NCBI GenBank assembly: GCA_902536765.1
Contig: CACAYM010000001.1
Location: forward strand, 124,001 to 188,000
Source: an uncultured Pelagibacteraceae bacterium
Lineage (GTDB): Bacteria > Pseudomonadota > Alphaproteobacteria > Pelagibacterales > Pelagibacteraceae
Direction of reading: 5' to 3'
Length of the DNA: 64,000 nucleotides
Positions within the stretch are counted from its first letter, which is position 1. Every line of letters starts with the position of its first letter. The position numbers and the translations under genes are program-made. A model generated the notes under the pieces. It did not search any database. It was not told the origin of the DNA and worked only from the letters and a program-made list of their open reading frames with translations. Of the stretch, positions 1 to 64,000 are shown piece by piece.

Positions 1-1899
1 CCCTGGTGCAAATTGAATAAAATCAGGAGTCGCTATTGGTCCTATCTGTTTTCTTACCCAAAGTTTCAAATCTCTTTCAAGATCTCCATCGTGGCTTTCG
101 CCAGCATTTAAAGTCACATAACAATATAACCCGTTTCCTTTAATGTCATGTGGATACCCAACCACTGCAGCTTCAGCAACTTTAGGATGAGCAACAAATG
201 CACTCTCTATTTCTGCAGTACCAAGATTGTGACCTGAAACAATTATTACATCATCTACGCGACCAGTAATCCAGTAATAACCATCTTTATCTCTTCTGCA
301 TCCATCCCCAGTAAAATATTTTCCATCAAATTGAGAAAAATATGTATCTATGAATCTTTGATGATCTCCGTAAACTGTTCGCATTTGACCTGGCCACGAT
401 TGAGCGATGCACAATCTACCTTTTGCCTCACCTTTAAGAACCTTTCCTTCTTGATCAACAATTACTGGCTTAATACCGTAAAAAGGTTTCGTTGCTGATC
501 CTGGTTTAAGATCTATTGCTCCTGTTTGTGGACTAATTAAAATTCCACCTGTTTCAGTTTGCCACCAAGTATCTACTATAGGGCATTTAGATTCGCCGAC
601 TGTTTTATAATACCATTGCCATGCTTCGGGATTAATAGGTTCACCCACGGTTCCAAGTAGTTTAAGTGTTTTTCTAGATGTTTTTTTTACTGGACCATCT
701 CCTTCTCTCATCAAAGCCCTTATAGCAGTCGGAGCTGTATAAAATATGTTTACTTTATATTTATCTACTATTTGCCACCATCTTGAAGTGTCAGGATAAG
801 TTGGTATTCCCTCAAACATTATTGTTGTAGCACCATTTGCAAGTGGGCCATAAATTATATAACTATGACCAGTTATCCAACCAATATCAGCTGTGCACCA
901 GTAAATATCTTTTGGTTTATAATTAAAAATATACTGGTGTGTCATTGATGCATAAACCATGTATCCACCAGTAGTATGAAGAACGCCTTTTGGTTTTCCA
1001 GTTGAACCTGATGTATATAAAATAAATAAAGGATCTTCAGCATTCATTTCCTCTGGTTCGCAAAAAGCAGATGCTTTTTTAGTTATTTCGTGATACCAAA
1101 CATCTCTATTTTCATCCCAATTAATTCTATTCCCAGTTCTTTTTACAACAATACATTTCTTAACATTTGGACAATGAATTAATGCTTCATCTGTAATTGA
1201 CTTTAGAGGTATTGTTTTACCTCCTCTTAAACCTTCATCGGCAGTAATAACATAATCTGATTTACAATCATTAATTCTGCCAGCGATACTATCTGGAGAA
1301 AAACCTCCAAAAATAATTGAATGTATAGCTCCTATACGCGCACAAGCCAACATAGTGTAAGCTAATTCAGGGATCATCGTTAAATAAATTGTAACCCTAT
1401 CACCTTTTTTTATGCCTAGATCTTTGAGGGCATTAGCGGTCTTAGAAACTTCTTGATGTAATTGTTTGTAGGTAATTTTTTTTTGAACTTTAGGATCATC
1501 ACCTACCCAAATTATAGCAGTTTTATCCTTATTTTTTTTTAAATGTCGATCTAAACAATTTGAGGAAGCATTAAGAGTACCGTCGTAATACCACTTTATA
1601 TTAACATCTGACTTGCTGTATTTTACATCCTTTATTTTCGTATATGGTTTGATCCAATTAATTCTTTTTCCCTCTTTTTTCCAGAAATCGTCATTATGTT
1701 TAACAGAGTCGTTATATTTTTTTTCGTACTGTTTTTTATTGACCAAAGCTTTTTTTTGCCAGTCTGATTTAATTTTTATAACATTTTCAAAAACTTTTTC
1801 ATTAGAGGTTTTAGATTTTTTTCTCTTAAGTGAAAATTTTTTGGGCTTCTTATTTTTCTTTTTAGCTTTTCTTTTATTTTTTTTTGCTTTTTTTTTCAT
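1..1899 (-). CDS. acsA: acetyl-CoA synthetase (partial, C-terminus beyond window start)
   Basis: Reverse-strand translation from ATG at 1899 gives [18 protein letters not shown]..., [56 protein letters not shown]; typical AcsA motifs. Absent from the ORF track because it runs off the edge. Confidence 0.95.
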
Positions 1900-1911
1900 A
1901 ATAAATGGTAT

Positions 1912-2331
1912 TTATTTCTTGATATTACTAATCTTATTAATAATTTTCCAGCTTTTAGTATCTATAGGCATTACCGATAATCTGCTTTGTTTTACCAGTG
2001 AAAGCTCTTTCAAATGAGGATGATTTTTGATTACTTCCAATGAAACTGGATTATTAAAAGTTTTTTTATGCTTGAATTTCACTGCTACAAAATATTTTTT
2101 TTCATCTGTTGGGTCTATAAACGATTCTTTTATTACCTCTACAATTCCAACTACTTTTTTTCCAATGTTTGAGTGGTAAAAAAAACATAAATCTCCTTTT
2201 TTCATTTTTTTTAAATTATTTGCTGCTTGGTAATTCCTAACCCCATCCCAAATAGCTCCTTTAACACCCGCTTTTCTCTGTTGATCGATGGACCAAACAT
2301 CAGGTTCAGATTTAAGTAACCAATATTTCAT
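1912..2331 (-). CDS. EVE domain-containing protein
   Basis: MKYWLLKSEPDVWSIDQQ...WDGVRNYQAANNLKKMKKGDLCFFYHSN is typical of the EVE (PUA-like) family. Confidence 0.9.
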   Translation of the reverse strand: MKYWLLKSEPDVWSIDQQRKAGVKGAIWDGVRNYQAANNLKKMKKGDLCFFYHSNIGKKVVGIVEVIKESFIDPTDEKKYFVAVKFKHKKTFNNPVSLEVIKNHPHLKELSLVKQSRLSVMPIDTKSWKIINKISNIKK

Positions 2332-2382
2332 AAGTTTAATTATGAATATATATATATACTTAAAAATGTATATTATTTAACA

Positions 2383-4263
2383 ATGAATACCAAATTTGGA
2401 AAAATTCTTGAATTATTAAAAAAAAATCAATTTGATAATGCAAAAAAAGAATGCCTGAAATTAGTTAATTTGAAACTTAATGACCCTGAAATATTTAATC
2501 TCCTTGCAATAATTTGCTTCCAACTCGAAGAATACGAAGATGCTATTAAAAACTGGAAAAAATCTACCGAGATTAATTCAAAATATTTCTTTGCTTATAA
2601 TAATATAGGTAAGGCATTTTTGAGTTTAAAAAAATACGACAAAGCCTTAGAAAATTTTAATAGAACCATCAACATAAAATCAGATTTTTTTGAAGCATAT
2701 AATAACAAGGGTAATGCTTTAGTCAGACTAGGTAGACTTGATGAAGCAATAAAAAGTTATAATAATGCTATTGAAATAAACCCAAATAACTTATTAAGCT
2801 ATATTTTTAAAGGACACGCTCTTTTAGAAATTAGAAATTTTGACGAAGCTCTAAAATCATATCAAAATGCATACAGTATAAACCCTAATCATTCTTTATT
2901 ACTTGGATATATTTTAAATACCAAAGCACAAATTTGCGATTGGGAAAATTTTAATGAAAATATAGAAAAATTGAAACTCGATTTATCGAACAAAAAAAAA
3001 GCAACTTTTCCATTTACGACATTAACTTTATTAGATGATCCAAATTTACAATTACAATCATCAGAAATTTGGGTAAAGGAATATCAAAGAACAGACAGAG
3101 CTTCTAATAAGATTTTTACAAAGAAAGATAACTCGAAAATAAAATTAGGATATTTTACTGCAGACTTTAGAGATCACGCTACCTCTCATTTAACAGCTGA
3201 AATGTTTGAGAATCATGATAAGTCAAAGTTTGAAATTATAGGTTTTTATTTAGGAGGAAAAATTGAAGTAGAAGATTTGTGGCATGAAAGATTAAAAAAA
3301 AGTTTTGATAAATTTTATTATGTAAAAGAAAAAAGTGATCAAGAAATTTTAAATTTAGTTAGAGATCTTAATATTGATATAGCTGTAGATCTCATGGCAC
3401 ATTGCAATAATGGAATGGAAAACCGATTTGGAATTTTTGCAAGAGGTTGTGCCCCTATACAAATAAATTTTCTAGGTTATCCAGGCACCAGTGGCTCCAA
3501 ATCTATTGATTATATTATTGCTGACAAAACAACGATCCCAATTGAAAATCAAAAATTTTTTACAGAAAAAATAATATACCTTCCTGATACTTATCAACCA
3601 AATAATGAAAGTGTAAAAAAAACAAATAAAAAATTTTTAAGATCTGACTTTGGATTAACAGAGGGTAAATTCATTTTTTGTTGTTTTAATCAGCACCAAA
3701 AAATTTCACCAAAAATATTTAATATATGGATGAATATTTTGAAACAAAATCAAGATAGTTTATTATGGTTGCTAGAAGATAATATTTTCTCGAAAAAAAA
3801 TATTTTAATAGAAGCTGAGAAAAGAAAAGTAGATAAAAGTAGAATAGTCTTTAGTAACCGTTTAAGTCTTGAAGATCACTTAGAGAGAATTAAACTTGCT
3901 GATTTATTTCTTGATACCTATCCTTACACAGCTCATACAACATGTAGCGATGCTCTTAGATCTGGTTTGCCAGTTCTTACTTTAAAAGGTAGAACTTTTG
4001 CAAGTAGAGTGGCATCAAGTTTATTACAATCTTTAGGATTAAAAGAACTAATCACTAACTCAATTGTAGAATACGAAAGTCTTGCAAATCAATATTGTAA
4101 AAATTTTAAAAAAATAAAAGATATTAAAGATAAAATAAAAAAAAATCTTAATAATTCTAAACTTTTTAATAGCAAACTTTATACTAAAAATTTAGAAAGA
4201 GGATATATAAAAGCCTACAATCAATACAAAACTAGTGGAAATAAAAATAATATAATTATATAA
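2383..4263 (+). CDS. TPR repeat protein with C-terminal SPINDLY/OGT-type glycosyltransferase domain (GT41-like)
   Basis: Several TPR units (AYNNIGKAFLSLKKYDKALENFNRTI etc.) followed by LGYFTADFRDHATSHLTAEMFENHD, INFLGYPGTSGSKSIDYIIADKTTIP, FCCFNQHQKISPKIFNIWMNILK, LFLDTYPYTAHTTCSDALRSGLPVLTLKGRTFASRVASSLL: OGT catalytic motifs. Confidence 0.9.
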   Translation: MNTKFGKILELLKKNQFDNAKKECLKLVNLKLNDPEIFNLLAIICFQLEEYEDAIKNWKKSTEINSKYFFAYNNIGKAFLSLKKYDKALENFNRTINIKSDFFEAYNNKGNALVRLGRLDEAIKSYNNAIEINPNNLLSYIFKGHALLEIRNFDEALKSYQNAYSINPNHSLLLGYILNTKAQICDWENFNENIEKLKLDLSNKKKATFPFTTLTLLDDPNLQLQSSEIWVKEYQRTDRASNKIFTKKDNSKIKLGYFTADFRDHATSHLTAEMFENHDKSKFEIIGFYLGGKIEVEDLWHERLKKSFDKFYYVKEKSDQEILNLVRDLNIDIAVDLMAHCNNGMENRFGIFARGCAPIQINFLGYPGTSGSKSIDYIIADKTTIPIENQKFFTEKIIYLPDTYQPNNESVKKTNKKFLRSDFGLTEGKFIFCCFNQHQKISPKIFNIWMNILKQNQDSLLWLLEDNIFSKKNILIEAEKRKVDKSRIVFSNRLSLEDHLERIKLADLFLDTYPYTAHTTCSDALRSGLPVLTLKGRTFASRVASSLLQSLGLKELITNSIVEYESLANQYCKNFKKIKDIKDKIKKNLNNSKLFNSKLYTKNLERGYIKAYNQYKTSGNKNNIII

Positions 4264-4268
4264 AATTA

Positions 4269-5342
4269 TCACAACTTCACACCGGCACCCTTTAAAAAAG
4301 TTGCTTTTTTGTCTAATGGCCACCTAGGTTTAGCTGGATAATCCAATTTATTGAATTTTTTTAATTTATATCTCTCTAAACCAGCCATAGCAATCATTGC
4401 AGCATTGTCTCCACACAAATTTCTTGGTGGAAAAATTGGTTTAAAATTTTCTTCTAAACTCAATCTTTCTAAATTTTCTCTGATTTTATTATTTGCTGCC
4501 ACTCCTCCCGCAATAACAAAAATGTTATTACTCTTAGTGTTAATTTTTTTAAATTCATTAAAAGCTATTTTTGTTTTTTTAATTAAAATTTCCTCAATTG
4601 TTTTCTGAAAAGAAGCTGCAAGATCATACTTATCTTGTTTATTTTTAAGTGTTTTAGAAATTTTTAGAACAGCCGTTTTGAGTCCAGCAAATGACAGATT
4701 GCACCCTCCTTTGTTTATAATAGGTTTTGGAAGAAAGAATCTATCCTTATTTCCTTTTTTTGCTAATTTTTCTATTAAATAGCCTCCTGGAAATTTTATG
4801 CCTAATAATTTTGCAGTTTTGTCAAAAGCCTCACCGAGTGCGTCATCTATAGTTGTCCCAAGTCTTTTATATTTACCAAAATTTTTAACTGCCAAGTATT
4901 GTGAATGACCACCTGAAATAAGCAAAAGTAGGTAAGGATATTTTAATTCAGTAATTATTTTTGGACTTAATGCATGGCCTTCAAGATGATTTACAGCTAT
5001 GAAAGGTTTTTTTAAAGTCATAGCTAAGGCTTTTCCAAAATTTAAGCCAACCGATAAACAAACAATTAGACCAGGTCCAGCAGTAACTGAAATGGCATCT
5101 ATATCTTTTAATTTTTTGCCACTTTCTAGAATAGCTTTATTGACAATAAAATCAATTTTATCTAAATGTGATCTTGCAGCTAACTCCGGTACAACGCCGC
5201 CAAATTTTTTATGTATTTCAGTCTGACTAGAGACTATATTTGAAAGCAGTTTTGGAAGACCCTCGTCACTTTCTTCTAAAATAGCTGCAGCAGTCTCATC
5301 ACAACTTGACTCAATTCCTAAAATTAAAGCATTTTTTTTCAT
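4269..5342 (-). CDS. tsaD: tRNA N6-adenosine threonylcarbamoyltransferase TsaD
   Basis: ILGIESSCDETAAAI, HLEGHALSP, LLISGGHSQYL, VIAGGVAANNKIRENL, CGDNAAMIA. Confidence 0.97.
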   Translation of the reverse strand: MKKNALILGIESSCDETAAAILEESDEGLPKLLSNIVSSQTEIHKKFGGVVPELAARSHLDKIDFIVNKAILESGKKLKDIDAISVTAGPGLIVCLSVGLNFGKALAMTLKKPFIAVNHLEGHALSPKIITELKYPYLLLLISGGHSQYLAVKNFGKYKRLGTTIDDALGEAFDKTAKLLGIKFPGGYLIEKLAKKGNKDRFFLPKPIINKGGCNLSFAGLKTAVLKISKTLKNKQDKYDLAASFQKTIEEILIKKTKIAFNEFKKINTKSNNIFVIAGGVAANNKIRENLERLSLEENFKPIFPPRNLCGDNAAMIAMAGLERYKLKKFNKLDYPAKPRWPLDKKATFLKGAGVKL

Positions 5343-5397
5343 TAATTTTCTTTTTATAAATTATAAAATTAAAATATAAAAATCATAATATAGTTTT

Positions 5398-6324
5398 ATG
5401 AAAAAAAAAATTATTATAGGAACAAGGGGTAGTAAATTAGCTTTAATATATGCTAAAATCGCACAAAAAAAAATTAATAAAATTAGATCTAAGTTCGAAA
5501 TAAAATCTGTAATTTTAAAGCAGATTACCACTAAAGGCGATAAGATTCAAAATAAAAGGCTTTCAGATGTAGGTGGAAAGGGATTATTTTGCAAAAAAAT
5601 TGAGCAGGAGCTTTTAAACAAAAAAATTGATATAGCAGTTCACGCATTGAAAGATCTCCCATCAAGAGAAACAAAAAAACTATCAATTAATTGTTTCTTA
5701 AAAAGAAATGACCCAAGAGAGGTTTTGATTACTAGAAAAAAAAAAAAATTTAAAAATCTTCCAAAAAATTCTGTTGTAGGAACGTCTTCATTTAGAAGAG
5801 AGTTTCAACTTAAAAGAATAAGAAAAGATTTAATTTATAAAGTTATAAGGGGAAATGTTGATACGAGAATGAATAAATTAAAAAATAAATTTTATGATGC
5901 AATACTTCTATCATTTGCAGGTCTAAAAAGTTTAAAAATGGAGAAAAAAATCTCACAAGTTTTTTCTTTATCAGAAATTATTCCCTCTGCTGGTCAGGGT
6001 ACTATTGCATTACAATGTAGAAGAAATGATAGAAGAATTAATCAACTTTTAAAAGTTATGAATCATTTACCAACTGAAATATGTGTAAATGCTGAAAGGG
6101 ATGTTCTTAAAATATTAGATGGGGACTGTGAAACACCCGTTGGTGTCAATGCTAAAATTCAAAATAATAAATTAAATATTGTAGCAGAATTATTCTCTCT
6201 AGATGGAAATAAAAGATTTTATCTAAAATCTTCAAAAAAATTACATTTAGCCCATCTAGCTGGAAAAGAACTTGGTGAAAAAATTAAAAAAAAGTCTAAA
6301 GATTTGTATAAAAAAAAAAGATAA
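5398..6324 (+). CDS. hemC: hydroxymethylbilane synthase
   Basis: IIIGTRGSKLALIYA, VHALKDLPSRE, VVGTSSFRREFQL, VIRGNVDTRMNKL, GDCETPVGVNA. Confidence 0.97.
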   Translation: MKKKIIIGTRGSKLALIYAKIAQKKINKIRSKFEIKSVILKQITTKGDKIQNKRLSDVGGKGLFCKKIEQELLNKKIDIAVHALKDLPSRETKKLSINCFLKRNDPREVLITRKKKKFKNLPKNSVVGTSSFRREFQLKRIRKDLIYKVIRGNVDTRMNKLKNKFYDAILLSFAGLKSLKMEKKISQVFSLSEIIPSAGQGTIALQCRRNDRRINQLLKVMNHLPTEICVNAERDVLKILDGDCETPVGVNAKIQNNKLNIVAELFSLDGNKRFYLKSSKKLHLAHLAGKELGEKIKKKSKDLYKKKR

Positions 6325-7023
6325 ATGCATATTTTGTTTACTAGGCCATTTGAAGATTGTTATGAACTTATGTCTAGATTTAAATCTTTGGGACATATAA
6401 TTTCGCATATACCTGTTATTAGTATTAAAAAAATAAATTATGAAAATTTAGAATTTTCTGATTATAAAGGAATCATTTTTACTAGTTCTAATGCAATTAA
6501 ATTTTTAGATACACAAAAAATTGACAAAAAAATAAAATGTTTTTGTGTCGGAAGCGCTACAGAAAAAGTTGCTAAAATGAAAGGATTTCAAAACATACAC
6601 ATAGCAGGGGGAAATGTTGAAAATCTTAAAGAAATAATTTTACAAAATTTTAAAACGTCTGAGGGAAAATTAGTTTATGTTACAGGACAAATAATATCTT
6701 CAGAACTTGATAAAAAATTAATTTCCGCGGGGTATAATTTAAAAAGATTAATAAACTATAAAGCTATAGAACAAGAAAGCTTTAATAATAATGAGATTGA
6801 AAAACTTAAAGATAATATGCCAGATATCGTTTATGTTTACTCACAAAACAGTGCACTAAGTTTTTTGAGTATGATAAAAAATTACAACCTTCAAAGTTTT
6901 TGGATGAACACAAATTTAATGTGTATAAGCGAAAAAACTTCTAAAATTTTAAACGAAATAAAGTGGAAAAAAATATTTCTTTTTAATCCTGGAGAAGAAG
7001 AATTTTTGCTATATAAAATTTGA
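6325..7023 (+). CDS. hemD: uroporphyrinogen-III synthase
   Basis: HILFTRPFED, GIIFTSSNAIKF, VYVTGQ...; directly downstream of hemC. Confidence 0.85.
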   Translation: MHILFTRPFEDCYELMSRFKSLGHIISHIPVISIKKINYENLEFSDYKGIIFTSSNAIKFLDTQKIDKKIKCFCVGSATEKVAKMKGFQNIHIAGGNVENLKEIILQNFKTSEGKLVYVTGQIISSELDKKLISAGYNLKRLINYKAIEQESFNNNEIEKLKDNMPDIVYVYSQNSALSFLSMIKNYNLQSFWMNTNLMCISEKTSKILNEIKWKKIFLFNPGEEEFLLYKI

Positions 7024-7025
7024 TT

Positions 7026-8111
7026 ATGGAAATATTTGATAATTTTAAAGATTTATTTTTATCTGTTTGGAATAGAGGAATTTTAGGTATTGATATTTTT
7101 GAGATTTTGATTGGATTAGGAATTTTTTTAATATTCTTAATTTTTAGAGGTTTAATAAGTAAACTTATTATTAAAAAATTAGAGATCATTTCACAAAGAA
7201 CTACAAATAAGTTAGACGATACTTTTGTTAAAGCAATGGTAGGTCCAGCGAGATTTTTACCAATTGTTCTAGGATTTTTTATCGCAAGTTACTATATGTC
7301 ATTTTCAGAGGATACTAGGTCGTTTGTAGATAATCTTAATAGAACGTTAATAACAATTCTACTGTTTTGGATCATTCACCAAATTATTGAACCTATATCA
7401 TATATACTTAGTGGATTAGGAAAAATTTTAACAAGAGAATTGATTGGATGGATAATCAAGTCATTAAAAATATTAATTTTTATTTTAGGAGCTGCGGCAG
7501 TTCTTGAATTATGGGGAATTAAAATTGGTCCAATAATTGCCGGTCTGGGTTTATTTGGTGTTGCAGTTGCTTTAGGCGCTCAAGATCTATTTAAAAATTT
7601 GATTTCAGGAATATTAGTCTTAGTTGAAAAACGATTTAAAATGGGTGACTGGATTTTGGTTGAGGGGATCATAGAAGGTATAGTAGAAAAAATTGGTTTT
7701 AGATCTACCACAATAAGAAAATTTGATAAATCACTCGCAATAATTCCAAATTTTCAATTTGCAGAGAATGCTGTCATTAATATTAGTCAAACCACAAATT
7801 GGATCATTAGTTGGATTATTAATCTTCAATACGACACTACTGTAGATCAACTCAAAAAAATTAGAGATGAAATTGAGGATTATATTAAAAAACATGAAGA
7901 TTTTAACACTCAAATCGGTTATGCCGTAAGGATAGATAAATTTGCTGAAAGTTCTATTGACATGTATGTACGTTGTTTTACGAAGACTGATGAATGGGAA
8001 AAATGGCTATCAGTCAAAGAAAGATTAGCAATAGAAATTAAACAAATTGTTGAAAAAAATGGCGCTGCTTTTGCGTTCCCAAGTCAATCTATATATGTAG
8101 AAAAAAAATGA
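7026..8111 (+). CDS. mechanosensitive ion channel (MscS family)
   Basis: GPIIAGLGLFGVAVALGAQDLFKNLISGILVLVEKRFKMGDWI is the MscS pore/beta-domain signature; ATG at 7026 preferred over TTG at 7020. Confidence 0.95.
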   Translation: MEIFDNFKDLFLSVWNRGILGIDIFEILIGLGIFLIFLIFRGLISKLIIKKLEIISQRTTNKLDDTFVKAMVGPARFLPIVLGFFIASYYMSFSEDTRSFVDNLNRTLITILLFWIIHQIIEPISYILSGLGKILTRELIGWIIKSLKILIFILGAAAVLELWGIKIGPIIAGLGLFGVAVALGAQDLFKNLISGILVLVEKRFKMGDWILVEGIIEGIVEKIGFRSTTIRKFDKSLAIIPNFQFAENAVINISQTTNWIISWIINLQYDTTVDQLKKIRDEIEDYIKKHEDFNTQIGYAVRIDKFAESSIDMYVRCFTKTDEWEKWLSVKERLAIEIKQIVEKNGAAFAFPSQSIYVEKK

Positions 8112-8401
8112 TTGCATTATTTTATTTGATGCTTCAAGTTTTAAAACTTTATACTTATGTTGTTATTGCTAATGTAGTAATAAGTTGGCTTGTTGCTTTT
8201 AATGTCTTGAACACATCAAATAAGTTTGTGTATCTAGTTTTAGATTTTACATATCGACTTACAGAACCTTTACTAATGTATATAAGACGTTTTTTACCAA
8301 ACCTTGGTGCTTTCGATATTTCTCCTATTATCCTTCTTTTGTTGATATGGTTTATAGAAGTGTGTATGAAGCTATATTTAGCACCTATTTTATTTAACTA
8401 A
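8108..8401 (+). CDS. YggT family membrane protein
   Basis: VVIANVVISWLVAFNVLN...YRLTEPLLMYIRRFLPNLGAFDISPIILLLLI. Confidence 0.9.
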   Translation: MIALFYLMLQVLKLYTYVVIANVVISWLVAFNVLNTSNKFVYLVLDFTYRLTEPLLMYIRRFLPNLGAFDISPIILLLLIWFIEVCMKLYLAPILFN

Positions 8402-8403
8402 TT

Positions 8404-9249
8404 ATGATTTTAATTGATGGAAAAAAAGAAGCAGCAAACTTACGAGAAGAATTAAGAAAAGAAGTTTCTAGGTTAAAAACGATATATAATAAAGTACCTG
8501 GTCTTACCGTAATTTTAATTGGAGATCTTACACCAAGTCAAATTTATGTTAGAAATAAAGAAAAATCAGCAAAAGAAGTTGGCTTGAAATCTGAGGTAAT
8601 CAAATACCCAGACAGCGTTGATGAGAAAACAATATTAGATAAAATTGATAAGTTAAATAAAGATGAGACAGTATCTGGCATTTTGGTTCAATTACCATTG
8701 CCTAAGCACATTAATAAAAAAAAAGTTATCGAGGCTATAATTCCTGAGAAAGATGTTGATGGTTTTCATCCCGTCAATGTTGGTAATCTTTCGTCTGGTT
8801 ATGAAAGCTCAGTACCTTGTACACCTTTAGGCTGTTACTTGTTAATTAAAAAAGTTGAGCCTAATTTGTCTGGAAAAAAAGCTGTAGTAATTGGTAGGTC
8901 AAATTTAAATGGTAAACCAATGACACAACTACTTTTGAAAGAGAATTGTACAGTAACAATAACACATTCAAAAACTAAGGACCTAAAAGGTGAATGTTTA
9001 CAAGGCGATATAGTTGTAGCAGCTGTTGGAATACCAGAGCTAGTTAAAGGTGATTGGATTAAAAAAAATTCAATTGTAATAGACGTAGGAATTAATAAAA
9101 CTGAAAAAGGTATTGTTGGGGATGTTGCTTTTGAGGAAGTTTCAAAGATTGCAAAAGCTATCACACCAGTCCCAGGGGGAGTAGGACCTATGACTATTGC
9201 TTGCTTATTAAAAAATACTATTGAGTGTTTTAAAAGATCACAAAGTTAG
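8404..9249 (+). CDS. folD: bifunctional methylenetetrahydrofolate dehydrogenase/cyclohydrolase
   Basis: VILIGDLTPSQIYVRNKEK, GILVQLPLPKHI, PEKDVDGFHPVNVG, PCTPLGC, VVIGRSNLNGKPMTQLL, TPVPGGVGPMTIACLL. Confidence 0.98.
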   Translation: MILIDGKKEAANLREELRKEVSRLKTIYNKVPGLTVILIGDLTPSQIYVRNKEKSAKEVGLKSEVIKYPDSVDEKTILDKIDKLNKDETVSGILVQLPLPKHINKKKVIEAIIPEKDVDGFHPVNVGNLSSGYESSVPCTPLGCYLLIKKVEPNLSGKKAVVIGRSNLNGKPMTQLLLKENCTVTITHSKTKDLKGECLQGDIVVAAVGIPELVKGDWIKKNSIVIDVGINKTEKGIVGDVAFEEVSKIAKAITPVPGGVGPMTIACLLKNTIECFKRSQS

Positions 9250-10461
9250 TTATCTCAACTTTTTCTTATGGAAATTAATAAATCGTTCTACATCTTTTTT
9301 ATTAAAACTTTTATTTTCTTCAAAAGAAACATTTTTAAGCGAATAAGCTTTACTATTAGTAACTCTTGAAACAATTGTTGTATTTCCTTTATAAAGTTTT
9401 AGCTTAATGGAGCCATTAACTTTATTTCTTTTTAAATCTATAATTTTTTGTAATTTAAATCTTTCTTTTGAAAACCAGTAACCATTGTAAATCAACTCTG
9501 CATATCGTGGCATAATATTTTCTTTTAAATGCATTGTTGACCTATCTAATGAAACTGACTCAATTGCACGATGTGCAATCATTAACAACGTTCCACCTGG
9601 AGTTTCATAAACACCTCGAGATTTTATTCCCAAAAATCTATTTTCAACTAAATCAACTCGTCCTATACCATTAGTTCCAGCAAGATGATTTAGTCTCTTT
9701 AATAGACTCGCAGGAGATAATTTTTTTCCGTTTAAACCTATTGGATCACCTTTTTTAAAATTTATAGTTACATAAGTTGGTTTGTTTGGAGCCTTTTCAG
9801 GTGAGACAGTTCTTTGGAATATAAATTCTGGTGCTTGATTTTTTGGATTTTCTAAAACTTTTCCTTCAGTTGATGTGTGAAATAAATTATCATCAATCGA
9901 AAAAGGCGGTTCACCCTTTTTGTCTTTCGGTATTGGAATTTTATTTTTTTTAGCATAATTGATGAGATCAGTTCTAGAATTTAGGTTCCAAATGCGCCAA
10001 GGAGCAATTACTTTAATTTTTGGATTAAAAAAGTAGTAACCAAGTTCAAATCTTACTTGATCGTTCCCTTTTCCTGTAGATCCATGTGATACAGCGTAAG
10101 CTTTAAATTTTTTAGCAACCTTAATTTGTGCTTTTGCTATCAATGGTCTGGCTATAGACGTCCCTAATAAATATACACCTTCATAAACAGCGTGACCTCT
10201 AATCATTGGGAAAACATATTCTTTAACAAACTCGTCTTGTAAATCCTCAATTATAATATTTTTTACACCTAAATTTTTAGCATTATATATAATTTTTTTT
10301 TTATTTATTTCTTGTCCAATATCAGCCGTGAAAGCGATTACATCAGCGTTAAAATTTTCTTGAAGCCATTTTAAAATGATAGAAGTATCAAGGCCACCAG
10401 AATAGGCTAAAACAATTTTTTTTTTATGTTTTTTTTTAGCTGCAGCTTTTTTTTGCTTCAT
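9250..10461 (-). CDS. argG: argininosuccinate synthase
   Basis: KIVLAYSGGLDTSIILKWL, AVSHGSTGKGNDQVRFELGYY, NRFLGIKSRGVYETPGGT. Confidence 0.98.
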   Translation of the reverse strand: MKQKKAAAKKKHKKKIVLAYSGGLDTSIILKWLQENFNADVIAFTADIGQEINKKKIIYNAKNLGVKNIIIEDLQDEFVKEYVFPMIRGHAVYEGVYLLGTSIARPLIAKAQIKVAKKFKAYAVSHGSTGKGNDQVRFELGYYFFNPKIKVIAPWRIWNLNSRTDLINYAKKNKIPIPKDKKGEPPFSIDDNLFHTSTEGKVLENPKNQAPEFIFQRTVSPEKAPNKPTYVTINFKKGDPIGLNGKKLSPASLLKRLNHLAGTNGIGRVDLVENRFLGIKSRGVYETPGGTLLMIAHRAIESVSLDRSTMHLKENIMPRYAELIYNGYWFSKERFKLQKIIDLKRNKVNGSIKLKLYKGNTTIVSRVTNSKAYSLKNVSFEENKSFNKKDVERFINFHKKKLR

Positions 10462-10942
10462 TATAAGCTTTTGTAAAACCTAGTAATGAATAATGATCAA
10501 TTGTTTGTGAGCCTGAAGAGTTATATCCTGAAACCATTATTCTAGATCCTTTTTTCATTGTTCTAATCATTTTTTTTTCAACTTTATTATCAGCTATCCA
10601 TGCAAAATTTTCTTGCGAAATATCAAATTTGTATTTGAACTTACCTGACTTTGCAGTTATTGAATTTTGTTTATTGAATTCATACCCAGCAGTCAGACTA
10701 ATTTCATCTACAATTTTTTCGTTAGGCCTGAAAGTAACAAATAATCTCGAGTCCCGCTTATTTGTTTTAGGCGACTGAAGCACGGGTTTTGATTGAGCAA
10801 AGCAAACAATGCCATCTGATTTTGTTAAAACCATAGTTTCCCAGTCTTTAAACTTACCAACTTTCTTAACTTCTTCGGCCATTAAGCTGAAAGGAAATAA
10901 TATTAAGATTAGACTTATAATAGTTTTATTAATTATGGACAT
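10436..10942 (-). CDS. IalB (invasion-associated locus B) family protein
   Basis: Signal peptide then VGKFKDWETMVLTKSDGIVCFAQSKP...DSRLFVTFRP...ISLTAGYEF, typical of the IalB family. Confidence 0.85.
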   Translation of the reverse strand: MSIINKTIISLILILFPFSLMAEEVKKVGKFKDWETMVLTKSDGIVCFAQSKPVLQSPKTNKRDSRLFVTFRPNEKIVDEISLTAGYEFNKQNSITAKSGKFKYKFDISQENFAWIADNKVEKKMIRTMKKGSRIMVSGYNSSGSQTIDHYSLLGFTKAYNEAKKSCS

Positions 10943-11970
10943 GGATTTGGATATAATTTTTGAACATTGTTTATACTTTTTATAATTTCCTCAGAAAGAT
11001 TAACATTTACACTTTCTATGTTAGTTTTCAACTGCTGCATAGTCGTTGCTCCAATTATTACGCTAGTCACAAATGGTTGAATTTCGCAAAATTTAAGTGA
11101 CATTTGAGCCATATCTAAATTATATTTTTTAGAAATCTGGTAGTATTCCTCAACAGCATTTTCTCGATTTGGTTTATTGTATCTAGTCCAAAAATTATCA
11201 TCATGGTCTAATCTAGATTTTTTTGGTTTTTTATTATTTCGGTATTTTCCTGTTAAATGACCAATAGCTAATGGGGAATAAGCTAAAAGTCCTATTTTAT
11301 CCCTAATAGAAATTTCAGCTAGCCCAACTTCATATGATCTGTTAAGCAGGTTGTAAGGGTTTTGAATTGACATCATTCTAGGAAGTTTTTTTTCCTTTGA
11401 TATTTCAAGAAATTTATTTACGCCCCAAGGGGTTTCATTTGATAGACCGATGTATCTTATTTTTCCAGCTTCAATAAATTTTTGTAAACTTTCTAAAATT
11501 TCCTCAAATTTATTCCAATGCTCTTCATCAGAGTGCTTATAACCAAGTGTTCCAAACATATTAGTATTTCTTTCAGGCCAGTGTAATTGATATAAATCTA
11601 TATAATCTGTTTGAAGTCTTTTTAGACTTCCTTCAATTGCATCTGTTAAGTTTTTTTTACCATATTGGTTTCCACCTCCACGTACATAAGATCTCATCGG
11701 ACCACAAACTTTTGTAGCTAGAATTACCTCCTTTCTTTTTTTTGATTTTCTAAACCAGTTACCTATAATAATTTCGGTGTGCCCAAAAGTTTCTTCTTTA
11801 GGAGGTATTGAGTATAATTCTGCCGTATCCCAAAAATTAACTCCTTGATCAATTGCATAGTCCATTTGTTGGAATCCCTCTTCTTGTGAATTTTGCTCAC
11901 CCCAAGTCATCGTGCCGAGACATATTGTGCTAACTTTTAAGTCAGTATTACCTAGTTTTTTATAGTTCAT
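10933..11970 (-). CDS. aldo/keto reductase
   Basis: YKKLGNTDLKVSTICLGTMTWGEQN, FWDTAELYSIPP, DYIDLYQLHWPERN, RYIGLSNETPWGV, VTSVIIGATTMQQLKTN. Confidence 0.95.
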   Translation of the reverse strand: MNYKKLGNTDLKVSTICLGTMTWGEQNSQEEGFQQMDYAIDQGVNFWDTAELYSIPPKEETFGHTEIIIGNWFRKSKKRKEVILATKVCGPMRSYVRGGGNQYGKKNLTDAIEGSLKRLQTDYIDLYQLHWPERNTNMFGTLGYKHSDEEHWNKFEEILESLQKFIEAGKIRYIGLSNETPWGVNKFLEISKEKKLPRMMSIQNPYNLLNRSYEVGLAEISIRDKIGLLAYSPLAIGHLTGKYRNNKKPKKSRLDHDDNFWTRYNKPNRENAVEEYYQISKKYNLDMAQMSLKFCEIQPFVTSVIIGATTMQQLKTNIESVNVNLSEEIIKSINNVQKLYPNPCP

Positions 11971-12022
11971 TACTATTAAGACTTCTTGAAAATGTTTTAA
12001 AAATTACTATATATACATTCTA

Positions 12023-12778
12023 ATGAACTTAAATAGACAAAACATCTTTCAAGCAACAGCAGCAAAAAAAACATTAGTTTGGGATGCTGGGCTAAGATCC
12101 TACATGCTCAAAATTTACAACTATATGGCAACCGGAGTTTTGTTAACGGGTATTATCGCTCTATTATCTTTTAAACTTTCAGTAGAGACAGGTACAAATG
12201 GAGCTATCACTGGATTTACACCAATGGGTGAGGCTTTATTTTTTTCAGGACTTAAGTGGGTGGTGATGTTGGCTCCTCTTGGAGTAGTGTTTTATATGAG
12301 CTTTGGTATAAATAAAATGAGCTATGCAAAAGCTCAAACAGTGTTTTGGATTTTTGCAGCATTGATGGGATTATCATTATCTTGGATATTGCTTGTTTAT
12401 ACAGGTGTGAGTGTTGCGAGAGTTTTCTTTATAACTTCTGCAACCTTCGGTGCAATGAGTATTTATGGATACACAACTAAAAGAGATTTAACAAAGCTTG
12501 GTTCATTTTTAATGATGGGTTTAATTGGAATAATAATTGCATCATTAGTAAATATTTTTCTTAAATCAGCGATGATGTACTTTATAGTATCTATTTTGGG
12601 CGTATTAATATTTGTAGGTTTAACTGCTTACGATACACAAAAAATAAAAAATATGTATTCAGCATCTGACAGTGGAGAAGTTATAGGTAAAAAAGCTGTT
12701 ATGGGTGCATTAACTCTTTACTTAGATTTTATAAATTTATTTATAATGCTATTGAGATTATTCGGCCAAAGAAGATAA
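12023..12778 (+). CDS. Bax inhibitor-1/YccA family membrane protein
   Basis: LRSYMLKIYNYMATGVLLTGIIAL...GLTAYDTQKIKNMY...GALTLYLDFINLFIMLLRLFGQRR. Confidence 0.95.
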   Translation: MNLNRQNIFQATAAKKTLVWDAGLRSYMLKIYNYMATGVLLTGIIALLSFKLSVETGTNGAITGFTPMGEALFFSGLKWVVMLAPLGVVFYMSFGINKMSYAKAQTVFWIFAALMGLSLSWILLVYTGVSVARVFFITSATFGAMSIYGYTTKRDLTKLGSFLMMGLIGIIIASLVNIFLKSAMMYFIVSILGVLIFVGLTAYDTQKIKNMYSASDSGEVIGKKAVMGALTLYLDFINLFIMLLRLFGQRR

Positions 12779-12783
12779 ATTTA

Positions 12784-13122
12784 TTATTTTATTTTTTTCC
12801 ACTTTGTTCTCAAAATAAGATTTTCTAAACTCGCAGAGTTATTTATAATTTTGCCATTCGAGTCTGTTATTGAGTACTTCAAGTTTTGGTTTATTGGTTT
12901 AAAAGTTTTACAAATTTTATAGACAGCATTTTCAGCTGCATTCTTAAAAACACTAAATGTAACTTTTTTGCTGGAAATAGCCAAGCCGTAGTCTTTCCAG
13001 GATCCATTTGAAACCATTTTTGCATATAAATTAAGAATTGATTTAAGTTCATCTTTTTCAAAAAAATAATTCTTCTCTTTTTTAAATTTATTATTTACAA
13101 CTAACTTTAAATTTCTATTCAT
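12784..13122 (-). CDS. DUF2794 domain-containing protein
   Basis: FEKDELKSILNLYAKMVSNGSWKDYGL...VTFSVFKNAAENAVYKICK matches the family pattern; next to yciB. Confidence 0.75.
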   Translation of the reverse strand: MNRNLKLVVNNKFKKEKNYFFEKDELKSILNLYAKMVSNGSWKDYGLAISSKKVTFSVFKNAAENAVYKICKTFKPINQNLKYSITDSNGKIINNSASLENLILRTKWKKIK

Positions 13123-13666
13123 CTATTTTATACTTATTTATTACATTAAATTGAAATGCTGTGAAGATAAAAGTTATTGGGAGCATACCCCAAACTTTAA
13201 AATTTACCCAAAATTCCTCTGATTGAGTTCTCCATATAATTTCATTTAAAATCGCCAAGCCAATAAAAAATAATGCCCATCTTTTATTCAAAATTTTCCA
13301 TCCATCGTCTTGGAGTTTCAATGCATTTCCTAAAAGTTTTTTAAGAACTGGTTCTTGCGTAAAAAATTTTCCAAAAATCAATCCAAAAGCAAATAAAATA
13401 TTAATTATTGTTGGCTTCATATATATGAAAATTGGATTTTTAAAATATATTGTTAATCCACCAAAAAGCGTGATCAAAATTCCACCAAGCAAAGGCACCA
13501 TTGGAACTTTTTTCTCTATTTTCCAAACAAAAGCTAAGGCAATCAAAGTTGCTAAAATAAAAGGAGGGATTGCAATTTCTAAATTTTTTTCATTTTTATA
13601 GTAAAATGTAAAGAATACTAATAGAGGACCAAAATCTGTGACAAATTTGTAAAAAGATTTATTCAC
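13115..13666 (-). CDS. yciB: septation protein A / YciB (IspZ) family
   Basis: DFGPLLVFFTFYY...GGLTIYFKNPIFIYMKPTIINILFA...ALFFIGLAILNEIIWRTQSEEFWVNFKVWGMLPITFIFTAFQ. Confidence 0.95.
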   Translation of the reverse strand: MNKSFYKFVTDFGPLLVFFTFYYKNEKNLEIAIPPFILATLIALAFVWKIEKKVPMVPLLGGILITLFGGLTIYFKNPIFIYMKPTIINILFAFGLIFGKFFTQEPVLKKLLGNALKLQDDGWKILNKRWALFFIGLAILNEIIWRTQSEEFWVNFKVWGMLPITFIFTAFQFNVINKYKIDE

Positions 13667-13744
13667 AAAAAGATATTAACAGATTTAAAGATTAAATATA
13701 TTTTTTTTATTGATTTTATAATTTAAATACCCATATTTATTAAT

Positions 13745-14065
13745 ATGACAATCCAAAAAGCAAAATTTTCAATTGGTGATGTAGTGAAACATAAGCACTT
13801 TGATTTCAGAGGTGTAATATATGATGTTGATTTTAAATTTAATAATTCCGAAGAATGGTATCAGTCTATTCCAAAAAATGTAAGACCTAGAAAAGATCAG
13901 CCTTTTTATCATCTTTTAGCCGAAAATGATGATCTCACTTACGAAGCTTACGTGTCTGAGCAAAATTTATTATCGGATGATTCTAAAGAGCCAGTTAAAC
14001 ATCCTCTTATTAATGAGATTTTTTCTGGCAAAAAAGGATCTAGCTATTTTAAGCAATACAATTAA
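13745..14065 (+). CDS. hspQ: heat shock protein HspQ
   Basis: AKFSIGDVVKHKHFDFRGVIYDVDFKF...QPFYHLLAENDDLTYEAYVSEQNLL. Confidence 0.93.
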   Translation: MTIQKAKFSIGDVVKHKHFDFRGVIYDVDFKFNNSEEWYQSIPKNVRPRKDQPFYHLLAENDDLTYEAYVSEQNLLSDDSKEPVKHPLINEIFSGKKGSSYFKQYN

Positions 14066-14131
14066 TACATCTTTTTTCAAACACAATTGGCACAAATGTT
14101 GGTCACACTAAATATTTAAAATTTAAGTATA

Positions 14132-14191
14132 TTCTGATCAAGAGTGCAAACGTTTCCCTTAAGATTATCTCCCTCGCATTCTTGATCAGAA
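14132..14191. repeat. long inverted repeat: 16-bp stem (one G.U), 28-nt loop
   Basis: TTCTGATCAAGAGTGC (14132-14147) and GCATTCTTGATCAGAA (14176-14191) are complementary apart from one G.U position. No T-run follows, so it is not a classic intrinsic terminator. Confidence 0.85.
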
Positions 14192-14244
14192 CACGACCCT
14201 TTATCTCACTTTGAAAAATTAAAATTTCAATTATATATACATCA

Positions 14245-14946
14245 ATGAAACTTATCAAAAACTATCAATTTAGGTTGGTGCAAAAAAGTCAAAAAATTGT
14301 TTTGTGCTTATTTTTAATTGTCTTAATGCTTGGTTTATTTGAAGCTTTGATTATATCTCCCGAAGATTACTTGCAAGGTGACTCCGTAAGAATAATGTAT
14401 GTCCATGTTCCGTCAGCGTGGATCTCACTTGGTATATTTTCTTTAATGGCAACTCTATCAATTATGGTAATTCTTTTTAAGAACAAAGTATTTTTTTTGA
14501 TTGCAAAAAGTTTAGCTCCCTCTGGATTTATATTTAGCTTGGTTGCCTTAGTAACTGGCTCGATCTGGGGAAAACCAACTTGGGGAACGTGGTGGGCTTG
14601 GGATGCCAGAATAACGTCAATGTTAATATTATGCATCTTTTATTTAATGTACCTAATTGCATGGAGAATTTTTGAGAGCAAGGATTACGTAACTAAAATA
14701 ACTTCATTTATAGCAATTTTAGGATTTATAAATATTCCAATTATAAAATTTTCTGTTGATTGGTGGTCAACTTTACATCAACCGTCGTCTGTAAATATTT
14801 TCTCTGAAACAACTATCCATTCTACAATGCTAATACCCCTGGGCATCATGACTGCGGCATTTGCCCTATTTTCGTTGCTTATTTTTTTAATGAAATATAA
14901 TACAGAATTGATAAAAATTAAAAATAAAGGTTTAGACAGATTATGA
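14245..14946 (+). CDS. ccmC: cytochrome c biogenesis / heme exporter protein CcmC
   Basis: MYVHVPSAWISLGIFSLMA...GSIWGKPTWGTWWAWDARITSMLIL: CcmC WWD domain. Confidence 0.97.
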   Translation: MKLIKNYQFRLVQKSQKIVLCLFLIVLMLGLFEALIISPEDYLQGDSVRIMYVHVPSAWISLGIFSLMATLSIMVILFKNKVFFLIAKSLAPSGFIFSLVALVTGSIWGKPTWGTWWAWDARITSMLILCIFYLMYLIAWRIFESKDYVTKITSFIAILGFINIPIIKFSVDWWSTLHQPSSVNIFSETTIHSTMLIPLGIMTAAFALFSLLIFLMKYNTELIKIKNKGLDRL

Positions 14947-15176
14947 TTTTAGAATTATTTAATATGAACGGATATGGTTATTACGTTCTCTCGTCATTCT
15001 TGTTCACGCTTGTTTGTTTTCTTGGACTTTACTTAATAACAAAATCACAACTTACAAAAGAGCAAAATAAATTTAATGTTAAATTTAGCGAATTAAACTC
15101 TGAACAAGTTAAAGAAGCTAAAAAACAAAAAATTTACAAAGAAATTATAGCAACAGAGATATATTCTGAAATTTAA
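14943..15176 (+). CDS. ccmD: heme exporter protein CcmD
   Basis: Small one-TM protein (NMNGYGYYVLSSFLFTLVCFLGLYL) between ccmC and ccmE. Confidence 0.85.
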   Translation: MILELFNMNGYGYYVLSSFLFTLVCFLGLYLITKSQLTKEQNKFNVKFSELNSEQVKEAKKQKIYKEIIATEIYSEI

Positions 15177-15185
15177 CTTTTGGTC

Positions 15186-15605
15186 ATGTATAACAAAAAA
15201 GTTAAGTTAAGAGCTTTATTTCTTTTTCTTTCCATAGCATCATTAACATTAACTATTTTTTTAGTTTTAAGAGCTTTAGAAGAAAATGTCGTTTATTTTC
15301 TATCTCCAACAGAAATCAAAAATTTAAATGAAACAACAACAGAAAAAATTAGAGTAGGTGGAATGGTCAAAGATCAATCTATTAAAATTAACTCTGATAA
15401 AATAAACTTTATTATTACTGACTTTAAAAATGAAATTAATGTTACTTATTCGGGTATAGTTCCTAATTTATTTCAAGAAGGCAAAGGTGTTGTTGCCGAA
15501 GGCATTCTTAGAGACAAAAATTATTTTAAAGCACAAAAGATACTGGCCAAACATGACGAGAATTATATTCCCCCAGAAGTAAAGGCCAGTTTAGGAGAAA
15601 AGTAA
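15186..15605 (+). CDS. ccmE: cytochrome c maturation protein CcmE
   Basis: [10 protein letters not shown]...[12 protein letters not shown]...[17 protein letters not shown]...[12 protein letters not shown] (heme-binding H with downstream Y). Confidence 0.96.
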
Positions 15606-15606
15606 A

Positions 15607-17487
15607 TTGATTTTTAATTATTTAGGTAATTTTGCTCTTTTATTTTGTTTAATAATTTCATTAGTTATATTTATTACTTCTATAAAAAGTTTAAATAACA
15701 AAAATTTTTTCTTAAAAAAAAGCTTAAATGAATTGCTCTTTTTGAAATTTTTTTTTGCTATTTTAAGTTTTTCAAGCCTTATAATTTTATTTATTATCTC
15801 TGAGTTTAGTAATGAAACAGTTTTAAACAACTCACATATTTCAAAACCTTTATTTTATAAAATATCAGGCACATGGGGTAATCATGAAGGCAGTCTACTT
15901 CTCTGGCTATTAGTATTAACTTTTTTTACTTTTTTCTACTTCTTAAATTCTAAAAATAGGCCCACAGATGAAAGATTATTAACAATAATGTTTCAAGAAG
16001 TAATAATTTTAGGTTTTCTATTTTTTTTATTAAAAGCCTCTAATCCTTTCAATATTATTTATCCTGTGCCAAAAGAAGGTTTAGGTCTGAACCCAATCTT
16101 GCAAGATCCATTATTAGCTATTCATCCCCCTGTTCTTTATTTGGGATACGTGACCACTTCAATTGTATTTTCCTCTTCATTAGCTGGATTGATAAAGGGA
16201 AATATAAATAATTTGTGGGCTAAAGATATAAAAAAGTGGGTTTTTATATCCTGGACATTTTTAACTTTAGGTATCCTGCTTGGATCCATTTGGGCTTACT
16301 ATGAATTAGGTTGGGGAGGCTTTTGGTTTTGGGATCCAGTTGAAAATATTTCTCTAATGCCTTGGTTAAGTCTTACTGCACTTGTTCATTGTGTATTAGC
16401 TTTAGAAAAAAGATCAATTTTACATTCTTGGACTGTTATACTTTCTATTATAACTTTTACACTAGGTATTTGTGGAACTTTTCTTGTTCGATCTGGAATA
16501 TTAAATTCAGTCCACACTTTTGCCAATGATCCCGAAAGAGGATTATACATATTATTCTTTTTATTTTTCTTAATTTTTTTATCTGTTTTTATTTATTTTA
16601 TTTTTGAAGATAAATTTAAATTAAATAATAAAAATTTAAATGTTTTCACTAAAGAATCGTCAATAATACTTAATAACTGGTTTGTAATGTATTTTTTGTC
16701 GGTCATTTTGATTGGCACTATATATCCAATTTTTTTAGAAGTTTTATCTAATGAAAAGATTTCGGTAGGTCCACCATTTTTTAATAAATTAATAATTCCT
16801 TTTTTAATTCCATTTTTGATTTTTATGTCAATTGGTCCAAATTTAAAGTGGATAAAAAATAACCATTTTACAAAAAAGTTAAAATTGATACTTATATTTA
16901 TTTTGAGCATTATTTTATCAGCTCTAGTCTCGAAATTTTTTGGAAATGCTACGTTAAATATAACAATATTATTAGCTGCAAGCTTTTATCTTTTCTTTAT
17001 TACTATCAAAGATTTAATAAAAAAAGGTTTTAAAAATTATTCGCAAACAATTTCCCATTTTGGTTTTAGTTTGTTGGTTTTAAGTATATTGTTAAATAGC
17101 ATCTTCTCAAATGAGGTAACCTCAAACATGCGTGTTGGCGATGAAATAAAATTCTATGATAAAATAATAAAATTACAAAAACTTGAAAATACTACAGAGG
17201 CGAACTTTTTAAAGTTAATTGCTTATTTTAAAATTGAGGAAAAAAATAAAACAGAATTAGTTTTAGAACCAGAAATTCGAATTTATGATAAACCAGTGAC
17301 AATAACAAGTGAGGCGGCAATTAAGACAGATATTTTAAAAGATAGATTTTTAGTTATAAATCTAGTCAAAGAAAATGAATACCTGAATGTAAGATATCAA
17401 GAAAAACCATTTATGCTCTGGATTTGGATTTCGGCCATTATAATTTCATTAGGTGGAATTATTAATATATTTAAAAAAAATGAATAA
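15607..17487 (+). CDS. ccmF: heme lyase CcmF (TTG start)
   Basis: GTWGNHEGSLLLWLLVL, HPPVLYLGYVTTSIVF, WAYYELGWGGFWFWDPVENISLMPWL, GTFLVRSGILNSVHTFANDPERG. Confidence 0.97.
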   Translation: MIFNYLGNFALLFCLIISLVIFITSIKSLNNKNFFLKKSLNELLFLKFFFAILSFSSLIILFIISEFSNETVLNNSHISKPLFYKISGTWGNHEGSLLLWLLVLTFFTFFYFLNSKNRPTDERLLTIMFQEVIILGFLFFLLKASNPFNIIYPVPKEGLGLNPILQDPLLAIHPPVLYLGYVTTSIVFSSSLAGLIKGNINNLWAKDIKKWVFISWTFLTLGILLGSIWAYYELGWGGFWFWDPVENISLMPWLSLTALVHCVLALEKRSILHSWTVILSIITFTLGICGTFLVRSGILNSVHTFANDPERGLYILFFLFFLIFLSVFIYFIFEDKFKLNNKNLNVFTKESSIILNNWFVMYFLSVILIGTIYPIFLEVLSNEKISVGPPFFNKLIIPFLIPFLIFMSIGPNLKWIKNNHFTKKLKLILIFILSIILSALVSKFFGNATLNITILLAASFYLFFITIKDLIKKGFKNYSQTISHFGFSLLVLSILLNSIFSNEVTSNMRVGDEIKFYDKIIKLQKLENTTEANFLKLIAYFKIEEKNKTELVLEPEIRIYDKPVTITSEAAIKTDILKDRFLVINLVKENEYLNVRYQEKPFMLWIWISAIIISLGGIINIFKKNE

Positions 17488-18004
17488 TAGATATTTTAAA
17501 TATTTTATTGTAATTTTTCTTATCTTTACATTTTTTATTTTTTATTATGGATTAAAAAAAAAAAATTTTTATACAACAGAGGATATAAGCATTAAAAAGT
17601 TTCCAAATCTAATTCTTAACGACTTTTATACTGATAGCACAACCTCGTTTGATGATATTCTGAAAGGAAGTAATTATTATCTTGTAAATATTTGGGCCTC
17701 ATGGTGTTTACCATGTAGAGAAGAACATCCGTATTTAGTTCAGCTAAAAAAAAATTTATCTATTAAAATAATCGGAATTAATTATAAGGATAAAAGAGAT
17801 AATGCTTTAAAATTTCTCGACGAATATGAGAATCCATATACAGTTATATTAAACGATAAAGATGGAACAACATCTATAGAAATTGGAGCGTATGGGGTTC
17901 CAGAGAGTTTTATTTTAAATGAAGAAAAAAAAATTGTTAAAAAAATTATTGGCCCAATTGATAAAAAAAAATTTAATGAAATAAAAAAATTAATAAAAAA
18001 ATGA
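17480..18004 (+). CDS. ccmG: thiol:disulfide interchange protein CcmG/DsbE
   Basis: NIWASWCLPCREEHPYLVQL thioredoxin-like CXXC; YGVPESFILNEE. ATG at 17480 preferred over TTG at 17453. Confidence 0.93.
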   Translation: MNNRYFKYFIVIFLIFTFFIFYYGLKKKNFYTTEDISIKKFPNLILNDFYTDSTTSFDDILKGSNYYLVNIWASWCLPCREEHPYLVQLKKNLSIKIIGINYKDKRDNALKFLDEYENPYTVILNDKDGTTSIEIGAYGVPESFILNEEKKIVKKIIGPIDKKKFNEIKKLIKK

Positions 18005-18375
18005 AAACAAAAATAATAATATATATAATTTTTTTATTCTTTACTCTTTATAACTATTCATTTTCTTATGATCTTAAATTAGAAAATAAAATTAATAAAA
18101 ATTTAAGATGTTTAATTTGTCAAGGACAATCTATTTATGACTCACAATCAGACTTTGCTGAAAGTATGAAGTTAGTAGTAAAAAAAAAGATAGAATCAGG
18201 CATGAGTGAAGAGGAGATATATTCATTTTTCAAAATACAATATGGTGAGTGGATATTGTATGATCCACAGTTTAATACTAAAAATTTTGCCCTTTGGTTG
18301 CTTCCAATTCTTGTTTTTTTGGTAGGAGGAATAATAATTTTGAAAAAATTTGGAGTTTCAAAGAAAAGATTATAA
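18001..18375 (+). CDS. ccmH: cytochrome c-type biogenesis protein CcmH
   Basis: NKNLRCLICQGQSIYDSQSDFAESMKLVVKKKIESGMSEEEIYSFFKIQYGEWILYDPQF; CXXC variant of LRCPxCQ. Confidence 0.94.
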   Translation: MKTKIIIYIIFLFFTLYNYSFSYDLKLENKINKNLRCLICQGQSIYDSQSDFAESMKLVVKKKIESGMSEEEIYSFFKIQYGEWILYDPQFNTKNFALWLLPILVFLVGGIIILKKFGVSKKRL

Positions 18376-18397
18376 GTTATATTAAGTTTATAAATTT

Positions 18398-18919
18398 ATG
18401 AAAAATAAAAATTTAAATTTTTTATGTTTTGTTTTGATTATTATTTTTTTGACAACATCACTTAAAAGCGATGAGGTAAAAAAATTAATTGATCCTCATG
18501 AGTATAATTTTTTTACTGGAATGTTTGATTTTAGCGATGAAGGAAAAAAATCTACTCTTGTAGGAGTCCAGCATCAAAACGAAAATTTATATAAGGACAC
18601 TTTTTTAGGAACACTTTCACCTGTTACAGGATTTTTAGTAACTGGAGATACTGCAACATATTTATATACAGGTGTACAAGCAGAATATAATTTAGGTAAA
18701 ATTAATCTAACACCAAGTTTTACGCCTGGATTATATGGGCAAGGTGATGGTAAAGATTTAGGTCATGTTCTTGAGTTCAAAAGTGAATTACAACTATCAT
18801 TCGATTTATTTAAAGACTCTGAATTAGGTTTTTCATATAATCATATCTCAAATGCTAGTCTTGGGGAAAAGAATCCTGGGGCAAATAGTTATATGTTTAA
18901 TTTCATGAAAAAATTTTAA
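18398..18919 (+). CDS. PagL-like acyloxyacyl hydrolase / lipid A deacylase family outer membrane protein
   Basis: Signal peptide; ends LGFSYNHISNASLGEKNPGANSYMFNFMKKF, matching the catalytic (H-x-S-N-A) and C-terminal PagL pattern. Confidence 0.8.
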   Translation: MKNKNLNFLCFVLIIIFLTTSLKSDEVKKLIDPHEYNFFTGMFDFSDEGKKSTLVGVQHQNENLYKDTFLGTLSPVTGFLVTGDTATYLYTGVQAEYNLGKINLTPSFTPGLYGQGDGKDLGHVLEFKSELQLSFDLFKDSELGFSYNHISNASLGEKNPGANSYMFNFMKKF

Positions 18920-18928
18920 TTTTTACAC

Positions 18929-20080
18929 ATGAGATTAAAAGATTGTCATAACTTTCAGGATTTTAGAAAATTAGCAGAAAAAAAACTTCCTAGTCCAATA
19001 TTTCATTACATTGATGGCGCTGCAGATGATGAAATTACTTACAGTCGTAATACATCAGCTTTTAACGATGTAGACCTTGTGCCAAATGTTTTAAGAGGAG
19101 TAGAAAATGTTGATTTATCAACCACGATTTTTGGAAAAAAAATTGGTTTACCCTTTTATTGTTCACCTACAGCCTTGCAAAGACTTTTTCACTATGATGG
19201 TGAAAGAGCAGTAGGAAAAGCAGCAAAAAAATTTAATACTATGTTTGGAGTTTCAGCTCTTGCTACAGTTAGCGTAGAGGAAATATCTTCTATGATTGAT
19301 ACTCCTAAAATGTTTCAGTTTTATTTTCACAAAGATAGAGGTTTAAACGATTCTTGTTTAGAGCGTGCTAAAGCTGCAAAGTTTGATGTTATGGCCCTGA
19401 CAGTAGATACAATTACTGGAGGTAATAGAGAAAGGGACCTTAGAACTGGTTTTACATCTCCTCCAAAACTAACTTTAGCAAGCTTGTTTAGTTTCGCTAC
19501 AAAACCAATGTGGGGTATAAACTATATTACAAAAGGAAAATTTGAGTTACCCCATTTACAAGATTATGTAAAAGAAGGCACTAGCACCAATACATCTATT
19601 GGTAATTATTTTTCTACAATGTTAGACCAGTCAATGAATTGGAAAGATGCAGAGAAATTATGTGCTCAGTGGAATGGCCATTTTGCACTTAAAGGAGTGA
19701 TGAGTGTTGAAGATGCAAAAAAAGCAGTCGATATTGGATGTACTGGTATAATGGTTTCAAATCATGGAGGGAGACAACTTGACGGTTCAAGATCCCCATT
19801 CGATCAGTTGGCAGAAATTGTCGATGCTGTTGGTGATAAAATTGATGTAATTTGCGAAGGTGGATTTCAAAGAGGTACTCATATGTTGAAAGCTTTATCA
19901 CTTGGTGCAAAGGCATGCGCAGGAGGAAGATTATATTTATATGCATTAGCAGCAGCTGGACAAGCAGGTGTCGAAAGAGCTTTGGGTCAATACAAAGCTG
20001 AATTAGAAAGAGATATGAAGCTAATGGGATGCACTAAAATCAGTGATCTTAGTAGAAAAAATTTAAGATTTAGAGTTTAA
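18929..20080 (+). CDS. FMN-dependent alpha-hydroxy-acid oxidase/dehydrogenase (LldD family), paralogue 1
   Basis: HYIDGAADDEIT, GFTSPPKLTL, FALKGVMSVEDA, IMVSNHGGRQLDGSRSPFDQL. Confidence 0.93.
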   Translation: MRLKDCHNFQDFRKLAEKKLPSPIFHYIDGAADDEITYSRNTSAFNDVDLVPNVLRGVENVDLSTTIFGKKIGLPFYCSPTALQRLFHYDGERAVGKAAKKFNTMFGVSALATVSVEEISSMIDTPKMFQFYFHKDRGLNDSCLERAKAAKFDVMALTVDTITGGNRERDLRTGFTSPPKLTLASLFSFATKPMWGINYITKGKFELPHLQDYVKEGTSTNTSIGNYFSTMLDQSMNWKDAEKLCAQWNGHFALKGVMSVEDAKKAVDIGCTGIMVSNHGGRQLDGSRSPFDQLAEIVDAVGDKIDVICEGGFQRGTHMLKALSLGAKACAGGRLYLYALAAAGQAGVERALGQYKAELERDMKLMGCTKISDLSRKNLRFRV

Positions 20081-21231
20081 TGAACATTTCTGACTGCAGA
20101 AACTTCAATGATTTTAGAAAACTAGCAAAAAAAAAACTTCCTGCACCTGTTTTTCACTATATAGACGGGGGTGCTGACGATGAAGTCACATTAAATAGAA
20201 ACACTAGTGCCTTTGATGATTGTGATTTAATTCCGAATGTTTTAGCAAATGTAGGCAAACCAGATTTATCTACAACAATTTTCGGTAGAAAAATTGATAT
20301 GCCAATTTTTCTCTCACCAACCGCAATGCAAAGATTATACCATCCAGATGGTGATAAGGCTTCAGCAAGAGCTGCTGAGAAATTTGGTACATTTTACAGT
20401 ATGTCAACAATGGCAAATAATTCAATCGAGGAAATATCGAATATTTCAAGTGGTCCAAAATTATTTCAGCTTTACGTACACAAAGATAAATCTATTACAG
20501 ACGATTTATTAGATAGATGTAAAAGATCAGGTTTTGACGGTATGTGTCTGACCGTAGATACTCTAGTTGCAGGAAACAGAGAGAAAGATCATCGAACAGG
20601 ATTTACAACCCCTCCTAAATTTACTTTAAACAGTCTTTTGAGTTTTGCATTAAGACCATCGTGGGTATTAAGTTATTTAACAAATAAAAAATTTGAATTA
20701 TCTAATGTTGTAAAAAAAACAGATAAAGGAACTAACATTACTAAATCAGTAATAGACTACATTAATGAGCAATATGATCCTAAAATGGATTGGAAAGACG
20801 CAGAGTATTGTGTAAAAAAATGGAACGGTCCATTTGCATTAAAGGGAGTTATGTCTGTAGAGGATGCGAAACGCGCTATTGATATTGGATGTACTGCTAT
20901 ATTGGTATCCAACCATGGAGGAAGACAATTAGATGGTTCGCGTTCTCCTTTTGATCAAATAAAGGCTATCTCAGATGCAGTTGGCGACAAGTTAGAAATA
21001 ATACTCGATGGAGGCATCAGGAGAGGTACACATGTTCTCAAGGCCTTAGCTTCAGGTGCAAAAGCTTGTAGTTTTGGTAAAATGTTTCTGTTTTCTTTGA
21101 GCGCAGGTGGTCAACAAGGCGTTGAACATTTATTAAAAATAATGCATGATGAAATAAATAGAAATATGATTTTAATGGGTTGTAAAAATTTATCAGAGTT
21201 AAATAGTTCAAAAGTAATTTATAGGAAGTAG
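20080..21231 (+). CDS. FMN-dependent alpha-hydroxy-acid oxidase/dehydrogenase (LldD family), paralogue 2
   Basis: HYIDGGADDEVT, FQLYVHKD, FALKGVMSVEDA, ILVSNHGGRQLDGSRSPFDQI, ILDGGIRRGTHVLKAL. ATG shares its A with the upstream TAA. Confidence 0.94.
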   Translation: MNISDCRNFNDFRKLAKKKLPAPVFHYIDGGADDEVTLNRNTSAFDDCDLIPNVLANVGKPDLSTTIFGRKIDMPIFLSPTAMQRLYHPDGDKASARAAEKFGTFYSMSTMANNSIEEISNISSGPKLFQLYVHKDKSITDDLLDRCKRSGFDGMCLTVDTLVAGNREKDHRTGFTTPPKFTLNSLLSFALRPSWVLSYLTNKKFELSNVVKKTDKGTNITKSVIDYINEQYDPKMDWKDAEYCVKKWNGPFALKGVMSVEDAKRAIDIGCTAILVSNHGGRQLDGSRSPFDQIKAISDAVGDKLEIILDGGIRRGTHVLKALASGAKACSFGKMFLFSLSAGGQQGVEHLLKIMHDEINRNMILMGCKNLSELNSSKVIYRK

Positions 21232-21245
21232 ATTGGAGATTTTAA

Positions 21246-22409
21246 ATGAAGTTAGCAAAAAGTTTAGATAGATTAGGAACAGAAACAGCTTTTAGCGTAC
21301 TCGCAGAGGCTAAAAAGTTAGAAGCACAGGGTAAACCTATGATCCACTTAGGATTAGGTCAGCCAGATTTTAAAACACCAAAACATGTTGTTGATGCTGC
21401 TAAAAAAGCTTTGGATGACGGTCATCATGGATACGTGATGTCAAATGGCATTCCTGAATGCAGACAAGCTGTAACTAGATGGATTAAAAAACGTTATAAT
21501 GCAGATGTAAGTGCTGAAAGAATATTAATTATGCCAGGTGGAAAACCTACCATGACATATGCAATTCAATGTTTTGGTGAGCCAGGAGCTGAAATTATAA
21601 ATCCAACTCCAGCTTTCCCAATTTATGAGTCTATGATAAATTATACAGGAGCAACTTCTGTGAGATACGATTTAACTGAGGATAAAGATCTTAAATTTAG
21701 CGCTGAGAAAATTCTTTCATTGATAACTGATAAAACGAGACTATTGGTTTTAATAAACCCTAATAATCCAACAGGAAGTTTTGTTGAAAAACAAGAAATT
21801 GATAAATTAGCAGAGGGTTTAAAAAAACATCCACATGTAACTATTTTAAGTGACGAGATTTACAGTCGGCAAATATTTGATGGAAAAGAAATGCCTTCTT
21901 TTTTCAACTACCCTGACTTAAGAGATAGATTAATAGTTTTAGAAGGATGGAGCAAAGCTTATTCCATGACTGGTTGGAGATTGGGTTGGAGTTTTTGGCC
22001 TGAACATTTAGTTGAGCACGTGAATAAATTATTAATTAATAGTGTATCTTGTGTCAACGCTGCAGCTCAGTTTGCTGGTATTGCTGCTCTTGATGGACCA
22101 GATGACTCTATTCATGAAATGATGGAAAAATTTACTGCAAGACGAAAACTTATTCACGAAGGATTAAATAGCTTGCCCGGTGTTGAATGTAGTTTGCCTG
22201 GAGGAGCCTTTTATGCATTTCCAAAAGTGAGTGGAACGGGCATGAGCGGATCTGAATTCTGCAAAAAAGCTATGCATGAGGCAGGTGTCGCAATTGTTCC
22301 TGGAACTGCGTTTGGAAAAAGCTGCAATGATTACGTAAGATTTAGTTTTGCAGCATCAAGAGATAATATTTCCCAAGCTCTTGAAAATGTTAAAAAAATG
22401 TTAGGATAA
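21246..22409 (+). CDS. PLP-dependent class I/II aminotransferase
   Basis: MIHLGLGQPDFKTPKHV, LLVLINPNNPTGSF, ILSDEIYSRQIF, LEGWSKAYSMTGWRLGW. Confidence 0.95.
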   Translation: MKLAKSLDRLGTETAFSVLAEAKKLEAQGKPMIHLGLGQPDFKTPKHVVDAAKKALDDGHHGYVMSNGIPECRQAVTRWIKKRYNADVSAERILIMPGGKPTMTYAIQCFGEPGAEIINPTPAFPIYESMINYTGATSVRYDLTEDKDLKFSAEKILSLITDKTRLLVLINPNNPTGSFVEKQEIDKLAEGLKKHPHVTILSDEIYSRQIFDGKEMPSFFNYPDLRDRLIVLEGWSKAYSMTGWRLGWSFWPEHLVEHVNKLLINSVSCVNAAAQFAGIAALDGPDDSIHEMMEKFTARRKLIHEGLNSLPGVECSLPGGAFYAFPKVSGTGMSGSEFCKKAMHEAGVAIVPGTAFGKSCNDYVRFSFAASRDNISQALENVKKMLG

Positions 22410-22444
22410 GTTTATTTCATTAATCGAATTGTTATAATAATTCA

Positions 22445-23821
22445 ATGAACAACCCTTCTTTAAAGCAAGAACTTACAAGTTTATTGAAAGATAGATTTTC
22501 TTTATCTCAATCAACTAGAGCAAATTATGCAAGAGGAGAAGACACGTACGATCCTATTCTCTCGCAAGCAGTAGTATTCCCAGAGACAAATGAAGAAGTT
22601 TCTGGAATTTTAAAACTTTGTAATGATCACAAAGTTCCAGTAGTACCTTTTGGAACTGGAACTTCTTTAGAAGGTAACGTTGTTGGTAATGATAAGGGAA
22701 TAACAATTTCTTTAGAAAAAATGGATAAAATTTTAAGTGTTAATGCAACAGATTTTGATTGCAGAGTTCAAGCAAATGTAACAAGAGAAAAATTAAATGA
22801 ATATTTAAGAGAGGATGGAGTTTTTTTCCCTATAGATCCAGGCGCTAATGCTGCAATAGGTGGGATGGCATCGACATCAGCCTCCGGAACAATGGCTGTA
22901 AAATATGGAACAATGAAAACAGTAATTACTGGTTTGACGGTAGTTTTACCAAGTGGAGAAATAATAAAAACAGGTAGCAGAACAAAAAAAACTTCAGCAG
23001 GATATAATCTTACGAATTTATTTATTGGTTCAGAAGGTACACTTGGGATAATAACCGAAGTTCAACTTAGATTATCTCCAATACCAGAAAGTATGATGAG
23101 CGCTATATGTCATTTTAATACGTTGGAGGAAGCTGTGCAGACAGCCCAAGAAACAATCCAATATGGAGTTCCGATCGCAAGAATAGAAATGCTTAATAAA
23201 GATCAAATGGATATCAGTATTAACTATTCAAAACTTAAAGATATTAAAACTTTACCTACTTTATTTTTTGAATTTCATGGAACTGAGATTTCTAACAAAG
23301 AGTCAGTTAAAATTGTAGAGGAAATTTCAAAGAATAATAATGGTAGTGCTTTTAAATGGGCGGATTCTTTAGAGGAAAGAAATAATCTTTGGAGAGCAAG
23401 ATGGGATGTCTACTACTCAGTTAAAGCACTAGTTGATAATGGAAGAGTTTATTCAACAGATGTATGTGTGCCTATATCAAAAATAACCGAATGCGTTAAG
23501 TTTGCTGAAGAAGAAGTTAAAAAGTTTGGTCTTAGAGCACCAATGGTTGGTCATCTGGGAGATGGAAACTTCCACGTTCTATTCCCTTATGATCCTAAAG
23601 ACAAAACTGTTTATAAAAAAATAAGAGAATTTAGCGATTTATTAATTGATAAAACTTTAGAACTTGAGGGTACAATTACTGGAGAACATGGAGTAGGTCT
23701 TCATAAAAAAAGTTACCTATTAAAAGAGCATCCAGATAATATACCTATAATGAAAACTATTAAAAGAAGCTTAGACCCAAACAACATAATGAATCCTGGA
23801 AAAATTTTCGATATTAATTAA
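22445..23821 (+). CDS. FAD-binding oxidoreductase, GlcD / D-lactate dehydrogenase-like
   Basis: VPVVPFGTGTSLEGNVVG, PIDPGANAAIGGMASTSASGTMAVKYGTM, GSEGTLGIITEVQLRL, GHLGDGNFHVLFPYD, GEHGVGLHKKSYL. Confidence 0.94.
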   Translation: MNNPSLKQELTSLLKDRFSLSQSTRANYARGEDTYDPILSQAVVFPETNEEVSGILKLCNDHKVPVVPFGTGTSLEGNVVGNDKGITISLEKMDKILSVNATDFDCRVQANVTREKLNEYLREDGVFFPIDPGANAAIGGMASTSASGTMAVKYGTMKTVITGLTVVLPSGEIIKTGSRTKKTSAGYNLTNLFIGSEGTLGIITEVQLRLSPIPESMMSAICHFNTLEEAVQTAQETIQYGVPIARIEMLNKDQMDISINYSKLKDIKTLPTLFFEFHGTEISNKESVKIVEEISKNNNGSAFKWADSLEERNNLWRARWDVYYSVKALVDNGRVYSTDVCVPISKITECVKFAEEEVKKFGLRAPMVGHLGDGNFHVLFPYDPKDKTVYKKIREFSDLLIDKTLELEGTITGEHGVGLHKKSYLLKEHPDNIPIMKTIKRSLDPNNIMNPGKIFDIN

Positions 23822-23824
23822 ACC

Positions 23825-24778
23825 ATGAAAAAAATTCTTGTTACACGCAGACTTTTAAGATCCAATGAAGATAGAATTAAAGAGCTATATGATGCAAACT
23901 TAAATTTAAATGATGAACTATACTCTCAAGACAAGTTAATAGAATTGAGCCAGGGATGTGACGGCGTATTATCTGCTTTAACAGATAAGTTAGACGAGAA
24001 AACAATAAATCGCTTACCTAAAAGTGTAAAAATTTTATCTAATTTTGCTGTAGGCTTTGGAAATATAGATTTAGAGGCAGCGAAGAAAAAAAATATAATT
24101 GTTACAAACACGCCAGAAGTTTTAACTGATGCTACAGCTGAAATTGGTGTTCTTTTAATACTTGGAGCATGTAGAAGAGCATCTGAGGGTATTCAAGGCG
24201 CAAGAGACGCTGACTGGAAATGGTCAGCAGATTATCTGATTGGAAAGCAATTAACTGGTGCAAGACTTGGAATTTTGGGAATGGGGAGAATTGGACAAAA
24301 AATTGCAAAAATTGCAAAGTCTTTAGGAATGATAGTTCATTATCATAATCGATCTAAACTTAGTGCTGATAAAGAAAATGGATCAATCTACCATGACAAT
24401 CTTAAAAGTTTGATGGAAGTATCAGATGTACTCTCAGTCTGTTGTCCCGCTTCAAAAGAAACTATAAATTTAATTAATAAAGAAACTTTAGAATATTTAC
24501 CAAAAGGCGCTGTAGTGACAAATGTTGCCAGAGGGGATATTGTTGATGATGAAGCTCTTATTGATGCTCTGGATAGAAGAAAAGTTTATGCGGTTGGTTT
24601 AGATGTTTACAAAGGTGAGCCAAATTTAAATCCAGGATATTTAAAACATAAAAGCGCTTTCATATTACCTCACTTAGGTAGTGCTACAAAAGAGACTAGG
24701 ACAGCAATGGCGAACCTTGCGATTGATAATCTAGAGGAGTTCTTTAAATCTGGAAGCTGCAAAAATAAGGTTAATTAA
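23825..24778 (+). CDS. D-isomer 2-hydroxyacid dehydrogenase (glyoxylate/hydroxypyruvate reductase-like)
   Basis: FAVGFGNIDLEAAKKKNIIVTNTPEVLTDATAEIGVLL, LGILGMGRIGQKIAKIAKSLG, VVTNVARGDIVDDEALIDAL, LPHLGSATKETR. Confidence 0.94.
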   Translation: MKKILVTRRLLRSNEDRIKELYDANLNLNDELYSQDKLIELSQGCDGVLSALTDKLDEKTINRLPKSVKILSNFAVGFGNIDLEAAKKKNIIVTNTPEVLTDATAEIGVLLILGACRRASEGIQGARDADWKWSADYLIGKQLTGARLGILGMGRIGQKIAKIAKSLGMIVHYHNRSKLSADKENGSIYHDNLKSLMEVSDVLSVCCPASKETINLINKETLEYLPKGAVVTNVARGDIVDDEALIDALDRRKVYAVGLDVYKGEPNLNPGYLKHKSAFILPHLGSATKETRTAMANLAIDNLEEFFKSGSCKNKVN

Positions 24779-24780
24779 AA

Positions 24781-24812
24781 GTAAATAATTCTACTTTAAG
24801 TTGTAAATAATT
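24781..24812. repeat. 10-bp direct repeat GTAAATAATT, two copies 22 bp apart, upstream of the TRAP transporter operon
   Basis: Exact copies at 24781-24790 and 24803-24812. Confidence 0.5.
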
Positions 24813-24895
24813 TTGAATAGGTCTATTTAGCAAAAGACTCTTACAATCATTTATGCTTAAATTATCACAAGTTAATTAACTAAAGAGGAGAAATA

Positions 24896-26041
24896 ATGAT
24901 TAAAGAAAAAAAATCATTGAAGGGAAAAACGCCTTCAAGACGTAAGTTCTTTAAGACTGCGGCTATGGCCGGAGCAGCTGCTGTTGCAATGCCTTATGTT
25001 AACTTAGGCGCTGCACAAACTTTAAAAATGCAAGCTGCATGGCCAAGTGGAGCTAACATCTTTTTTGAAATGGCAGGAGATTACTGCAAGATGGTAAGCG
25101 ACATGTCTGGTGGATCGTTAAAAATTGATCTTCAACCAGTTGGAGCAGTTGTTAAGACTAGTGAAATTGGTCAAGCAGTTAGCTCAGGTGCCGTTGACAT
25201 GGGTCACTGGGTAACAGCTTACTGGTACGGTAAAAATGCTGCGGCATCTTTATTCGGAACAGGACCTTCATACGGTATGTCATCTCAAGAAGTAATGGGA
25301 TGGATGGAATACGGTGGAGGAAGAGCACTTTATGAAGAAACTGTTAAAAAAGTAGGTTTCGACTACACAGGTGTTTTTCATATGCCTATGCCAGCACAAC
25401 CGTTTGGGTGGTTTAAGAAAAATGTAACTAAAGTATCTGATGTTAAAGGTATGAAGTATAGAACAGTTGGTCTTGCTACTAACGTTCTTACTGCGATGGG
25501 AATGGTCGTTAGACAATTACCAGGTGGTGAAATTCAACCAGCTATGAAAACTGGATTGATTGAAGCTGCTGAGTTTAACAACCCAACTTCAGACTCACAG
25601 TTTGGTATGCAAGATGTTTCTAAGCACTATCACTTAGGAAGTTTCCACCAATCTCAAGAGATGTTTGAAATACCAATTAACAACAAAACATTTAATGGTC
25701 TGTCTCCAGCTAACCAAGCAATATTAAAAAATGCTGCGTATGCTGCGAACACAGATAACTATTTCAAAGCATTAGTTAGATATTCAGCTGATTTATCTAA
25801 ATTAATGAATGAACACAAAGTTAATGTTTACCAAACGTCTGATGCAATTTTAGCTCAACAATTAAAAGGTTGGGATAAAGTTATCGGTGATTTCAATAAG
25901 AAAGATCCTTTCTTTAAGAAAATCGTTGATTCTCAAAAAGCATACGCTAAGAGAGTAATGAAGTACTTGCTGATGAACCAGCCTAATTACAAATTAGCAT
26001 ATGAAAATGAGTTCGGACCTATTGCGAAAGTTAAGATATAA
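24896..26041 (+). CDS. dctP: TRAP transporter substrate-binding protein DctP (TakP-like) with Tat signal
   Basis: Twin-arginine leader SRRKFFKTAAMAGAAAVAMPYV; MKYRTVGLATNVLTAMG...LPGGEIQPAMKTGLIEAAEF; AGAGG-type RBS (agaggag) upstream; dctQM downstream. Confidence 0.93.
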   Translation: MIKEKKSLKGKTPSRRKFFKTAAMAGAAAVAMPYVNLGAAQTLKMQAAWPSGANIFFEMAGDYCKMVSDMSGGSLKIDLQPVGAVVKTSEIGQAVSSGAVDMGHWVTAYWYGKNAAASLFGTGPSYGMSSQEVMGWMEYGGGRALYEETVKKVGFDYTGVFHMPMPAQPFGWFKKNVTKVSDVKGMKYRTVGLATNVLTAMGMVVRQLPGGEIQPAMKTGLIEAAEFNNPTSDSQFGMQDVSKHYHLGSFHQSQEMFEIPINNKTFNGLSPANQAILKNAAYAANTDNYFKALVRYSADLSKLMNEHKVNVYQTSDAILAQQLKGWDKVIGDFNKKDPFFKKIVDSQKAYAKRVMKYLLMNQPNYKLAYENEFGPIAKVKI

Positions 26042-26060
26042 TTATTAACTTCAATATTTA

Positions 26061-26091
26061 AAAAGGGGACCAAATGGTCCCCTTTTTTTTT
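26061..26091 (+). terminator. Rho-independent terminator / attenuator between dctP and dctQ
   Basis: AAAAGGGGACC-AAAT-GGTCCCCTTTTTTTTT: GC-rich 7-bp core stem extended by A/T pairs, followed by a T-run. Confidence 0.92.
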
Positions 26092-26129
26092 GTTTGCTTT
26101 AATTATATAATTTAACATAAGGTACGGAA

Positions 26130-26717
26130 ATGAAATCTTTCATAAAATTTGCTGACACACTGAGTGCTTCAATGGGAAAAGCATTTTCTTGGTGTATTGT
26201 CATTCTTATGGGCGGTACTTGCTATGAAGTTATCATGGCATACGCATTTAACAGTCCAACATTATGGAACTTTGATTTTAGTTTACAAATGTATGGAGCT
26301 ATTTTTATGATGGCTGGAGCATACACCTTATCAACAGAGGCTCATGTAAGAGGTGATGTTATTTACAGACTATTTCCAACCAGAGTACAGGGTTGGATTG
26401 ATTTAATTTTATATTTTATATTTTTTTTCCCTGGAATTTTAGCTTTAGCATTTTATGGATATGAATACGCTGCTTTAGCTTGGAAAATAAAAGAAACAAG
26501 CTGGAATAGCCCAGCACAAATACAGATTTATATGGCCAAATCTTTAATACCATTGTCAGGAATATTATTAACTATACAAGGTATTAGTGAAGTATGTAGA
26601 GCAATTATTTGCATTAGAACTGGTCATTGGCCTGTAAGAGCGTCGGCAGATGCTGAAGAAACTGAAAAAGTATTAATGAGAACTTCACAAAAGGATGATC
26701 AAGCAGATGTTATTTGA
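26130..26717 (+). CDS. dctQ: TRAP transporter small permease DctQ
   Basis: ~195-aa four-TM protein with MMAGAYTLSTEAHVRGDVIYRLFPTRVQGWIDL, between P and M subunits. Confidence 0.9.
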   Translation: MKSFIKFADTLSASMGKAFSWCIVILMGGTCYEVIMAYAFNSPTLWNFDFSLQMYGAIFMMAGAYTLSTEAHVRGDVIYRLFPTRVQGWIDLILYFIFFFPGILALAFYGYEYAALAWKIKETSWNSPAQIQIYMAKSLIPLSGILLTIQGISEVCRAIICIRTGHWPVRASADAEETEKVLMRTSQKDDQADVI

Positions 26718-28068
26718 ACTAACAAATCCAGAAATTGCAATTTTAATGATGAGTTTATTTCTGTTCGCAGTTTTATTAGGTTTTCCAATTGCATTTACGT
26801 TACTAGCAATGGGAGTAGGTTTTGGTTATTACGCTTATTTTGATCCAACTAGAATGGATCATTTATTTGATAACCGGATATTTTCTCTATTAGTCTCTAA
26901 TACCTATACAATAATGGATAATACCGTTTTAACCGCCGTACCTTTATTTTTATTCATGGGTTATCTAGTTGAAAGAGCAGGGATTGTAGCAAAGCTATTT
27001 TTTGCAATAAGACTTGCATCTCACAGACTTCCTGCCTCTATGGCTGTTGCAGCACTTGTTACGTGCGCATTATTTTCTACAGCAACTGGAATTATTGGTG
27101 CCGTAGTTACACTTATGGGTCTCCTTGCTTGGCCGGCGATGATAAGAGCAGGATACGATAAAAAATTTGCATCCGGTGTAATTTGCTCCGGTGGATGTTT
27201 AGGAATTTTAATTCCACCAAGTATCATGCTTATAGTTTATGCTGTAATAGCCCAATTATCACCATTAAGGCTTTTTGCTGCAGCTATATTTCCTGGTTTA
27301 ATGTTGGCCGGATTGTACATACTTTATGTAATTATTAGAGCATACTTTAATCCATCTTTAGCTCCAAAACCTGCTGCTGAGGAAATTCCTCCACGTTCGG
27401 AGATTTTGAAAGAAGTTTTGGTTTCGTTTGTTCCATTATTTTCGTTAATTATTTTAGTGCTTGGGACAATTCTAGCTGGTTTAGCCACACCAGCTGAAGC
27501 AGCCGCAGTTGGAGCCTTCGGTGCTTTAGTTCTATCTTATTTCTATAAGTCATTAAAATGGAAAAATTTCAAAGAGTCTGTATTTTTAACTGCGAAAACA
27601 AGCGCTATGATTATGTGGTTATTTGTAGGTTCTTGGACCTTTGCATCTGTATTTTCCTATTTAGGTGGACATGAGGTATTTGAACATTTTTTCAAATCAA
27701 TGGACATTCAGCCATGGCAATTTTTAGTTATAACTCAAATAATAATTTTCCTTTTAGGCTGGCCACTAGAGTGGACTGAAATACTAATTATTTTTGTGCC
27801 AATCTTTTTACCACTTGTAGAATTTTTTGGTGTAAATCCGTATTTCTTTGCAATGTTAATAGCATTAAATTTACAAACATCATTTTTGACACCACCAATG
27901 GCCATGTCAGCATACTATTTAAAAGGAGTTCAAAGCAGAAATGTTCAGTTAATGGAAATCTTCAGAGGAATTATGCCTTTCCTTGGAATTGTTATACTTG
28001 CAATGGTACTGATGTACATTTTTCCTGGTATAGCATTATGGTTACCTGATACTTTGTTTGCACAATAA
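26707..28068 (+). CDS. dctM: TRAP transporter large permease DctM
   Basis: Multi-TM; TATGIIGAVVTLMGLLAWPAMIRAGYDKKFASGVICSGGCLGILIPPSIMLIVYA, LATPAEAAAVGAFGAL. Start may be ATG 26695 or 26707. Confidence 0.95.
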   Translation: MLFELTNPEIAILMMSLFLFAVLLGFPIAFTLLAMGVGFGYYAYFDPTRMDHLFDNRIFSLLVSNTYTIMDNTVLTAVPLFLFMGYLVERAGIVAKLFFAIRLASHRLPASMAVAALVTCALFSTATGIIGAVVTLMGLLAWPAMIRAGYDKKFASGVICSGGCLGILIPPSIMLIVYAVIAQLSPLRLFAAAIFPGLMLAGLYILYVIIRAYFNPSLAPKPAAEEIPPRSEILKEVLVSFVPLFSLIILVLGTILAGLATPAEAAAVGAFGALVLSYFYKSLKWKNFKESVFLTAKTSAMIMWLFVGSWTFASVFSYLGGHEVFEHFFKSMDIQPWQFLVITQIIIFLLGWPLEWTEILIIFVPIFLPLVEFFGVNPYFFAMLIALNLQTSFLTPPMAMSAYYLKGVQSRNVQLMEIFRGIMPFLGIVILAMVLMYIFPGIALWLPDTLFAQ

Positions 28069-28075
28069 TTTTTAA

Positions 28076-29413
28076 ATGACTAATGTCTTTTCTTTACCTA
28101 TATCTAAAATTGCAGAAAAGATTAGAAAATCCGAAATAACCTGTTTAGAGCTTTGTCAAAATTATATTTCCCAAATAGAAAAGTATGAAAAAGATGTTAA
28201 AGCTTGGGCATTTTTTGATAAAAAACTTTTGATAGAAAAAGCCGAAGAGGCTGACACATATAGAAAATCTGGAAAACCAATGGGTTTATTGCATGGTATT
28301 CCTGTAGCATTAAAAGATATTATTGGAACTTATGATATGCCAACTGAATGTGGCACAGTATTAAGAAAAGGTAAAACGCAATCCCAAAACTCTGAAATTG
28401 TAGATCTTCTGAAATCTGAGGGAGCAATTATAATGGGAAAAACTGCAACATCAGAATTGGCTTATCTTGGTCCACCAGATACAAGAAATCCCCATGATTA
28501 TTCAAGGACACCAGGAGGATCTTCAAGTGGATCAGCAGCTGTAATCGCGACTCATATGGCTCCGCTATCAATTGGATCTCAAACTGGGGGATCAGTTATA
28601 AGACCAGCATCTTATTGTGGAGTAGTCGGATATAAACCTAGCTATGGATTAATATCAAGAAATGGAGTTCTAAGAACATCCTATCATCTAGATCATATGG
28701 GAGTTTTTGGAAAAACAGTGGAGGATGTAGCTTTACTTGCTAAAGTTTTAATTAAAAAAGATCAATATGACGAAGCAACCATACATTATTCCTCAGAATT
28801 TATGGTGGATGAATGTTTAAAGGGACCAATGTTTGAACCTAAGTTTATATTTTATAAAACAGAAAGTTGGAAAAAAATAGATAAGAGATCTCGAGAGTCA
28901 TTTGAGTTTTTTATAAAATCTTTTAAAAAAAATATTGAAGTATTTGATACTCCATCTTACTTCAAAGATATTGACAAGTACCATAGAGTAATTCATGAAA
29001 CAGATTTAGCTAATAACTTTCAGACATATTATAAGAAATCAAAAAATAAACTCTCAAAGGAGATGCAGTCTGCAATTAGCAGAGGAATGAAATATTCTGC
29101 GAAAGAATATTTAGATGCTGTAGATTTTATGAAAAGAAGTTATGAGTCTTACAAAGAGGTATTTGAAGATTATCATGGTGTTTTAAGTCCATGCTCTACA
29201 GGAGTTGCAGACAAAGGATTAAAAAGTACAGGAAGTGCAGATTTTAATCGAGTTTGGTCTTATATGCATACACCAGCAATTTCTCTACCTTTACTTCAGG
29301 GTGAAAATAATTTACCTTTAGGTATCCAATTAATTGGTGATAAATATGATGATCATAGATTTCTTGGTATTGCTAGATGGCTAGAACAAAAAAGTAAAAA
29401 ATATGATGAATAA
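28076..29413 (+). CDS. amidase (amidase signature family)
   Basis: GIPVALKDIIGTYDMPTECGT; RTPGGSSSGSAAVIATHMAPLSIGSQTGGSVIRPASYCGVVGYKPSYG. Confidence 0.95.
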   Translation: MTNVFSLPISKIAEKIRKSEITCLELCQNYISQIEKYEKDVKAWAFFDKKLLIEKAEEADTYRKSGKPMGLLHGIPVALKDIIGTYDMPTECGTVLRKGKTQSQNSEIVDLLKSEGAIIMGKTATSELAYLGPPDTRNPHDYSRTPGGSSSGSAAVIATHMAPLSIGSQTGGSVIRPASYCGVVGYKPSYGLISRNGVLRTSYHLDHMGVFGKTVEDVALLAKVLIKKDQYDEATIHYSSEFMVDECLKGPMFEPKFIFYKTESWKKIDKRSRESFEFFIKSFKKNIEVFDTPSYFKDIDKYHRVIHETDLANNFQTYYKKSKNKLSKEMQSAISRGMKYSAKEYLDAVDFMKRSYESYKEVFEDYHGVLSPCSTGVADKGLKSTGSADFNRVWSYMHTPAISLPLLQGENNLPLGIQLIGDKYDDHRFLGIARWLEQKSKKYDE

Positions 29414-29585
29414 AATTGCAACAATAGTCGGTTTGTCTTTCTGTCTTTTCTTTTTAATAGGGCTTGCAACAACTCTTACAAGATCAATGATGATAGGTTT
29501 CTTTGATGTTTTACCAGTTTATATATTTATGGGAATCGCAATTGTCATGATGATTTACGAAGCTTTTTTCGATAAAAAACAGTAA
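29403..29585 (+). CDS. small two-TM membrane protein, unknown
   Basis: 60-aa hydrophobic ORF overlapping the amidase stop and followed closely by the next gene. Confidence 0.55.
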   Translation: MMNKIATIVGLSFCLFFLIGLATTLTRSMMIGFFDVLPVYIFMGIAIVMMIYEAFFDKKQ

Positions 29586-29596
29586 ATTTCTAATTA

Positions 29597-30403
29597 ATGA
29601 AAATTGGAAGTATCGTATTAAATTCCTTTTTAATTTTATTGCTTGTTTACATTTCTATAGTAGTTTTTTTATTTTTTTATCAAAGAAAACTGCTCTACCA
29701 TCCTAGTGAAAATAATTATTTGGATGAAACGCAACTGAACCATAAGATAGAAAAAACATTTATCCAATCAAATGATAAACTTGTTTCGTGGTATTTTAAA
29801 AAAAATTCAAAATTTAAAACCATATTATTCTTTCACGGAAATGCAGGAAAACTTGATAATAGAGTTTATAAACTTAACGAATTATCAAAACTAAATATAA
29901 ATTATTTGATAATTGCATACAGAGGTTTTAGTGGAAATACAGGTAGTCCATCAGAAAATGGTTTATATGAGGATGCAAATTCTGCAAAAGTTTGGTTAAA
30001 CAAAAATGGTGTTAAAGATAAAGATATTATCATTTACGGTGAGTCTCTTGGAACAGCAGTTGCGATTGATCTAGCAAGCAGATATAAATTTTCAGGGATT
30101 ATTTTAGAGTCTCCTTTTACTTCAATGCTAGAACTTGCACAAAAGTATTATCCTATAATTCCTGTTAAACTAATCCTTAAAGACAGGTACGAAAGTAAAA
30201 AAAAACTTAATGACATTAAATCTCCAGTTTTAGTTATGCACGGCAGAAAAGATAACATCGTTCCCTTTTATATGGGTCAGCAAATATACGAGGCTTTATC
30301 AGTACCAAAGTTTGCTTATTTCAATGACCAAGACGATCATATGATGGAGTATAATAACGAATTAATATCTTCTGTTAAAAAGTTTTTAGAACAAATTAAT
30401 TAA
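29597..30403 (+). CDS. alpha/beta hydrolase, N-terminally membrane anchored
   Basis: FFHGNAGKLDNR, YRGFSGNTGSPSENGLYEDA, IIYGESLGTAVAIDLASR, VMHGRKDNIVPF: ABHD13/YfhR-like pattern. Confidence 0.92.
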   Translation: MKIGSIVLNSFLILLLVYISIVVFLFFYQRKLLYHPSENNYLDETQLNHKIEKTFIQSNDKLVSWYFKKNSKFKTILFFHGNAGKLDNRVYKLNELSKLNINYLIIAYRGFSGNTGSPSENGLYEDANSAKVWLNKNGVKDKDIIIYGESLGTAVAIDLASRYKFSGIILESPFTSMLELAQKYYPIIPVKLILKDRYESKKKLNDIKSPVLVMHGRKDNIVPFYMGQQIYEALSVPKFAYFNDQDDHMMEYNNELISSVKKFLEQIN

Positions 30404-31313
30404 TATTTACAAATGAATTGGCAAATTTTTCTGCTTTGAAAATCTGTAAATCGTCCTCTTTCTCACCTAGACCTAAAGCGATAATTGGTAATTTATATTT
30501 TTTAGCCAAAGCTATTAAAATGCCACCTTTTGCAGTTCCATCAAGTTTAGTCATAATTAATCCCGTAATTGGAATAATTTTATTAAATTCCTCTACTTGA
30601 TTAATTACATTCTGACCAGAAGTAGCATCCAAAACTAAAATTACTTCATGTGGAGCCTTAGGGTCAATTTTTTTTGTAACATTCGCAATTTTCTTATACT
30701 CCTCCATTAAATTCTTTTTGTTTTGTAATCTTCCAGCAGTATCTATCAATACATGGGTAAAATTTTTATTTATCGCTACTTCAACGGCTTTATATGCAAC
30801 AGAAGCTGGATCTGAACCTTGTGAAGATTTAATAATTTCGACATCAATTTTTTTTGCCCACTTTTCCAACTGTTCGATTGCTGCAGCTCTAAAAGTATCT
30901 GAAGCTGAAAAAATTACTTTATTATCATTCATTTTTAATATTTTACCAATTTTTCCAATTGTAGTAGTCTTGCCTACACCGTTAACACCAGAGACAAGTA
31001 CAGCATTTAAATCAGTTTTTTTTGAAAAAAAAGCACTTTTTTCAAGTGGCGACATCAAACTAATTATATAATCTTTAAGAATTGAATTAATTTCATCTAA
31101 TTTATTTTTATCAGGGTCGATTTTTTTTTCTGCAATAATTTTTTTAATTTCTTCTGAAGCGATAATTCCCACATCAGATTGTATTAAAAATTCCTCTATT
31201 TCATCTAATGTTTTGTCATCAATTTCCCTTTTAATAATTATTTCCTTTAGCCCAGAGGAAAAACTTGTGGCAGTTTTTTGTAAACCTAATTTAAATTTTT
31301 CAAAAATACCCAT
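30396..31313 (-). CDS. ftsY: signal recognition particle receptor FtsY
   Basis: LVSGVNGVGKTTTIGKIG, FSASDTFRAAAIEQLEKWA, HVLIDTAGRLQNKKNLMEEYKKI, TKLDGTAKGGILIAL, LGLGEKEDDLQIF. Confidence 0.97.
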   Translation of the reverse strand: MGIFEKFKLGLQKTATSFSSGLKEIIIKREIDDKTLDEIEEFLIQSDVGIIASEEIKKIIAEKKIDPDKNKLDEINSILKDYIISLMSPLEKSAFFSKKTDLNAVLVSGVNGVGKTTTIGKIGKILKMNDNKVIFSASDTFRAAAIEQLEKWAKKIDVEIIKSSQGSDPASVAYKAVEVAINKNFTHVLIDTAGRLQNKKNLMEEYKKIANVTKKIDPKAPHEVILVLDATSGQNVINQVEEFNKIIPITGLIMTKLDGTAKGGILIALAKKYKLPIIALGLGEKEDDLQIFKAEKFANSFVNIN

Positions 31314-31314
31314 T

Positions 31315-32130
31315 TTATAATTTTAAATTAATTTTTTTTATTTCCGAAACTGGTCCAGTCATAAAAATATTATCATTTTTATCAACCTCAATATTCAAAA
31401 TACCTTCACTAAAATTAATGTTAACTTTATTTTTAACTAAACTCTTCTTTAAGGCAGCTACTGCAGATGCACATGCTGCCGTTCCACAGGCCTTTGTAAG
31501 TCCTGCTCCTCTTTCCCACACATTCACTTTTATGTTATTTTTATCTGTGACTTCAGCAAATGTTACATTTGTTTTTTCAGGAAATAGATCATGGTTTTCA
31601 ATTTTAGGACCTAATATCTTTAGGTCATAATCAAAGCAATTTTTTACAAAAAAAATTATGTGGGGGTTCCCTACATTGACACAAAATCCATTAGAAAATG
31701 TTTTATCATTTATTTTTAAAGATACATCAGCAGGATTTATTGTCTTTGATAATGGAATATCCTCAAAACTAAACAAAGGTTTTCCCATTTCAAGTTCAAC
31801 TTGTAAATTTCCAACTATCTTTGCATTAAGTAATCGATTGTTTGTTCTTAACTTAACTTCTTTGGTATTTAAATTTTTACCTAAAAGATAAGCTACACAT
31901 CTTGACCCATTTCCGCATGCACTTATCTCACCTCCATCAGAATTAAATATTTTTATAGGAAAAGAACTTTCTTTTTTTTTATCTATAAAAATAATTTGAT
32001 CAAATCCAATATTGGATCTGTCTCCCAGTTCAATAATTTTTTCCTTTGTTAAATTAATTGAACTTTCTCTTCTATCTATGATGATAAAATCGTTTCCCAA
32101 ACCATCCATTTTGTAAGCATTAAATTCCAT
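31315..32130 (-). CDS. dapF: diaminopimelate epimerase
   Basis: KMDGLGNDFIIID, FNSDGGEISACGNGSRCVAYLL, NVGNPHIIFF, VWERGAGLTKACGTAACASAVAA. Confidence 0.97.
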   Translation of the reverse strand: MEFNAYKMDGLGNDFIIIDRRESSINLTKEKIIELGDRSNIGFDQIIFIDKKKESSFPIKIFNSDGGEISACGNGSRCVAYLLGKNLNTKEVKLRTNNRLLNAKIVGNLQVELEMGKPLFSFEDIPLSKTINPADVSLKINDKTFSNGFCVNVGNPHIIFFVKNCFDYDLKILGPKIENHDLFPEKTNVTFAEVTDKNNIKVNVWERGAGLTKACGTAACASAVAALKKSLVKNKVNINFSEGILNIEVDKNDNIFMTGPVSEIKKINLKL

Positions 32131-32177
32131 ATATTTATACTTAACTTATTTATTGACTTTTTGAACCTCTATTATAG

Positions 32178-32273
32178 GTTATCGCCACTTCCGCAAAGTC
32201 AGCAATTTGCGGTGTCTTTGGAAACAAAGAGATCGACACCAGTCAGCGAGGGTTCGCCCACTGGTGCGATAAC
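32178..32273 (+). ncRNA. candidate structured RNA / 5' leader upstream of ffh (unclassified)
   Basis: Closing helix GTTATCGC (32178-32185)/GCGATAAC (32266-32273); CCGCAAA/TTTGCGG (32191-32197/32206-32212); GGTGTC/GACACC (32211-32216/32235-32240) capped by TTTG-GAAA-CAAA; CACCAGT/ACTGGTG (32237-32243/32260-32266) enclosing GGG-TTCG-CCC. Helices partly compete. Confidence 0.6.
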
Positions 32274-32287
32274 TGCTGTGTAAAATT

Positions 32288-33646
32288 ATGTTTGAAAATT
32301 TGACAAATAAATTTGAGGAAATTTTTTCTTCTTTGAAAAAAGCGCCATCACTTGATGAAAAACAAGTGGACGAAGGATTAAGATCTATTCGGTTAGCTCT
32401 TCTAGAAGCCGATGTATCTTTAGATGTTGCAAAGCAGTTTATAGCAAATGTTAAGCCTAAAGCATTGGGCAAAGAAATTGTAAGATCAACTTCACCTGGT
32501 CAAATGGTTGTTAAAATTGTCTACGATGAATTAGTCAATTTACTTGGAAGTGAATCTGAAAAAATAAATCTTAATGCAGTTCCACCGGTTTCAATGATGC
32601 TAGTGGGTTTGCAAGGATCAGGTAAAACTACTTCAGCTGCAAAAATTGCAAAGCATATTGAAAAAGTAAACAAAAAAAAAATTATGATGGTGAGCTTGGA
32701 CGTTTACAGACCAGCTGCTCAAGAACAATTAAAATTGCTTGGTGAACAAAATAATATTTTTACTTTACCCATTGTCGAAGGACAACAACCTTTGGATATT
32801 TGTAGACGTGCACTTAGTGCTGCAAATTTAAACGGATCAGAAGTAATAATTTTCGATACAGCTGGAAGAACACAAATAGATCTACAAATGATGAGTGAAA
32901 TCAAGCAAATTGAGAAAACAATTAGTCCCTCTGAAACTTTACTTGTTGCAGACTCTCTTACTGGTCAAGTAGCTGCAAACGTTGCTAAAGAATTTAAAAG
33001 CACCGTTAATTTAACAGGAATAGTTCTTACAAGATCTGATGGTGATGGAAGAGGTGGTGCAGCTTTGAGTATGAAATATGTATCTCAAGTTCCAATTAAA
33101 TTTTTAGGTGTGGGTGAAAAAATTGAAAACTTAGAAGAATTCCATCCTGACAGAATTGCAAACAGAATCCTTGGTATGGGAGATATAGTTTCACTCGTTG
33201 AAAAAGCTACACAAGATTTAGATGAAGAGAATCTAAAGAAAACTGAAGAGAAATTAAAAAAAGGCCAATTTTCATTAGACGATTATCTTTCTCAACTAAG
33301 ACAGATGAAAAAGATGGGAGGAATCGAAGGCATCATGTCTTTTTTGCCTGGCGTATCAAAAATAAAAAATCAAATGGATCAAGCTGGTGTCGATGAAAAA
33401 ATTGTAAGTAAAAATGAAGCTGTAATTTTATCTATGACAAAAAAAGAGAGAACAAATCCAAAAATTATAGATGGATCAAGAAAAAAAAGAATTGCTAATG
33501 GCTCAGGGACTGACATTGCCACTATCAATAAATTGTTAAAACAATTTAAAATGATGTCTGAAATGATGAAGAAGATGTCTAAAGGAAATATGAAAGGTTT
33601 GGCAGACAAAGGGATTCCGCCAGAACTTTTTAATCAACTAAAATAA
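32288..33646 (+). CDS. ffh: signal recognition particle protein Ffh
   Basis: MLVGLQGSGKTTSAAKIAKHI, VSLDVYRPAAQEQLKLL, VIIFDTAGRTQIDLQMMSEI, TRSDGDGRGGAALSM, LGVGEKIENLEEFHPDRIANRILGMGD; Met-rich M domain. Confidence 0.98.
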   Translation: MFENLTNKFEEIFSSLKKAPSLDEKQVDEGLRSIRLALLEADVSLDVAKQFIANVKPKALGKEIVRSTSPGQMVVKIVYDELVNLLGSESEKINLNAVPPVSMMLVGLQGSGKTTSAAKIAKHIEKVNKKKIMMVSLDVYRPAAQEQLKLLGEQNNIFTLPIVEGQQPLDICRRALSAANLNGSEVIIFDTAGRTQIDLQMMSEIKQIEKTISPSETLLVADSLTGQVAANVAKEFKSTVNLTGIVLTRSDGDGRGGAALSMKYVSQVPIKFLGVGEKIENLEEFHPDRIANRILGMGDIVSLVEKATQDLDEENLKKTEEKLKKGQFSLDDYLSQLRQMKKMGGIEGIMSFLPGVSKIKNQMDQAGVDEKIVSKNEAVILSMTKKERTNPKIIDGSRKKRIANGSGTDIATINKLLKQFKMMSEMMKKMSKGNMKGLADKGIPPELFNQLK

Positions 33647-33658
33647 AAAAGGAGAAAA

Positions 33659-34090
33659 ATGTTAAAGTTAAGGTTATCAATGGGAGGAACAAAAAAAAGA
33701 CCTGTTTACAAAATTGTTGTTGCAGATAGCAGGTTTCCAAGAGATGGAAGATTTATAGAGAAACTTGGTTTTTTTAATCCACTTTTACCTAAGGAGAAGA
33801 AGGAAAGAGTTGGTTTACAATCTGAGAGAATTAAATATTGGTTAAGCCAAGGTGCTAAACCAACTATGCGTGTAGCAAGAATTCTCGGAGAAAATCAATT
33901 AATGGAAATGCCAGCGAAAGGCAATAATCCTTTAAAGGCTGTTCCAAAAAAAGACAGAAAAAAAGAAGCTAAAGATGAAGCTCCTAAAGAGGGAGAGAAA
34001 AAAGCTGATGCTCCAAAGGAAGCACCTAAACAAGAAGAGAAAAAAGCTGATGCTCCAAAAGAAGCACCTAAACAAGAAGAGAAAAAATAA
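33659..34090 (+). CDS. rpsP: 30S ribosomal protein S16 with K/E/A/P-rich C-terminal extension
   Basis: [42 protein letters not shown]; then a repetitive charged tail. Confidence 0.97.
33995..34078 (+). repeat. two tandem 42-bp units encoding [14 protein letters not shown], inside the rpsP C-terminus
   Basis: GAGAAAAAAGCTGATGCTCCAAAGGAAGCACCTAAACAAGAA (33995-34036), and an adjacent copy (34037-34078) differing by one base. Confidence 0.92.
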
Positions 34091-34092
34091 AA

Positions 34093-34782
34093 ATGTTTAT
34101 CGCTCAAGTATTTACTCTATATCCTGATTGTTTTCCTGGACCACTTGATAAAGGTTTGTATGGAAAAGCTATGGAAAAAAAAATATGGGATTTAAAAACC
34201 ATCGATATTAGGGAATATACTTTGGATAAGCACAAAACAGTTGATGATACACCGTATGGTGGTGGATCAGGAATGCTTCTAAAACCAGATGTTGTCGCAA
34301 AATCTTTAGATGCAAATATTAAAAATGGGGAGAAAATTTTTTACCTTTCCCCTAGGGGCAAAGTATTTAATCAAAATATTGCAAAAGAGATATCAAAAGA
34401 AAATAAAGTAAATCTAATTTGTGGACATTTTGAGGGTATCGATCAAAGAGTTTTAGATAATAGAGAAATAGAAGAAATAAGTATTGGTGACTTTGTTTTA
34501 TCTGGAGGCGAGACAGCTTCGTATGTCTTTTTAGATGCTATATTGAGATTGATACCAGGTGTAATTGGTAACGAGGAATCTAAAAACGAGGAAAGTTTTG
34601 AAAACGGTTTATTAGAGTATCCGCAGTATACAAAGCCTCAAATTTGGGAGGAAAAAAGCGTTCCAAATGTACTTTTATCAGGCGATCACGCGAAAATTAA
34701 AGACTGGCGTTTAACTCAATCAAAGGCTATAACACGCCACCGAAGACCAGATTTATGGCAAAAATATAATAAAAAGAATTAA
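34093..34782 (+). CDS. trmD: tRNA (guanine-N1-)-methyltransferase
   Basis: [75 protein letters not shown]. Confidence 0.98.
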
Positions 34783-34798
34783 ATTGATAAACTTTAAC

Positions 34799-35341
34799 AT
34801 GAAAAATATTGAAGAAATTAACCAAGCAAATGTAAAAAAAATTGCAGCTGAAAAGAAACTTCCAGAGTTCTACACTGGTGATATAGTTAAAGTTGGAGTT
34901 AAAATTACTGAAGGAAAAAGAGATAGAATTCAGTATTTTGAAGGAGTTTGCATTGCTAAAAAAAATAGAGATATAAACTCTTCATTTACTGTGAGAAAAA
35001 TATCTTTTGGTGAAGGAGTAGAAAGAACCTTTGCATTATATAGCCCCATAGTCGACTCGATCAAAGTTGTAAGGTCTGGAAAAGTAAGAAGAGCAAAATT
35101 ATACTATCTAAGAGACAGGACTGGTAAATCTGCAAGGATAGCAGAGAAAATTAGAAAAAAGATAGGTATAGATGTTGAAACAAAACCGGAAACTGTAAAT
35201 CAGGAAAATATTGTGGTTTCTAAAGAGGAGAAAACAGCAGAGAAAGAAGCTCCCTCAACAGAGACAGACAAAAAAGTTGAAAAAAAAACTGAAACTCCAA
35301 AAGCAGAAAGTCCAAAAGAAAATCTAAAAGACAAAAAATAA
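34799..35341 (+). CDS. rplS: 50S ribosomal protein L19 with charged C-terminal extension
   Basis: [87 protein letters not shown] at 34799 preferred over TTG 34784. Confidence 0.96.
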
Positions 35342-35352
35342 TTTTTTTCTGA

Positions 35353-36756
35353 ATGTCTAAAACTTTATACGATAAAATCTGGGATGATCATCTTGTGCAC
35401 ACACAAGATGATGGAACATCTTTACTTTATGTTGACAGACATTTAGTTCATGAAGTTACTAGCCCGCAAGCATTTGAAGGATTGAGAAACTCTAATAGAA
35501 AAGTAAGACAACCAAATCTAACATTAGCTGTTGCAGATCATAACGTACCAACATCTGATAGATCTAAAGGCATTTCTGATAAAGAGTCAAAACTTCAAGT
35601 AGAAACTTTAGAAAAAAACTGTGAAGAGTTTGGAATAAAGCTTTTTGGAATGAATGATAAAAGACAAGGGATAGTTCATATAATTGGACCTGAGCAAGGA
35701 TTTACACAGCCAGGAAGTATAATTGTTTGTGGAGATAGTCACACAGCAACTCATGGAGCTTTTGGATCTCTAGCTTTTGGTATAGGAACTTCTGAAGTAG
35801 AGCACGTGTTAGCCACACAAACTTTGGTTCAAAAAAAATCAAAAAACTTTCGTATTAAAGTGGATGGAAAGTTGTCTATCGGTGTAACATCTAAAGATGT
35901 TATTCTACAAATAATTGGTAAGATTGGTACCGCAGGTGGAACTGGTTATGTGATTGAGTACGCAGGAAGCCTAATCTCATCTCTAAGTGTGGAGCAAAGA
36001 ATGACAATTTGTAATATGACTATTGAAGGAGGTGCAAGAGCGGGTTTAATCGAGCCAGATGAAAAAATATTTAATTATTTAAATGGCAGACCAATGTCAC
36101 CTAAAAAAGAAAATTGGGATAAAGCATTAGACTATTGGAGTAAATTAAAATCTGATGACGATGCTAATTTTGATAAAGAAGTTACTTTAGATGGAAAAGA
36201 TATTATGCCAATGGTAACATGGGGAACATCTCCACAAGATGTCATATCTATAGATGGAAGGATACCAAATCCAGAAAACGAAGCGGATGAGGATAGAAAA
36301 AATTCAATAGAGAGATCATTAAAATATATGGGTTTAAAACCTGGCACAGCTATAAAGGATGTTAAGATAGATAAAGTTTTTATTGGAAGTTGTACAAACG
36401 GTAGAATTGAGGACCTAAGAGATGCAGCAAAAATAGTTAAGAACAAAAAAGTAGCACAACATGTATATGCTATGGTAGTTCCTGGCTCTGGACTGGTGAA
36501 ACAACAGGCTGAACAAGAAGGTTTAGATAAAGTCTTCAAAGATTCAGGTTTTGATTGGAGAGAACCTGGATGTTCTATGTGCTTAGCGATGAATGCTGAT
36601 AAATTAAAACCTGAAGAAAGATGTGCATCTACTTCAAATAGAAATTTTGAAGGACGTCAAGGTAGAGGCGGGAGGACACATCTTGTTAGTCCTGGAATGG
36701 CTGCAGCAGCAGCAATATCAGGATCTTTAGACGATGTTAGAAAATTTCAAAATTAA
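35353..36756 (+). CDS. leuC: 3-isopropylmalate dehydratase large subunit
   Basis: [73 protein letters not shown]. Confidence 0.98.
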
Positions 36757-37362
36757 ATGCAAAAATTTAAAACAATAAAAAGTATACCTGCATATCTTCC
36801 AATAGTTAATATTGATACAGATATGATAATTCCAAAGCAGTTTTTAAAAACCATTAAAAGAACAGGTCTTGGAAAAAATTTATTTTATGAAATGAGATAT
36901 AATGAAAAGGGTACACCAATTGACGACTTTATTTTAAATGCTAGTCCATTTAACGACTCTAAGATCTTAATAGCTGGAAAAAACTTTGGTTGTGGGTCTT
37001 CAAGAGAACATGCTCCCTGGGCTTTACTTGATTTCGGAATAACATGCGTTATTAGCTCAAGTTATGCAGATATTTTCTACAATAATTGTTTTAAAAACGG
37101 AATTTTACCAATTGTACTTCCAGAAGCTAAAATAAAAGAACTCTCTGAATACTCAAAAAGAAAAGAAGAGATTATTGTTAACCTTGAAAAACAAAAAATT
37201 ACTTTTGGAAATAATGAGATTGATTTTGAAATAGATCAATTCAAAAAAAAGTGTTTAATTGAAGGACTAGATGATATTGCTCTTTCACTAGAAAAAAATC
37301 CGAAAATTACTGAATTTGAAAAAAAATTATCTTCAAATAGGCCATGGATTTTTAATGATTAA
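36757..37362 (+). CDS. leuD: 3-isopropylmalate dehydratase small subunit
   Basis: [50 protein letters not shown]. Confidence 0.98.
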
Positions 37363-38464
37363 AGTTAAGAAAAGAAAAATTTTACTATTACCAGGTGATG
37401 GAATCGGTCCAGAGGTTGTATCAGAGGTAAAAAAAATAATTAATTGGCTTAATAGTAAAAGATCTCTTGATTTTGAAATAGATGAAGATTTAGTTGGAGG
37501 GGCGGCTTATGATAAGCATGGGACCCCAATAACTGATGAGGTATTTTACAAAGCTCTTGAAAGTGAGGCGGTAATTTTGGGTGCAGTGGGCGGGCCTAAA
37601 TGGGATAATTTAGATTTTTCAAAAAAACCTGAGAGAGCTTTATTAAAATTAAGAAAAGAATTAAAATTATTTGCTAACCTTAGACCAGCAATTTGTTTTA
37701 AGCAACTAGTTGATGCCTCGAGCCTTAAACCAGAAATTGTTTCCGGACTTGATATCATGATAGTAAGAGAACTAACAGGTGGTATATATTTTGGAGAGCC
37801 AAGAGGTATTAAACCTATTGATAACGGCGAGAGAAAAGGCGTTAATACTCACACTTATACTTCAAGCGAAATTGCAAGAGTAGCAAGAGTTGCTTTTGAT
37901 TTAGCAAAAAAGAGAAATAATAAAGTTACCTCATGTGAAAAATCAAATGTTATGGAGGCAGGACAATTATGGAGAGAGGAAGTAACAGAAACTCACAAAA
38001 ATGAATTTAAAGAAGTTAAATTAGAACATATGTTGGCAGATAATTGTGCTATGCAATTATTAAGAAATCCAAAGCAATTTGACGTGATTGTAACAGATAA
38101 CTTGTTTGGAGATATACTTTCTGATGAAGCAGCTATGTTAACTGGATCTTTAGGTCTTTTACCATCAGCATCTTTAGGTGCTAAAGATAAAAATGGGAAT
38201 ATTAGATCAATGTATGAACCTGTTCATGGTTCAGCACCAGATATAGCTGGTAAAAATCTTGCAAATCCAATTGCAACAATTTTGAGTTTTTCTATGGCGC
38301 TAAAGTATTCCTTGAATTTAGAAAAAGAAGCTAAGGAAATTGATACTGCAGTGCAAAGCGTTTTAGACATGGGATTAAGAACAAAAGACATATATTCTAA
38401 GGGAAATAAGGAAGTTTCAACAACTGCAATGGGAGATGCAATTATTGCGCAATTGCAAAAATAA
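37355..38464 (+). CDS. leuB: 3-isopropylmalate dehydrogenase
   Basis: [72 protein letters not shown] at 37355 preferred (overlaps leuD by 8 nt). Confidence 0.97.
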
Positions 38465-38497
38465 ATAATTTCACATATTTTATAGTTATTAAAAATT

Positions 38498-40264
38498 ATG
38501 ACTACTTACACAGCACCAATTGAAGATATGATGTTTCTCTATGAAAAGTTGAGAAATAACAAAAACTATAATGAGATTGAAAAGTATAAAGAAATAACTC
38601 CAGATCTAGTAAAAGATATACTGGATGAGGCTGCTAAAATTAATCAAAACATTATTTTACCATTAGCTAAAGCAGGGGATGAGAATCCAGCAGTACTTGA
38701 AAATGGTGTTGTTAGAACACCTCCAGGTTATAAAGAAGCATACAGTAAATTTATTGAAGATGGATGGATGTCTTTATCTTGTGACCCAAAATATGGTGGT
38801 CAAGGGATGCCCAAAACAGTAAGTGCCTTTTTTGATGAAATGCTTTCTTCGGCAAGTTTAGCTTTCAAACTTTATACAGAACTCACATTAGGTGCTTATA
38901 ACTGTATTCGTCACCATGCATCTGAAGATATAAAAAACATGTATTTACCAAAAATGGTTGAAGGAAAATGGAGTGGAACAATGTGCCTTACAGAACCAGT
39001 TTGTGGCACTGATCTTGGAATCCTTAAGACAAAAGCCCATGAACAAGAAGATGGCACTTATAAAATTTCAGGTCAAAAAATATTTATTACATCTGGCGAT
39101 CATGATTTAACTGAAAACATTATACATTTAGTTCTTGCAAGAGCCTCAGACTCACCTCCTGGAACCAAAGGTATTAGTTTATTTCTTGTTCCAAAATATA
39201 TTGTTAAAGAAAACGGATCTATTGGTCCAAAAAATGGTATTTCTACAGGATCGATTGAAAACAAAATGGGAATAAAAGGATCTGCAACTTGTGTTTTAAA
39301 TTTTGATGAAGCAACTGGATATATGATTGGACCAAAAAATAAAGGACTTAATTCAATGTTCACTATGATGAACTTAGAAAGAATAATTGTAGGAATTCAA
39401 GGCTTAGGACTTTCAGAGATTGCTTATCAAAATTCATTAAACTATGCTAAAGAAAGAAAGCAAGGTAAGAGCAATTCTAGCAAGTCTCAAAATGGAAGTG
39501 CAGATTTGATTATAGAACACGCAGATATTAGAAGATCATTACTTAACATGAAATCAATTATTGAGGGTGAACGAGCCTTATGTTTTTGGTTATCACAACA
39601 AACGGAAGTTAGTCTTAATCACAACGAGCCCAAAACAAAACAGGAGGCTTCAGATTTAGTTTCACTAATGACGCCAGTAGTAAAATCCCTATTTTCAGAT
39701 TTAGGAATGGAAATAACAAGTGATGCAATGCAAATACATGGAGGCTATGGTTATACAAAAGATCAGGGTATAGAACAGCTTTATAGAGATAACAGAATTA
39801 CACCAATTTACGAAGGTACCAACTCAGTTCAGGCTATAGATCTAGTTTTTAGAAAACTTATAAATAAAAATGGAGATATTGTTGAAAATTACATCAATAT
39901 TTTAAGAAAAGATATAGAAACAGAAAGTTCAGAATTAAAACCCTACCAAGAAAAATTAAAAATTTATTTAGAAAAACTTATTGATTTTACTGCTTGGATT
40001 AAAGAGAAGATTAAGGACTCAAAAGATGATGCTAATGCTGCATCTAATGATTATTTAAAAGTTCTCGGTTATGTTGCACTAGGTCATTCATGGTTGAAGG
40101 TTTTAGAGGTTAGTTTTAAAGAAGTATCAAATAATAAAAAATTCTATGAAGATAAAATACAAACAGCTAAATTTTATTTTCATAGAGTGCTACCAAGAGT
40201 AGAGAGTCATTATTCTAGTGCAATTTCTGGTAGTGGTTACATAATGGATTTTAAATTTAATTAA
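38498..40264 (+). CDS. dmdC: acyl-CoA dehydrogenase, DmdC-like (methylmercaptopropionyl-CoA dehydrogenase)
   Basis: ~588-aa long-form ACAD: MCLTEPVCGTDLGILKTKA, QIHGGYGYTKDQGIEQLYRDNRITPIYEGTNSVQAIDLV; linked to dmdB/dmdA. Confidence 0.85.
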   Translation: MTTYTAPIEDMMFLYEKLRNNKNYNEIEKYKEITPDLVKDILDEAAKINQNIILPLAKAGDENPAVLENGVVRTPPGYKEAYSKFIEDGWMSLSCDPKYGGQGMPKTVSAFFDEMLSSASLAFKLYTELTLGAYNCIRHHASEDIKNMYLPKMVEGKWSGTMCLTEPVCGTDLGILKTKAHEQEDGTYKISGQKIFITSGDHDLTENIIHLVLARASDSPPGTKGISLFLVPKYIVKENGSIGPKNGISTGSIENKMGIKGSATCVLNFDEATGYMIGPKNKGLNSMFTMMNLERIIVGIQGLGLSEIAYQNSLNYAKERKQGKSNSSKSQNGSADLIIEHADIRRSLLNMKSIIEGERALCFWLSQQTEVSLNHNEPKTKQEASDLVSLMTPVVKSLFSDLGMEITSDAMQIHGGYGYTKDQGIEQLYRDNRITPIYEGTNSVQAIDLVFRKLINKNGDIVENYINILRKDIETESSELKPYQEKLKIYLEKLIDFTAWIKEKIKDSKDDANAASNDYLKVLGYVALGHSWLKVLEVSFKEVSNNKKFYEDKIQTAKFYFHRVLPRVESHYSSAISGSGYIMDFKFN

Positions 40265-40267
40265 TTC

Positions 40268-41896
40268 ATGAATCATTACGAGACAAATCTTGATAAAAAC
40301 AAGGCCAACCATGTACCTTTGACCCCTCTTACATTTTTAAATAGAGCGAAAGATATTTATCCAAATTATCAAGCAATTATATATGAAGATAGAAAATATA
40401 CCTGGATGCAGGTTTATAAAAGATGCCTTAAATTTGCAAGCGCATTAGAAAAAATAGGAATTAAAAAAGGAGACACAGTTTCATTCTTAGCTTTTAACAC
40501 TCCTGAGATTTTCGAAGCACATTATTCAGTCCCAATGACTGGTGCAATTCTTAATACAATTAATATTCGTTTAGATGCTAAAACAATTGCATATATTTTA
40601 GAACACAGTGAAGCTAAAGTATTAGTTGTTGATAGACAATTACATATAGAAGTTAAAAAAGCTTTATCCACTTTGAATAAAAAAATTACCATAATCGATA
40701 TACATGATAAATATGCTGATCAATCTAAGTTAGAAAAAATTGGTGATCTAGAATATGAGGAATTCCTTAATTCTGGAGACGAAAATTATAAGTGGAGAAT
40801 GCCGGACGATGAGTGGGAAGCAATTACACTTAGTTATACTTCAGGGACAACAGGAAACCCTAAAGGAGTAGTTTATCATCATAGAGGTTCATATTTAATG
40901 TCAACAGGAAGCGCTACGGCATGGAATATGCCAAACAGATTAAATTTTTTAACTATTGTTCCTATGTTTCATTGTAATGGATGGTGTTATCCATGGACTG
41001 TACCAATGTTAAATGGAAGAACAATTTGTTTAAGAAATATTGATGTCAAAAAAATATTTGAATTAATAGATAAATATAATGTAACTCACTTCGGTGGTGC
41101 TCCTATAGTTTTAAATATGATAACAGGTGCTCCAGAATCAGACAGAAAAAAATTGAAAAACAAAGTTTATGTACTCACTGCAGGCGCACCACCTCCAAGC
41201 ATAATTTTCAAAAAAATGAAAAGTTTGGGTTTTGAGGTTATGCATGTTTATGGTCTAACTGAAACCTATGGTCATGTAACACAATGTGCTTGGAATGATG
41301 ACTGGAATGCATTTGAAGAAGAAAAACAAAACGAGATAAAAGCAAGACAAGGAGTAAGATATCCAAACACTGAAGGTGTTACAATTATGGATCCTGAAAC
41401 CATGAAAGAAGTTCCAAGAGATGGAAAAACTATTGGAGAAATAATGATAAGAGGAAATGTTGTTATGAAAGGGTATTTTAAAGATAAAGATGCAACTGAT
41501 AAAGCAATGAAAGATGGTTGGTTTCATTCAGGGGATTTAGCTGTAATGCACCCAGATGGTTATATTAAAATACAAGATAGATCAAAAGATATCATTATTT
41601 CTGGTGGTGAAAATATTTCATCTATAGAAATTGAAAATACATTAGCTAAACATCCCTCTGTATCAATTGCTGCTGTTGTAGCAAAACCAGACGAAAAATG
41701 GGGCGAAGTACCGTGTGCATTTATAGAAGCTGTAAAAGATAAACCAACGACAGAAAAAGAATTAATTGATTTTTGCAAGGAAACACTGGCAAAATTTAAA
41801 GTTCCAAAAAAAATTGAGTTTTGTGAATTACCAAAAACATCAACAGGAAAAATCCAAAAATTCGAATTAAGAAAAAAGGCCAAGGAGCTAAACTGA
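40268..41896 (+). CDS. dmdB: AMP-dependent acyl-CoA ligase, DmdB-like (methylmercaptopropionate-CoA ligase)
   Basis: LSYTSGTTGNPKGVVYHHRG, HVYGLTETYGHVTQC, GWFHSGDLAVMHPDGYIKIQDRSKDIIISGGENISSIEIE; linked to dmdC/dmdA. Confidence 0.85.
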   Translation: MNHYETNLDKNKANHVPLTPLTFLNRAKDIYPNYQAIIYEDRKYTWMQVYKRCLKFASALEKIGIKKGDTVSFLAFNTPEIFEAHYSVPMTGAILNTINIRLDAKTIAYILEHSEAKVLVVDRQLHIEVKKALSTLNKKITIIDIHDKYADQSKLEKIGDLEYEEFLNSGDENYKWRMPDDEWEAITLSYTSGTTGNPKGVVYHHRGSYLMSTGSATAWNMPNRLNFLTIVPMFHCNGWCYPWTVPMLNGRTICLRNIDVKKIFELIDKYNVTHFGGAPIVLNMITGAPESDRKKLKNKVYVLTAGAPPPSIIFKKMKSLGFEVMHVYGLTETYGHVTQCAWNDDWNAFEEEKQNEIKARQGVRYPNTEGVTIMDPETMKEVPRDGKTIGEIMIRGNVVMKGYFKDKDATDKAMKDGWFHSGDLAVMHPDGYIKIQDRSKDIIISGGENISSIEIENTLAKHPSVSIAAVVAKPDEKWGEVPCAFIEAVKDKPTTEKELIDFCKETLAKFKVPKKIEFCELPKTSTGKIQKFELRKKAKELN

Positions 41897-41919
41897 ATTT
41901 AGAGGTAGACAATAAAAAT

Positions 41920-42669
41920 GTGTTTATCTCTACAGGAGGTATGGATGTTGACAAGTCTAAACCGACAATACTTTTGATGCATGGAAGTGGATTGACACAT
42001 ATCGTTTGGTCTCTTCACGAACAATTTTATGCTTCTCATGGATTTAATGTTTTATCAGTTGATTTACCCGGCCATGGAAACTCAGATGGCCCAGCTATAA
42101 AATCAATCGAAGAAATATCCGATTGGGTTGCAGATTTAATTAATAAATTGAGGTTAGAAAAAGTAAATTTTATCGGTCATTCTCAAGGCTGCCTAATTGG
42201 AATAGAATTTGCATCAAAATATCCTTATTTAATAAATAAATTAGTTCTTGTTGCAGGTTCTTATATGCTACCAGTAAATCAGGATTTGTTAGATTTAGCA
42301 GAAGCGGGAGATGATAAAGCTATTCATTTAATGATGAAATGGGGATATGAAGGGTCAAAAGCCTTCATTGGAGGAAATCCAGTAAAAAAAATTATTAATT
42401 CAACACGTGAAATCCGAGAAATTTTGTCTGTAGACTTAACTGCCTGTAACAACTATAAAGCCGGAAAAGAATCTCTTGATAAAATAGAATGCCCGACTCT
42501 ATGTATATTTGGAGATTTGGACAAAATGGTGCCTCTCAAAGTAGGAAATAAAATGGCTGAAACTATAAAAAATTCACAAGTAAAAGTAATACAAAACTGT
42601 GGTCATATGATTATTTATGAGAAAGCTTTTGAGATGAGAAAACTAGTTAAAGAATTTTTATTGAATTAA
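41920..42669 (+). CDS. alpha/beta hydrolase embedded in the dmd cluster
   Basis: [65 protein letters not shown]: intact Ser-Asp-His triad. Start codon uncertain (GTG 41920 in the track; possible upstream non-ATG start). Confidence 0.88.
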
Positions 42670-43778
42670 TGAGTAATTTTTATATTGCAAAATCAAGAAG
42701 GCTTAGAGGAACAAAATACACCTCAAGAGTTGAGAAACAAGGCGTAACTCATTACACAGTCTATAATCATATGCTTTTACCAGCAGCATTTGGACCACTC
42801 GATGAATTATATCATCATCTTAAAGAACATGTTCAGGTTTGGGACGCTGCAGTACAAAGACAGCTTGAAATTTCGGGGAAAGACTCAGCTAAACTTGTGC
42901 AACTAATGACTTGTAGAGATTTGTCAAAATCAAAAGTCGGCAGATGTTATTATTGTCCAATAATTGATGACAACGCAGGACTAATTAATGATCCTGTGGT
43001 TTTAAAACTTTCGGATACACGTTGGTGGATATCATTATCAGATTCTGATGTTGGGCTATTTGCAAAAGGACTTGCAATAGGAAGAAATTTTGATGTTAAA
43101 ATTTCAGAGCCTGATGTAGATATATTTTCAGTTCAGGGGCCAAAATCATTTAAATTAATGGAAAAAGTTCTAGGTCCTAAAATTACTCAATTAAAGTTTT
43201 TCGGTTTTGATTACTTTGAATTTGGTGGAGCAAAACATCTTATTGCTAGATCAGGATGGTCTAAACAAGGTGGTTACGAAGTCTATATGGAGCATACTGA
43301 AGCTGGATTAGCTTTATATGATAAATTATTTGAGGTTGGTGATGAATTTAATTTGAAACCAGGATGCCCAAACTTAATTGAAAGGATAGAAAGTTCGTTG
43401 TTATCTTACGGAAATGATATGGATTTAGGCGATAACCCATATGAATGTGGATTTGATAATTATATTAATCTTGATAACGATATTGAATTTTTAGGAAAAG
43501 AAGCACTTAAGAGAATAAGATCTGAGGGTGTTAAGAAAAAACTAATGGGAGTAAAACTTGATATTGACAATATTTCCGTTACTGGATCAATGAATTTGTA
43601 TGATAGTAAAAATGAACTAATTGGTGAACTTAGGTCAGGATCATATAATCCAATGTTTAAACAAGCAATTGGTATAGCTATGATCAAAAAACCCTACTTT
43701 AAACAATCTCAAGAATTTAAGGTTAATATAAACGGCAAAAATGTAAGCGGAAAAGTTTGCGATTTACCTTTCATTTAG
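42669..43778 (+). CDS. dmdA: dimethylsulfoniopropionate (DMSP) demethylase
   Basis: [35 protein letters not shown]...[39 protein letters not shown]...[31 protein letters not shown]...[38 protein letters not shown]11 DmdA hallmarks recognised from memory. Confidence 0.93.
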
Positions 43779-43799
43779 TATAAATTCAAAAAATATACT

Positions 43800-44798
43800 A
43801 TGAATATTGCAATCGTCGGAGCAACCGGAAATGTAGGAAGAAAAATCCTTGAGGTTTTAGAAAAAAAAAATTTTAGGGTTGATAATTTATATTTATTAGC
43901 TTCAACAAAAAGTTTGGGATCATCTTTAAATTTTAAAGGCAAAGATATTAAAATTGAACTACTAGAAAATTTTGATTTTTCAAAAGTTGATTTAACTTTC
44001 TTCTCTGCTGGAGGAAAAATTTCAGAAAAGTTTGCCCCAAAAGCTGCTAAAAATTCTATAGTAGTTGATAATTCAAGTTTTTTTAGGATGGACCCAGAGG
44101 TTCCACTAATAGTTCCACAAGTTAATCCTAATGACATGAAGAATATACCTAAAAATATAATTGCTAATCCCAATTGTTCTACCGCTCAGCTGGTTATAGT
44201 TCTGAAGCCGCTTCATGATTTATTTAAAATAAAAAGAGTTGTTGTATCTACATATCAATCAACTTCCGGCGCAGGAAAAGCTCCTATGGATGAAATGGTT
44301 GAACAATCAATGGCTATAATAAATAATAAAAAATTTTCTTCAGAAAATTTTACTAAACAAATAGCTTTTAACGCAATACCTCACATAGATGTTTTTGCAG
44401 AAGATGGATATACAAAAGAAGAATTAAAAATGACACGTGAAACAAAAAAGATTTTGGACGATAAAATTGAACTCACAGCAACATGTGTGAGGATTCCAGT
44501 AAAAGTTTCTCATGCCGAATCTGTTAATATTGAATTTGAAAAACCTTTTACCGTAAAAAAGATAAGTGAAACTTTGAATAACTCACCAGGTTGTAAAGTT
44601 TTTGATAAAAGAGAAAATGCAGGTTATATCACCCCCATAGATGCAGAGGGTAAAAACGAGACTTTTATCTCAAGAATTAGAGAAGATAATTCAAAAAATA
44701 ATTCTTTGAATTTATGGATTGTTTCAGATAATTTATTAAGAGGTGCGGCTCTTAACGCTGTAGAAATTGCAGAAACATACTTTAGGATGGGAAAATGA
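43800..44798 (+). CDS. asd: aspartate-semialdehyde dehydrogenase
   Basis: IAIVGATGNVGRKILEVLE, VDLTFFSAGGKISEKFAP, VVDNSSFFRMDPEVPLIVPQVN, IIANPNCSTAQLVIVLKPL. Confidence 0.97.
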   Translation: MNIAIVGATGNVGRKILEVLEKKNFRVDNLYLLASTKSLGSSLNFKGKDIKIELLENFDFSKVDLTFFSAGGKISEKFAPKAAKNSIVVDNSSFFRMDPEVPLIVPQVNPNDMKNIPKNIIANPNCSTAQLVIVLKPLHDLFKIKRVVVSTYQSTSGAGKAPMDEMVEQSMAIINNKKFSSENFTKQIAFNAIPHIDVFAEDGYTKEELKMTRETKKILDDKIELTATCVRIPVKVSHAESVNIEFEKPFTVKKISETLNNSPGCKVFDKRENAGYITPIDAEGKNETFISRIREDNSKNNSLNLWIVSDNLLRGAALNAVEIAETYFRMGK

Positions 44799-45181
44799 AA
44801 AATGATAATCCATTGTCACCACATATTCAAATATATAACTGGCATATATCTTCTTTAGTTTCAATTTCGCACCGAATTACAGGAATAATAAATTTTGCAT
44901 CCTTAACTTTGATATGCTTCTGGGTTTCCTATCTGGTTTTAGGAAAAGACAATTATGAACTCATTTTTATATTTCTAAATTCTTTTATTGGGAAATTTTT
45001 AATTTTAGCAATTGTTTGGTCTTTTTCTTTTCAAATATTAAGTGAAATAAGACATTTGTTTTGGGACTACGGTATTGGATTTGAATTAAAAACAGCAAAT
45101 ATTACAGGGTCATTAGTGATAGTTGGTTCATTTACATTAACTCTTATAATCTACATATTAGGAAAAAACTTTTTAATATGA
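44795..45181 (+). CDS. sdhC: succinate dehydrogenase cytochrome b556 subunit
   Basis: NPLSPHIQIYNWHISSLVSISHRITGIINFASL; EIRHLFWDYG. Confidence 0.96.
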   Translation: MKNDNPLSPHIQIYNWHISSLVSISHRITGIINFASLTLICFWVSYLVLGKDNYELIFIFLNSFIGKFLILAIVWSFSFQILSEIRHLFWDYGIGFELKTANITGSLVIVGSFTLTLIIYILGKNFLI

Positions 45182-45507
45182 TTACTGCAACAAAAAAGTG
45201 GATTTTTCTTAAACTGAGCGCTGTTATTATGTTGCCTCTGATGATCTGGTTCGTATTTCAACTGGTTTCTATATACGATATGGGTTTTGAGGATATTAAC
45301 TCTTTTTTTGTAAAGCAGCCAAATAAGTTTTTGTTCTCTTTATTCGTAATAATTACTTATTTTTACTCAGCATTAAGCATAAGTGAGGTATTTGAGGATT
45401 ATATAGTGAATGAAAAATTAAAAAATGTCGCAAACAAAATACTCTATTTATTTGCTATTATAATGCCAATTTTTACAATATTTATATTATATAAACTAAG
45501 TTTATGA
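45178..45507 (+). CDS. sdhD: succinate dehydrogenase hydrophobic membrane anchor subunit
   Basis: Three-TM ORF between sdhC and sdh[18 protein letters not shown] resembles the SdhD heme region. Confidence 0.9.
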
Positions 45508-47279
45508 GCAGTTACAAAATAATAGATCATGAATACGATGTTGTAGTTTTGGGTGCAGGAGGATCCGGACTTAGAGCTGCAGTTGGATTAAGTGAAGCTG
45601 GATTAAAGACAGCATGTATTTCAAAAGTATTTCCAACACGTAGTCATACATCTGCAGCGCAGGGAGGTATTTCGGCAGCATTAGGAAATATGGGCGAAGA
45701 CGATTGGAGATGGCATATGTATGATACTGTTAAAGGATCTGATTGGTTGGGAGATCAAGATTGTATAGAGTATCTTTGTAAAGAAGCACCAAGAGCAGTT
45801 TTAGAGCTTGAAAAATATGGAGTGCCATTTAGCAGAACAGAAGATGGTAAAATTTATCAAAGACCATTTGGTGGTATGACAAAAAATTATGGAAATGGAA
45901 CTGTGCAGAGAACTTGCGCAGCAGCTGATAGAACAGGTCATGCAATTTTACACACACTTTATGGCCAAGCTTTGAAACACAACACTGAATTTTTTATTGA
46001 ATATTTTGCATTGGATCTATTGATGAAAAATGGTGAGTGCAAAGGACTGATAGCATGGAACTTAAATGATGGAACAATTCATAGGTTCAGATCGCATATT
46101 ACAATTATTGCAACTGGTGGATATGGCAAAGTTTACTATTCAGCAACTTCAGCTCACACTTGCACTGGCGATGGTAATGCAATGGTTTTAAGAGCTGGAT
46201 TGCCACTTCAAGATATGGAATTTGTACAATTTCATCCCACAGGTATTTATGGTCATGGGACTTTAATTTCTGAAGGTGTTAGAGGTGAGGGAGGATATTT
46301 AGTAAACTCTAAGGGTGAAAGATTTATGGAAAAATACGCGCCTAAAGCAAAAGATCTTGCTTCGAGAGATGTTGTAAGTAGATCAATCGCGGTCGAAATT
46401 AATGAAGGGCGTGGTGTCGGCAAGGATAAAGATCATGTTCATTTACATTTAAATCATTTAGACCAAAAAGTAATTGAGGACAGATTGCCAGGTATCTCGG
46501 AGGCCTCAAGACTTTTTGCAAACGTTGATGTAACTAAGGAACCAATTCCAGTAGTGCCAACAGTTCATTATAATATGGGTGGAATACCTACTAATTATAA
46601 AGCAGAGGTAATAACAATGAATGGATCAGAAAAAACCGTTCCTGGACTTATGGCAATCGGTGAGGCAGCTTGTGTTTCTGTTCATGGTGCAAATAGATTA
46701 GGATCAAATTCTTTAATCGATTTAGTTGTATTTGGCAGAGCAGCAGCAAAAAGAGCCGCTGAACTTGTAAAACCTGGTATGAAACATGAAGACATTCCTC
46801 AAAGTGAAACAGATAAATGCTTAGATAGATTTGATAAATTACGAAACTCTAAAGGATCTAATCCTACTGCAGAATTAAGATTAGCTATGCAAAAAACTAT
46901 GCAATCAAAATGTGCAGTATTTAGGACTGAAAAAACTTTAACAGAAGGTGTAAATGAAATTAGAAAATCTTTTGAAGGTATGGAAAATATTTCTGTAAAA
47001 GATAATTCATTGATTTTTAATACAGATTTGGTTGAAACACTTGAATTTGATAATTTGATTAGACAGGCAATCACAACTATGGACTCTGCATATAGTAGAA
47101 AAGAGAGCAGAGGGGCTCATGCAAGAGAAGATTTTCCAAAAAGAGATGACAAATCTTTTATGAAACATACCTTGTCTTGGTGTGATGGTACAAAAACTAA
47201 AATTGATTATAGACCAGTAAATATTTCAACACTTACAAGTGATGTTCAGTACTTTCCTCCACAAGAAAGAGTATATTAA
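45504..47279 (+). CDS. sdhA: succinate dehydrogenase flavoprotein subunit
   Basis: [76 protein letters not shown]. Confidence 0.98.
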
Positions 47280-48052
47280 TGGTTCAAATAAGGTTACCTG
47301 AGAATTCAAAAATTGAAAAAGGAAACTATTATAAAGATAAAACAGGATCGAAAAATTTAAGGAAAGTAAACATTTACAGATGGGATCCTTCCACAGGAGA
47401 GAAACCGAGAATAGACACTTATGAAGTTGATATGGATAATTGTCCTTCTAAAGTTTTAGACATCTTAAATAAAATTAAAAATGAAATTGACCCATCTATC
47501 GCTTATAGAAGATCTTGCGCTCATGGCGTTTGTGGCTCTTGCGCAATGAATATGGATGGAAAAAATGGGCTTGCTTGTACTAAACCACACTCTGAAATCA
47601 AAGGTGATATAAATATTTATCCCTTGCCTCATTTAAAAGTGTTAAAAGATTTAATTGGAGATTTAAGCACATTATACAAACAATACGAGTCAGTAGAACC
47701 TTGGCTTAAAACCTCAAAAAAAAATGATGAAAAAGAAAATCTTCAATCCAAAAAAGACAGAGCAAAATTAGATGGTTTGTATGAATGCATAATGTGTGCT
47801 TGCTGTTCAACGTCTTGCCCAAGTTATTGGTGGAATGGAGAAAAATATTTAGGACCAGCGGTCTTACTTCAAGCTTATAGATGGATCATAGATAGTAGGG
47901 ATGAAGATAGAAAAGCGAGACTTAAAAAAGTTGCAGATGAGCTAAAATTATATAGATGTCATACTATCATGAATTGTACAAACGCATGTCCAAAGGGTTT
48001 AAATCCAGCAAAAGCGATTGCATCTATTAAGAAAATGCTTGCAACAAGCTAA
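47279..48052 (+). CDS. sdhB: succinate dehydrogenase iron-sulfur subunit
   Basis: [70 protein letters not shown]. Confidence 0.98.
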
Positions 48053-48075
48053 TTAGTTATTTAAATAATTTTTCA

Positions 48076-49569
48076 ATGAATTTAATTCAACACTTTGTAA
48101 ATGGTAATTTATCCAAAGGTGACTCCAATAGAAGAGGTAAAGTTTTCAATCCTGCAACTGGAGAACAAACTTCTGAAGTGATATTAGGATCTAAAAAAGA
48201 TTTAGATAATACAGTTTTAATCGCAAAAAAAGCTTTTGAAAGCTGGTCACTTAAGCCACCACTTCAAAGAGCAAGAGTAATGTTTAAGTTTAAAGAATTA
48301 ATTGAGAAAAACTCTGATGAGATAACAAAAATGATTGTTGCAGAACATGGAAAAGTTTATGAAGATGCAAAGGGTTCTTTAACAAGGGGTTTAGAAGTTG
48401 TAGAGTTTGCATGTGGAATCCCTCAAATTTTAAAAGGAGAGTTTACTGAGAATGTTGGCTCTGAGGTTGATAGTTGGTCTATAAGACAACCATTGGGGGT
48501 TTGTGCTGGTATTACCCCATTTAATTTTCCGGCCATGGTTCCCATGTGGATGTTTCCAATGGCAATTGCATGCGGAAATACATTTATACTAAAACCATCT
48601 GAAAAAGATCCATCGTGTTCAATAAAACTAGCGGAACTATTTAAAGAATCTGGTTTACCAGATGGTGTATTTAATGTTGTTAATGGAGATAAAGAAGTTG
48701 TGGATGCAATTTTAGTTAACAAAGATATTCAGGCTGTAAGTTTTGTGGGATCTACTCCGATTGCAAAATATATATATGAAAATGCTGCTAAAAATGAAAA
48801 AAGAGTTCAGGCACTTGGTGGAGCGAAAAATCATTGCGTTGTAATGCCTGACTGCGACTTAGATCAAGCAGTAAATGGCTTAATGGGAGCAGCTTATGGA
48901 TCTGCAGGAGAAAGGTGTATGGCTCAATCAGTTGCAGTTGCAGTTGGTGGCATTGGAGATAAATTAGTTGAGAAATTATCAAGAAAAGTAGAAGCCCTAA
49001 AAGTTGGCCCCGGTATGGATAAAAACTCTGAGATGGGTCCATTAGTAACTAAAGAACACTTAGAGAAAGTGAAAGGATATGTTGATTTAGGCGTTAAAGA
49101 GGGAGCAAAACTTGTTGTAGATGGAAGAAGCTTAAAACTACAAGGATATGAAAAAGGTTTCTTTATTGGAGGATGTTTGTTTGACGATGTTAAAAAAGAT
49201 ATGAGAATTTATAATGAGGAAATATTTGGACCAGTATTATCAGTAGTGCGTGCAAATGATTTTTCTGAAGCTACACAATTAGTAAATGATCACGAATTTG
49301 GAAATGGAGTGAGTATTTTCACAAGAGATGGTGATGCAGCTAGAAGTTTTTCCAGTAAAATAAAAGTTGGAATGGTTGGAATAAATATTCCAATACCTGT
49401 ACCAATGGCGTTTCATAGTTTTGGAGGTTGGAAAAGATCTCTTTTTGGCGATCAACACATGCATGGACCAGAGGGTGTAAGATTTTATACAAAACTTAAA
49501 ACTGTAACGTCGAGATGGCCATCAGGCATAAGATCAAACCCAGAGTTTGTTATGCCTACAATGAAATAA
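48076..49569 (+). CDS. mmsA: CoA-acylating methylmalonate-semialdehyde dehydrogenase
   Basis: [98 protein letters not shown]. Confidence 0.95.
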
Positions 49570-49570
49570 C

Positions 49571-50536
49571 ATGAAAAAAAAAATTTCACTTATAGGAGCT
49601 GGTCAAATAGGAGGCACGCTAGCGCATTTAATTGGGCTTAAAGAACTTGTTTCTGAAGTTGTATTGTTTGATGTTGCCCAGGGTGTTGCAAAAGGTAAAG
49701 CATTAGATATTGCACAATCATCCTCAGTTGATGGTTTCGATGTAAAATTTAAAGGTACTGACAAGTATGAGGATATAAAAGATTCCAATGTAATAATAAT
49801 TACTGCAGGCGTACCTAGAAAACCTGGAATGAGTAGAGATGATCTTTTAGGTATTAATTTAAAAATCATGAAGCAAGTTGCTATTGGTGTGAAAAATAAT
49901 TGCCCAGAGGCATTTGTAATATGTATTACTAATCCGCTGGATGTTATGGTTATGGCATTTCAGAAGTACTCAAAATTACCAACAAATAAAGTTGTTGGAA
50001 TGGCAGGTATTCTAGATAGTTCGAGGTTTAAACTTTTTTTATCTTTAGAATTAGGCGTACCTGTAAAACAAATCGATGCAATGGTTATGGGCGGTCATGG
50101 AGACACAATGGTACCACTTCCTAGTTTTACAAAAGTAAATGGTAAAATGTTAAATGATTTAATTAACGAGGGAAAAATTTCAGCAGATATAGTTGAAAGT
50201 ATAAATCAGAGAACAAGGGACGGAGGTGCAGAAATAGTAAAATATTTAGAAAAAGGATCAGCTTATTATGCTCCCGCAGCCTCGGGTGTAGAAATGGCTA
50301 TATCTTTTCTTAATGATGAAAAAAAAGTTTTACCATGTGCAGCACATTTAAACGGAGAGTATGGTATTAAAAACGTTTATGCTGGTGTTCCAGTTTTGAT
50401 TGGTAAAAAAGGTGTCGAAAAAATCGAGGAAATCCAGCTCGATGAAAAAGAAAAAAAAGAATTTTTAAATTCAGTTAATGCGGTTAAAAAACTTTGGGAG
50501 GCAGCCATAAAAATTGATCCTGAATTGAATAATTGA
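49571..50536 (+). CDS. mdh: malate dehydrogenase
   Basis: [81 protein letters not shown]. Confidence 0.97.
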
Positions 50537-51696
50537 TGAATATTCATGAATATCAAGCAAAAGAATTATTAAAAAAGTTTGGCGCGCCAGTTCCAAATGG
50601 AGTTCACGGCGAAACATCTAAAGATCTATTAAATAAATCAAAATTACTTAAGACTGAAAAATACGTCTTAAAAGCCCAAATTCACTCTGGAGGAAGAGGA
50701 AAAGCTGGAGGTATTAAAATTACTAATTCGTTAGAGGAATTAAAACAAGCTGCTGATCAAATGTTAGGTAAAACGTTAGTCACTAATCAAACAGGACCAA
50801 AAGGTAAAAAAGTTAAAAAATTATATGTAGAGGAATCGTCTTACATAGATAAAGAATTTTACTTATCGTGTTTGGTAGATAGGGCAAAATCAAAGATTGC
50901 ATTTATTTCTTGTATTGAAGGAGGAATGGACATTGAGGAAATAGCAAAGAAAAATCCTGAAAAAATAATTACAACAAGAATAGACGTTGAAAAAGAAATT
51001 TCTGATTTAAATTGTGAAAAAGTTATAGATGTTTTTAAATTAGAATATGATGCTAAAGACCAAGCAATTGAACTTATTAAATCTATGTATAGATTATTTA
51101 TTGAAAAAGATGCAAGTTTAATTGAGATAAACCCTTTAGTTTTAACAAAAGAAAACAATATTCTTTGTTTAGATGCAAAAATTAATTTTGACGATAACGC
51201 TATTTTTAGACACCCAGATATTTATGAACTTCGTGATTTAAATGAAGAAGACCCAACTGAAATTGAAGCTAATAAAAAAGAACTTTCTTATATTAAACTC
51301 GATGGAAATATTGGATGTATGGTAAATGGTGCAGGACTAGCTATGGCAACAATGGATATAATAAAATTATTTGGTGGCAGCCCGGCAAACTTTTTAGATG
51401 TTGGTGGTGGAGCATCAAAGGATAAAGTTGCAGCTGCTTTTAAAATGATACTCAGTGATAAAAATGTAAAAGGTATTTTAATTAATATCTTTGGAGGCAT
51501 AATGAGATGCGATGTATTAGCTTTAGGTGTAGTTGAAGCTGCTAAAGAAATGAAAATAGATATCCCATTAGTTGTCAGATTAGCAGGTACTAACTATGAA
51601 AAAGGAAAAAAAATCTTAGACGATTCTAAATTAAAAATTATTTCTGCCTCAGATTTATCTGAAGCTGCAAAAAAAGTTGTAGAGATTACTAAATAA
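50536..51696 (+). CDS. sucC: succinyl-CoA synthetase beta subunit
   Basis: [96 protein letters not shown]. Confidence 0.98.
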
Positions 51697-51697
51697 T

Positions 51698-52573
51698 ATG
51701 TCGATATTAGTGAATAAAAATACAAAACTTATTTGTCAAGGTTTCACTGGTTCTCATGGAACATTTCATTCTGAACAGTCTATTTTATATGGAACCAATT
51801 TAGTAGGTGGAGTAACACCTAGAAAGGGAGGCCAAACACATCTTGGTAAACCAGTCTTTGATACAGTTAAGGAAGCTAAAGAAAAGACTGGTGCAAATGC
51901 CACTATGATTTATGTTCCAGCAAAGTTTGCAGCAAATGCAATTATTGAAGCAATAGAGGCATCAATTGAAATTATAGTTTGTGTTACTGAGGGAATTCCA
52001 ATTATTGATATGTTGAAGGTAAAAAAGTATTTATCTAAATCTAAATCAAGATTAATTGGGCCTAACTGTCCTGGTATTATTACACCTGATGAATGTAAAA
52101 TTGGAATCATGCCTGGAAATATCCATAAAAAAGGATCAGTTGGAATAGTCTCAAGATCTGGAACACTAACCTACGAGGCTGTAGCACAAACAACAGCTAA
52201 TGGACTAGGCCAATCAACATGCATCGGAATTGGAGGAGATCCAATCAATGGGACAAATTTTATAGATTGTTTGGATTTATTTTTGAAAGATGAAAGTACA
52301 AAATCAATTGTTATGATTGGTGAAATTGGTGGAAGTGCTGAGGAAGAGGCAGCTGAATTTATCTCTAAACATGAAATAAAAAAACCAATGGTTGGTTTTA
52401 TTGCTGGTCTCACAGCACCCAAAGGTAAAAGAATGGGACATGCGGGAGCAATTATTTCTGGTGGGAAAGGTGGAGCTAAAGAAAAGATAAAAATTTTGCA
52501 AAAAGCAGGTATTACAATTACAGAGTCGCCTGCAGATATTGGAAAAACCTTACTTAATAAATTGTCACTTTAA
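51698..52573 (+). CDS. sucD: succinyl-CoA synthetase alpha subunit
   Basis: [83 protein letters not shown]. Confidence 0.98.
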
Positions 52574-52608
52574 AATCTATAGTTAAACATTATAATAAGA
52601 TAATAATA

Positions 52609-55482
52609 ATGACTTCTAGTAAAAATATTGAATTTAAAAAGACCTCTTTTTTAAATAAGTCAAATAGTGCATTTATTGAAGAAATGTACATCAAGTATAT
52701 TGAAAAAGATCCTAATCTACCCGAAAGTTGGAGAGAATATTTTAAAGATCTTAACGATGATATTGAATCAATAATTAAAGAAGTAGAGGGACCTTCTTGG
52801 GCTCAAAGAAAAAAAGTAAATCTAGATAAAATAACTGACGAATTAGCAGGACAGAATCAAAATATCAAAACATCAGGAAGTTCAATAACACAATCAATTA
52901 AAGCTATTGCACTTATTAGAGCATATAGAATTAGAGGCCATTTGATAGCAAACCTTGACCCATTAGGAATGATGGAAAGAAATTATATACATGAGCTTCA
53001 TCCTCAAGATCATGGTTTCAAAAAAGAAGATTACAATAAAAAAATTTTTATAGGATCTTATCTAAATACTACCTCTGCATCCATAAATGAAATTTTACAA
53101 AAATTAAGAAAAGTATATTGCTCAAATATTGGAGTGGAATATATGCATATTTCAGATCCTGTAGAAAAAATTTGGTTTAGAGAGAGAATGGAAAAAGAGG
53201 AAAATCAAATTAACTTCACAAGTAATGGAAAAAAGGCAATTTTTAATAAAATAGTCCAGGCAGAAGGTTTTGAAAAATTTCTCGCAAAAAAATATGTAGG
53301 CACAAAAAGATTTGGTCTTGATGGCGCAGAATCTTTAATACCTGCCTTAGAGCAAATAATTAAAAGAGGTGGTCAATTAGGTGTAAAAGAAATCAAAATA
53401 GGAATGCCCCATAGAGGAAGATTGAACGTACTGGCAAATGTCTTACAAAAATCCTACAAACGGATATTTAATGAGTTTGCTGGAGAAATTTCCAATCTTA
53501 GAAAAGAAGATTCAACTGGAGATGTGAAATATCATTTAGGTGCTTCTTCAGATAGAGAATTTGATGGAAATTCTGTTCATGTAAGTTTAACTGATAATCC
53601 TTCCCATTTAGAGGCTGTTAACCCTATCGTGTTGGGACAGACGAGGGCCAAACAATTTTTTCATAAAGATTTAAAAAGAAAACAGGTTATTCCAATTCTA
53701 ATTCACGGCGATGCTGCTTTTGCAGGACAAGGTATAGTTGCAGAATGTTTTGCCATGTCTGGATTAAAGGGACATAACACGGGTGGTACGATACATATTA
53801 TAGTTAATAATCAAATTGGTTTTACGACTAGTCCTAGATTTGCACGTTCTAGTCCTTACCCATCTGATTTAGGAAAAATAGTAGACGCACCCATTTTACA
53901 CTGTAATGGAGATGATCCAGAGGCTGTTGTGCATTGCGCTAAAATTGCAATAGAGTTTAGGCAAAAATTTAGCAAAGACGTAGTTATAGACATGATATGT
54001 TATAGAAGATTTGGTCATAATGAAGGAGATGAACCTTCTTTTACACAACCATTAATGTATAAAAAAATCAGGTCACATCCATCAACATTAAAAATATATG
54101 GTGAAAAATTAATAAAAGAAAAAACTATAAGTAAAAGCGATCTTGAAAATCAAATTATATCTTTTAGATCTTTATTAGATGAACAATTTAAAACAGCAAA
54201 AGATATTAAACCAAAACTAGATTGGTTTGAGGGTACTTGGTCGAGGTACCAACCAAAAAAAGGCAAAGATAGAAGAGGAGCGACTGGAGTTGATATAGAT
54301 AAAATAATTAAGATTTCAGAAAAAATAAATAAAGTTAGTGAAAAAATAAATATACATAAAACAATTCAAAAAATATTAACCAATAGACACAAATGTATAT
54401 TGGATAAAAAAAACATTGATTGGGCAAGTGCTGAAAGTTTAGCTTTTGCAACGCTTTTAGACGAAGGTTATCCTGTTAGATTAGTTGGACAAGATTCAGG
54501 CAGAGGTACTTTCAGCCAAAGACATTCAGTTTTAAGAAATCAAGAGGACAATACAAGATTTATTCCTTTGAACAATATTTCCAAAAACCAAAAAAATTTT
54601 GAGATAGTAGATAGTCTACTATCTGAATTAGCAGTTTTAGGTTTTGAGTATGGGTATAGTCTAGTTGAACCTGAAACCTTAACGATGTGGGAGGCACAAT
54701 TTGGCGATTTTGCAAATGGAGCTCAAGTTATTATTGATCAATTCATATCATCAGGAGAAAGAAAATGGTCACGTGCATCAGGGCTAGTTTTGCTTTTACC
54801 ACACGGATATGAGGGACAAGGTCCAGAACATTCATCAGCTAGATTAGAAAGATTTCTACAATTATGTGGTCAGGAAAATCTTCAAGTTATGAATTGTACA
54901 ACTCCAGCAAATTACTTTCACGCACTAAGAAGACAAATACACAGAGATTTTAGAAAACCACTCGTCATCATGACACCTAAATCATTACTAAGACATAAAA
55001 TTTGTGTTTCAAATTTAGATGATTTTAGTAAGAAAAACTCTTTTCACAGAATTTTAGAAGACCATGCTTTTGAGAAGAAAAATGGTTTTTTAGAATTAGA
55101 AAAATCAAAAAATATTAACAAGGTAATTATGTGTTCAGGAAAAATATATTTTGATCTACTAGAGGCAAGAGAAAAATACAAAAGAAGAGACGTCGTTTTA
55201 CTGAGAATTGAACAGCTTTATCCTTTTCCAGCTAAATCATTAGTAAAATCTATTAAACCATATGCTAAAAATGCTGAATTTATATGGTGCCAAGAAGAAC
55301 CAAAAAATATGGGGGCATGGTCGCATGTGAGAGATTATATACAATGGACATTGGACTTTATTAAAGCTAATAATAAAAATGTTTCTTATATTGGAAGAGC
55401 TCCAGCTGCCTCTCCAGCGACTGGATATGCTAAAAGGCACGTTGCTCAACAAAAAGGAATTTTGGAAAAAGTGTTTAATTAA
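52609..55482 (+). CDS. sucA: 2-oxoglutarate dehydrogenase E1 component
   Basis: RAYRIRGHLIANLDPLG, EIKIGMPHRGRLNVLANVLQK, HLGASSDREFDGNSVHVSLTDNPSHLEAVNPIVLGQTRAKQ, LVLLLPHGYEGQGPEHSSARLERFLQL. Confidence 0.98.
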   Translation: MTSSKNIEFKKTSFLNKSNSAFIEEMYIKYIEKDPNLPESWREYFKDLNDDIESIIKEVEGPSWAQRKKVNLDKITDELAGQNQNIKTSGSSITQSIKAIALIRAYRIRGHLIANLDPLGMMERNYIHELHPQDHGFKKEDYNKKIFIGSYLNTTSASINEILQKLRKVYCSNIGVEYMHISDPVEKIWFRERMEKEENQINFTSNGKKAIFNKIVQAEGFEKFLAKKYVGTKRFGLDGAESLIPALEQIIKRGGQLGVKEIKIGMPHRGRLNVLANVLQKSYKRIFNEFAGEISNLRKEDSTGDVKYHLGASSDREFDGNSVHVSLTDNPSHLEAVNPIVLGQTRAKQFFHKDLKRKQVIPILIHGDAAFAGQGIVAECFAMSGLKGHNTGGTIHIIVNNQIGFTTSPRFARSSPYPSDLGKIVDAPILHCNGDDPEAVVHCAKIAIEFRQKFSKDVVIDMICYRRFGHNEGDEPSFTQPLMYKKIRSHPSTLKIYGEKLIKEKTISKSDLENQIISFRSLLDEQFKTAKDIKPKLDWFEGTWSRYQPKKGKDRRGATGVDIDKIIKISEKINKVSEKINIHKTIQKILTNRHKCILDKKNIDWASAESLAFATLLDEGYPVRLVGQDSGRGTFSQRHSVLRNQEDNTRFIPLNNISKNQKNFEIVDSLLSELAVLGFEYGYSLVEPETLTMWEAQFGDFANGAQVIIDQFISSGERKWSRASGLVLLLPHGYEGQGPEHSSARLERFLQLCGQENLQVMNCTTPANYFHALRRQIHRDFRKPLVIMTPKSLLRHKICVSNLDDFSKKNSFHRILEDHAFEKKNGFLELEKSKNINKVIMCSGKIYFDLLEAREKYKRRDVVLLRIEQLYPFPAKSLVKSIKPYAKNAEFIWCQEEPKNMGAWSHVRDYIQWTLDFIKANNKNVSYIGRAPAASPATGYAKRHVAQQKGILEKVFN

Positions 55483-56790
55483 ATGAATGAAAAAATTGTA
55501 GTACCCGCTTTAGGTGAAAGTGTTACAGAAGCAACAATAGCCAAGTGGCTAAAGAGTGTTGGTGATACTGTAGAAGTTGATGAACCTATAGTAGAATTAG
55601 AAACTGACAAGGTAAATTTAGAGGTACCATCTCCTGTAAGTGGAACAATTGGTGACATCAAACATAAAGATGGTGAAGTAGTAGAAGTTGGAGCTGTTTT
55701 GGGATCAATACAAGCTAATGGCAATGAGACTGTTCAAGAAATAAAAAAAATAGAACCAGATGTTAAAATTGAGCAGGTAAAAGACCCACCAGAGGAAAAA
55801 GTTGAAAAGATTGTAGAGGAAGTCAAACCTTTAGAATTAGAGGAAGAAGTAGAGGATGAAACATCTTTAGAAGAAGAACCTTTGGTTCTTACAGAAGAAA
55901 TACCTACAAATGGTTCTAGAAAAAATAATTTGTCAAATACACTTTCTCCGTCAGTAAGAAAAATTGTTGCTGAAAACAAGATAGATTTAAAATCAATACA
56001 AGGATCAGGAAAAGATGGCCAAGTTCTAAAAGGCGATTTAATAAATTTAATGTCAAAATCTCCAAAACCCTCAGAAAGAAAAATTAAATTTGGACAAGAA
56101 GAAAGAATTAAAATGAGCAGATTGAGACAGACAATTGCAAAAAGACTAAAACAAGCACAAGAAAATGCTGCCCTTTTAACTACATTTAATGAAGTTGATA
56201 TGTCTAATGTTATTAAAATGAGAAAAGATTATCAGGATGATTTTTTAAAAAAATATGGAGTTAAGCTTGGGTTTATGTCTTTTTTTGTAAAAGCAAGCAT
56301 TGAAGCTCTAAAATTATTTCCAGCTGTTAACGCTGAAATAGACGGAGAAGAAATAGTCTATAAAAATTACTATAATATAAGTTTTGCAGTTGCTACAGAT
56401 AAAGGATTAGTTGTTCCTGTTTTAAAAAATGCAGATGAAATGTCTTTTGCTCAAATTGAAAACGAAATTAAAACAATCTCTGAAAAAGCTAGAGACGGTA
56501 AGCTAACTATAGAGGATCTTCAAGGCGGTACATTTACTATAAGTAATGGTGGTGTTTACGGCTCAATGCTTTCTACGCCAATTCTAAACTTACCCCAATC
56601 AGGAGTTCTAGGCATGCATAATATTGTTGATAGACCTGTTGTAGTTGATGGCGGAATTAAAGTTAGACCCGTCATGTATTTAGCGCTATCATATGATCAT
56701 AGAATAATCGATGGTAAAGACTCTGTATCATTTTTAAAATTGATAAAAGAAAAATTAGAGAATCCAGAAAAATTATTTTTAGAAATTTAA
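55483..56790 (+). CDS. sucB: 2-oxoglutarate dehydrogenase E2 (dihydrolipoyl succinyltransferase)
   Basis: Lipoyl domain VPALGESVTEATIAKWLKSVGDTVEVDEPIVELETDKVNLEVPSPVSG; LSPSVRKIVAENKI E3-binding domain; catalytic SYDHRIIDGKDSVSFL. Confidence 0.98.
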   Translation: MNEKIVVPALGESVTEATIAKWLKSVGDTVEVDEPIVELETDKVNLEVPSPVSGTIGDIKHKDGEVVEVGAVLGSIQANGNETVQEIKKIEPDVKIEQVKDPPEEKVEKIVEEVKPLELEEEVEDETSLEEEPLVLTEEIPTNGSRKNNLSNTLSPSVRKIVAENKIDLKSIQGSGKDGQVLKGDLINLMSKSPKPSERKIKFGQEERIKMSRLRQTIAKRLKQAQENAALLTTFNEVDMSNVIKMRKDYQDDFLKKYGVKLGFMSFFVKASIEALKLFPAVNAEIDGEEIVYKNYYNISFAVATDKGLVVPVLKNADEMSFAQIENEIKTISEKARDGKLTIEDLQGGTFTISNGGVYGSMLSTPILNLPQSGVLGMHNIVDRPVVVDGGIKVRPVMYLALSYDHRIIDGKDSVSFLKLIKEKLENPEKLFLEI

Positions 56791-58190
56791 TGGCTGAAAA
56801 ATTTCAAGCAGTAGTAATTGGAGGTGGCCCTGGTGGTTATGTGTGTGCAATAAGATTATCTCAATTAGGTTTTAGAACGGCATGTGTAGAGGCACGAAAT
56901 ACACTTGGTGGTACTTGTCTTAATGTAGGATGTATACCCTCAAAAAGTTTACTGAACTTGTCAGAAAATTTTCAAAAAGCAAAAAAATTACAAAATCTAG
57001 GAATTGAAGTAGGTGAGGTTAAACTAAATTTAGAAAAGATGATGAAAAATAAGGAAAAATCAGTCTCCATTCTTACAAAAGGAGTCGAATTTTTGTTCAA
57101 AAAAAATAAAGTCTCTCATTTCAATGGAACTGGCTCTATAGCATCTGCAAATGAAGTTTTAGTAACAACAAAAGATAATAAAAAAATTTCTTTAAATACA
57201 GATAATATAATTATTTCTACAGGTTCAATACCAGTTGAGTTGCCAGGTATTAAGTTTGATGAAAAAATTGTTCTATCTTCATCTGGTGCTCTTGATCTTA
57301 AAAGTGTACCAAAAAAAATGGTTATAGTAGGAGGTGGATATATTGGTCTTGAAATGGGATCTGTATGGTCGAGACTGGGCTCGGAAGTTCATGTAGTCGA
57401 AGCATTAAACTATATTACACCAGGAATGGATAAAGAAATCTCCTCAGAGTTTTTAAAAATTTTGAAGAAGCAAGGAATTATTTTTCATCTTGAGACAAAA
57501 GTACAAAACATCAAAAATGAAAAAAATTCTGCAAAAATTTCAATACAAGATAAAACTGGCAAAAATAGTGAATTAATTGCAGATGTTGTTTTGATTTCTG
57601 TTGGTAGAAAAGCAAATACGAAAAATCTTAATTTAGAAAAAATTGGTGTGAGCTTAGATAATAAAAAAAGAATTAAAGTAAATAAAGAATTTAGAACTAG
57701 CACAAAAAATATTTTTGCAATAGGTGATGTGATCTCAGGTCCAATGTTAGCGCACAAGGCTGAAGAAGAAGGTATAGCGGTTGCAGAATTGATAGCGGGT
57801 CAATCGGGCCATGTAAATTATGACTTAATTCCTGGGGTAATTTACACATCTCCTGAAGTTGCTGTTATCGGAAAAACTGAAGAGCAATTAAAAGAAGGCA
57901 ATATAAAATACAAAGTCGGCAAATTTCCTTTTATGGCTAATTCAAGAGCTAAAACTGTTAATAATGCAGAAGGTTTTGTTAAAATATTAGCAGATGAAAA
58001 GACTGACAAGGTATTAGGTGTTCACATGATTGGATCGCACGTTGGAGAAATGATTGCAGAAATGGCAGTTGCGATGGAATTTGGTGCAAGTTCAGAAGAC
58101 ATTGCTAGGACTTGCCATGCTCATCCCACTTTTTCAGAAGCAATTAAAGAAGCAGCTTTATCTGTAGAAAAAAGAGCAATACACTCTTAA
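56790..58190 (+). CDS. lpdA: dihydrolipoyl dehydrogenase (E3)
   Basis: AVVIGGGPGGYVCAIRLSQLG, LGGTCLNVGCIPSKSLLN, VVIVGGGYIGLEMGSVW-type second NAD fold, AIGDVISGPMLAHKAEEEGIAVAE, CHAHPTFSEAIKEAAL. Confidence 0.98.
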   Translation: MAEKFQAVVIGGGPGGYVCAIRLSQLGFRTACVEARNTLGGTCLNVGCIPSKSLLNLSENFQKAKKLQNLGIEVGEVKLNLEKMMKNKEKSVSILTKGVEFLFKKNKVSHFNGTGSIASANEVLVTTKDNKKISLNTDNIIISTGSIPVELPGIKFDEKIVLSSSGALDLKSVPKKMVIVGGGYIGLEMGSVWSRLGSEVHVVEALNYITPGMDKEISSEFLKILKKQGIIFHLETKVQNIKNEKNSAKISIQDKTGKNSELIADVVLISVGRKANTKNLNLEKIGVSLDNKKRIKVNKEFRTSTKNIFAIGDVISGPMLAHKAEEEGIAVAELIAGQSGHVNYDLIPGVIYTSPEVAVIGKTEEQLKEGNIKYKVGKFPFMANSRAKTVNNAEGFVKILADEKTDKVLGVHMIGSHVGEMIAEMAVAMEFGASSEDIARTCHAHPTFSEAIKEAALSVEKRAIHS

Positions 58191-58211
58191 AAAAAAGCTT
58201 AATATAAATCA

Positions 58212-60167
58212 ATGAAAGTTCCGATTCTTTTACCAAAAATATTCAATCATCCTTTCACCTACGAAACTAATTTAAAATTAAGATTAGGAGACTATGTAGA
58301 GGTGCCATTCGGAAAAACAAAAACCGTTGGAGTTGTGTGGGATGAATTTGAAAAGAATACAGAAAAAAAATTTCAAACAAAAAAAATTATCAAAAAGCTA
58401 AAGATACCAAATCTTAATAAAAAAATGGTTAACTTTATAAATTGGTTTGCAGAATATAATGTTATTCCGAAAGGTATGGCCTTAAAATTAAGTTTATTAA
58501 ATAATAGTAATCTAGATGAATTTCAAAAAAATGAACTACAAAATTATTCTATAAATTTAAAAAAAAAAATATTTAATTTAACCAAAACACAGAAAGATAG
58601 TTTAAAAAAAATAGAAAAAAAAAATAACGAATTTAGGGTTCATGTTGTCCAAGGAGTTACTGGTTCAGGCAAAACTATTGTTTATTTCCATACGATAAAA
58701 AAAATTCTCGACAAGTCCAGACAGTGTTTAATTTTACTTCCAGAAATAGGATTAATATCACAATTTGAAAAAAAATTTACGGAGTTTTTTGGTTTTTATC
58801 CTGCGATATGGCATTCTGGAATAAGCCAAAAGAATAGAAAAATTATTTGGAACGGAGTTGTAAATAATAAAATAAAAATAGTAATTGGAGCAAGGTCCTC
58901 TTTATTTCTTCCTTTTAGTGATTTAGGACTTATTATTGTTGATGAAGAGCATGATCAGTCATTCAAGCAAGATGAAGGAGTAATTTACAATGCGAGAGAT
59001 ATGGCCATATCAAGAGCTTTCTTTGAAAATTTTCCAATTAATTTAGTCACATCTATTCCCTCGTTAGAAACTTTTAATAACATAAAAAAAGGAAAATTTT
59101 CTGTTTCTAAAATATCAGAAAGATTTGAAAAGGCTTCTTTACCAAATTATGAAATAATTAATTTAAATAAAACAAAGCTAGAACCTAATTCCTGGTTATC
59201 CAAAGAGATAATTGAAAAAGTAAAATATCATTTGTCAATTAATGATCAGGTATTATTTTTTGTAAATCGTAGAGGTTTTGCACCAAACGTTTTTTGTAAA
59301 AAATGCTTAAAAATATTTGCTTGCCCAAATTGCTCAATTAATCTCGTTTACCATAAAACAAAAGAAATTTTGTTATGTCATTATTGCGGATATAAATCAC
59401 AAATTAATTTGGAATGTAAGGATAATAAAAAATGTGATTTAGTTTTTTATGGTCCTGGCGTTGAGAGGATTGCTGAGGAGGTTAAAAAAAAATTTCCTTC
59501 ACAAAATCATTTAATTTTTTCAAGCGACACAATGAATAAAAAAAATTCAAAAGATATATTAAAAAAAATAGTCGATAATAAAATTCAAATTTTGATAGGA
59601 ACACAATTAATTTCTAAAGGTTTTCATTTCCCACATTTAAATTGTATTGTCGTCGTAGATATCGATCTTAGCTCGCAAGGACATGATTTAAGAGGTACCG
59701 AAAAAAATTTACAACTTTATCATCAACTTTCAGGAAGAGCAGGTAGAGCAGGAAAACCTGCAATGGTATATTTTCAAACTTATAATTTAAACAAAAATAT
59801 GATCTCGGATATTACAAATGAAAACCCAGAAATTTTTTTAGAAAAAGAGCTGGAGTTAAGAAAAATAAATGGATTACCACCTTTTCAAAGATTTATTTCA
59901 TTGATAGTTACTGGTTCAAACGAAAAAAAAACCGAACAAGAAGCAAAGAGATTTAAAATTTACATTGAAAAAATTTTAGATGGTAAAGTATTAGGACCAG
60001 TAAATTCCCCAATATTTCGTATCAGAAAAAAGTTTAGAGTAAGACTATTAATTAGATCAAAAAAATCTTTAAATATTCAAAAAAAATTGGCAACTTTGAT
60101 CTCAAATTTCAAATTTTTAAATGGAATAAAACTGACGGTTGATGTCGACCCAATAAACTTCAATTAA
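58212..60167 (+). CDS. priA: primosomal protein N' (replication restart helicase)
   Basis: VVQGVTGSGKTIVYFHTI, LLPEIGLISQFEKKF, WHSGISQKNRK, IIVDEEHDQSFKQDEGVIYNARDMAI, zinc-binding CX2C sets (CKKCLKIFACPNCSINL, LCHYCG), LSGRAGRAGKPA. Confidence 0.97.
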   Translation: MKVPILLPKIFNHPFTYETNLKLRLGDYVEVPFGKTKTVGVVWDEFEKNTEKKFQTKKIIKKLKIPNLNKKMVNFINWFAEYNVIPKGMALKLSLLNNSNLDEFQKNELQNYSINLKKKIFNLTKTQKDSLKKIEKKNNEFRVHVVQGVTGSGKTIVYFHTIKKILDKSRQCLILLPEIGLISQFEKKFTEFFGFYPAIWHSGISQKNRKIIWNGVVNNKIKIVIGARSSLFLPFSDLGLIIVDEEHDQSFKQDEGVIYNARDMAISRAFFENFPINLVTSIPSLETFNNIKKGKFSVSKISERFEKASLPNYEIINLNKTKLEPNSWLSKEIIEKVKYHLSINDQVLFFVNRRGFAPNVFCKKCLKIFACPNCSINLVYHKTKEILLCHYCGYKSQINLECKDNKKCDLVFYGPGVERIAEEVKKKFPSQNHLIFSSDTMNKKNSKDILKKIVDNKIQILIGTQLISKGFHFPHLNCIVVVDIDLSSQGHDLRGTEKNLQLYHQLSGRAGRAGKPAMVYFQTYNLNKNMISDITNENPEIFLEKELELRKINGLPPFQRFISLIVTGSNEKKTEQEAKRFKIYIEKILDGKVLGPVNSPIFRIRKKFRVRLLIRSKKSLNIQKKLATLISNFKFLNGIKLTVDVDPINFN

Positions 60168-60188
60168 TAAGCAAAAAATTAACCTATT

Positions 60189-60217
60189 TTGACAACGAGG
60201 TACTTGAAGACAATAGT
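60189..60217 (+). promoter_or_regulatory. candidate sigma-70-like promoter for the atp operon
   Basis: TTGACA (60189-60194), 17-nt spacer, AATAGT (60212-60217; 4/6 to TATAAT), in the 107-bp priA-atpH gap. Confidence 0.45.
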
Positions 60218-60274
60218 CTCATATGTTACTTAATTTTCGAATTTTTAAATTCATCAATTCATAAAGGATCTAAG

Positions 60275-60832
60275 TTGAGCAAAAAAAATAGTCTCTCTGA
60301 AGTAACTTTTAGCAGATATTCTCTGGCTCTTTATGAGCTAGCTCATGAATCAGACTCTGTAAATGAGGTAGAGATACAGGCATTAACAATAGTTGATCTG
60401 ATATCTAAAAGCGAAGATTTAAAGTTTTGCATTAAAAGTCCCACAATAAGCAAGAAAGAGTTGGAAAATTTGATCAATTCTATTTCAGAAAAAAATAATA
60501 TGAATGAGTTGTTAAAAAAATTTCTATTTTTTCTTATTCATAAAAGAAGATTCTTCTATGTTGATAAAATTTTAAGAGAATTTATTGAAACTTGTTCCAA
60601 GAAAAGAGGAGAAATAAAAGCAGAATTAATTTCAGCAAAAGATTTAAGTGAAAGTGATGTAGAAAATATTAAAAATGATCTCTCGAATTCCTTTAATTCA
60701 AAAATAAAACTTACTTATAAAAACGACAAAAGTTTAGTTGGAGGATTAATTTTGCAAGTTGGCAGTACTATGATTGACACATCAATTAAAAATAAATTAC
60801 AAAAAATAGAAAAACAAATGGTTGAGGCATAA
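60275..60832 (+). CDS. atpH: F0F1 ATP synthase delta subunit (TTG start)
   Basis: SRYSLALYELAHES-type N-terminus; C-terminal KLTYKNDKSLVGGLILQVGSTMIDTSIKNKLQKIEKQM; upstream of atpA. Confidence 0.95.
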   Translation: MSKKNSLSEVTFSRYSLALYELAHESDSVNEVEIQALTIVDLISKSEDLKFCIKSPTISKKELENLINSISEKNNMNELLKKFLFFLIHKRRFFYVDKILREFIETCSKKRGEIKAELISAKDLSESDVENIKNDLSNSFNSKIKLTYKNDKSLVGGLILQVGSTMIDTSIKNKLQKIEKQMVEA

Positions 60833-62365
60833 ATGGAAATAAATCCTTCAGAAGTTACAAAAATATTAAAAGAGCAAATTAAAAAATTTGGAGATAAAGC
60901 TGAAATTACAGAAGTTGGACAGGTTTTGTCTGTTGGAGATGGTATTGCTAGAGTTTATGGTTTAGATAATGTCCAAGCAGGTGAAATGGTAGAGTTTGCA
61001 GATGGATCTAAAGGTATGGCTTTAAATTTAGAAAGTGAAAATGTCGGTGTTGTTATATTTGGAGACGATAAGGCAATTAAAGAGGGTGACACAGTGAAAA
61101 GAACAGGAGAAATCGTCGACACCCCTGTTGGAAAAGAGTTGCTTGGTAGAGTAGTAGATGGTTTAGGAAATCCGATTGATGGAAAAGGTGCTTTAGATAA
61201 AAATGTAAAAAAAAGTAGAGTTGAAGTAAAAGCTCCAGGAATTATTCCAAGAAAATCTGTAAGTGAACCAATGCAGTCAGGTTTAAAAGCAATTGATAGT
61301 TTAGTTCCAATTGGTAGAGGACAAAGAGAATTAATCATAGGTGATAGACAAACAGGAAAAACAGCGGTTGCCGTTGATACAATAATAAATCAAAAAAAAA
61401 TAAACGAAAGTGGAGATGAAAAACAGAAATTGTATTGTATATATGTTGCAATTGGACAAAAAAGATCAACAGTAAGACAAATTCAGAAAACTTTAGAGGA
61501 AGCTGGCGCTATGGAATACACAACTATAGTAGCAGCTACAGCATCAGACGCTGCGCCTTTGCAATTTCTAGCGCCATATACAGGATGTGCTATGGGAGAG
61601 TTTTTTAGAGACAATGGCATGCATGCTTTGATTATATACGATGATCTTTCAAAACAAGCAGTTGCCTATAGACAAATGTCATTATTATTAAGAAGACCTC
61701 CTGGAAGAGAAGCTTACCCTGGAGATGTATTTTACCTTCACAGCAGATTACTTGAAAGAGCCGCAAAACTTGGAGATGAACATGGGGGAGGATCTTTAAC
61801 AGCATTACCAATAATTGAAACACAAGCAGGCGACGTTTCTGCTTATATTCCAACTAATGTAATATCTATTACAGATGGACAAATATTCTTAGAAACAAAT
61901 CTTTTTAACCAAGGTATAAGACCAGCTATTAACGTAGGTTTATCGGTTTCACGTGTAGGATCAGCTGCTCAAACAAAAGCAATGAAAAAGGTTTCTGGAT
62001 CAATGAAGTTGGAATTAGCACAATATAGAGAAATGGCTGCATTTGCGCAATTTGGTTCTGATTTAGATGCATCAACACAAAAATTGTTAAATAGAGGATC
62101 AAAATTAACAGAACTTTTAAAACAAAAACAATTCTCACCAATGACAGTTGCTGAACAAGTTGTCTCTGTATTTTGCGGTGTGAGAGGATATCTTGATGAT
62201 ATTGATCAAAAAGATATATCTGATTTTGAAAATAAAATTCTGCAAAAATGTAAATCCGATAAACCAGAAATTTTAAATTCAATTTCAAGTTCAGGAAAAT
62301 TAGAAGAAAATGCAGAAAAAATGCTAATTGATCTAATTAACGAATTTAAAAAGGGATTGAAGTAA
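60833..62365 (+). CDS. atpA: F0F1 ATP synthase alpha subunit
   Basis: [86 protein letters not shown]. Confidence 0.99.
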
Positions 62366-62367
62366 GT

Positions 62368-64000
<1,633 letters not shown>

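Follow-up and report, generated by a model that had tools for sequence, protein, structure and literature searches.

The 179-bp spacer between hspQ and ccmC in a Pelagibacter-type SAR11 genome (G000, 1.14 Mb) encodes a conserved plus-strand RNA hairpin with an almost invariant C-rich loop, preceded by a block of direct repeats and a putative -10 box. The spacer is considered, with slightly better than even confidence, to be a small RNA gene in its own right that is confined to the Pelagibacteraceae, in which a regulator-driven promoter would produce a plus-strand hairpin whose C-rich loop acts on RNAs. The fuller proposal, that of a family-wide and previously undescribed SAR11 small RNA that is switched on by a two-component system and uses an invariant, single-stranded CUCCCU loop to regulate mRNAs where Shine-Dalgarno sites are largely missing, is put forward tentatively, at somewhat short of even confidence.

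The hairpin element between hspQ and ccmC

The window, that is, the whole stretch of 64,000 nucleotides that was analysed, had been described in a first-pass annotation as containing an unexplained 179-bp hspQ-ccmC spacer with an inverted repeat, and both the spacer and the repeat were confirmed (Table 1). The two arms, TTCTGATCAAGAGTGC and GCATTCTTGATCAGAA, form 16 pairs, one of them G.U, around a 28-nt loop. Folding of the 67-nt hairpin gave -22.4 kcal/mol as compared with -7.2 ± 2.5 kcal/mol for 200 dinucleotide shuffles (z -6.05; reached by 0 of the 200), and the entire plus strand of the spacer had a folding z of -4.40.

Table 1. Features of the hspQ-ccmC region, in positions of the window
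Feature	Position	Strand	Basis or remark
hspQ (YccV-like / HspQ)	13745..14065	+	Pfam PF08755; constant upstream neighbour of the element
Upstream block with an 11-bp step between its four units; C invariant at 14071, 14082, 14093 and 14104, G near-invariant at 14102	14069..14107	+	C in 100% of 68 sequences; putative operator of a PhoB/OmpR/ChvI-type response regulator
Putative -10 box TAAAAT (family consensus TAnnnT)	14117..14122	+	Base counts in the 68-sequence alignment
Presumed transcription start region, immediately 5' of the stem	14127..14131	+	Position of the putative -10 box
Hairpin 5' arm	14132..14147	+	Pairing and covariation
28-nt loop, predicted unpaired, with UUAUCUCCCUC at 14165-14175	14148..14175	+	CUCCCU near-invariant in all 14 genera
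Hairpin 3' arm; strong conservation stops here	14176..14191	+	Alignment of relatives
ccmC	14245..14946	+	Pfam PF01578; next gene downstream in most genera, with a pagL-like gene in its place in g3, g6 and g8

Comparison with relatives, which the first-pass annotation had proposed as a check, demonstrated that the stem is retained with compensatory changes. When 29 members of the genus were aligned by sequence, 97.6% of the cells were paired and five pairs were changed on both sides, a result that none of 500 shuffles equalled. Double changes were found at 13 of the 16 stem pairs among 46 sequences and at all 16 among 68 sequences (200 cells; 97.1% paired), the last alignment being fitted to the model and therefore biased towards it, while slid controls gave at most 58 double-changed cells and at most 52% pairing. 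The sequence of the stem spans forms as different as TTCTGATCAAGAGTG, GCCTAATTGGGAATT and GTCCAGTTTGAAG, and the best explanation is that the stem needs only to pair and its sequence is free to drift. Conserved RNA structure outside coding regions, a mark of bacterial small RNA genes, is thus present at this locus.

Wobble cells in the stem of the 68 sequences, read on the plus strand, comprised 131 G.U against 2 C.A; these cells are not independent events, and their direction is unambiguous. It follows that the molecule under selection is the plus-strand RNA, and a minus-strand RNA was rejected on the same asymmetry. Comparative sequence evidence thereby identifies the hairpin as a real RNA structure. 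The suggestion of a small RNA on either strand, made in the first-pass annotation, is the best supported of its options as regards the small RNA and fails as regards the second strand.

The most constant part of the hairpin is found in the loop, where each position of CUCCCU is conserved to 97–100% in the 68 sequences and the motif is near-invariant in all 14 genera. In the window this motif is part of UUAUCUCCCUC, adjoins the 3' arm and is predicted to be unpaired; the form across the 68 sequences is (A/U)CUCCCU(C), and in many copies the motif is preceded within the loop by another C-rich run (UUUCCCUU or AUCCCC). The first-pass annotation had spotted the hairpin and overlooked both this invariant loop and the upstream operator and -10 module described below.

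Distribution among SAR11 genomes

A DNA search matched 59 of the 197 genomes of the family, and in every one of the 30 loci examined the match lay between hspQ and ccmC. Among the 397 genomes of the order, a covariance model (R1) matched 281, comprising nearly all members of the genus of the window and several other genera, and a wider model (R2) matched the other 13 Pelagibacteraceae genera, so that all 14 are covered. Part of the hairpin was matched by 120 named records; hspQ stands immediately upstream in 119 of them, and the remaining one is cut at a contig end. As judged from this comparison, the element is Pelagibacteraceae-wide.

Within its own genome the hairpin element occurs in a single copy, and a dispersed, REP-like repeat, the outcome that the proposed copy-number check was designed to reveal, was rejected. 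A search for phage or viral copies found none. The model search returned no significant match in the neighbouring family f2, and the weak matches there are unrelated sequences. In that family ispZ directly follows hspQ, the two genes standing head to tail on one strand at five loci (L135-L139); in the family of the window they are divergent. Six genomes of the genus (G097, G137, G149, G186, G264 and G276) and one of g4 (G018), all more than 90% complete, yielded none of hspQ, ccmC and the element, which points to loss of the block or to an assembly gap that they have in common.

The upstream block and putative promoter

Apart from the hairpin, the signal is strongest in a block some 40 bp long, whose start lies no more than about 10 nt from the hspQ stop codon. 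Invariant cytosines occupy alignment columns 7, 18, 29 and 40 in 100% of the 68 sequences, in exact 11-bp steps, and their T and A neighbours follow the same step; the period-11 score was reached in none of 2000 column permutations. The first unit of the block is GCC in most genera other than g1. The last unit (GNCA) is followed after 11 nt, at a nearly fixed spacing, by a TAnnnT -10 box (T in 64/68, A in 68/68 and the sixth-position T in 48/68 sequences). The distance from the -10 T to the stem is mostly 13–19 nt and ranges in total from 10 to 33 nt, the values of 32–33 belonging to two genomes with an insertion; in these two (L076 and L082) about 17 additional bases separate the -10 box from the stem and both modules are intact. 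The fixed distance between block and -10 box, together with the variable distance between -10 box and stem, indicates two modules, as expected of a promoter and its transcript.

A canonical -35 element was not found in the upstream module, and TTGACA-like hexamers at 17-nt spacing were rejected, as they are inconsistent among relatives when read from the alignment. Direct repeats with an 11-bp step that end about 11 nt before the -10 box are the layout of PhoB-type activated promoters. The block shows this arrangement, with direct repeats at a step of 10–11 bp next to the -10 box as in PhoB/OmpR promoters. Like PhoB and ChvI operators, it consists of direct repeats with an 11-bp step, the last of them 11 nt before the -10 box, but it differs in keeping only the C of each unit, in having four units and in lacking a detectable regulon, since a genome search with the operator motif found no clear second site or regulon above the control. 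It resembles the consensus of ChvI from S. meliloti, which in the form quoted in PMC9731502 is N-GCC-N8-GCC. SAR11 bacteria have very few regulators, namely two sigma factors and four two-component systems (PMC13198564). A PhoB and an OmpR/ChvI-like regulator are present in SAR11, and a chvG is listed in a published kinase table. From the arrangement of the bases we infer that the block and the -10 box constitute the element's own promoter, presumably activated by a response regulator of the PhoB/OmpR/ChvI type.

Alternative interpretations

An unlikely reading, though the most substantial of the alternatives, is that of a cis-acting 5' leader, in which the mRNA of the operon that follows (ccmC or pagL-like) would include the promoter block and the hairpin. 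The hairpin or its loop would then control how stable this mRNA is or how it is translated, possibly by way of a protein that binds the C-rich loop. The element lies on the same strand as the downstream gene, which is ccmC in most genera, and a promoter at this position would read into that gene 50–100 nt downstream. Furthermore, no intrinsic terminator (a short-loop GC stem with a U-tract) was found at the locus, in line with the earlier remark that the hairpin is not an obvious terminator, and a T-run of at least five within 14 nt of the stem occurs in only 10 of the 68 relatives; the hairpin was accordingly rejected as an intrinsic terminator, and read-through from the element into ccmC or pagL is possible. 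However, in g3, g6 and g8 the element still stands behind hspQ and is followed by a gene for a PagL-like outer-membrane protein (PF09411) and one for an FMN-dependent dehydrogenase, while ccmC is located elsewhere without the element; loci L122 (g3), L074 (g6) and L130 (g8) show these two genes in place of the ccm genes. Since three genera have a different downstream gene and still keep the element, it is not tied to ccm in particular, and a leader that always precedes ccm genes was rejected, leaving the initially proposed cis-regulatory element of ccmCDEFGH unsupported. Also against a leader, conservation in the 68-sequence alignment drops after the stem, with little of it on the 3' side, and GGGAG-type sites were not found near the downstream start codons, where the 68 loci gave five scattered matches.

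Still less probable is an element of the hspQ 3' untranslated region, where the hairpin would end or stabilise the hspQ mRNA or be cut out as a 3'-UTR-derived small RNA. This reading draws on the presence of hspQ next to the element in all complete cases, on the short distance between its stop codon and the start of the block, and on the failure to find the element in family f2, where ispZ takes the place next to hspQ. However, the block between hspQ and the hairpin has an 11-bp DNA periodicity and is followed by a -10 box, neither of which a 3' UTR would need; the copy in the window has no U-tract and that of other copies is weak, and a plain terminator would not hold a 6-nt loop motif invariant.

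A DNA element, either a palindromic protein-binding site or a cruciform, is very improbable, for although the stem is an inverted repeat and Stav 2019 (PMC6429828) cautions that certain SAR11 motifs of this sort may function in the form of single-stranded DNA, the excess of G.U over C.A means that the changes preserve RNA pairing on one strand and break the DNA palindrome, so that an operator reading of the stem is strongly disfavoured.

Relation to known RNAs

Scanning with Rfam release 15, another of the checks proposed at the outset, gave no family at the locus at the gathering score and only weak matches at chance level. The sole match in the window to reach that score was the ffh small RNA motif (RF01793) at 32222-32275 on the plus strand, with 55.5 bits.

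The alpha-r14 (NfeR1) or 'cuckoo' RNAs of Alphaproteobacteria combine an ultraconserved anti-SD loop with stems of variable sequence (PMC10746234), and their mode of action is to repress mRNAs through pairing at the ribosome-binding site. The SAR11 element resembles them in its divergent stem, its ultraconserved, C-rich and anti-SD-like loop and the conserved stretch upstream of the transcript. In contrast, the alpha-r14 RNAs have three motif-bearing hairpins with CCUCCUCCC in their unpaired regions, whereas the SAR11 element has one hairpin with CUCCCU in its loop; sequence homology between the two was not found, and SAR11 hosts have few SD sites. With one hairpin and a different motif, the element was not filed as a member of alpha-r14, and it may work like these RNAs at most by analogy. 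A second model is ChvR of Caulobacter, whose small RNA gene stands alone and is activated by the OmpR-family regulator ChvI, and whose RNA pairs with its target through stem-loops (PMC6237742). ChvR differs in being 84 nt long with three hairpins and a possible terminator at its end, and shared sequence with the SAR11 element is not established.

Structured RNA motifs in intergenic regions of Pelagibacter have been collected in the same organisms and by the same approach (Meyer 2009, PMC2704228; the HIMB5 set of Stav 2019, PMC6429828), among them rhtB, a single bulged hairpin. The hspQ-ccmC region is absent from the table of Pelagibacter regions in Meyer 2009, whose cut-off near 26% G+C would leave out many copies (spacers of 21–30%). 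The main text of Stav 2019 does not name the region; the supplement, which according to that text contains one small RNA, the high-ranking candidates HRC-1 and HRC-2 and five protein-binding candidates, may include the element. As far as checked, the element is previously undescribed, an earlier listing in that supplement being possible.

Proposed mode of action and search for targets

In the proposed mechanism, a PhoB/OmpR-type response regulator would bind the four tandem 11-bp repeats and help RNA polymerase to use the TAnnnT -10 box, so that transcription would begin at the foot of the stem. The plus-strand RNA would then fold as one 16-bp stem presenting the C-rich loop, with UUAUCUCCCUC in this genome. 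This loop would be the working part and would base-pair with purine-rich, AGGGAG-like sites on other RNAs; binding of a protein by the loop is a less likely alternative. Promoter function, start site, regulator, a discrete 3' end and pairing with mRNAs are all parts of this model that extend beyond the comparative data.

In its own genome AGGGAG was not found before ATG above the control (24 versus 21). SD-like tetramers were not enriched upstream of 49 ORFs of the window, a rough test in which ORFs of at least 150 aa were used and starts were taken from the longest ATG frame; this makes the case for a general anti-SD role weaker. In this genome the loop is perfectly complementary over 10 nt to the ribosome-binding site of metK, AGGGAGAUAA (L290, G000:C1:52614-52809, minus strand). 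As the complementarity is not conserved in other genera, metK was rejected as a target, and the limited search found no conserved target.

Significance

Few cells in the sea are as abundant as SAR11 bacteria, whose set of regulators is very small, and the element provides one defined locus to test. If the proposal is correct, the loop might mark the few mRNAs that do have SD sites, or bind a protein, and this single-copy, family-wide RNA with its apparent operator would be a candidate link between a two-component signal and post-transcriptional control in streamlined cells.
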